Position numbers and translations under genes: made by a program
Part shown: piece after piece, positions 1-38,274 of the stretch
Layout of the letters: each line of letters opens with the position of its first letter
Position numbering within the stretch: position 1 is the first letter of the stretch
DNA from: Candidatus Saccharibacteria bacterium RIFCSPHIGHO2_12_FULL_47_16b
GTDB taxonomy: Bacteria > Patescibacteriota > Saccharimonadia > Saccharimonadales > UBA10212
NCBI GenBank assembly: GCA_001790525.1
Contig: MGCU01000002.1
Coordinates: 1 to 38,274 of the forward strand
Reading direction: 5' to 3'
Length of the DNA: 38,274 bases
Notes under the pieces: model-generated
Seen by the model: the letters and a program-made list of their open reading frames with translations, nothing else
The model's database searches: none
Told to the model about the DNA's origin: nothing

Positions 1-1
1 C

Positions 2-1069
2 AGTTCAAACAACGTCAAGCAAATCATCGCCGATAGCGGCCTTTACGAGACGATTGTGCCTAGCGCCCTCGACCAAGTTAATCAAGAGAAAACCCAGGTT
101 GGCGAATCAACTGATGTACCTTTGACCGATGCGGCCATCAAAGAGGCCGCCCAGCGGGCCATCACGCCAGCCTTCTTAAAACAAAATGTGGAGACCGTAA
201 TTGACAGTCTTTATAAGTGGTTGGAAGGCAAAACCGTCCAGCCGGATTTTGTGGTTGACCTGGCACCGATTAAAGCTAATCTAGCCGAATATGTGGCCGA
301 AACTATCCAGCAACGATTAACTGGTTTGCCGGCTTGCCCAGCCAACACGTCAGCTCAAAATTTTGATTACTATAACGCTAGCTGTTTGCCAAAAGGCGTC
401 AGTGCGGCGGCCGCGGCCGAGCAAGTGAAGAACGAAATTGCTAACAGCCAAGACTTTTTGGGCGACACCAAGCTTACGGCGGCCAACATCGAATCATCTA
501 GCGGCAATCAGTCGGTTTTTGAAGATAAAAAAATAAAGGATGTGCCGAAGATTTACCAAGGCTTTAAGGCCTCGCCATTTTATCTAGCCGCCTTGGCGAT
601 AGTGACTGGCCTGGGCGTCATTTTGCTGAGCGCCAGCCGGCGCAAAGGGCTGCGACGGGCGGGTATTACTATACTGACTATCGGCATTTTAATCCTAGCC
701 TTTGCCTGGCTAATCAACTACGGCGCCGACAAGGGCACCAAAGAGCTTAAGCTGGAAAATGCGGTTCTGCAGCAGAACATCAATACTTTAATTGAGGACG
801 CATCCCAAGTCATCAGTCAAAACTACTATCTGGTTGGCGGCGTTTACGGCGGCTTGGGGGCACTTGCCATTTTAGGAACCATCTTTATTGGTCGGGGCAG
901 AGGCAAAGCCCAACCGGCGGCAGCAGCGATTGAGGAAAAACCGGCGGAACCAGCCGAGGTTGTCAAAGAAGAACCAAAGCCGGAACCAAAAAAAGAACCG
1001 ATACCTAAGCCAGTGGCCAAGCCAAGGCCCAAACCCAAACCAACCATCCGGAAAATTAAGATTACCTAA
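2..1069 (+). CDS. Membrane protein, 5'-truncated by window start, two TM segments and Lys/Pro-rich C-terminal tail
   Basis: The frame is open from base 2 (SSNNVKQIIADSGLYETIVPSALD...) through the listed ORF; TM stretches FYLAALAIVTGLGVILLSA and GLGALAILGTIFIG; tail PKPEPKKEPIPKPVAKPRPKPKP. Confidence 0.75.
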   Translation, partial: SSNNVKQIIADSGLYETIVPSALDQVNQEKTQVGESTDVPLTDAAIKEAAQRAITPAFLKQNVETVIDSLYKWLEGKTVQPDFVVDLAPIKANLAEYVAETIQQRLTGLPACPANTSAQNFDYYNASCLPKGVSAAAAAEQVKNEIANSQDFLGDTKLTAANIESSSGNQSVFEDKKIKDVPKIYQGFKASPFYLAALAIVTGLGVILLSASRRKGLRRAGITILTIGILILAFAWLINYGADKGTKELKLENAVLQQNINTLIEDASQVISQNYYLVGGVYGGLGALAILGTIFIGRGRGKAQPAAAAIEEKPAEPAEVVKEEPKPEPKKEPIPKPVAKPRPKPKPTIRKIKIT

Positions 1070-1123
1070 ATTGACTAATATAAAATTTGGTTATAGAATA
1101 ATTTATCTGACAGAGGTAAAATA

Positions 1124-1621
1124 ATGCCAGTTGATTTAAAAGACAGATTGCCATATATACCAAGTACTGAAGCCATTGGAAGCTCAGAAGATGCGAGGTT
1201 ATATGACTTCAGACTTCGAATCGACCAGGTCTGGTATGACGTGGAGCCGGAGGGCTTCCTTGGAGAAGGTGGTGTGCCACTGGGTCGATTTAATATTGCG
1301 ACCGAAGAAGTCGTGGCTGGAATCATCCGACCCGAGGAGCTTGCTCTTGAAGGCCTAGGCCAAGAAGAAGTTCGGCACCGGCGACCTTCAGCGAGAAGGC
1401 AGAGAAAAATCGCGGCCGATAGGGCCAGAAGGCAAAGGATTGTTGACATTGTCTTCGCCGAGATTGTGGGCGGGCAAGTAATCGACATCGAGGACCGAGC
1501 AGAATACGAAGTCATACCAGATCATGTTTCGGTCTTTCCGAGAAAAATGGGACAAAAAGCAGATCTCGAATTTTTTGATTTTGAAGAGCTGAGTGGCCCA
1601 AGCGATGTTCAACGAGCTTAA
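1124..1621 (+). CDS. Hypothetical protein
   Basis: 165 aa ORF, charged soluble protein, no family recognised. Confidence 0.6.
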   Translation: MPVDLKDRLPYIPSTEAIGSSEDARLYDFRLRIDQVWYDVEPEGFLGEGGVPLGRFNIATEEVVAGIIRPEELALEGLGQEEVRHRRPSARRQRKIAADRARRQRIVDIVFAEIVGGQVIDIEDRAEYEVIPDHVSVFPRKMGQKADLEFFDFEELSGPSDVQRA

Positions 1622-1730
1622 GAAGTTTGTTCTGCGCGGCAGTGTGGACAATGCGGTGGACGGTTTTTTTGAAGACGAAATTGAAGCCACGCGGGCGGCA
1701 CTGGCTACTTCGCGACTGATCCAGCTTTAG
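1605..1730 (+). pseudogene. Possible remnant of MscL N-terminus (MFNELKKFVLRGSVDNAVDGFF...)
   Basis: 41-codon ORF overlapping the 3' ends of both neighbours; its first ~21 aa resemble the MscL N-terminal motif (..EF..F..RGNVVDLAVG..) and then diverge. Confidence 0.3.
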
Positions 1731-2640
1731 CTTCGGCAACGGTCTTTTTATCGCGTGCAATCAACCAAATGGCGCCCAGCAGCACGGCCGAGCCGACTAG
1801 CTGCGTAGTCGTCAGGCGTTCGCTCAACCAGAAATAACCAACAAAGACGGCGCTTAAAGGCCAGGCCAATTCCAATATGGCGGCCCGCGAAGCCAGCACG
1901 AACTTTAAGCCATAATAGTAAATCGCCAAAGCAACTAAGCCGGTAGAGAAAGTAATGGCGGCGATATATTTCCATTGGCTGGCAGTTAACGCACCGAGCG
2001 AGCTGCTGCTGCCGGAAAGTAGGACAAAGCCTAGGGCAAACAGCGGCGTCAAGCCAAAGCGAGCGGCGGTAACGTGGATTGGCGATGTATCTTTTAGCGC
2101 ATATCTTGAAAAAGCCGTGGAAATACCCCAACTGGCCGCCGCGCCGAGGGCCAAGAGGGCGGCCACGGCCGTGCCCGTTCCGGTTGCAAAGTTAACCGTA
2201 AAATTAGGAAAAGTCACCACGTAAGCGGCGGCCAGCGCGACAATACTCAAAATGATGAATCTTTTGCTCAAACGTTCGCGCAGCAGTGCGGCCGCGGCGG
2301 CAATAGCAAAGATCGGATTCAATTGTTGAAGCAGCACAACCACCGAAAACGAAATGTAATTGACCCGGCCGAGCGCAGCCGTGTAAGCGATGGTGCCGAC
2401 GGCGCCGGATAGAAACGAGACTAGCCCGACTGACAGCCATTGCCTTTTAGTGAATTTTTTGAAAGCTTTAAAGGTAGCGATTATGAGTGGTAAGAGAAGC
2501 ACGAAACCAAAAACGTGCTCCCAAAAGACGATGACTGAAGCAGGTAGTTCGTAAAGATGCCGCCGCAGCAGCCCATCCAAGCTCCAAAGCAGTGCCGCCG
2601 CAATAACCAAAAGCGGCGCAAATTTAATAACGTGTTTCAA
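1705..2640 (-). CDS. EamA/DMT-family transporter
   Basis: 311 aa, about 10 TM segments, two EamA-like halves (LLWSLDGLLRRHLYELPASVIVFWEHVFGFVLLLPL...; WGISTAFSRYALKDTSPIHVTAARFGLTPLFAL). Confidence 0.85.
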   Translation of the reverse strand: MKHVIKFAPLLVIAAALLWSLDGLLRRHLYELPASVIVFWEHVFGFVLLLPLIIATFKAFKKFTKRQWLSVGLVSFLSGAVGTIAYTAALGRVNYISFSVVVLLQQLNPIFAIAAAAALLRERLSKRFIILSIVALAAAYVVTFPNFTVNFATGTGTAVAALLALGAAASWGISTAFSRYALKDTSPIHVTAARFGLTPLFALGFVLLSGSSSSLGALTASQWKYIAAITFSTGLVALAIYYYGLKFVLASRAAILELAWPLSAVFVGYFWLSERLTTTQLVGSAVLLGAIWLIARDKKTVAEAKAGSVAK

Positions 2641-2930
2641 AAGAGTTCTCCTTTCTGTCTCGATAGAGACACCCCGCTTATTTTCAGGGCGTTAGTAGTC
2701 TGCAATCAGATTACGAGAGCACCTGTAAAATGGGCGGGGTTCCGACTATACGGCCGATCCATGATTTCCACATGGTCACCCCTACTTTTGAGCAGAGTCG
2801 ACGATTTTTACGTCCGATTGGCGAATTACACGCCACCCACGAAGACTTAATTGTTAACTCATCCATAATAGCAAAAGCACAGGCGGCGGTGGCATTAAAA
2901 GTCATAGAGTGCTAAAATTACCCCTGTTAA

Positions 2931-3007
2931 GCACCCGTAGTTCAGCTGGATAGAACGTCGGCTTGCGGAGCCGGAGGTCAGAGGTTCGAATCCTCTCGGG
3001 TGTACCA
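2931..3007 (+). tRNA. tRNA-Arg (anticodon GCG), CCA encoded
   Basis: Cloverleaf by eye: GCACCCG/CGGGTGT acceptor, GTTC/GAAC D stem, TCGGC-TTGCGGA-GCCGG anticodon arm, AGAGG-TTCGAAT-CCTCT T arm, A73, CCA. Confidence 0.9.
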
Positions 3008-3140
3008 GTCTGAAATTAGAAACTTTTCAACCATAACCAAAACAAAAATATGCTATCGCACAAATCCGTTAAGACTATTAACAAAACTATGCTATAGCAT
3101 AAAAGTGTGATGGGTTCGGCGAAGAGGTAAAGTTAAAAAG

Positions 3141-3710
3141 TTAGAAGCGCAGGCGGCGCGTTAATCGTTCGATAGTGTCTAGACCGCGTTCCTCATAAGC
3201 CAGGTACTGGCCCAGCAGGTTGACAATTTTTTCTTCATCTTTGGCGGCAAAATAGGCCGAGATTATTGGCATAAATTTTTTGATTGGCACCAAATTTAGA
3301 CTATATAGACCGGCCTCGCGAATAACGGCAAACGATTTGAATTGACTGAAAGTATATTGTTTGTCGCCAGCCGTAAAACCGTCTGATGAAAGCCGGTAGG
3401 TCATTTCTTTTGGCTTATGCATGGTGAAGATACCGATGATAATGCCTAGAATGAGCGTAATAGCACCGGCAAAAAAGTCTTTGGTTAGGATATAAACCAA
3501 CGCCGCCAAACCGACTGTACCGATAGTTAAGACAATGTACCAACTGCTGCCGCGGGCGTGTTCGATATATTCGGAAGCCGTCCACTCGATGCTATTAGGA
3601 GCGCTCCTCTGACTTGGGGATTTGGCTGGCGGTCGGCCATCGAGCCTTGGTTCTGGTACGGTTTTTTGCCCGTCCGGCTTATACTGCCAGGAGGTGTTTT
3701 CTTCGTTCAT
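3141..3710 (-). CDS. Membrane protein with two central TM segments
   Basis: 189 aa; TM pair WYIVLTIGTVGLAALVYIL / FFAGAITLILGIIIGIF followed by a PH-like cytosolic region. Confidence 0.6.
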   Translation of the reverse strand: MNEENTSWQYKPDGQKTVPEPRLDGRPPAKSPSQRSAPNSIEWTASEYIEHARGSSWYIVLTIGTVGLAALVYILTKDFFAGAITLILGIIIGIFTMHKPKEMTYRLSSDGFTAGDKQYTFSQFKSFAVIREAGLYSLNLVPIKKFMPIISAYFAAKDEEKIVNLLGQYLAYEERGLDTIERLTRRLRF

Positions 3711-3749
3711 GTTTATGTTTATTGTAATTTATCAAGCCTTCAAAAACCA

Positions 3750-3839
3750 TGGCGGAGAGAGTGGGATTCGAACCCACGGTACCGTTGCCGGCACAACAGT
3801 TTTCAAGACTGTCCTCTTCAACCACTCGAGCATCTCTCC
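3750..3839 (-). tRNA. tRNA-Ser (anticodon UGA), CCA encoded
   Basis: Reverse complement GGAGAGATGCTCGAGTGG...ACAGT-CTTGAAA-ACTGT...long variable arm...GTGGGTTCGAATCCCACTCTCTCCGCCA. Confidence 0.92.
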
Positions 3840-3902
3840 GGAGAGAGTATAGCATAATTACATCTGTTGACCGGTTGCCCAAACCTGTGAGACAATAAGG
3901 TT

Positions 3903-4334
3903 ATGCGAGCTACCCAGCGTAAAGGTGATATTGCAGTAGCGCAAGCTGTAGCAACATTCACAAAGCTTGGTTACGAAGTAGCCCTACCTTTAACCGAATC
4001 TGCAGCCTATGATTTGCTTGTTGATACGTCAGATAAAATTCAGCGAGTTCAAGTAAGATTTTCGAGCGAGAGAGACGTAGAGCTCAGAAGAATTCATTCA
4101 AACTCTGCTGGCTATGTAATTAAGAAAACAAAAGCAAATGCGTATGATTGGTTATATATTCTCAAGGCTGATGGCGGAGAATATTTAATCAAGGAGTGTT
4201 TGGATTCCAGAAGGTCTGTTCGGCCACAAAACATACATAAAATAGAGCTTAAAGACCTTCAATATGAAAAACAGAAAACAGGAATGATTGATATCGGTAA
4301 CAGTGAGCTTGTTATGGACGCTCCCAAACTGTAA
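3903..4334 (+). CDS. PD-(D/E)XK endonuclease-like protein (group I intron endonuclease-type fold)
   Basis: RKGDIAVAQAVATFTKLGYEVALPLTESAAYDLLVDTSDKIQRVQVR: E/D...D...QVR pattern typical of this nuclease superfamily. Confidence 0.6.
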   Translation: MRATQRKGDIAVAQAVATFTKLGYEVALPLTESAAYDLLVDTSDKIQRVQVRFSSERDVELRRIHSNSAGYVIKKTKANAYDWLYILKADGGEYLIKECLDSRRSVRPQNIHKIELKDLQYEKQKTGMIDIGNSELVMDAPKL

Positions 4335-4350
4335 AGTAATTAGTTAACGC

Positions 4351-4443
4351 GGAGAGGTACCCAAGAGGCTGAAGGGGACGGTTTGCTAAATCGTTAGGGG
4401 GACGCAAGTCCTCGCGAGAGTTCGAATCTCTCCCTCTCCGCCA
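4351..4443 (+). tRNA. tRNA-Ser (anticodon GCU), CCA encoded
   Basis: GGAGAGG...ACGGT-TTGCTAA-ATCGT anticodon arm, long variable arm, GAGAG-TTCGAAT-CTCTC, CCTCTCC-G-CCA. Confidence 0.92.
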
Positions 4444-4507
4444 TGTACCGGACGGTACATGGCTCCGCCCTGAATCATTCGGTTCGGGGCTCCGCCAATT
4501 CATTATT

Positions 4508-4756
4508 ATGTTTTATGTATACGTTTTGCTGTGTGCTGACGATCAGTTTTACATCGGATTTACCAATGACCTAAAATCCAGAGTCACAAGTCATAATTTG
4601 GGACAAATTCCTTCAACAAAATCCAGATTGCCAGCACAGCTTATTTTCTATGAGTGCTACATAAATAAATACGATGCCTTGAGAAGAGAAAAGTATTTCA
4701 AAACCACAAAAGGTAAAACAAGCTTGCGAACAATGCTTAAAGAAACTCTTAATTAA
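4508..4756 (+). CDS. GIY-YIG domain nuclease-like protein
   Basis: MFYVYVLLCADDQFYIGFTNDLKSRVTSHN ... LIFYECYINKYDALRREKYFK. Confidence 0.85.
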   Translation: MFYVYVLLCADDQFYIGFTNDLKSRVTSHNLGQIPSTKSRLPAQLIFYECYINKYDALRREKYFKTTKGKTSLRTMLKETLN

Positions 4757-4762
4757 ACAGAT

Positions 4763-5458
4763 TCAAAGGCGTTTGGCGAAGATTAGGGCGTCGACCCTGC
4801 GAGTGCCGGCTTGGCGCAGGGTTTTAGTGGCGCCGCGGAGCGTGGCACCGGTTGTCACCACATCATCAACCAATAAAATATTTCGGCCTTTTATTAAATA
4901 AGGTAGACGCACGTAGTATTTACCTTCGGCTTGCTTAAGTCGGACGTCGCGGCGGGCGCCAAGCTGGCGGGTTTGGCCAAGCCGGCCAAGAGCATCAATC
5001 GTCTTAAGTCCGGTTTGGCGACTCAAAAATTTTGCCAGTAGTTTGCCGTGATCAAAGCCGCGCTGGCGCTGGCGGCTAGTAGCTGTTGGGATTGGAATGA
5101 TTAAGTAATTAAGTTTGGTAAGTTCGGCTTGAGTTAGAAAGTCACCTAGTGTTTGGCTCATAACTTGCGCCAAGCTGCTACCGGCTACCCGCCGGCCGGA
5201 GAATTTGTAAACATTGATTAACTTTTTGGCCGTATCTTCGTAGCTAGTACTTATCCAAACATAGCGCGGCGCACTTTTTCGGCAAGACGGGCAGGTCCGG
5301 CCGAGTTGGCTGGCTGCGCCGCAGGACCAGCAACGCTCGCCGTAGGGAATAATCTCGGCCGTAGAGCAGGCGGCACAAAGCGCCGTTCCTTCAACGCCGC
5401 AACTAATACATTGCGGCGGCGCAACCCACCCGATAACTGCTTCCAGCAGATTTACCAT
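4763..5458 (-). CDS. comF: ComF-family amidophosphoribosyltransferase-like protein
   Basis: N-terminal Cys motifs CISCGVEGTALCAAC / CWSCGAAS..CPSCRK and PRPP motif NILLVDDVVTTGATLRG. Confidence 0.88.
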   Translation of the reverse strand: MVNLLEAVIGWVAPPQCISCGVEGTALCAACSTAEIIPYGERCWSCGAASQLGRTCPSCRKSAPRYVWISTSYEDTAKKLINVYKFSGRRVAGSSLAQVMSQTLGDFLTQAELTKLNYLIIPIPTATSRQRQRGFDHGKLLAKFLSRQTGLKTIDALGRLGQTRQLGARRDVRLKQAEGKYYVRLPYLIKGRNILLVDDVVTTGATLRGATKTLRQAGTRRVDALIFAKRL

Positions 5459-5912
5459 TTACCAGTTTCCATTTACCGAATTAATTATCCATTAGCCAAT
5501 TAACTAGACTAGTTGCTATTTTTCATTGTCGAGATAATTTTCTGCAAGATTAAATTAAGTTCTAGGGCTTCCTGTTGCAAATGAGCGAAATTTTCGTTAG
5601 GTAAGCTCTTATCTAAAATCTCAAGCCAGTATCTCGTTTCGGCGGCTTCTTTTTTGGCAATGAAAATCTTATTTCGAAAATCAATTTTCGAACTCGCATT
5701 ATTTGCTTCAGTGTAATTTGCACCGATACTGGTTACCGATTTTAATAGTTGCTCGACTGATGTCCAAAGCGTTGGCGAATTGCTATATTTATCGAAGGAT
5801 CTAATCACTTCAACACTAAAATCAATCATTCTTTGCTCAAGCTGTCGGAGCTTTGTCTGATAAATACTCATTTGGTAAATAATTGTGAATTGGAAAATGA
5901 GAAATGTAAAAT
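5450..5912. repeat. Inverted heptad arms enclosing S23-type gene copy 1
   Basis: Left ATTTACC ATTTACC AGTTTCC ATTTACC (5450..5477); right GTGAATT GGAAAAT GAGAAAT GTAAAAT (5885..5912). Confidence 0.7.
5509..5871 (-). CDS. Four-helix-bundle (S23/23S rRNA-intervening-sequence-type) protein, copy 1
   Basis: MSIYQTKLRQLEQRMIDFSVEVIRSFDKYSN...LLKSVTSIGANYTEANNASSKIDFRNKIFIAKKEAAETRYWLEIL; start moved in from 5958 because the upstream codons translate a heptad array. Confidence 0.85.
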   Translation of the reverse strand: MSIYQTKLRQLEQRMIDFSVEVIRSFDKYSNSPTLWTSVEQLLKSVTSIGANYTEANNASSKIDFRNKIFIAKKEAAETRYWLEILDKSLPNENFAHLQQEALELNLILQKIISTMKNSN

Positions 5913-6045
5913 GGCTACGCTTAACATAGCTTGTTGTAATTATTGTGCAGTGTAACATGTTGCATATCGCTGGGTTAAGCGGTTATACTTTGATTAACAC
6001 AAAAAGGCAAATTAACTAAAATTGATAATTTTGGAGGGAATACCT

Positions 6046-6516
6046 ATGGCTAAGGCTAGCCAACCGCAAGATGATTTATTGATGGGCGACGACATAACTG
6101 CAGCTTTTTTGAGTGAAGACGAAGCCGCAACTGCTGATGAGAATGCCGAGCCGGCAGCCGCCGAAGATGAGAATTGGGACGAAGAGCCAGTTGCCGGCCA
6201 ATTAGCTGTTGATGTTTACGAAACCAAGGAAAAACTAGTTGTCAAAGGCCGCGTCGCCGGCGTCAACAAAAATGATTTGGACGTTAGTATTTCCGATAAC
6301 ACGCTGACTATCAAAGGCACACTTAGCTCTGGTTCTGAAGATGATGTTGAGAACTACTTCTTGCAGGAATGTTATTGGGGCGAATTCAGCCGCAGCATTG
6401 TTCTGCCGGTGCCTGTTAAAGAAGACGAGATTGAAGCCGTGCTAAAAGACGGCGTACTGACGATATCATTTGCCAAGGTCAAACAAGACACAGTCAAGAA
6501 AATCCAAGTTCTCTGA
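6046..6516 (+). CDS. Hsp20/alpha-crystallin-type small heat shock protein
   Basis: AVDVYETKEKLVVKGRVAGVNKNDLDVSISDNTLTIKGT...YFLQECYWGEFSRSIVLPVPV; GGAGGG ribosome-binding site just before ATG 6046. Confidence 0.9.
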   Translation: MAKASQPQDDLLMGDDITAAFLSEDEAATADENAEPAAAEDENWDEEPVAGQLAVDVYETKEKLVVKGRVAGVNKNDLDVSISDNTLTIKGTLSSGSEDDVENYFLQECYWGEFSRSIVLPVPVKEDEIEAVLKDGVLTISFAKVKQDTVKKIQVL

Positions 6517-6581
6517 AGCGACTGATTGTTACCATTAGCAATTAATCTTTAGCTATCCGACTGCTAAAATACTGCTGTTTA

Positions 6582-6596
6582 CAAGGACCGTCCTTG
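6582..6596. repeat. REP palindrome CAAGGACCGTCCTTG upstream of the RAYT gene
   Basis: 7-bp arms around one central base. Confidence 0.85.
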
Positions 6597-6609
6597 AAAT
6601 GGAGTGTCA

Positions 6610-7230
6610 ATGCCAAGCCGGAACAGAGTAAAAGAATATGTCCCTGATAGCTACTACCATATTTATAACCGTGGCGTTAACAAACGGCGCATCTTTATCG
6701 ATGACCAAGATTATGCAGTCTTCCTTAACCTACTCAAGCGTTATTTAGACAGCAAGCCAACCAAAGACAAGCAGGGACGAGAATACGGCTGGTTGTATGG
6801 TCATCTAGAACTATTGGCTTTTTGTTTAGTACCTAATCATTTTCACCTGTTAATTTATCAGCGGGATCCCACTGCTATGACCCATTTGTTACGTGGTGTT
6901 GGAACTTCTTATTCGACTTATTTTAATAAAAAATATAAGCGTGTTGGTCCGCTTTTCCAAGAGCGCTTCAAAGCCAGCCGTATAAGTAAAGATGAGTACT
7001 TGCAACATATATCAAGGTACATTCATTTAAACCCGGAGAATTATCGGACTTGGGAATTTTCAAGTTTGCCATACTACTTGGGTAAAAAGCAGTCCGATTG
7101 GGTTAGACCCAAAATGATTCTAGATTTATTTGAAAGTGACGAGTACGAAAATTTTGTCTCAGACTATTTATCCTATAAACGGGAGCTCGATGGTATAAAG
7201 CACGAATTAGCAAATAGCGCGGATATATAG
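6610..7230 (+). mobile_element. REP-associated tyrosine (Y1_Tnp/RAYT) transposase gene
   Basis: DSYYHIYNRGVNKRRIF...FCLVPNHFHLLIYQ...HLLRGVGTSYSTYFNKKYKRVGPLFQERFKA...YIHLNPENY; HxH (HFH) motif; GGAG SD upstream. Confidence 0.9.
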
Positions 7231-7248
7231 TTTAGTCCATTGTTGCTT

Positions 7249-7307
7249 CAAGGACCGTCCTTGTAAACAAGGGGTTATTAACAGATGTCCTGCAAGGACG
7301 GTCCTTG
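7249..7307. repeat. Paired REP (BIME-like): CAAGGACCGTCCTTG - 29 nt - CAAGGACGGTCCTTG
   Basis: Direct reading; downstream of the RAYT gene; 59 bp total. Confidence 0.85.
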
Positions 7308-7317
7308 TAAATAGGAG

Positions 7318-7752
7318 CTAACCGGTGATTTGTCTGAGGACGAAGCGGACCATGATTTGGGCCAGGGCGACAATTATTAGACCGATGATGGCATAAAGTA
7401 TGGTGTTTTTGGCACTAGTAACGGAGGTATCGCTGCCGCCGCTGGTGATGTAACGCAGGCCGCCAATGATAATCATGATGACGGCTACAATACCGACGAT
7501 TAACGACAAAGTGTTGATAACGCTACGGATAACCTTGTTGAATTTCTCGACGCCTGTATCGGTAGATGTAGCGCAGTTGCCATCGCTTAGCTGAAGATTA
7601 GCGCCGGCGCATAAGCCTTCTTGAATTACTTGATCGGGAGTTTTATTGGAGATGTCCTGAGCGAAAGTTTTGGGATTCAAAGCGGAAAAGCTAAAGACAG
7701 TCAAAGCCAAAAAACTAGCAACAATGAATAACGTCCGACTTAAAACACCCAT
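7318..7752 (-). CDS. T4SS pilin-like (VirB2/TrbC-type) small membrane protein, paralog 1
   Basis: Signal peptide plus TM pair SLIVGIVAVIMIIIGGLRYITSGGSDTSVTSAKNTILYAIIGLIIVALAQIMVRFVLRQ. Confidence 0.8.
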   Translation of the reverse strand: MGVLSRTLFIVASFLALTVFSFSALNPKTFAQDISNKTPDQVIQEGLCAGANLQLSDGNCATSTDTGVEKFNKVIRSVINTLSLIVGIVAVIMIIIGGLRYITSGGSDTSVTSAKNTILYAIIGLIIVALAQIMVRFVLRQITG

Positions 7753-7795
7753 GCTCTGAATTATAGGGCATGGGTGTTTGGGATTCTAGGATGGT

Positions 7796-8224
7796 CTAAG
7801 TAGCACCCTTTAGGACAAACTGGACGATGGCTTGGGCCAGTGCCACAATGATCAAACCGATGATGGCATAGAGGATGGTGTTTTTGGCGGCTGTGATACT
7901 CTCTTGTTTGCCGCCGCTAGCTACGTAGCGCAGGCCACCGTAGATTATCATGATGACAGCCACGACGGCGATTACTGCCGATAGGATGTTGATAACACTC
8001 TTTATCTTGGCGCTTAAGCCCTCATCTGATCTTGCCGGAATCTCGCATTCATTTACCGATGTTTTGGGATCATCCCTTAAAGCAGCATTCGATCCACAAA
8101 TTAGGTTTTTCTGTATGCCTTCCTCGACGGTTTGGGCATAGGCTGGAACAGCCATAGCAACAGGTGCTCCTAGCGTTAGTACTGACGCTAGGATAATTAG
8201 TTTCTTTTTTATTTTTTGAATCAT
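7796..8224 (-). CDS. T4SS pilin-like small membrane protein, paralog 2
   Basis: VIMIIYGGLRYVASGGKQESITAAKNTILYAIIGLIIVALAQAIVQFVL. Confidence 0.8.
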   Translation of the reverse strand: MIQKIKKKLIILASVLTLGAPVAMAVPAYAQTVEEGIQKNLICGSNAALRDDPKTSVNECEIPARSDEGLSAKIKSVINILSAVIAVVAVIMIIYGGLRYVASGGKQESITAAKNTILYAIIGLIIVALAQAIVQFVLKGAT

Positions 8225-8302
8225 TTGATATTCCTTTAATTCTTTTTAGAATTATTTAACTATAAGCAGTTTATATCACAACCATGCCAGGTTTGGCAAT
8301 GA

Positions 8303-8818
8303 TTAGCATGGCTTCCCCTGATCGGGTCCACTATCCAAGCGGCCGTTAACACAGGTTGGGGTTGAACTTGATTGGGTGACTTCTGTGGCTTCACGCAGTA
8401 CAAAGTGGACGATGGCTTGGGCGAGAGCTACGACAATTAATCCGATAATGGCATAGAGGATGGTGTTTTTGGCGGCTGTTATGTTTTCCTGTTTACCAGC
8501 ACTAGCTACGTAGCGGAAGCCGCCAATGATAATCATGATGATGGCGATGATGCCAACGACGGCCGACAAAACATTAAGTATTTTTTTTATGGTGCTGCTT
8601 AATTTACCGGCGGATTCGGCGGAAATATCACTGACTTTCTGGCCTGTTACATCTTGACCGGCTGCGCCAGAAGCACCGCATTGCAGCGCTTCTTGAGGAG
8701 TCAAGTTACCTGCCTTACAGTCAATTTGCGCCGAACTTTGGCTAGGTATTAACAACAGGAATGAAAAGACAAAAACAGCAGCCAAAAATATTCGTAAAAT
8801 AAGTGACTTCATAGCCAT
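8303..8818 (-). CDS. T4SS pilin-like small membrane protein, paralog 3
   Basis: IIMIIIGGFRYVASAGKQENITAAKNTILYAIIGLIVVALAQAIVHFVLRE. Confidence 0.8.
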   Translation of the reverse strand: MAMKSLILRIFLAAVFVFSFLLLIPSQSSAQIDCKAGNLTPQEALQCGASGAAGQDVTGQKVSDISAESAGKLSSTIKKILNVLSAVVGIIAIIMIIIGGFRYVASAGKQENITAAKNTILYAIIGLIVVALAQAIVHFVLREATEVTQSSSTPTCVNGRLDSGPDQGKPC

Positions 8819-8821
8819 AGA

Positions 8822-9382
8822 TTAACCTATTATTCTTGTGTTAACAAAGGTCACGATTAGCCAGGCAAAGGCCACGATAATCATGCCGGTTAAGGCACTA
8901 GTGATAATAGTGCGGGCTTGGCGGGCTCGGGTCGGGCTATCGGTTGCCCGTTGGCCGCCAATACTGCCACCGGCCGTGACAAAGACATAGCCGCCATAGA
9001 CAATCAGAATGGTGCCGCCAACTGCCGCTACCAGGGCAAAAACGTTGGCAACTTGCTGGAGTATACCTTTGGGGCCGGCAATCGGATTCTGGTCGGAAGT
9101 CTTCTGTTCTTCAACCTGCTGGCAGGCCGGGCTGTTTTGAGCCGCGAGGTTCCTGGGATCGCAAGCTTGCTCGAACAGATTTGCCTGGGCATTGGTTTTT
9201 GGTGCAAACATAAATAATGAAATTATAGTTAATAGACAAAGGCCAAAAAGAACTAGCTGTTTTTTAATCTGTTTCAAGTACGGTCCTTGTAAAAAAGGGG
9301 TTTTTAACAGATGTCTTACAAGGACCGTCCTTGAAAATAGCGGGTGTAACATTTTTTTTAATTGTGATAGCCAAGAGGTCAT
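8822..9382 (-). CDS. T4SS pilin-like small membrane protein, paralog 4; true start may be TTG at 9277
   Basis: ILIVYGGYVFVTAGG...ARTIITSALTGMIIVAFAWLIVTFVNTRIIG; N-terminal part of the ORF overlaps a REP pair. Confidence 0.75.
   Translation of the reverse strand: MTSWLSQLKKMLHPLFSRTVLVRHLLKTPFLQGPYLKQIKKQLVLFGLCLLTIISLFMFAPKTNAQANLFEQACDPRNLAAQNSPACQQVEEQKTSDQNPIAGPKGILQQVANVFALVAAVGGTILIVYGGYVFVTAGGSIGGQRATDSPTRARQARTIITSALTGMIIVAFAWLIVTFVNTRIIG
9275..9333. repeat. Second paired REP (BIME-like), 59 bp, inside the 5' part of pilin-like paralog 4
   Basis: CAAGTACGGTCCTTG - TAAAAAAGGGGTTTTTAACAGATGTCTTA - CAAGGACCGTCCTTG; same length and spacer as 7249..7307. Confidence 0.85.
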
Positions 9383-9708
9383 TTGCCCAAGCCGCCGATT
9401 ATTATGTTAACGATAAAAGCCGCCGAAGCCACAATAACCAAGCCGATGACGGCGTAAATTACAGCGTTGCGGTTTTTGGTAATATTTTCCGGATTGTCGC
9501 GGGCAAAAACCAAACGCATGCCGGATAAAACTATCCAGACTACGGCAAAGGCGCCTATGATGGCAAAGGCAATGTTGAGGCCGGTTTGAAGAGTGGTTGA
9601 CTTACAGCCAGTAACGGCTGCGTTTTTTACATCTTCCGTCGTGCAGGTCTTTGGTAACGGGGCTGAATCGACAAGTCCTTGCAGTGCCAAGAAAATATTA
9701 CTCATCAT
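9379..9708 (-). CDS. T4SS pilin-like small membrane protein, paralog 5
   Basis: VVWIVLSGMRLVFARDNPENITKNRNAVIYAVIGLVIVASAAFIVNIIIGG; 4-nt overlaps with neighbours. Confidence 0.75.
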   Translation of the reverse strand: MMSNIFLALQGLVDSAPLPKTCTTEDVKNAAVTGCKSTTLQTGLNIAFAIIGAFAVVWIVLSGMRLVFARDNPENITKNRNAVIYAVIGLVIVASAAFIVNIIIGGLGK

Positions 9709-10145
9709 CGAGCTAAACTCCTACCGATGAATGTTACAAACAAGGTGGCGGTGAAGGCGATGCCAAGACCAATCAGGGCATTATATATAGTCTTACGGGC
9801 AGAAGCGGCTTTTTCCGGGTTGCCTTGGGCGGCAATGTACTGGACGCCGGCTGCCATAATCATGATGACCGCGGCAAAGCCGGCAATTCTAAGCAGCATA
9901 TCAAGTACGGCTAATCCGACTGGGAAAATGCTGGTAGGAAATGTCACATATGGCACGCATTGATTAAGGGCGTCAACTTTGAAAGTGTTCATATACTGCC
10001 ACCAATGCGGTAGGAAGATGAAGGTGTTCTCATTAAGCTTGGTAAGTTGGTCTGCCGTACAAGCTCCGCCGGGTTTGCCAGCAGGTATAGTAGCGGCGAA
10101 GAACAAAATCTTATCAATATATAAATAAAGCGCGCTATACATCAT
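9705..10145 (-). CDS. T4SS pilin-like small membrane protein, paralog 6
   Basis: AAVIMIMAAGVQYIAAQGNPEKAASARKTIYNALIGLGIAFTATLFVTFIG. Confidence 0.75.
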   Translation of the reverse strand: MMYSALYLYIDKILFFAATIPAGKPGGACTADQLTKLNENTFIFLPHWWQYMNTFKVDALNQCVPYVTFPTSIFPVGLAVLDMLLRIAGFAAVIMIMAAGVQYIAAQGNPEKAASARKTIYNALIGLGIAFTATLFVTFIGRSLAR

Positions 10146-10657
10146 GGTGTTGTCTTTGCACTACTAAATATACCGCCGGGAATTATCCATTGCAGGAATG
10201 AGAAAATCAAAAGAAAAACAATTAAGGCAATCAGGGCGTTGACGATGCGCTTTTTGGCGGCGGCAACGGCCTCGGCTTTATCACCAGCCATGGAATATTG
10301 AATGCCGCCGAGAATCAGCACACCAGTGATAACCACGGCCACCAGCCCGCTCAAGAATTTAACTATGGTGTCTATGTCTTTGACGATTGGGTTATCATTG
10401 AGATCGACTTTGGCGTTAATTAGGCATTTTTTGAAATTTTCTTGGCCAGGTTTTGAAGAGCGGTCTATACCCAAGCATTCCTTGGGTGTTTCTGCCTCGC
10501 ATTGATCTATTTTCCGTTGTGATTCCTTTGGGGACTTATCATTAACAAATATCTGACAAGCTGGAGAGACCGCCGAAACAGGCTCCGGCGCCAGAACGGC
10601 GTTTAGGCTGAGAATTAAAAACGGCAGCAACAGGAGTGTTTTTATTTTTTGAGACAT
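10142..10657 (-). CDS. T4SS pilin-like small membrane protein, paralog 7
   Basis: Start at MSQKIKTLLLLPFLILSLNAVLA; GVLILGGIQYSMAGDKAEAVAAAKKRIVNALIALIVFLLIFSFLQWIIPGG. Confidence 0.75.
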   Translation of the reverse strand: MSQKIKTLLLLPFLILSLNAVLAPEPVSAVSPACQIFVNDKSPKESQRKIDQCEAETPKECLGIDRSSKPGQENFKKCLINAKVDLNDNPIVKDIDTIVKFLSGLVAVVITGVLILGGIQYSMAGDKAEAVAAAKKRIVNALIALIVFLLIFSFLQWIIPGGIFSSAKTTP

Positions 10658-10696
10658 TTTTGAACCTGATAACAGCTTAACCAGAAAATAGCGCTT

Positions 10697-11179
10697 TAGC
10701 AAGCTAGTAGCAAACAGCAACTAGTTTAAGGAGTTTATTTTTCGGCTATTAATTCGGACTCGCTTGATGAAGCCACTGAGCATCTTTGCTATCTCTTCTA
10801 ACTTGCCGATCAACCTATCATGAGTACTCAAGCTAATATATTTGAGGTCTACCGCCGTCATTAACATCGACTCAACTTCCGCCGTAGAGCCGCGGGCAAT
10901 TATAAGGAAATGTAAAAATGCTTTATCGCTCCGTCGGCCGTAACCTTCTGCAATATTATTCATTATAGAAAGACTTGCCCGCTGAATTTGATCCTTAAAG
11001 GCATAATCAGCGCAGGCAGAAAACGAATCATAGATATCAAGATTTAGCTCTCGGGCTTTTTGCCAAATTAGCAGTTCTTTAAACGACTGAACAGCCATAG
11101 TGGCAGTCTACGCTGGTTAAAGAAAGATGTTAATTTCTTATGTTTATTGTGCTATCTGCTAATTGCTATCTGCTAATTA
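10697..11179. repeat. Inverted heptad arms enclosing S23-type gene copy 2
   Basis: Left TAGCAAG CTAGTAG CAAACAG CAACTAG (10697..10724); right CTATCTG CTAATTG CTATCTG CTAATTA (11152..11179). Confidence 0.75.
10721..11098 (-). CDS. Four-helix-bundle (S23-type) protein, copy 2
   Basis: VQSFKELLIWQKARELNLDIYDSFSACADYAFKDQIQRASLSIMNNIAEGYGRRSDKAFLHFLIIARGSTAEVESML. Confidence 0.92.
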   Translation of the reverse strand: MAVQSFKELLIWQKARELNLDIYDSFSACADYAFKDQIQRASLSIMNNIAEGYGRRSDKAFLHFLIIARGSTAEVESMLMTAVDLKYISLSTHDRLIGKLEEIAKMLSGFIKRVRINSRKINSLN

Positions 11180-11240
11180 TTGCTTTTATCTGTTGATTAC
11201 CTTGTAAATATGATATAGTCATAAACGAAAATTCACTAAA

Positions 11241-14200
11241 ATGAAAAACCTTAAAAAAATAGCTGCCGGACTATTTGTACTCCTGTTTGCAGCTTTATTC
11301 TGGCTGATCTTCCCGCAAAAATCTTTGGCTGTCTCTGTTGACAATGATGGTTTTCTGGAACCTGCAGCCACATATACGGTCGAGTCAGTGGTTGACGGCG
11401 AGCCCGAAACGGTTTCGGCTGTAATTGGTGGCGAAACTTATCTTTTTGTCGATAGAGACCCCACCGACGATACTCATAATCTAAAGTACTACGGCGATGG
11501 TCTTATTTGCAACATGGACCCAAAAATATCGGGGGTTAAGAATTCGAAAGAGGGTATCAACCATACTGGCAATTCTCAGTCATTAGCCAATGGCACCTCC
11601 ACAGGTTGGCCGGCAACTATAACGCTTAGCTATAGCGGTGACACAGATAAAGACTGCAGTGAAGGAGCCGCACAGAAATTTCTTCCAGAAACTAATATAA
11701 CTTTTTATAGTAATAGTCCTGAAACTAATGTTGGTAGTACAGACCAGGGGCAGTTGGCAGGTGCGGACGACAAAACATTGGCCCAGTTGCTGGCCGAGGG
11801 CGGCAGTGGGGATCCTTCGGCCTGTGCGGCCAATAGCAATACAACTCTGGAGTGGATTTTGTGTCCGATAATTAACGCTATTAGTAAATTCACCGACCAG
11901 ATGAATAATTTTGTTGAAGGTCAATTACATTTTAGAGTCGGACAACTTCTGCCTAACGACGGCCAAGTCAATAAAGCTTGGACAATTATCAAAAACATCG
12001 TTGCCGGACTTGTCGTAATCCTAATGTTAGTAATGGTCATATCCCAAGCCGTGGGTGGGCAATTCTTTGACGCTTACACCGTTAAGAAAATGCTGCCGCG
12101 ACTGGTGATTGCGGTGATTGCTATGCAATTCTCTTGGGTGATTGGGAAATGGATGATTGGAATTGCTAATGATTTGGGTGAGGGACTGAAGCAGATAATG
12201 CTGGCGCCGTTTGGCGGCGGAGGTAATATGGATCTGCCAAGCATCATGCATCACCTGAATGGCGCTTACCCAGCGATAACCGGTGGCGCTGCCGTGTTCG
12301 GTGTATTTTTACTTCTGATAATTGCATTTAAAGATTTTATTCTGCCAGCTCTTATTTTCATTGCAGTGGCTGTCGGTAGCGCTCTACTTATTGCCTTAGC
12401 CACTTTGGTTTTTAGAAACATTCTGATTGTTATGGCGGTTATTTTTGCACCTTTGGCATTACTACTCTGGGCGACGCCTGGTCAAACCATGCAGGGTTAT
12501 TGGAAAAAATACGCCGATAATTTCGCCAAGCTGCTGCTGTTTTTCCCATTGGTAATTGCCTTAATTTATACGGGTCGGATTGCCGCTTGGCTGGCCGGCG
12601 GTTTTGGCGCTCCCAGCCTAATTGAATACCTCATCGTCTTAGTGGCTTTCTTTGGACCATACTTCTTTTTACCAAAAACCTTCAAATGGGGTGGCCAACT
12701 ACTTGGTGCCATTAATCAGGGCATAAACCAAAACAAATTAGTCAATATGGGCAAACAGTGGGGCTTTGGCCTTGCTAAAGATCACTTGGCTGATGCGCGT
12801 GGCAACCGTGCCCGTAAATATACCGATTCTGAGCAAAAGGGCGCTCGTTTCAATACATACAGCCTATTTGGCAGGGGGATTAGTAAAGTTCCTGGCGTTC
12901 GCAGAGCCTTCATGGATAAAAACGGCTTGGGTAGACGCCTGCCTTTCAATGAGACTCAACGAAACATGCTGGGCTCGGGCATGCTTTTTCAGAGCCAGAT
13001 CAACCGGCGGAAAGCCGCCCGGCTTGGTAAAGAATATAAGGACTCTGTCGATGCCGCTAACGAAGAGCTGGCTAAGCGGAAGGCTGAAACAGCCCGCAAA
13101 CCAGGTCAAATGGCGGGATGGACAGTTCAGCGTGGTGCCAACGGCGAGATGCTATTCAAGGCTTTCTCGAGAGACAAAACAAAGAGACCCGGCTGGTCGG
13201 CCGCTTTTGCCGCGGCAAGACGGGATTTATTTAGTGGTGACACGCGCCGGGCTGATAGAGCCGCCCAATGGTTTCAAACCCATCCTGAATTTGGTATTCA
13301 TTCGAACAATTTGATCCCGCTTGATGTTAACAACAAGATGTGGAAGGATCTGAAAGCCTTCGAAAGAGCCGAGGGCCTTAGCGGCACCCCCTACAATGCC
13401 AATGATCTTTCTAAGAAAGATGGGGATCTGCACACTGAACTGGCAGGTCTTGCCAATAAGCACCGAAACGGCCAACTAACTGACCCGGCGGAGGTGTCTA
13501 GGTTTAAACAGCTTAATTACCTTATGAACTTAAGGGCGGGCGAACATAAGCCATTCGATAAAGCTGAGATAAAACGCATGAAAGAAGACCTTAAATTCAT
13601 TCAGGATACTGACCCGAACGGCGCTTATTACAATGACGATGTTACTGGCGGTAAAGATGAAGGCGGGCTGGCTTACGTCCGCATGGCCCAGCTATTACCG
13701 ACGCAATTAAAGGCGACTTCTTTGCCTGAGGTTCAGCAAGCCATGGCCAATATGTATTACGAGAATATGCCGAACGTCATGGCCAGACTGCAGGAAAATG
13801 AAGGCTGGCAGCTTATGGAAAATGACTTTGATGAAGTAGTAGCCAAGGCTCGGGTGGCTGTGGCAAATCCTAGATCCAAGGAAGCCGCGTACTTTAAGCA
13901 GAAAGGCATCGATCCCGGCGATATCGATAAAATGGTAAGCACCGGCCTCTTCTATAACGCCACTGATATGCACCGCTACGCTGGCACCGACCACAGTAGT
14001 TACGGCCGCTGGGCCAACCAAAATGAATCAACTTTGGATCAGAAAGCCGCTGATGATGGGAGGGCTCTCGACAAATTGCAATGGGGTTACCAGGAAAAAG
14101 ACAATCTCGGCGGAGATACATTACTACCTGGTTTGTCCGACTTTACGACAATGACCGAGGGTATCATTGAACGTCAAGATCCCACACTTACACAGATAAT

Positions 14201-15554
14201 GACGAATCTTTCCCAGACACCAAGCACCAGAGATAATTTCCAGAAATGGCTAGGGCAGGCTGTTCCTACGACCAGGCATATCGCCGCAATGTGGGAAGAC
14301 ATAAAAAAACCCGGCCACGAGCAATTCAAGGGCCAGGCTGTTAACAATATTCGTAAGATTTTAAAAAAGGGTTATGATCTGGGCATACCGACCAGCAACG
14401 GGCGGCCTAACTACGATAGGGACATTAAAATTCTGGAACTCTTACCGACATTCCGGCACTATTATCCGCAGATGACGGCTGAGGGTGCCCGCTTTGTTTA
14501 CGATCAAGCGATTGATCGTGATGGCGCGCTAAGGGAACAGCAGGACCTGGCCGCACACCCTGAATGGCAAGTTCCGGATTTACCACCGGACTTGATAGCC
14601 GAACATCCTGATCTACAAAGATATGTGTACGCCACACCCCAACAAGAAGCGATAAGCAATGAAGCTCAATCAATGATTCGGAGAATACAGACAGGAAACA
14701 TTCCGTTATCAGAAATCACGGTAAGGAATGAGGAATTAAAGGCGAGGGCCCTCGCCGAGATACCGACCGCCCCGATAGCGCCTCCAGCTCCTACGCCAAC
14801 TCGAGAAACACCACGGTGGCAAATGGCGCAACAAGTTCTGAACTCTATGACACCAGGCCGCCCGCTTCTAAATCGAGTCCAGCAAACTGCGGTACAGCGA
14901 GCTCACGAGATTGGTAGCGGTGAAGTTGGCCGTGACGGTACTGCCGCGAGGGTCGGCAACTATACTCGAGAACAATTGCGACGAAAGGCTGAAACTCTTT
15001 CCAATGCTGGGTTTATTCCGGCGGAGCGGAGACTTCTGATGGAAGAAGGCATTGTTGGCGAAGCGGCGGCCCCAGCAGAGCCGGCCCCGGCACCAGCTGA
15101 GCCGACCGAAATTAGGATAGACCATTCAGCTGCATCCGCCGCCTTAGCTGCTGTCAGAGCGACAGCACCGGCCCCGGCGCCAATGCCGCTGCCGATGCCA
15201 GCAGCGGCACCCGTCAACATAGCTCCCGCTCCTATACTACCGCCGCAGAATTTCACTAAAGTCATCCAAGTTATCAAGGAGCCCGGCGTAATTACACCAC
15301 GGGCGGCGCCTGTCAAAGCCACCCCGCAGAATGAGATGAAAATACCACACGACCAAGGACAATCCAGTGACCGGCCGGGGTCGGAAGCAACTAGAAAATT
15401 GTGGCAAGATCAAGCCGATGCCAATTTGATCTATGGCATTAAAAAAGCTCTGGAGCCTTTTGCCCAAGCCTCAGAAGCCCAAGGTAAAAAAGTGGATACA
15501 GGGGAAATTGCCCGCCGGATTGTCAGAAATCAAGGTAATAATCCAAGACGCTAA
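11241..15554 (+). CDS. Large VirB6/TrbL-like polytopic membrane protein with long soluble C-terminal region
   Basis: 1437 aa; signal peptide; multi-TM core IKNIVAGLVVILMLVMVISQ...LVIAVIAMQFSWVIGKWMIGIANDLGEGLKQ...; followed by PrgI and VirB4-type genes. Confidence 0.7.
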   Translation: MKNLKKIAAGLFVLLFAALFWLIFPQKSLAVSVDNDGFLEPAATYTVESVVDGEPETVSAVIGGETYLFVDRDPTDDTHNLKYYGDGLICNMDPKISGVKNSKEGINHTGNSQSLANGTSTGWPATITLSYSGDTDKDCSEGAAQKFLPETNITFYSNSPETNVGSTDQGQLAGADDKTLAQLLAEGGSGDPSACAANSNTTLEWILCPIINAISKFTDQMNNFVEGQLHFRVGQLLPNDGQVNKAWTIIKNIVAGLVVILMLVMVISQAVGGQFFDAYTVKKMLPRLVIAVIAMQFSWVIGKWMIGIANDLGEGLKQIMLAPFGGGGNMDLPSIMHHLNGAYPAITGGAAVFGVFLLLIIAFKDFILPALIFIAVAVGSALLIALATLVFRNILIVMAVIFAPLALLLWATPGQTMQGYWKKYADNFAKLLLFFPLVIALIYTGRIAAWLAGGFGAPSLIEYLIVLVAFFGPYFFLPKTFKWGGQLLGAINQGINQNKLVNMGKQWGFGLAKDHLADARGNRARKYTDSEQKGARFNTYSLFGRGISKVPGVRRAFMDKNGLGRRLPFNETQRNMLGSGMLFQSQINRRKAARLGKEYKDSVDAANEELAKRKAETARKPGQMAGWTVQRGANGEMLFKAFSRDKTKRPGWSAAFAAARRDLFSGDTRRADRAAQWFQTHPEFGIHSNNLIPLDVNNKMWKDLKAFERAEGLSGTPYNANDLSKKDGDLHTELAGLANKHRNGQLTDPAEVSRFKQLNYLMNLRAGEHKPFDKAEIKRMKEDLKFIQDTDPNGAYYNDDVTGGKDEGGLAYVRMAQLLPTQLKATSLPEVQQAMANMYYENMPNVMARLQENEGWQLMENDFDEVVAKARVAVANPRSKEAAYFKQKGIDPGDIDKMVSTGLFYNATDMHRYAGTDHSSYGRWANQNESTLDQKAADDGRALDKLQWGYQEKDNLGGDTLLPGLSDFTTMTEGIIERQDPTLTQIMTNLSQTPSTRDNFQKWLGQAVPTTRHIAAMWEDIKKPGHEQFKGQAVNNIRKILKKGYDLGIPTSNGRPNYDRDIKILELLPTFRHYYPQMTAEGARFVYDQAIDRDGALREQQDLAAHPEWQVPDLPPDLIAEHPDLQRYVYATPQQEAISNEAQSMIRRIQTGNIPLSEITVRNEELKARALAEIPTAPIAPPAPTPTRETPRWQMAQQVLNSMTPGRPLLNRVQQTAVQRAHEIGSGEVGRDGTAARVGNYTREQLRRKAETLSNAGFIPAERRLLMEEGIVGEAAAPAEPAPAPAEPTEIRIDHSAASAALAAVRATAPAPAPMPLPMPAAAPVNIAPAPILPPQNFTKVIQVIKEPGVITPRAAPVKATPQNEMKIPHDQGQSSDRPGSEATRKLWQDQADANLIYGIKKALEPFAQASEAQGKKVDTGEIARRIVRNQGNNPRR

Positions 15555-15600
15555 TGACTAGATTGCAATCAAAACTTAATTACCAGATACTTTAAAGCAG

Positions 15601-16539
15601 ATGGCAGTATATAAAGTTTTGCAGGATGTGGAGGCCGAGGACAAGCTAGTCGGGCCGCTGACGCTCAAAGGCTTTATTTATGCGGTGGCGGCTGGGCTGT
15701 TGGCCTTTATTAATTTTAAGTTACTAATAACTGGTGGGACGATTAAATGGCTGTTTATTCTGCTGTTTTTGCCGCTGATGGTCTTGTTTGGCGTGTTGGC
15801 TTCGCCACTCGGCCGGCAGCAGCCAACCGAAGTCTGGCTGCTGGCCCGAATTAAGTTTATGTTTAAACCGCGCCGACGCTTATGGGATCAAACCGGCATC
15901 AGTAAATTGGTAACCATTACCGCCCCGCCCAAAATAGAGCAACCACACACTAAAGGCCTAAGCGAAACCGAGGTAAAAAGCCGTTTGCAAACTTTGGCCA
16001 TTACTTTGGACAGCCGCGGCTGGGCCATCAAAAACCTGTCGTTACCGCTAGTTCGGGAGGATACGGACAGGTTAATTGCTCCGACCACCACTTCATCAGT
16101 TGCCGAAACGGTAGATATTGATCCGGCCGATGACATCTTGGATGAAAAAAACAATCCGACCGCCCAGAACTTTGTAGCTCTGATGGAGGAAGCCGACGCC
16201 GCTCGAAAGTTGAGCGTTGCCAATGAACTAACTCAAGCTAAACAGATAGTTGCCAACCCCGCCCCTTCTCAAAAAGAGCGGGGCGCGAGGCCTCCGGCAC
16301 AAGAGGTGACCCCGCAGCAAAAACTTGGGGCTCCGCAATCCGATTACCGACTGCTTCGCCCAAGTTTTGCAACGGGGCAGGTAGGCCAATCCCAGATGAC
16401 AGATAAAAACAGAGCTGATAAACTGGAGCTAGCCCAAAGCGGTAGTGCTTTTAGCGTGGCGACGGTTGCTAAATTAGCTAACCGAACGAGTATTCAGCAA
16501 CTTGGTCCGAACGAGGTGCTGATCTCGCTCCACGCTTAG
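15601..16539 (+). CDS. PrgI-family T4SS membrane protein with C-terminal extension
   Basis: YKVLQDVEAEDKLVGPLTLKGFIYAVAAGLLAFINFKLL...LPLMVLFGVLASPLGRQQPTEVWLLARIKFMFKPRRRLWDQTG. Confidence 0.8.
   Translation: MAVYKVLQDVEAEDKLVGPLTLKGFIYAVAAGLLAFINFKLLITGGTIKWLFILLFLPLMVLFGVLASPLGRQQPTEVWLLARIKFMFKPRRRLWDQTGISKLVTITAPPKIEQPHTKGLSETEVKSRLQTLAITLDSRGWAIKNLSLPLVREDTDRLIAPTTTSSVAETVDIDPADDILDEKNNPTAQNFVALMEEADAARKLSVANELTQAKQIVANPAPSQKERGARPPAQEVTPQQKLGAPQSDYRLLRPSFATGQVGQSQMTDKNRADKLELAQSGSAFSVATVAKLANRTSIQQLGPNEVLISLHA
16310..16377 (+). repeat. 68-bp palindromic protein-coding repeat, copy A (inside PrgI-like gene)
   Basis: CCCCGCAGCAAAAACTTGGGGCTCCGCAATCCGATTACCGACTGCTTCGCCCAAGTTTTGCAACGGGG; 56/68 identical to the reverse complement of 34215..34282. 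Confidence 0.9.
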
Positions 16540-16602
16540 AGCTACTGGCCTGCCGAAATTTCAAAGAAATTTTTGCGGACAAGGGAAAAAATGAAATCTA
16601 AG

Positions 16603-16652
16603 CAAATAGAAATTAGAAAACAGGAATTAGCAAATGTCCTAGTTCCTAGTTG
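16603..16652. repeat. ORF-less inverted heptad block before VirB4-N-like gene
   Basis: CAAATAG AAATTAG AAAACAG GAATTAG - CAAATGTC - CTAGTTC CTAGTTG. Confidence 0.75.
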
Positions 16653-16667
16653 GACCGGAGGTCGCCT

Positions 16668-17573
16668 GTGAATCCAAACCAGCCGAATATTGTCTCGCCG
16701 GGGCCGGCCGGACCCAGTCAAACGTCCATAGCGGCACCTTCGCCAGAAGCAGTAGCCGCAGCCCCGCCAGTCGAACCGCCGGCTGGCAGTGCCGCGACAG
16801 TCCTACCGCCGCCAACCACACCGCCGCCGACTGAACCGATTAATCCCAACAGTACTCAAAACAGCCTGCACATCAGCGAGATCCGCGACGGTCTAGTCAT
16901 TATGAATGACGGCACCTTCCGCGCCGTGGTGATGTGTCAATCAATTAACTTTGATTTAATGAGTCCGTCCGAGAAGGAGGCCGTTGAGTATAGTTATCAA
17001 GGATTCTTAAATTCGCTTTATTTTCCGATTCAAATTTTTATACGCAGCCAGAAAATAGACCTCGCGCCATACCTTGATAAATTGCAAAAACTGCGAGCCC
17101 AGCAGGAGTCCATGCTGCTTGGCGTACTGATGGATGACTATATTGGTTTTTTGGATGAGATTTCTGCCCAAACCAACATCATGGATAAAAAATTCTACGT
17201 TGTGATTGGTTATCCTGACGCCAACGCCGACATCCGGCGGGCGCTAAAAACCAGTGCCGGCTTCTTTACTGGCCTAATGGGGCTGTTCAGGCCGGCCAAA
17301 ACCGTGCCGCACGTGGTGATTGATGAAAACGCATTGGAAAAAGCCAGGACCGAGCTACGCAACCGGGTTAATGCCGTCATGCAGGGCTTAAATCAGTGCG
17401 GCGTTCAAAGCGTGCCACTGGATACTCAAGAGCTGATTGAGCTTTTTTACGAAGCCTATAACCCGGACACCGCTGTTAACCAAAGGCTTGGTGACAGCAA
17501 GGACTTAAACGTGCCGATGATAAGAAAAGGCCAAGGCCAAGCGGCTCAGCCGCAAGCCGGAGGCACTGCATGA
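16668..17573 (+). CDS. VirB4/TrsE N-terminal-domain-like protein
   Basis: ISEIRDGLVIMNDGTFRAVVMCQSINFDLMSPSEKEAVEYSYQGFLNSLYFPIQIFIRSQKIDL; GTG start at 16668 with GGAGG 6 nt upstream. Confidence 0.75.
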   Translation: MNPNQPNIVSPGPAGPSQTSIAAPSPEAVAAAPPVEPPAGSAATVLPPPTTPPPTEPINPNSTQNSLHISEIRDGLVIMNDGTFRAVVMCQSINFDLMSPSEKEAVEYSYQGFLNSLYFPIQIFIRSQKIDLAPYLDKLQKLRAQQESMLLGVLMDDYIGFLDEISAQTNIMDKKFYVVIGYPDANADIRRALKTSAGFFTGLMGLFRPAKTVPHVVIDENALEKARTELRNRVNAVMQGLNQCGVQSVPLDTQELIELFYEAYNPDTAVNQRLGDSKDLNVPMIRKGQGQAAQPQAGGTA

Positions 17574-17581
17574 GCCGACCA

Positions 17582-17642
17582 GAAATTAGCAATCAGGAAT
17601 TAGGAATTAGGCTATTTGCTATTTGCTATTTGCTATTTGCTG
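17582..17642. repeat. ORF-less inverted heptad block before VirB4 gene
   Basis: GAAATTAG CAATCAG GAATTAG GAATTAG then G and (CTATTTG)x4. Confidence 0.85.
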
Positions 17643-17664
17643 ATTTTTCCGGAGGAAAAATCTG

Positions 17665-19710
17665 ATGCTTGGTTTTGGCAAAAAGCCCAAGGTTGATCCG
17701 GCGGTCCAGGCCCAAGTAATGGAGGCTCAAGAGGTCTCAACCGCCTTCCAAAAAGGCATCACCGCTCTGCGCGACTTTATTGCGCCGAGTTCGCTGGAAT
17801 TCAATAGCACCCACTTTCGAATCGGCACCCGCTTTGCCCGTACCTATTACGTTTATGGTTATCCTCGCCAGGTTTATACCGGATGGCTGTCGGGCATGAT
17901 AAACCTTGATGAGGTGATTGACCTATCTATGGTTATTCAACCGGTGGATAGCCAAATCGTGCTCAACAACTTGCGCAAAAAAGTCAGCCAGCTGCAAGCC
18001 GGCATTCAAATTGACCAAGAAAAGGGCCGGGTCCGCGACCCGGGCAAAGAGGCCACCATTCAAGACGCCGAAGAAATGCGCGACAAACTGCAGGTTGGCG
18101 AGGAGCGTTTCTTCCGCTTTGGTTTTTACTTTACTATTTACGCCAGTTCGATGGAAGAGCTGGAATTTGTCAGCCACAAAGTTGAATCAATGCTCGGCCA
18201 GCAGTTGGTTTACTCCAAACCGGCTACTGCCCAGCAGGAGCAGGGTTTAAATAGCACCGTTCCGCAGTATATTGACCAGCTACAAATATATCGGAATCTG
18301 GACACCGCGGCTCTATCAACCAGCTTCCCATTTACTTCGGCCGATTTGACCCAAGACAATGGCATTTTGTATGGCATCAACATGCATAATTCCGGTTTGG
18401 TTATTTTTGACCGATTCAGCCTCGAGAACAGCAACAGCGTGATTTTTGCCAAATCCGGCGCCGGCAAAAGCTTTATGGTCAAGTTGGAGGCTTTACGCTC
18501 ATTGATGTTTGGCACCGAAATTTTTGTGATTGATCCGGAGAACGAGTACCAGCGAATGTGCGAAGCGGTCGGCGGCACTTACATTCGCTTAAGCTTAGCC
18601 AGCGATAGCCGCGTCAATCCGTTTGATTTACCGCAAGTGATTGATAAAGACGAAGGCGACAATGCTTTACGCTCCAATTTAATAACTTTACATGGACTGC
18701 TGCGGTTGATGATGGGCGGGGCCCAAGCCCAAATGCAATCCGCTGCTAGCGGAGGTGGTTTAGCCATGGCGCCGGCTATGAGTCCGACTGAAGAAGCCGA
18801 TTTGGATGCTGCTCTAATCGAAACTTATGCCAAGGCGGGCATCACTAACGATCCATTAACCCACGGCTCGCCACCGCCAACTATCAATGACCTTTATGAC
18901 ACCCTGCTGCACATGGGCGGCAGCGGCCCGCAGCTGGCCCAACGGCTGCGCAAATACACCTCCGGCACTTTTGCCGGCATTTTTAGCCAACAGAGCAACG
19001 TCAATATTAATAACCCAATGGTGGTCTTTAATATCCGCGATCTGGAAGACGAACTACGGCCAGTCGCCATGTACATTGTGCTTAACTTCATCTGGAACCG
19101 TACCAAAGTTGACAGGAAAAAGCGTTTGCTGATTGTTGATGAGGCCTGGCAGTTAATGCGCTTTGATGACAGCGCCAATTTTATGTTCAGTTTGGCTAAA
19201 CGGGCGCGCAAATATAATCTTGGGCTAACCACCATTACTCAAGACGTGGAAGACTTTATGGCCTCGCGCATGGGCCGGGCGATTGTCGCCAACGCCAGCC
19301 TGCAATTTTTGCTTAAGCAAAGTCCCAGTGCGGTAGACGTTTTGGCGGATGTGTTCAAATTAACTGAAGAGGAACGCAAACGCTTAAGCCAGTTTCCAAT
19401 TGGCCAAGGCCTGTTCTTTGCCGGCCAAAACCACGTCCACATTCAAGTCATCGCCAGTCCCACCGAAACCCAGTTGATTACAACCATTGGCGGCCAAGAA
19501 ACGGCCGAAGGCGAATTAGGTCTCGAGGAGGGCGGCGAAGACGAGTACGGCGATGAGGACATCGAAGACATTGGCGAAGAGGCCGAAGTGCCGGAGGATG
19601 TGGCCCCAGCTACTCCGCCGACCCAAAATCTGCCCCAACCAGCCGTGCCAGTTACTAATCCAGCCAATCTAAATCCATCGCCACCAACCCAGCCAGCTCC
19701 AGGAGCTTAG
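17665..19710 (+). CDS. VirB4-type T4SS ATPase
   Basis: Walker A NSNSVIFAKSGAGKSFMVKLEALRSL, Walker B RLLIVDEAWQLM, FVIDPENEYQRMCEAVGG, ITQDVEDFM. Confidence 0.95.
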   Translation: MLGFGKKPKVDPAVQAQVMEAQEVSTAFQKGITALRDFIAPSSLEFNSTHFRIGTRFARTYYVYGYPRQVYTGWLSGMINLDEVIDLSMVIQPVDSQIVLNNLRKKVSQLQAGIQIDQEKGRVRDPGKEATIQDAEEMRDKLQVGEERFFRFGFYFTIYASSMEELEFVSHKVESMLGQQLVYSKPATAQQEQGLNSTVPQYIDQLQIYRNLDTAALSTSFPFTSADLTQDNGILYGINMHNSGLVIFDRFSLENSNSVIFAKSGAGKSFMVKLEALRSLMFGTEIFVIDPENEYQRMCEAVGGTYIRLSLASDSRVNPFDLPQVIDKDEGDNALRSNLITLHGLLRLMMGGAQAQMQSAASGGGLAMAPAMSPTEEADLDAALIETYAKAGITNDPLTHGSPPPTINDLYDTLLHMGGSGPQLAQRLRKYTSGTFAGIFSQQSNVNINNPMVVFNIRDLEDELRPVAMYIVLNFIWNRTKVDRKKRLLIVDEAWQLMRFDDSANFMFSLAKRARKYNLGLTTITQDVEDFMASRMGRAIVANASLQFLLKQSPSAVDVLADVFKLTEEERKRLSQFPIGQGLFFAGQNHVHIQVIASPTETQLITTIGGQETAEGELGLEEGGEDEYGDEDIEDIGEEAEVPEDVAPATPPTQNLPQPAVPVTNPANLNPSPPTQPAPGA

Positions 19711-19721
19711 CAGGCTAGGCC

Positions 19722-22700
19722 ATGGCTGTTACTCCAAGACTGCCAAGTGCTGGACCGGATCAAAATTCCGACTCGGATTTACCTATACCAAAACGGCGGC
19801 CTGCCACACCACAACGGCCAATTCAAGACGATGTTGAGAGGTTACGCCAAAATCGCGAACGACCAGCTGGTAGCGATCCCTATAAAACAGACTGGGGAGG
19901 CCAGTACGGTTCAGACACCCCGGGGCATTACGGGTCTGACGAGCACGGTGAAGACAACCAGCCGGAGCCGGACAATAGCTATAAAACTCAACCGACCGAG
20001 CCAATCTACGATGAGCCAGGTGTTTATCAGCCAGAGGAAGAAGCTCAAACCACGCCAACCGGCGGCGACAAAAGCTGGCGCGACCGGCTCGGGATGGGCC
20101 GGCGGCGCGATAAAGAACCCCTCGACCGCGGCGGCTTAAAAGGCAGGGAATTAGCTGGCAGCCAAGCAGCTAAGGACTCATCGGCCATACCGCCCGCCGA
20201 GCGCAGCTTCTATAAACCCACGGCGGAATCTGCTGACTCCGGGAAATTTAAACTGCGCAACTTATTCAATACTCGACGGAAAAAGCTATTAGGCGGCGGC
20301 GGAATTGTTGGAACAATCATTGCATTATTTTTCGGCTTTTCAATAATTCAGGGCCCCTTACAACTAGTTCATCTTTCACAGATTTTGGGCAGAAACTTCT
20401 TTGGCAACGAACAGACAACTGTAACCAGATCTAAAGGTTTATTCCGTTTTGCTCGAACAGGTGATATTGGCGAGACCCGTCTGACCAAAACTGGCAGTAT
20501 CTTTTACCGTAAGACGATTTCAAAGCTTGGGGAGATTGGTATCACCTTTGAAAGAAATTCCTATGGTGTGCCAAAATCTATGACTATTGATCCGGCTAAA
20601 TACCCGGACTATAAAGGTCTTACAAGGGCCCAGCAAAAAGCCGCCTTTATCAGGGATTTCTCCATTAACAGTGATCGGAGTTTCGTGGCAGCCATCAGAG
20701 ATGGCCCGGATGGAAGGTTGCTAGTAAAACTTGACGATGCCAGCTTAAAAGGCATGAAGTTTTCGAATATGTTACTTAAAACTTCAATTGCAAAGCTTGG
20801 CGACGGTAAGATAGCTACCTATATGAACATTAGATTTACCAGAGATGCCTTTGCTTTACCTAAATTATTCTCGCCGTTGACTAATCGTTTGAAAGCGCAG
20901 GCCAGCAAAAGAATTTCGGCCATCGAAAGAAAAAATCTTGAAAAGCAACGTCAGGCAGAGCTACAAAAACCAATCGCCGAAAAAACTGGCGTAGCTCGGG
21001 CAAAAGTAAAAAACTTTCTTCAGTCTAATAAAGGCAAGTTTACGACCACAGTCCTTGGTTCAGGATTGCTTGCATCATCTTTAATATGCGAGTTCAGGTC
21101 GATTGCTGATGATGTAGTAACCGCCAACCGCGGCGCGCTCGTCCTGCCCGGTGTTGTAAATATTGTGGACAAAATGGCGGTAGGCGGACAAATCCAGTCG
21201 GGACAAGGCGGGTTTACCTCTGCTGAAGCCGGCGCTGTCGCTGACAGTCTGATTGATGAAAACGGTCAATCGATTTGGCAGGCTAAAGCTCTCCAGGTTA
21301 CTGCGGGAGAACCAAATCCAACCGGGCCTGATTTACCAAAAGGCATTGGCGCGGCTTTTTCCGGCAATACGACGGCCGATAAAATCCTAGATGAGACTAA
21401 CATATCTATTCTAGGCGTTAACATATGCAGTAAAACGGGGCAGATTTTACAAGTCACGACCGGATTAGGTCTGCTCGCACTCGGAGCTATTAGCTTTGGC
21501 GGTAGCTGGGGCCTATTTGCGGCGCAACAGACTGCTGTTATAGCAGCCACTGCCACGGCATTCGTTATTCTGCACGAAGTCGCAACACCATTGCTGGAAG
21601 AGAAGGCTGTGATACCAGAGGTTTTGAGCGGACCCCTAGGCGGTAACATAATGGCCTATAGTGCCCGCGAAGCTGCTAATATAGCAAGCCGAGCCTCGGG
21701 TGGCACGCCTTTGAGCGAAACAGAATCTGCCATGCTTGACAGCCAGCTAAAAATTGCCGAGCAGCAGGAATTTGATTCGAAGAGTCCTTTAAGCAAAGTG
21801 TTTGACGTTTACGACAGACGTTCAGCCGCAGGCAAGCTAATTGATAATACAAATCTAAATATGGCGACTATCCGCTCTTCGGTTTTGAATTTCGGGCTCG
21901 CTTTCTCTTCGCTCACTAAAATATTCAGTCCCCCGGCCCAGGCTGAAACAGAACCTTACAATTGGGGTTTTCCTCGCTATGGCATACCTCAAAGTCTGGC
22001 TGAAGATCCGAGATACCAGGATCCTTACGATAACGCGGAGCAAGTGGCCCAATTACTTAAAAATAATGATAGTTACATTGACAGAGCTAAGAATTGTTTT
22101 GGCGTCGAGATCTCTACGAGTGATTGGAGCGTGGTTGCCAAAGACGACGTCAATCCTGGTGATTCATCATACACCCACTCTACCTGTGACGACGGCAGTG
22201 ATGAGTGGAATCGCATACGTTTGTTCATAGCCGATTCTCGAATCATGGATGCCCAAGCCTGTTATGAACTCAATGATGCAACGGCCTGCCAAAACGTCGG
22301 CTTCAACGAATTAGTGAACCCTTCCACAACAACCAGTTCTGCAACTACAACTATCGATAGTCTTGGCGGTCAACAGCTTGCTCCTAATCCACAACGCTGG
22401 ATTCAATGGATTGCTCAAAACGTCATGCCGAATCTGCCGGGCAATGCTGATGCCAAAGCCGAAATGGCGGCCAGAGTTACCTGGTGGAGTCTTAAGGAAA
22501 GCGTGCTAGATTTGCCAAAAGAAGGTTATAGCGAGAATCCAATTGGTTATAACAACTGTTCTCCAACCGGTAATGAATACAAGGCTTTTTTGGATGATTG
22601 TGATGGTATCTCCAACTGGCAGGCCGGTATCGCTGCTGTTAGGCCGGCCGAGAATGACGAAAAAGCAGTGGCTGACAAAGCCTTAGAACTCCACCCCGGC

Positions 22701-23582
22701 CAAAGTCACCAAGAAATTATGGGCCGGGTAGCTATTGACGCCGGTTATCACCAAGGTTCCAATGAATATAACCAAGCCGCCAACGCCACCGGCCGGTTGA
22801 AACATTCGCTTTTGATGCGCGACCCGGCTACCGGTTTTGTTTTTTCCTACCCCAAAATTGCGCCGTGTCTAACTGAACAGGCCCGGGCCGCGTTGAAAAC
22901 CGACTGGTGCCAGGGTTATGGCTCGGCCGCTCATGTAGCTAAAGATGTGCCGACCACTTTGAGTGTGATTGCCGAGCTAAAAGCCTACTTTAAAAACGGC
23001 GGCTCAACAACGATTGGACCCATACCAACCGGCAGCGCCCAGGAACTGGCCAAACAAATTCTGTCCTATAAGGACGATAAATACTCTTGTGAAAATGAAG
23101 GTGATTGCACCGACCTAGAGTACACTGCAGCCGGCAAGAGCTTAGCTGGTATTGGTTACTGTCGGGCAACAGCAATTGATGTCAAAGTCCTGCAACTAAT
23201 GCTGGCCTTAATTAAGAGCGGTTATTCAATTGGTACTTATGCCCTTTGCAGTGACCATGAATCAAACGCCGATAAATCCAGGCATAACGTTGGCTTTGCG
23301 GTTGATATCTCGAGTATAAACGGCAAACCTGTTAATTCATCATCAGCCTACCAAGAAACTCTGGCAGTTATGAAATTACTCAATAGTCTAGCTGGTACAG
23401 CGTTAGCGCCAGACCAAGCCCTCAATCAGGGTGCAGGTAGTTATTCGGCTGAACTTGATGCGCTGTCAATGAATGACGGCAAAGTTACAGGCCTGTTTTA
23501 CTGTGAAAAATATGGGAAGAACCTAGGTTACACCGGCTGTTATGTTGGCGGGCATATGAATCATATACATGTGGGATACTGA
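19722..23582 (+). CDS. Large membrane-anchored protein with C-terminal LAS/M15-like peptidase domain
   Basis: TM KKLLGGGGIVGTIIALFFGFSIIQG; C-terminal SRHNVGFAVDI (SxHxxGxAxD) and HMNHIHVGY zinc-site-like motifs. Confidence 0.75.
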   Translation: MAVTPRLPSAGPDQNSDSDLPIPKRRPATPQRPIQDDVERLRQNRERPAGSDPYKTDWGGQYGSDTPGHYGSDEHGEDNQPEPDNSYKTQPTEPIYDEPGVYQPEEEAQTTPTGGDKSWRDRLGMGRRRDKEPLDRGGLKGRELAGSQAAKDSSAIPPAERSFYKPTAESADSGKFKLRNLFNTRRKKLLGGGGIVGTIIALFFGFSIIQGPLQLVHLSQILGRNFFGNEQTTVTRSKGLFRFARTGDIGETRLTKTGSIFYRKTISKLGEIGITFERNSYGVPKSMTIDPAKYPDYKGLTRAQQKAAFIRDFSINSDRSFVAAIRDGPDGRLLVKLDDASLKGMKFSNMLLKTSIAKLGDGKIATYMNIRFTRDAFALPKLFSPLTNRLKAQASKRISAIERKNLEKQRQAELQKPIAEKTGVARAKVKNFLQSNKGKFTTTVLGSGLLASSLICEFRSIADDVVTANRGALVLPGVVNIVDKMAVGGQIQSGQGGFTSAEAGAVADSLIDENGQSIWQAKALQVTAGEPNPTGPDLPKGIGAAFSGNTTADKILDETNISILGVNICSKTGQILQVTTGLGLLALGAISFGGSWGLFAAQQTAVIAATATAFVILHEVATPLLEEKAVIPEVLSGPLGGNIMAYSAREAANIASRASGGTPLSETESAMLDSQLKIAEQQEFDSKSPLSKVFDVYDRRSAAGKLIDNTNLNMATIRSSVLNFGLAFSSLTKIFSPPAQAETEPYNWGFPRYGIPQSLAEDPRYQDPYDNAEQVAQLLKNNDSYIDRAKNCFGVEISTSDWSVVAKDDVNPGDSSYTHSTCDDGSDEWNRIRLFIADSRIMDAQACYELNDATACQNVGFNELVNPSTTTSSATTTIDSLGGQQLAPNPQRWIQWIAQNVMPNLPGNADAKAEMAARVTWWSLKESVLDLPKEGYSENPIGYNNCSPTGNEYKAFLDDCDGISNWQAGIAAVRPAENDEKAVADKALELHPGQSHQEIMGRVAIDAGYHQGSNEYNQAANATGRLKHSLLMRDPATGFVFSYPKIAPCLTEQARAALKTDWCQGYGSAAHVAKDVPTTLSVIAELKAYFKNGGSTTIGPIPTGSAQELAKQILSYKDDKYSCENEGDCTDLEYTAAGKSLAGIGYCRATAIDVKVLQLMLALIKSGYSIGTYALCSDHESNADKSRHNVGFAVDISSINGKPVNSSSAYQETLAVMKLLNSLAGTALAPDQALNQGAGSYSAELDALSMNDGKVTGLFYCEKYGKNLGYTGCYVGGHMNHIHVGY

Positions 23583-24751
23583 TGAAAAAATTACTTCACA
23601 TTAGTTTGTTGGCCGGCTTTATTACTTTAACAATCGCTGGCCACGTACAGGCCTTATCCCAAGAACAGAAAAATATATTCGATTCAGGGATTTACTATTT
23701 CGACGCGAGTCCTTCAACGTCCGACTGTGTTGGTGATATCAACCTGATTGGTAGTGAAAACGCCGAAAAAATCTTTAATTTTTTCATCAGTAAAGGATTG
23801 TCCCGAGAGCAAGCGGCCGGAGCTTTCGGCAACATTATGCGTGAATCGGGCGGCGACCCGGAGAACATTCAGCAACCGGCCGGCCGGACAAAAGATCCTT
23901 CTGGCCTTACCGAAAAAACTCAAGGCTGGGGCATTATTCAATGGACCCCCGGTTCAAAAATTATCGGACTTGCGGAAAAAGCCGGAATTACTACACCGAT
24001 TTACGAATTATCCACCCAACTTGAGCTGGTTTGGGAGCATATGGGTAACAATCCAGTGGTCACCAAAGAGTTCGATTTAGCATATTACAAAACTCTTACT
24101 GATGTGGTAGAAGCGGTTAAGTATTTTGAGGATAAGATTGAGGGTGCCGGCGTCAAAGCACTGGACGAACGGGTAAAATTCGCCAAGAGCGCTTTAACCA
24201 AATATGGCTCTGGTTCCACCGACTCTGGGGACAGCTTATGTACTGACTCTACTATGATAAAGTTGTCGCCGCCTCTCACAACATCAGGTGATAAAATCAC
24301 GCCCAAAGGCATCACCTTACACTGGTGGGGAGGTAGTTCTGGCGGACAAGGTATAAGTAATTTAGTAGGCACCTTAAAGAGCCGGGGCTTGTCTGTACAG
24401 ATCGGCATTACAGCTGACGGCAAAGTTTACCAGATGACTAATGATCTGCTTGACTATACATCGCATGCTACCGGTGGTAATAACACTACAATCGGTATTG
24501 AGATTGAGGGTGGGCCAGCCGACTTTAACAGGGATGGAATTACAAAATATCCGCAAAAGTTCGCAGCCGTTGTTGCAACTGTTAAATATTTAGTAGCCAA
24601 ATATAATATCCCTCTGGAAGGTCAAACAACTTGCGGGGATGTCATCGGCATACATCCTCACAAAGACTACAATTCCTGCCCTGGTGCTGAATTTAAAACG
24701 GATGTGGATGATGAATACTTTAACGCAGTCATGCAAGCGGTAAGGAGCTAG
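23582..24751 (+). CDS. Secreted peptidoglycan hydrolase: phage-tail-lysozyme-like domain plus N-acetylmuramoyl-L-alanine amidase (Amidase_2-like)
   Basis: FFISKGLSREQAAGAFGNIMRESGGDPENIQ...GWGIIQWTPGSKI; ITLHWWGGSSGGQGISNLVGTLKSRGLSVQIGITADGKVYQM...IGIEIEGG...IGIHPHKDYNSCPGAEF. Confidence 0.9.
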   Translation: MKKLLHISLLAGFITLTIAGHVQALSQEQKNIFDSGIYYFDASPSTSDCVGDINLIGSENAEKIFNFFISKGLSREQAAGAFGNIMRESGGDPENIQQPAGRTKDPSGLTEKTQGWGIIQWTPGSKIIGLAEKAGITTPIYELSTQLELVWEHMGNNPVVTKEFDLAYYKTLTDVVEAVKYFEDKIEGAGVKALDERVKFAKSALTKYGSGSTDSGDSLCTDSTMIKLSPPLTTSGDKITPKGITLHWWGGSSGGQGISNLVGTLKSRGLSVQIGITADGKVYQMTNDLLDYTSHATGGNNTTIGIEIEGGPADFNRDGITKYPQKFAAVVATVKYLVAKYNIPLEGQTTCGDVIGIHPHKDYNSCPGAEFKTDVDDEYFNAVMQAVRS

Positions 24752-24752
24752 C

Positions 24753-26270
24753 ATGGGAATAAGACTAAAAAAAGCCTTGATCGTCGGTGTCTTGTTAGTA
24801 ATATTATTGGCTACTTTCCAGTGGCTGTATACTCACGGTACTTTAGAAATTGTTGTGTCCAATGCTAATGATAGTGAACTAAGTTACAGCCTGACTAGGC
24901 AGCCAAGCGGCAAACCCAACGAAAGCCAAAGTAAAAATAAAACAATAAAAAAATATGTTTCAAAGGGTAAATATGAGGTAAAGGTTACTCAAGGTAGCAG
25001 CGGTTACTTTTCAGTAGCGGAAACTGGCGGCTTCCTCAAGAAAACCAGAATTGAGGCCAAGCTAACGCCAGAAAGGAACAGAGTTTTTATAGGTGATAAT
25101 CCGTCAGAATGCATGTTCTTTGATAATTTACTTTATTCATATGATTGCGCCGCCACTACACCGTTTGGCGCAATTAATGTTCATACAGCCGCTAATGAAA
25201 GTGCACCGACACTACTCGCTAAATTAGCCTTGCCAAATATTGACGGTTTAGTTGAGGGTTTAATTAAAACCAGCTTTGGCAATGTGGCCATGATTCATTT
25301 TATTGACGTTGAGGGTTCCGGCGGTCGAGGTCTTTATTTGTTGGATTCTAATTTAAAGACGATAAAAAGTCGTCACCTAGATCAACTAACAGCCTTGGAC
25401 CCTTATGCGCTAGCGGTCTACAAAACAGGCTTCATAATTTACAACCTGGATGCCAATTTCATCGACTATTTCAGTTCATTTGATGCCGAGCCCCAGCAGA
25501 TTAACCTACAAAAGCCAGTTGATGTCAGTGGTTATTTACCCTTGTCATTTGGTACCGGCGGCGATTATATCTGGCTATTCCTTTCCAATCTCTCCAATCA
25601 AGATAGCGAAGGTGAGATTAACAGCCGTGATATAAAAAACACCTTACTGTTTAGCGACGGTAAGAGTAGTCGAACTACTAATCTGGACAAAAAACTGGTT
25701 CTCGAATTATTCATATGCGCTAGCAATCGGTTATGTTTATTGAGTGATCGCAGCTTTGAGATCTACGAACTCGGTGACCGACTGGGAAAAATATTATATT
25801 CAGTCACAGATGTCCAGCGGCTTGAACTCCAAAACAACACAATGTTATTGGTCCGCAGCAAAGACATTCTGCGAATTGATCCCGTTTCATTGAGCGGTCT
25901 GGTTGATTATAGCTTTGGTGACTATAAATATTGCGGCCTTAGCAAACAGGATTTGGAGAATTACGTCCTATGTGTAGCTGATACTACTGGCCGAAAAAGG
26001 GTGCTACTTATTAACAATGAACCTGCGACTGATGATATTGACAAGAAAATCATTAAGCTTGCCAAATTAAATGAACTAGCTGCAGTTTCAGCTTACAAGG
26101 GTTTCATCTATTTAACCCCAGAGCTCGGTGGTTTGGTTTATGATACAGCGACTGGCGGCTATACCTATGATCCGACGACTAAGCTAAGGGTTAATCAAAA
26201 AATAAACGATGAGATTAATAGGCTCGGCATCGACCGGAAGAAATATACGATTATTAATACGTCCGAGTAG
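24753..26270 (+). CDS. Membrane-anchored hypothetical protein, propeller-like extracellular region
   Basis: 505 aa; N-terminal TM anchor; directly after the hydrolase gene. Confidence 0.65.
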   Translation: MGIRLKKALIVGVLLVILLATFQWLYTHGTLEIVVSNANDSELSYSLTRQPSGKPNESQSKNKTIKKYVSKGKYEVKVTQGSSGYFSVAETGGFLKKTRIEAKLTPERNRVFIGDNPSECMFFDNLLYSYDCAATTPFGAINVHTAANESAPTLLAKLALPNIDGLVEGLIKTSFGNVAMIHFIDVEGSGGRGLYLLDSNLKTIKSRHLDQLTALDPYALAVYKTGFIIYNLDANFIDYFSSFDAEPQQINLQKPVDVSGYLPLSFGTGGDYIWLFLSNLSNQDSEGEINSRDIKNTLLFSDGKSSRTTNLDKKLVLELFICASNRLCLLSDRSFEIYELGDRLGKILYSVTDVQRLELQNNTMLLVRSKDILRIDPVSLSGLVDYSFGDYKYCGLSKQDLENYVLCVADTTGRKRVLLINNEPATDDIDKKIIKLAKLNELAAVSAYKGFIYLTPELGGLVYDTATGGYTYDPTTKLRVNQKINDEINRLGIDRKKYTIINTSE

Positions 26271-26271
26271 T

Positions 26272-27327
26272 TTATTTCTGTAGGGAAATTAGGTGGTGGG
26301 AGTCGAAGTGGGCGATGACGGAGTCGGCGTCGGTGGTGGTGATTAAAGTTTGATGGTTTTTGAGATGTTCAACCAAGTGCCGGCGGCGGGCACCGTCCAG
26401 TTCGGAAAAAACGTCGTCAAGTAAAAGCAGGGGCTTGGTGTCACGGGCTGATTCCAGCAAATCCAGTTCGGCGATTTTTAAAGCCAGTACAATCGAGCGC
26501 ATTTCGCCGCGTGAAGCGTGAGTGGCGGCTGGTTTTTTGTTAATGGTTATACCAATATCCTCACGATGCGGGCCGTAGCTGGTGAAACCTAGATTAAAAT
26601 CACGATTGGTGTTTTTTTCCAGATGCGATAACAAGCTAGAGGAATAATTGTCAATTCGCAGTGGCGTTACGTAATCAAGCTTAATGCTCGTCCTCTTACC
26701 GGCAATTTGACTGTAAACTCGGCTAATTTTTTTATTAAACGTTTCCAAAAGAGCGTAGCGAGCCTGGACAATTTCTGCCCCCAACTCACTTAATCTGATA
26801 TTCCAAACGAATAATTGTTGTTGGGCTTTGGCCGGCCCGCGCTTAAGCAGGGCGTTGCGTTGCGCCACAGCCCGGCGGTATTTGGCAGCCGTAGTTTTAA
26901 AGCCGGGCAGGGTACGTTCCAGCAAATCATCAAAGTAATCGCGGCGTTGCTCCGGACCGCGGATCATCAGCTGTAAATGGTTAGGCTCAAATAGAACGAC
27001 CGGCAGGGTTTTATCCAAAGTTAAACGTCGGATAAGCTGATTGTTTATTTCGTAAATCTTCTGGAGACGATCATCCTCATTGCTTATTTTTAAAATCCGT
27101 TGTTGGCCATCGGCTACACAGTCTAACCTCGACCAATTTTTCCCAAACCGCACCAGCTCATTGTCGCGTGGCTTAAACGAATTTCCGTTTAATATAACGG
27201 CTACGGCCTGCAATAAATTAGTTTTTCCGCTAGCGTTGGGACCGACAATTATGTTGACGCCAGCTTCGAACTCGAAACTGTCATCGGTATATGACCGAAA
27301 ATTTTGCAACCTAATAGAGTTAATCAT
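26272..27327 (-). CDS. recF: DNA replication and repair protein RecF
   Basis: INSIRLQNFRSYTDDSFEFEAGVNIIVGPNASGKTNLLQAV...LLLLDDVFSELDGARRRHLVEHL. Confidence 0.96.
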   Translation of the reverse strand: MINSIRLQNFRSYTDDSFEFEAGVNIIVGPNASGKTNLLQAVAVILNGNSFKPRDNELVRFGKNWSRLDCVADGQQRILKISNEDDRLQKIYEINNQLIRRLTLDKTLPVVLFEPNHLQLMIRGPEQRRDYFDDLLERTLPGFKTTAAKYRRAVAQRNALLKRGPAKAQQQLFVWNIRLSELGAEIVQARYALLETFNKKISRVYSQIAGKRTSIKLDYVTPLRIDNYSSSLLSHLEKNTNRDFNLGFTSYGPHREDIGITINKKPAATHASRGEMRSIVLALKIAELDLLESARDTKPLLLLDDVFSELDGARRRHLVEHLKNHQTLITTTDADSVIAHFDSHHLISLQK

Positions 27328-27331
27328 AAAG

Positions 27332-27766
27332 TAATTAGGAAACAGGAATTAGGAATTAGTATTATCATTTTTTACTAATGAGCGAATCAGACCGTGTATA
27401 AGGCGAGTGGAGTCAAGCGAAAATTGTGTCAACTTATCGAATTCTTCCTCACCCAACCGACCTGTGTCTTTGGCGACGATAAGCTGATTTAATAACTCGT
27501 ACCCTGAACCTCTCGCTATAATATAAAAGTGTTTTTTGTCTTGAAATGATTGTCTGCCAAACCCTTCAGCAATATTCGATGTAATCGATAACGCGGACCG
27601 CTCCATTTGCTGTTTCAAAGAATCGTACTGTGGCATTTTCTTGCAATGTCGAAATACCTCGAGAACAAGCTCGTGGCTTTGCCTCCATGCATCAAGTTGC
27701 GTGAAGTTTTGGATCTTACCTGTCATGGGCCAAGTATACTAGTTTCTAATTGCTAGTTACTATTTG
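27332..27766. repeat. Inverted heptad arms enclosing S23-type gene copy 3
   Basis: Left TAATTAG GAAACAG GAATTAG GAATTAG (27332..27359); right CTAGTTT CTAATTG CTAGTTA CTATTTG (27739..27766). Confidence 0.8.
27349..27726 (-). CDS. Four-helix-bundle (S23-type) protein, copy 3
   Basis: NFTQLDAWRQSHELVLEVFRHCKKMPQYDSLKQQMERSALSITSNIAEGFGRQSFQDKKHFYIIARGSGYELLNQL. Confidence 0.93.
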   Translation of the reverse strand: MTGKIQNFTQLDAWRQSHELVLEVFRHCKKMPQYDSLKQQMERSALSITSNIAEGFGRQSFQDKKHFYIIARGSGYELLNQLIVAKDTGRLGEEEFDKLTQFSLDSTRLIHGLIRSLVKNDNTNS

Positions 27767-27773
27767 CTGCGGT

Positions 27774-28859
27774 CTAAGACCGGAGGGGCATGATTAGGTG
27801 TAGGTAGGTTGGGTCGTCGACGCTACGTAAAATGCATGGTTCAAGTTTGCCATTAAAGCAAAATTCTACTGTTTCTCCGTCAAAAACGTTTAAGGCCTCG
27901 ATTAAATAGCGTGAGTTTAAAGTTACTTCGCCGCCACCTTTAACTAAAGCATCGGCCGCGGCAGTGTTCTCGCCAACTTGGCTGGCAATCGCATTAATGC
28001 TGACCTTATCAGCCGCGGTAGAAATGGTAATTGAACCAGCACTTTCGCGGGCAAACAAAGCCGAAACTTTAGCGATGTTCATAAAATCAGACCGTTTAAG
28101 TTTAGCTACGGTTTCAAATTTTTTGGGAATCAATTTTCGATAATCCGGATAACTGCCTTCAATCAAACGGGCGACTAGTTTGGTGTCGCTGGTGGCAAAG
28201 GAAACTTGTTGATCGTCGTGAGTAATAGTCAGGGCCTGCGTTTCATCGGCAATAATCCTTAGCAAATCATTTGCAGCAGTATGCGGCAGCAAAAAATTTA
28301 CATCTGTCTTGGCGGTTGAGTATTTATATTCGGCCAAGCGATAACTATCGGTGGCCGCCAGTATAGTCTTGCCATCAACCACGTGGAATAAAACGCCGGT
28401 AAGGACTGGCCGCGAATCATCGGCACTGGCGGCAAAGACAACTTTTTGCAAACCAGATTTAATGTCACCGGTTTTAGCCTTCCAAACCGCGCCGTCTTTA
28501 ATATCTGGCATAACCGGAAAGTCGTCGGCCGCAACACCGTTAATAACTGATTGGTATTTATTTGTTGAAAGGTAAAGTTTGTCGTCTTTAACTTCCAGTT
28601 TTAAAACGGCGTCGGGTAGGTTATTAACAAAATCCTGCATTAAACGGGCCGGAACAGTTAAAGCACCCTCTTTATCAACTTTAGAACCGACGGTTTGAGT
28701 AATAGCAATATCTAGATTGGTGGCCGACAGGTTCAAACGGTTTTTATTAGTTTTAATTAAAACATTGGATAGTATCGGCAAGGTTGCCCGGCTAGTTGCC
28801 ACCCGGGCAACAGTATTTAAGGCTTTAGCTAGGTTTGGTTGGGTAACTTGTAATTTCAT
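27774..28859 (-). CDS. dnaN: DNA polymerase III beta sliding clamp
   Basis: MKLQVTQPNLAKALNTVARVATSRATLPILSNVLIKT...FNGKLEPCILRSVDDPTYLHLIMPLR. Confidence 0.97.
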   Translation of the reverse strand: MKLQVTQPNLAKALNTVARVATSRATLPILSNVLIKTNKNRLNLSATNLDIAITQTVGSKVDKEGALTVPARLMQDFVNNLPDAVLKLEVKDDKLYLSTNKYQSVINGVAADDFPVMPDIKDGAVWKAKTGDIKSGLQKVVFAASADDSRPVLTGVLFHVVDGKTILAATDSYRLAEYKYSTAKTDVNFLLPHTAANDLLRIIADETQALTITHDDQQVSFATSDTKLVARLIEGSYPDYRKLIPKKFETVAKLKRSDFMNIAKVSALFARESAGSITISTAADKVSINAIASQVGENTAAADALVKGGGEVTLNSRYLIEALNVFDGETVEFCFNGKLEPCILRSVDDPTYLHLIMPLRS

Positions 28860-29109
28860 AATAATAATAAATCCTTATATTAAGTTAGTTGTTTTAGTAG
28901 TGAACTTATTAAACGGTGTATAAGTGTTTAAAAACAGATTAGGGATTTGTTGATAAGTTTGGGATAGTTTAAGAATTTTTGTGGGAAACATGGCACCACC
29001 TGTGTTATTAGTGTGAATAAAATTCCTTAGTGTAAAAACCAAACTGTGGATATTGAGGAAAAGTCGGCCGGTTTTTAACCAGCCTTTACCCAAACTATCC
29101 ACAAAAAAA

Positions 29110-29140
29110 TAGGGTTTAGGGTTTAGGGTGTAGGGTTTAG
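29110..29140 (+). repeat. Telomere-like heptamer tandem repeat (AGGGTTT x4) between dnaN and dnaA
   Basis: tAGGGTTTAGGGTTTAGGGTGTAGGGTTTag. Confidence 0.9.
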
Positions 29141-29145
29141 CAGAA

Positions 29146-30537
29146 CTAGGCATACAACCGTTCCTTTATCTCATTGACAAATTGTTTTATCGGCCCGTCG
29201 TAGTTAATCTCTTTTTCGATCTTCTCAATTGAATGAATGGCAGTAGTGTGGTCTTTGCGGCCAAGCTCATGAGCAATTTTAGGAAAACTTAAGTGCAATT
29301 CGCACCTTAGCATGTACATGGCAATTTGACGCGGCACGACAATGTCTCTATCACGCTTGGGCCCCAAAATATCTTCCATGGAGATATGGAAGTGTTTAGC
29401 CGTCCGCTCAATAATCTGGCGCGGGCTAATGTGTTTTGGCCGGTCTTTGGCACCCTCAAAAATAGCCGCCACCGCTTGCATATCCGGTTCAATGCCGTGC
29501 ATCTCGCAGTAGGCCAGCAGTTGATTAAGCGCACCTTCCAACTCGCGGATGTTACTGTGGATTCGACTGGCTAGTAGCTCTGTAACAGCTTGATCGAGCC
29601 GGATGTCTTGGCTGGCGGCTTTGCTTTGCAAAATCGCGCAGCGGGTTTCAAAATCCGGCGGCTGCATATCAATGGTCATGCCTTGGGCGAACCGGCTGCG
29701 TAACCGTTCCTCTAAAGTTGGGATATCTTTGGGCTGTTTATCGGCGCTCATAATTATTTGTTTGTTGGCTTGGTACAGAGCATTGAAGGTGTGAAAGAAT
29801 TCCTCCTGAATTTTTTCCTTGCCAGCCAAAAACTGGACATCGTCGACAATTAAAACATCGGCGCCGCGGTAAAAACCGGCAAAGTCGGAAGTATTCTTTT
29901 TAAATCGCAGGGCGTCAACAAATTCCTGAACAAACTGCTCGGTGGTGGCATAAATAACTTTGGCGCCTGGTTTAGCCGCCATAATGGCGTTGCCGACAGC
30001 TTGAATTAAGTGAGTTTTGCCAATGCCGACACCGCCGTAGAGAAACAAAGGATTATATTTCGTGCCGGGCTTAGCAGCAATGGCTTGGCAGGCAGCGTAG
30101 GCTAGTTCGTTACCGGCACCAACTACAAAGTTCTCAAAGCTGTAGCGCTCGTTCAAACCGGCGCGGTAAGAGTGGGTTACGTTGGCAATCGCCGGCTGTT
30201 TGACTGCCGCTGTGGCTTTGACTGTCACGGTGGAGGTAGGATTTATAAAGATTTCTTCAGCTTCTTCTGCCACGGTTTTTGGACTAATACCAGTGTGAAT
30301 CTTGTACTCAACTCGCTCCGGCCGGATGCCATTATTTACCAGCGTGTTAACAATTAAGTCATGAAATTTTTTCTCGAGCTGATTTTTGATAAAAACATTT
30401 GGCACACCGACAACTACCACACCATCTTTGTAGCGGATCATCTGGGTATTTTTAAACCAAGTCACAAAACTTCCTCGGGAAAGGCCGGACAGTTCAATTT
30501 CGCCCAGGACGGCCTGCCACAATTCGCTATTCTGCAT
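29146..30537 (-). CDS. dnaA: Chromosomal replication initiator DnaA
   Basis: RYSFENFVVGAGNELAYAACQAIA...NPLFLYGGVGIGKTHLIQAVGN...LIVDDVQFLAGKEKIQEEFFHTFN...GRKDHTTAIHSIEKIEKE. Confidence 0.98.
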   Translation of the reverse strand: MQNSELWQAVLGEIELSGLSRGSFVTWFKNTQMIRYKDGVVVVGVPNVFIKNQLEKKFHDLIVNTLVNNGIRPERVEYKIHTGISPKTVAEEAEEIFINPTSTVTVKATAAVKQPAIANVTHSYRAGLNERYSFENFVVGAGNELAYAACQAIAAKPGTKYNPLFLYGGVGIGKTHLIQAVGNAIMAAKPGAKVIYATTEQFVQEFVDALRFKKNTSDFAGFYRGADVLIVDDVQFLAGKEKIQEEFFHTFNALYQANKQIIMSADKQPKDIPTLEERLRSRFAQGMTIDMQPPDFETRCAILQSKAASQDIRLDQAVTELLASRIHSNIRELEGALNQLLAYCEMHGIEPDMQAVAAIFEGAKDRPKHISPRQIIERTAKHFHISMEDILGPKRDRDIVVPRQIAMYMLRCELHLSFPKIAHELGRKDHTTAIHSIEKIEKEINYDGPIKQFVNEIKERLYA

Positions 30538-30907
30538 GTGCTTAGTGTTTTTCCTCCATATTTGGCCTTTGGTTAGCTCTTAATATAGACCAGCTAGGCA
30601 GGTTTTTCCACAGGTAAAAATAACAGCAATTATTCCGAACTAAAATTTAAACCAACAGAGACGAAGTTATACACAGTTGATTTTACCATCTGTTAAAGTG
30701 TGGACAAAGACCTGCCAATGGTGGAAAACTGACGCCTGTTTTGTGGGTTTTTGTAGTGAATTCTACTTACCTTTTACCTTTTTCCACTTTCGGTTTACCG
30801 TGCGTTTGCCATTAACCATTGGCTATGGAAAACAGAAAACGGATAACGCAATGAAAACGGTGAACAGTGAAAGGTGAAAGGGTTCAACTTTATGATAAAG
30901 TGTTCTC
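30538..30907. other. Probable oriC region between dnaA and rpmH
   Basis: DnaA-box-like sites TTTTCCACA (30604..30612), TTATACACA (30667..30675), and TTGTCCACA on the minus strand (30699..30707); divergent dnaA/rpmH. Further boxes in the dnaA-dnaN gap: TGTGGATAT 29046..29054, CTATCCACA 29095..29103. Confidence 0.65.
30771..30880. repeat. Inverted heptad block in oriC/rpmH upstream region
   Basis: CTTTTAC CTTTTTC CACTTTC GGTTTAC ... GAAAACA GAAAACG GATAACG ... GAAAACG GTGAACA GTGAAAG GTGAAAG. Confidence 0.7.
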
Positions 30908-31045
30908 ATGCCGAAGAGGACTTATCAGCCAAAAGTACGACAGCGCAGCCGCGAACACGGTTTTATGAAACGTATGGCCAGCCGAGCCGGCCGTAAAATT
31001 TTAGCCCGCCGCCGCCAAAAAGGCCGCACCCGTCTCACCCACTAG
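30908..31045 (+). CDS. rpmH: 50S ribosomal protein L34
   Basis: [45 protein letters not shown]; too short for the ORF track. Confidence 0.96.
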
Positions 31046-31052
31046 CCGGCAG

Positions 31053-31126
31053 AAATTAGAAAATAGAAATTAGCAATTTGGCTGGACCCTGCTATTTCCT
31101 AGTTACTATTTCCTAGTTACTATATC
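31053..31126. repeat. Inverted heptad block between rpmH and rnpA
   Basis: AAATTAG AAAATAG AAATTAG ... CTATTTC CTAGTTA CTATTTC CTAGTTA CTATATC. Confidence 0.8.
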
Positions 31127-31129
31127 TTT

Positions 31130-31477
31130 GTGATATCCAGGGAACACAGATTTGCTGGCCGCGCCAGCCTAAAATTTGTTTATAAAAATGGCAAAGTTGT
31201 TCGCGGGCCTCATTTTTCTGTCCGGTACGCCTTGAATGGGCGACGGGCTAGTTATCGAGCAGCAGTTGTGGTAAGCCGCAAAATTTCTAAATCGGCCGTC
31301 AAACGTAACCGTATTCGCCGCCGAATCTACGCCTTGATTGGCAGCTTAGAAAAACAAATCAGCCAACCCTACGATATAGTCATAACGGTTTTTAGTGAAT
31401 CAGTTGACTCACTAACGCCGCCGGCCTTAGAAAAACAGCTCCAACAGCAGCTAAAAGCTGCCGGCATCCTGCGTTAG
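31130..31477 (+). CDS. rnpA: Ribonuclease P protein component
   Basis: HRFAGRASLKFVYKNGKVVRGPHFSVRYALNG...AVVVSRKISKSAVKRNRIRRRIYAL. Confidence 0.92.
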   Translation: MISREHRFAGRASLKFVYKNGKVVRGPHFSVRYALNGRRASYRAAVVVSRKISKSAVKRNRIRRRIYALIGSLEKQISQPYDIVITVFSESVDSLTPPALEKQLQQQLKAAGILR

Positions 31478-31491
31478 CCATAGAGTTGAAG

Positions 31492-31600
31492 CCACTAGCC
31501 ACTAACCGTTGTCCGGTTGCCACGCGCTTTCCGGTTACCGCTAGACCGGTTAGCGGTTTAATGGCTACCGGCTAATGGGTGGACAGTGGTTAATGGATAC
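31492..31600. repeat. Inverted heptad block between rnpA and yidC
   Basis: CCACTAG CCACTAA CCGTTGT CCGGTTG ... ACAGTGG TTAATGG ATACCGG ACAGTGG. Confidence 0.7.
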
Positions 31601-31650
31601 CGGACAGTGGCATGTTGCATGCTATGATAAAGGGCTAGAGAGTTTTTGGT

Positions 31651-32565
31651 ATGTTTGATACTTTAATCGTCCAACCGATTTTCAATTTGCTGGTCTTTAT
31701 TTACGCCATTATTCCAGGCCACGACATTGGCTTGGCGGTAATAATGGTGGCCATCATAGTCAGAATGCTGCTTTGGCCGTTAGCCAAAAAACAGCTGCAT
31801 CACACCAAGGCGATTCGGGCCCTGCAGCCGGAACTCAAAAGAATCAAGAAAGCTGCCGTCGGTGATAAACGCAAAGAATCAATGATGGTAATGGAGCTTT
31901 ACAAAGAAAGAGAGATTAACCCTTTTGGCACGCTTGGGCTAGCTTTAGTTCAAGCGCCTATCCTGCTTGGACTTTTCTTTGTATTAAGAAAGCTATTTAA
32001 TGATCCAAGTTCGATTATTAACTTTTCTTATTCATGGCTTCATGGCTTAGGCTGGCTGCAGAATTTAGCTTCGGACATCAATCACTTTGATAGCACGCTG
32101 TTTGGAATAGTCGACCTAAAAAGAGTGGCCAGCACGCAAGCCGGGTTTTATTGGCCAGCCTTAGTCTTAGTAATTGCCAGCGCCATGACCCAGTATTACC
32201 AGACTAAAATGCTTATGCCTCGCTCCAAAGATTCGCGCTCGCTGCGCCGAATTTTCAAAGAGGCCGGCAAAGGCCAACAGGCCGACCAACAGGAAGTTAT
32301 GGAAGCCACCGGCCGTTTTACCTTATACATAATTCCATTCTTAATAATAATCGTCGGTATTAATTTTGTTACTGGCTTGGCTTTATATTGGCTGACGACC
32401 AGTTCCGTGGCTATCTTCCAGCAATCAAAAATTCTTAAGGAAGATGTAGCCGAAGCCGAGGTAGTGGCCGAAGCGACGGCACCCGCGGCAGCAGCCGACG
32501 ATCAAACAAGAAAAAAGCACCGCAAAAAATCTAAAAAACACAAAGCCCGCCGGAGACGCAAGTAA
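31651..32565 (+). CDS. yidC: YidC/Oxa1-family membrane protein insertase
   Basis: FDTLIVQPIFNLLVFIYAIIPGHDIGLAVIMVAIIVRMLLWPLAKKQL...; position after rnpA. Confidence 0.95.
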   Translation: MFDTLIVQPIFNLLVFIYAIIPGHDIGLAVIMVAIIVRMLLWPLAKKQLHHTKAIRALQPELKRIKKAAVGDKRKESMMVMELYKEREINPFGTLGLALVQAPILLGLFFVLRKLFNDPSSIINFSYSWLHGLGWLQNLASDINHFDSTLFGIVDLKRVASTQAGFYWPALVLVIASAMTQYYQTKMLMPRSKDSRSLRRIFKEAGKGQQADQQEVMEATGRFTLYIIPFLIIIVGINFVTGLALYWLTTSSVAIFQQSKILKEDVAEAEVVAEATAPAAAADDQTRKKHRKKSKKHKARRRRK

Positions 32566-32915
32566 TGGCCCCGATTAGAAGTAGCTTTTTATCAAAAACT
32601 TCTGGTTTGCTGACAAACCAGACTTCTAACGGGGTCTATCCCGTTAGCTCCAGCATGTGCTACGTTTACGTGTTGCGCAATACAGAAAATGGACGTTTTT
32701 ACACGGGCTTCACGTTCGACCTAAAAAAACGCTTGACCGAACATTTCGCTAATCAATCTAGATCTACCAACAAGCGCGGACCTTACGAATTGATTTATTA
32801 TGAAGCCTGCATGAATTCAACCGATGCTCGAGCCAGAGAGAAGTTCTTAAAAACAGGACAGGGCAAACGTTATTTAAAGAATAGAGTTAAGCGTTTTCTG
32901 GAGCTAATGGGATGA
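32565..32915 (+). CDS. GIY-YIG domain nuclease-like protein (start may be 32655)
   Basis: MCYVYVLRNTENGRFYTGFTFDLKKRLTEHF...YELIYYEACMNSTDARAREKFLKTGQGKRYLKNR. Confidence 0.85.
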   Translation: MAPIRSSFLSKTSGLLTNQTSNGVYPVSSSMCYVYVLRNTENGRFYTGFTFDLKKRLTEHFANQSRSTNKRGPYELIYYEACMNSTDARAREKFLKTGQGKRYLKNRVKRFLELMG

Positions 32916-33400
32916 ACGACAATCTAGAAGAAGCCATCCTGTATGCCAAAAAATATTTAGAGGACTTGCTGTCCTTTTTTGGCTTAAACACCGACGTTTA
33001 TGCTACGACTCACGACGATGAGGTCATTGAACTTAATATTCCGTCAACTCGCTATAACGGCTTTTTAATTGGCGTGCGAGGCGAGACTATGCGTTCCTTT
33101 CAATTCCTGGTTGGTACGGTTTTGAGAAACCAGGGCTTTGCTCATTCTCGAGTCAACGTGGACGTGGCCGATTACAAAAAGCACCGGGCCGAACGCTTGG
33201 TGGAGAAAGCCAAAGACTGGTTTAAACAAGTCAAAGAAAGCGGCGAAACAAAGGAACTGGAGCCGATGAATCCGGCCGACCGCCGAGTTATACATCAGGC
33301 GGCAACCGATTTCGGCTTATCAACCGAATCCATCGGCGAGGGTCGCGACCGCCACATCGTTTTAAAGCCAAGTCAAAGTACAGATGAGCTCTCAAGTTAA
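32912..33400 (+). CDS. jag: Jag/SpoIIIJ-associated KH-R3H RNA-binding protein
   Basis: GFLIGVRGETMRSFQFLVGTVLRNQG...VDVADYKKHRAERLVEKAKDW...EPMNPADRRVIHQAATDF. Confidence 0.92.
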   Translation: MNDNLEEAILYAKKYLEDLLSFFGLNTDVYATTHDDEVIELNIPSTRYNGFLIGVRGETMRSFQFLVGTVLRNQGFAHSRVNVDVADYKKHRAERLVEKAKDWFKQVKESGETKELEPMNPADRRVIHQAATDFGLSTESIGEGRDRHIVLKPSQSTDELSS

Positions 33401-33429
33401 ACATAAACTACTTAAGCTATAATCAAATT

Positions 33430-33849
33430 ATGAGAACAGAACGCGATTTTTCCCCTGATATGGTTGAAATACGTCGGCAGAGATTCGATAACATAATAGG
33501 TCAACCAGCATATTTTTTTGCCGAGGATGTAATGATTAACCCTTTTGGGGACAAGCCGGGTGTGCCAATACCAGATTATCAACGAGCGCAGTCAGACGGG
33601 CCGAAGAAGGGCCTATTAGTACAGGGCATAGTCGAGGGAACAGAAATGGTTTTTACTCCTCAATACTTCCGAGATCTAACTGAACCAGTATGGGTAGTCC
33701 ACCTAAGACATACGGAAGTGTCTAAAGAAAACGGCAAGCACATTCATTTTTCCGTCGATGGGCCAAGATCTCTTGTCAGAATTGATAGAATTTATGGCTG
33801 GTACGATTCTCGAGAAGCGGATCTACTAGATGAAACCATCGCAGCTTAA
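33430..33849 (+). CDS. Hypothetical protein
   Basis: 139 aa ORF, no family recognised. Confidence 0.6.
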   Translation: MRTERDFSPDMVEIRRQRFDNIIGQPAYFFAEDVMINPFGDKPGVPIPDYQRAQSDGPKKGLLVQGIVEGTEMVFTPQYFRDLTEPVWVVHLRHTEVSKENGKHIHFSVDGPRSLVRIDRIYGWYDSREADLLDETIAA

Positions 33850-35012
33850 TTCAAGATTGATTTGTAAATTTCGAGGGTTTGTTCGGCCGTCTTCCGCCAA
33901 GAATATTTGGCGGCTTGGGCATGGCCGCGGGCAATAAGATTGGTACTTAAATTAAAATTATCCAAGACCTGGCCGATTTTGGTGGCCATATCTTCGCTGT
34001 CAAGTGAGTTAAAGTAGTGGGCGGCCTCGCCATAAATTTCCGGCAGGCAGCTGGCATTACTAGAAACTACCGGCGCACCATGAATCATTGCTTCCAAGCC
34101 GGGCAGGCCAAAACCTTCGGACAGAGAAGGGAAGACGTAAGCCGCCGTATTTTCATAAAGCCAACGTAGCTGCCCATCACTGACCCAACCCAAAAATAAT
34201 ATTTTACTTGCTTGCCCCTTACCAAAACCTGAACGGAGCAGTCGGTAATCGGATTGCGGAGTGTCAAGTTTTTGGTGTGGGGTTAAGCTTTTGGATTCGA
34301 CGTATTGGGCGAGCAATTCAAAGTTTTTGTCCGGCTGGCCAGCCAAAACCAGTTTCAAATCGGGCTGGTCTCTTCGAACCATTGCAAAGGCATTAATCAG
34401 TCGGTTCAAATTTTTATGCGGATTGGCCCGGCCAACATACATAATGAATTTTTGGTCGTCCAGTTCGGCTATTGGCTCGGGCTGAACTTCAATTTTATCG
34501 GCAGCCTCGTAGATAACTTCGATTTTGTCTGGATCAATATTGGTATATTGTGCGACATCGTTTTTTACGAATTCGCTTGAGGTTATTAGCTTTTGCGATT
34601 TTTTAGCAACTTTTTTGATTAGCCAACGGTAGACAGTCTGTTTGGATTTAAAAATTAGTTGGTTTTTGGCTGGATTGTCAAAACGAGCTGTAGTTAGGTC
34701 GTGAATTGTTGTGACGGTCCTACCTTTGTAAAAGGCCGGTTGCTGGGTCATGCCAAAATGAACCAGATCCGGGCGCAAATTATTCAATTGTCGTAGCAAG
34801 CCAATTTGCTCGGCCGAAGAAAATTCTTTGTATGGGCTTTCAATAATCTCAAAATTTGGGACTTTTTTTTCTAAGAACTTGACGCGCGACGGTTTGGCTA
34901 AAAGTACAATCTCAAAACCGGGCTTGAGCCGATGCAAATTCTCGACCAATTTATCTATATAACGGCCAGTACTACTACCTGATTCCCGCGCGTCTATGAC
35001 AATACGTTTCAT
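33846..35012 (-). CDS. GT4-type glycosyltransferase
   Basis: VIDARESGSSTGRYIDKLVENL...FIMYVGRANPHKNLNRLINAFAMV...KLVLAGQ...PSLSEGFGLPGLEAMIHGAPVVSSNASCLPEIYGEAA. Confidence 0.93.
   Translation of the reverse strand: MKRIVIDARESGSSTGRYIDKLVENLHRLKPGFEIVLLAKPSRVKFLEKKVPNFEIIESPYKEFSSAEQIGLLRQLNNLRPDLVHFGMTQQPAFYKGRTVTTIHDLTTARFDNPAKNQLIFKSKQTVYRWLIKKVAKKSQKLITSSEFVKNDVAQYTNIDPDKIEVIYEAADKIEVQPEPIAELDDQKFIMYVGRANPHKNLNRLINAFAMVRRDQPDLKLVLAGQPDKNFELLAQYVESKSLTPHQKLDTPQSDYRLLRSGFGKGQASKILFLGWVSDGQLRWLYENTAAYVFPSLSEGFGLPGLEAMIHGAPVVSSNASCLPEIYGEAAHYFNSLDSEDMATKIGQVLDNFNLSTNLIARGHAQAAKYSWRKTAEQTLEIYKSILN
34215..34282 (-). repeat. 68-bp palindromic protein-coding repeat, copy B (inside glycosyltransferase gene)
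   Basis: Minus strand CCCCACACCAAAAACTTGACACTCCGCAATCCGATTACCGACTGCTCCGTTCAGGTTTTGGTAAGGGG; same length and frame as 16310..16377. Confidence 0.9.
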
Positions 35013-35035
35013 TGCCTTCCTATAATAGACTAGGA

Positions 35036-35305
35036 CTACCGATAAACCTGATTGTGGGAACCAATATCGAGGAAAGTTATTACATCCTCGGTTTCTTCGT
35101 AAACAACCCGGATGTTACCGGCTACCGAAAAAGCCCGCTTGCCTGCCAACTTCCCAGTTAAAGCATGATCATTCAGCAGGTAACCACGATGCCCGGCTTT
35201 GAATAGTATTAAACATTCCTGGAATTGTAAAATAAGTTTTTTGTTGGGGACTATTCGTATCTTGAAGTGTTTTTTGAATTGCTTATGCCGGCGTGTGGGT
35301 TTCAC
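35036..35305 (-). CDS. RelE/YafQ-like type II toxin
   Basis: RRHKQFKKHFKIRIVPNKKLILQFQECLILFKAG...LLNDHALTGKLAGKRAFSVAGNIRVVYEETEDVITFLDIGSHNQVY. Confidence 0.8.
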   Translation of the reverse strand: MKPTRRHKQFKKHFKIRIVPNKKLILQFQECLILFKAGHRGYLLNDHALTGKLAGKRAFSVAGNIRVVYEETEDVITFLDIGSHNQVYR

Positions 35306-35589
35306 TGGAGGAGGTCTTCCATCAACTCTTCCACCGTATTAAATGGCCCTGACACGTTCTTTCCCTGCCGCGCTTCCTCTGCCCAGCGGTTAAGCCGCTT
35401 GGCGGCTGCGTCGGAAGGTTCGCCCCAATCGTCCTGTCCGAAATTCAAATTCCGACCCTCGGTCTCCGCTTTGGCCCAAACGCGGATATAAGCCTGCAGG
35501 GAATCAAAACCCAACTTAGTCGCCCGCTCAGCTAATCGATCGCGGACATCCTTGTCCATTGGCACCTGAACCTTAACTTGCTTGCTCAT
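35302..35589 (-). CDS. RelB/DinJ-like antitoxin
   Basis: KQVKVQVPMDKDVRDRLAERATKLGFDSLQAYIRVWAKA; overlaps the toxin gene by 4 nt. Confidence 0.75.
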   Translation of the reverse strand: MSKQVKVQVPMDKDVRDRLAERATKLGFDSLQAYIRVWAKAETEGRNLNFGQDDWGEPSDAAAKRLNRWAEEARQGKNVSGPFNTVEELMEDLLQ

Positions 35590-35590
35590 A

Positions 35591-35611
35591 GTATCAAAAT
35601 GGTATCAAAAT
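35591..35611. promoter_or_regulatory. Candidate toxin-antitoxin operator: direct repeat GTATCAAAAT x2, 11-bp period
   Basis: Two perfect 10-mers immediately upstream of the antitoxin ATG (35589 on minus). Confidence 0.55.
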
Positions 35612-35641
35612 AGTCTTTCGATGTCAATCCATACGAGAGAC

Positions 35642-35668
35642 TCCTTGCAAGGCCGAGCCTTGCAAGGA
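35642..35668. repeat. Perfect inverted repeat TCCTTGCAAGGC-CGA-GCCTTGCAAGGA
   Basis: 12-bp arms, 3-nt loop. Confidence 0.85.
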
Positions 35669-35762
35669 TCTGCAAGAAATGATCGCTTTACTCAAGTAAA
35701 GTAGCTGGATAGAGAGTATTTCCAGACTTTCCCATAATTCAAGATTTGATTAAGGACGCTTT

Positions 35763-36332
35763 TTATTTGAATTTGAAGCCGGTTAAAATTCTGTCAAAAT
35801 CTGCCCGTTGGCTGTCAAAATCCTTCTCGGCGGCCGTTACCAACAGGTAATAAATCTTTTTGTTGTAGACCACCACGTTGACTTCGTTTTTGGAAGGCTG
35901 CGAACCGGTGATTTTATAGGTCAGCTTAATTGCTGGCTGGTCAGATATGGTGGTGTCGCCGCTGGAAATCAGCTCAATATTTTTAGGAATAGTTTTTAGA
36001 GCTTGGTTTTTTAGGTCATCATTATTCTTTGGCAGCGAGGTGGAAGTATCAACCGAGACCAGAAACAGACCGATAGGCGGTGGAGCCCCGTGACCAAGAC
36101 CGCTCTCGGCCTTGACGTCTTTAAGAGCGGTCTGCGATAGTTTTATCCAACCGTCAGGCCGAGGATAATCGAAATTGCTGGACTCAATCGAAGTTGATGG
36201 TTGTTCAGAGGGAGTAGTTTTGTTAGAGACGAAAGGCTGGCTCCACAACAAAGTTGCTACCGCTGTGACCACAGCCGCAACTAGCAAAATAAGCTGTTTT
36301 CGGTTAAGTTTTGGCATAACCATAGACCCCAT
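35763..36332 (-). CDS. Membrane-anchored hypothetical protein
   Basis: N-terminal TM LILLVAAVVTAVATLLW; PsbP/lipoprotein-like extracellular part. Confidence 0.6.
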   Translation of the reverse strand: MGSMVMPKLNRKQLILLVAAVVTAVATLLWSQPFVSNKTTPSEQPSTSIESSNFDYPRPDGWIKLSQTALKDVKAESGLGHGAPPPIGLFLVSVDTSTSLPKNNDDLKNQALKTIPKNIELISSGDTTISDQPAIKLTYKITGSQPSKNEVNVVVYNKKIYYLLVTAAEKDFDSQRADFDRILTGFKFK

Positions 36333-36472
36333 TTTACATTGTTAATAAACACTGGGGTTTAACTGGAATAGTTGCTAATCTGTGGATACGGCGTAATTCT
36401 TAGTTGACAAACATTCTTACATGCCTGAAAATTAAACTATCGAAATAAAATATCCTAACTAAGGAGGGTTTA

Positions 36473-38274
36473 ATGAGTTTGATTAATAAAGCAGTGGCAG
36501 GAGGCGTCGGGATTCTGTCGAGCGTATTAGTATTTGGACCGACAGCGCTGGCCGCGTCTACCTTTACCGATCATCTGTGGGAGTTTTCGTCTAGCCCGGC
36601 CACGTTTAACATGATCAACTTCCAAAAAAGCAGCTATATTTACGACAATGATGACCTCCACCTAGTTTCCCGCAATTTCATTTTCCTCGATACGCCTCTA
36701 TCAATGGCTAGTGGCGCTCTTGCCACCCAAGGCGCAGTCTACTTCTATAACGCTGGAGCCTATACCGGTTCATACATTGTTAATAACGGCTCGGCTTTAC
36801 ACATGACCTCAACCTCCAGCATCTTCTTGAATGCTCCGGGCGGAGTAACTTTGCCGGATGGTTCAGTTTCTAGCGCCGAGATCCTCGACGGCACCATTGC
36901 CGACGCTGACACTAATGGCGCGCTTACTGGCGCCGCTCTGGCTGCCGATACTTTGACAGCTGGTGATCTAGCTGCCGATTCAGTTGCGGCTTCCGAGATT
37001 GCCACTGGCGCTGTAACTACCACAGAGATCTTGGATGGTACAGTAGCCTCAGCCGACATCGCTGACGGCACAGTAACTTCAGCCGACATCGCTGACGGCA
37101 CAATCGTCTCCGGCGATGTAGCTGCCGATACTCTTACTGCTGCTAACTTGGCCGCTGGCTCAGTTGGAACTAGTGAAATCGCCGATGGCTCGGTTGCCGA
37201 CGCAGACACTAACGGTGCTTTGACTGGTGCAGCTTTAGCGGCTGACACACTGACAGCTGCTGATTTGGCCGCTGGCTCAGTTGGAACTAGTGAAATCGCC
37301 GATGGCAGCGTTGCCTCAGCTGACATAGCTGACGGTACTATCGCCGACGCTGACACTAACGGTGCCTTAACTGGCGCCGCCTTAGCCGCTGACACCCTAG
37401 TCGCTGGCGACATTGCCACCGGCGCCGTGACTACCGATGAAATCTTCAACGGCACGATTGCCGATGTCGACACCAATGGACTCCTCACTGGTGCATCACT
37501 GGCACCTGACACACTATCCGATGGCGACATTGCCGACAATTCCTTAACAGCCGCCAGTTTAGCTGATGACTCCGTCGCCGCTGGTGAAATCGCCGCCGGT
37601 GCAGTTGGTACCAGCGAGATTGCCGATGGTACAGTCGCCTCAGCTGATATCGCCGCCAACACTATAGTTGACGCCGATGTTGGAGTTGACGCTTTGACAG
37701 CCGCTGCCCTAGCGGCTGGATCCGTAACCGCCAGTGAACTTGCTGACGCCTCTGTCGTAGGTGGTCTAGCTGGTGATGTTTCGGATAACACCCTAACTGC
37801 CGATGACATTGCTGCTAGCGCTGTTGGTACTTCAGAGATTGCCGATGGCACAGTCGCCTCGGCTGACATTGCCGATGGGGCTGTCGCCAGCGCCGATATA
37901 GCTGACGGTACAGTTACCGGCACCGACATCGCTGACGGCACCATCGCCGACGCCGACACTAACGGTGCCCTGACCGGCGCCGCTTTAGCTGACAATTCGC
38001 TATCCGATGGCGACATCGCCGACAACTCCCTGACAGCTCTTAGCTTAGCCGATAATTCAGTCGCCGCCGGTGAGATTGCTGCAAGTGCAGTTGGCACCAG
38101 CGAAATTGCTGACGGTACGGTTGGTGCGGTCGATCTTGCAATCGATAGCATTGACTACACTCACCTAAACTTGGCTCTTGGCGCCGCTCCGGTAGCTAGT
38201 GTCGAGGCTGGTGACCTTTACTTCGACACAGTAGCTAATACCGCCTATGTCCGAAATAACGTTAACGACACTTG
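36473..38274 (+). CDS. Secreted repeat protein, 3'-truncated by window end (pentapeptide-like beta-solenoid)
   Basis: AAGGAGG SD then ATG; signal peptide MSLINKAVAGGVGILSSVLVFGPTALAA; repeats such as ADLAAGSVGTSEIADGTVASADIADGT; open to the window end so absent from the ORF track. Confidence 0.85.
   Translation, partial: MSLINKAVAGGVGILSSVLVFGPTALAASTFTDHLWEFSSSPATFNMINFQKSSYIYDNDDLHLVSRNFIFLDTPLSMASGALATQGAVYFYNAGAYTGSYIVNNGSALHMTSTSSIFLNAPGGVTLPDGSVSSAEILDGTIADADTNGALTGAALAADTLTAGDLAADSVAASEIATGAVTTTEILDGTVASADIADGTVTSADIADGTIVSGDVAADTLTAANLAAGSVGTSEIADGSVADADTNGALTGAALAADTLTAADLAAGSVGTSEIADGSVASADIADGTIADADTNGALTGAALAADTLVAGDIATGAVTTDEIFNGTIADVDTNGLLTGASLAPDTLSDGDIADNSLTAASLADDSVAAGEIAAGAVGTSEIADGTVASADIAANTIVDADVGVDALTAAALAAGSVTASELADASVVGGLAGDVSDNTLTADDIAASAVGTSEIADGTVASADIADGAVASADIADGTVTGTDIADGTIADADTNGALTGAALADNSLSDGDIADNSLTALSLADNSVAAGEIAASAVGTSEIADGTVGAVDLAIDSIDYTHLNLALGAAPVASVEAGDLYFDTVANTAYVRNNVNDT

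Follow-up and report, generated by a model that had tools for sequence, protein, structure and literature searches.

The stretch of DNA analysed here (the 'window', 38,274 nt) comprises positions 1 to 38,274 of the forward strand of contig MGCU01000002.1, from the 0.79-Mb genome of Candidatus Saccharibacteria bacterium RIFCSPHIGHO2_12_FULL_47_16b (assembly GCA_001790525.1; lineage Saccharimonadia; Saccharimonadales; UBA10212). Two of its genes, one encoding a PrgI-family protein and the other a family-4 glycosyltransferase ('GT4'), each harbor an in-frame copy of a palindromic repeat, here named R1, and a third, degenerate copy is also present (Table 1). An initial annotation had described the two coding segments as 68 bp long, 56/68 identical and built around a common 25-nt core, with arms that pair into a long hairpin and with translation in the same frame and orientation; all of these points were confirmed (the translations are VTPQQKLGAPQSDYRLLRPSFATGQV and LTPHQKLDTPQSDYRLLRSGFGKGQA). 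The core has two exact matches in the window, against an expectation of 0 in shuffled sequence.

Table 1. Coordinates of R1 copies, host genes and associated features, in the window and in stretches of other genomes (L numbers)
Feature	Location	Strand	Details
PrgI-family protein gene (host gene 1)	window 15601..16539	+	312 aa; Pfam PF12666 (9.5e-9); R1 in variable C-terminal linker
GT4 gene (host gene 2)	window 33846..35012	-	388 aa; Pfam PF00534
R1 copy c1	window 16310..16381	+	hairpin 16310-16377, unpaired tag CAGG 16378-16381; 72 nt; in frame in PrgI-like gene; 97.4 bits
R1 copy c2	window 34211..34282	-	hairpin 34215-34282, tag CAAG 34211-34214; 72 nt; in frame in GT4 gene; 97.1 bits
Third R1 copy, degenerate	window 2666..2743	-	CCCCGC...AATCTGATTGCAGACT...GCGGGG; intergenic; tag degraded; 28.3 bits, E 4e-5
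RAYT-like Y1 transposase gene (PF01797, P0003)	window 6604-7230	+	bordered on both sides by palindrome CAAGGACCGTCCTTG
Palindromes around Y1 gene	window 6578-6596, 7249-7267, 7293-7311		
Relative of the Y1 gene's 3' border	window 9273-9340		68-71 bp
463-aa ORF	window 36760-38151	-	several internal direct repeats, 80-89% identity
Region with direct repeats	window 7318-9382	-	80-89% identity
Small RNA gene	L130:2462-2645	-	
Small RNA gene	L044:1424-1605		
Small RNA gene	L174:1913-2095	-	
Small RNA gene, empty	L270, L273, L274		
Different palindromic insert in GT4 orthologue of G001	L064:1850-1919		about 24 codons (ACCAAGC...GCTTGGT)
Palindrome GCATGCCATGGCGACATGCCGTGG, inside R1 loops (two genomes) and apart from listed R1 copies	L167:1978-2016, L171:1976-2014, L176:2015-2053, L182:3270-3301		two genomes

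The anatomy of the element was read from a census of 150 distinct copies, taken from searched hits and fetched stretches of draft genomes. R1 is an imperfect hairpin of 67-68 bp (CCCC...GGGG) followed by an unpaired 3' CARG (CYTG on the other strand), for a total of 71-72 bp; the modal length is 72 nt, and most copies measure 70-80. Its ends are sharp, with flanks carrying at most about 0.15 bit versus 1.3-1.8 bits at the edges, and information reaches background directly outside CCC...GGGGCARG(C), the tail often being CARGC. By this measure the limits first assigned to the window copies, while correct for the hairpin, stop 4 nt short of the element, to which the unpaired tail belongs. The most constant part is the inner TCC-G[T/C]A-ATC..GACT-[A/G]C-TCC. 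The apex, by contrast, is modular: AATCYGATTRCNGACT occupies it in 91 copies, AATAGNNNTATTCNNNCTCTT (with covarying NNN) in about 35, and other small hairpins in the remainder. The palindrome GCATGCCATGGCGACATGCCGTGG (Table 1) lies within the loop of R1 copies in two genomes and is also found away from the listed copies, as if one palindrome had entered the apex of another. An integron attC site was considered and dropped on inspection, since in R1 the core of the apex is conserved and the arms are variable.

Pairing of the arms was examined in 70 aligned type-1 copies, with shuffled and slid alignments as controls. Pairs form in 82% of cells, and changes on both sides are seen in 176 cells, versus 60 in shuffled alignments and 36-72 in slid ones. 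Compensatory changes, first noticed between the two window copies, are thus far above either control. Such covariation may reflect selection on the hairpin, correction of the palindrome by template switching, or both.

A covariance model built from five copies was run on 16 genomes of the family, 392 genomes of the order and a sample of the phylum. For the genome of the window (G000), where BLAST finds six copies, the model lists 25 matches, equivalent to about 22 copies; 22 matches were returned for its congener (G001) and up to about 42 for G015, all three lists being subject to some weak or second-strand matches. The search for further copies that the initial annotation had called for thus yielded many dispersed copies, not two only. 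R1 is present in 10/16 genomes of the family and absent from the other six, and its carriers in the order (16/392) are those ten and a further six, from four other families, in which it is sparse. The phylum sample added almost nothing: a match in G482 (same class, another family) is credible and two more are weak. Outside its own family R1 is therefore sporadic, in five other families across the order and phylum samples. Exact matches to the core in GTDB genomes all belong to Candidatus Saccharibacteria; the core was not found, again by exact match only, in IMG/VR viral contigs, and a phage origin was rejected on that account. R1 also has no match in Rfam, nor does the RNA gene that carries it (described below), and it was accordingly rejected as a known RNA family.

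Within these genomes R1 is mostly an intergenic element. Among the 150 copies, 125 lie between called genes, eight are at the edge of a contig or stretch and 17 overlap ORFs that reach 90 aa or more, a number of them spurious, the intergenic share being about nine tenths; the calls are of long ORFs, to which frame-breaking insertions are invisible. The genes on either side of intergenic copies are tandem in 80 cases, divergent in 24 and convergent in 21, with a weak orientation bias (49:31). At least ten copies, however, are in frame in conserved proteins: PrgI-like and GT4 in G000, MurB, TsaB and Sua5/TsaC in G001, GDH in G002, RluD in G004, a MurC-like protein in G006, MnmA in G013 and, for a second time, MurB in G015. 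Terminal copies are found at TsaB N-termini and at one ComEC C-terminus.

The forward strand (..PQSDYRLLRSGF..) is read in PrgI, GT4 and the MurC-like protein, the reverse strand (PAPHQNLSGAVGNRIAERQVFGAG) in the MurB of G001, RluD, GDH, Sua5 and MnmA, and a second forward frame in TsaB. The main frames on both strands are usually free of stops, so a 72-nt insertion is predicted to add about 24 residues, and the predicted insert peptides in MurB, RluD or GT4 contain PHQNLSGAVGNR or PQSDYRLLR. By motif, R1 is 72 nt long in 8/9 of the census copies within coding sequences, whereas 41/125 of the other copies have a length divisible by 3; this bias is partly one of ascertainment, because a coding call needs an open frame. 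The frames are mostly open in intergenic copies as well, and openness is therefore a property of the element. That both window genes read R1 in one frame and one direction might suggest a conserved motif or domain of two related proteins, but this explanation has practically no chance of being correct: the hosts belong to unrelated families, other hosts read the opposite strand or another frame, most copies are intergenic, and the segment is missing from orthologues with empty sites.

Insert-free homologues are available for all of the conserved host proteins except PrgI. PrgI orthologues lack the R1 motif, and the PrgI copy alone proves little because the linker around it is variable in length. 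In GT4, the insert contributes about 24 residues (about 244-268), placed after a helix and ahead of the following beta strand; 11 family orthologues are without the insert, and their alignments break at its position. The AlphaFold model of this protein displays a confident glycosyltransferase fold (mean pLDDT 85.7), with most of the insert residues 246-267 below 50. The GT4 orthologue of G001 holds at the R1 site a different palindromic insert of about the same size, single-copy in the DNA examined, and an ancestral R1 common to the genus in GT4 was rejected for that reason.

MurB was compared at the DNA level: the site is empty in G000 and filled in G001, the difference being exactly 72 nt with an ambiguity of at most 2 bp. 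Across the empty and filled sites of MurB and of the RNA gene, any target duplication is limited to about 2 bp. G015 also has R1 at this MurB site, inserted the other way round, and other genera are empty there, which implies either two insertions at one spot or a copy that was lost or inverted. Insert-free homologues in the PDB are contiguous across the insert for MurB and show small gaps for RluD, Sua5 and MnmA, and wider unaligned stretches for GDH and the MurC-like protein, with both flanks aligned; for TsaB the insert-free comparison is a family orthologue in L170. Insert-free orthologues, proposed at the outset as a check, are thus in hand for GT4 and MurB, with PDB homologues serving for other hosts. 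Some of the empty sites could be mimicked by precise excision.

These sites also bear on whether R1 is a classical miniature element (MITE) moved by the DDE transposase of an insertion sequence. R1 is small, palindromic, dispersed and non-autonomous, and is found both in and between genes, as such an element would be; a MITE origin is nonetheless highly improbable, given that the empty sites compared at the DNA level reveal no target duplication beyond about 2 bp, that the unpaired tag is asymmetric and found at one end only, and that a non-exhaustive look identified no parent insertion sequence.

A further set of empty and filled sites is provided by a small RNA gene of the family, with a TTGACA..TAATA promoter, a closing stem (GCTTCGCGC/GCGCGAAG), a terminator and a variable interior that contains R1 in some genomes; it has no Rfam match even at E<1. 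The gene is empty in G001, G004 and G011, carries R1 forward in G000, G006 and G012 and in reverse in G010, and in G015 holds a core-less, near-perfect hairpin at the R1 site. The derivation of R1 from this gene, in the manner of a SINE, was rejected: three genomes have the gene without R1, and elsewhere R1 appears in both orientations.

Two other explanations start from the hairpin itself. R1 might primarily be a structured RNA regulator (a terminator, an mRNA stabiliser or a protein-binding hairpin) maintained by selection on RNA, with coding copies as by-products. The strong covariation would fit, as would the many copies directly past stops or ahead of starts, and an orthologous locus (putatively beside rplT) where two genera have the same arms, though not the same apex, in surroundings of about 80% identity. 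On the other side, the apex is freely replaceable among copies, gene context and orientation are inconsistent (with both orientations inside genes), R1 is missing from six of the 16 genomes of its own family, and Rfam holds no match, so that this account is very unlikely. Alternatively, R1 may have spread and been homogenised with no dedicated transposase, through template switching or repair at palindromes during replication, the arms covarying and the apex being replaced. This would explain the exchanged apex between unchanged arms at the locus just described, the near-identical copies of G010 that differ in their apices, and the core-less hairpin in the RNA gene of G015. Such a process accounts for local change, but not for a defined 72-nt unit, its tag conserved, reaching unrelated sites with precision, and this explanation is unlikely.

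R1 is, with high probability, a non-autonomous mobile palindromic repeat of Saccharibacteria. It inserts precisely and in either orientation, with a target duplication of at most about 2 bp, mostly between genes and also in an RNA gene and in frame in proteins. Host proteins would survive because the inserts land in tolerated loops, and selection would presumably remove the insertions that break the frame.

As to how R1 moves, its insertion is precise and leaves no appreciable target duplication, and it has a hairpin whose one end bears an unpaired tag; REP elements and IS200/IS605-type (HUH) transposition show the same features. By that analogy, the hairpin may be mobilised in trans, as single-stranded DNA, by a Y1 (RAYT-like) HUH transposase that reads hairpin and tag as happens with REPs, a mechanism that we put forward tentatively. 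RAYT-type Y1 transposases occur in 11/16 R1-bearing genomes versus 72/376 others (Fisher 3.7e-5 over the 392 genomes, kinship ignored); the association weakens beyond the family (p 0.10), and a Y1 gene is not necessary: G015, with the most R1 matches of all, has no detectable one. None of the Y1 genes examined is flanked by R1. They bear short palindromes of their own, as does the Y1 gene in the window and as do most family Y1 loci examined, and R1 lies near a Y1 gene, within the fetched stretch, in only 4 of the loci searched, where about 2 would be expected. A RAYT was set aside as the direct partner of R1 because, despite co-occurring, it has its own flanking palindromes and is not enriched near R1; for these reasons, and with no Y1 detected in G015, the mobiliser is something that we infer. 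Elsewhere in the window a relative of the 3' border of its Y1 gene recurs, and neighbouring small ORFs (around 7300-8800) have direct repeats between them and look like paralogues; direct repeats are also found within the 463-aa ORF (Table 1).

Rickettsia is the best-known setting for palindromic repeats that lie in frame in conserved genes. That the reduced, host-dependent Saccharibacteria have what seems to be an unrelated case of their own suggests that the process recurs in small genomes. R1 offers many new pairs of empty and filled sites for asking how proteins and RNAs tolerate abrupt inserts, and as a defined hairpin with a tag it lends itself to tests with the RAYT-like proteins encoded in the genomes that carry it. 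Where a Saccharibacterial protein has an insertion of about 24 residues with no explanation, its source can be repeat DNA, a point that affects annotation and structure modelling. Elements of this kind in Saccharibacteria were not described in the literature that was searched, subscription papers and preprints being outside its reach.

Three kinds of known element come close to R1. REPs and BIMEs resemble it in their hairpin, which has four unpaired nucleotides at one end, in a mostly intergenic location and in the lack of target duplication (PMC3733652); RAYT-like genes are present in many R1 genomes, and pairs of R1 copies lie close together in places (L014). R1 differs, however, in its longer stem (5-13 bp in REPs), in a tag that matches neither GTAG nor CGTC (PMC3733652), and in not flanking a RAYT gene to form a REPtron, the RAYT genes here being bordered by other short palindromes. 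In that respect the Saccharibacterial genes recall those RAYTs that are flanked by unrelated inverted repeats (PMC3733652). The coding MITEs of bacteria (ERIC/RU-1, RU-2 and Correia; PMC2229807, PMC2759123) are likewise small non-autonomous repeats whose frames become fused to host genes, but they possess terminal inverted repeats and target duplications, of which R1 has none longer than about 2 bp.

R1 also resembles the Rickettsia palindromic elements (RPEs; Ogata et al. 2000), which are palindromes scattered through the genome; some RPEs lie in frame in conserved genes, and others have inserted in tmRNA and RNase P RNA (PMC2229807). R1 is likewise a dispersed palindrome in the reduced genome of a host-associated bacterium, with intergenic copies, in-frame copies in conserved genes, open frames inside the element and insertions in an RNA gene (a small one, with no Rfam name). 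An RPE-like reading, that of a coding palindrome inserted in frame in a different lineage and with a different sequence, had been proposed from the two window copies. It is upheld by the many copies, the insert-free orthologues and the compensatory changes, nor is the peptide a domain motif; it is refined in that the element measures 72 nt, CARG tag included, that both strands and a second frame are used, and that the PrgI copy lies in a length-variable linker. The differences are also plain: 71-72 bp versus the 105-146 bp reviewed for RPEs (PMC2229807, PMC10969869), a CARG/CYTG tag versus CGTC (R. conorii RPEs end in CGTC, and REPs in GTAG or CGTC; PMC3733652), several usable frames on both strands, a replaceable apex, and Patescibacteria versus Alphaproteobacteria. 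With a tag other than GTAG or CGTC and a length below that of RPE-1, R1 is filed as neither RPE nor REP. It could conceivably found a third superfamily of tagged palindromes in prokaryotes, CYTG-tagged and Patescibacterial: a modular hairpin with fixed recognition parts (arms, TCC internal loops and tag) and an apex exchanged or filled by other palindromes, which would insert as single-stranded DNA and would independently have provided essential enzymes with peptide inserts and a structural RNA with hairpins, in some cases twice at one site; this wider proposal is doubtful as it stands. R1 works like an RPE, differing in length, tag and lineage, and no membership among the RPEs is claimed for it, the reported length and the tag setting it apart.
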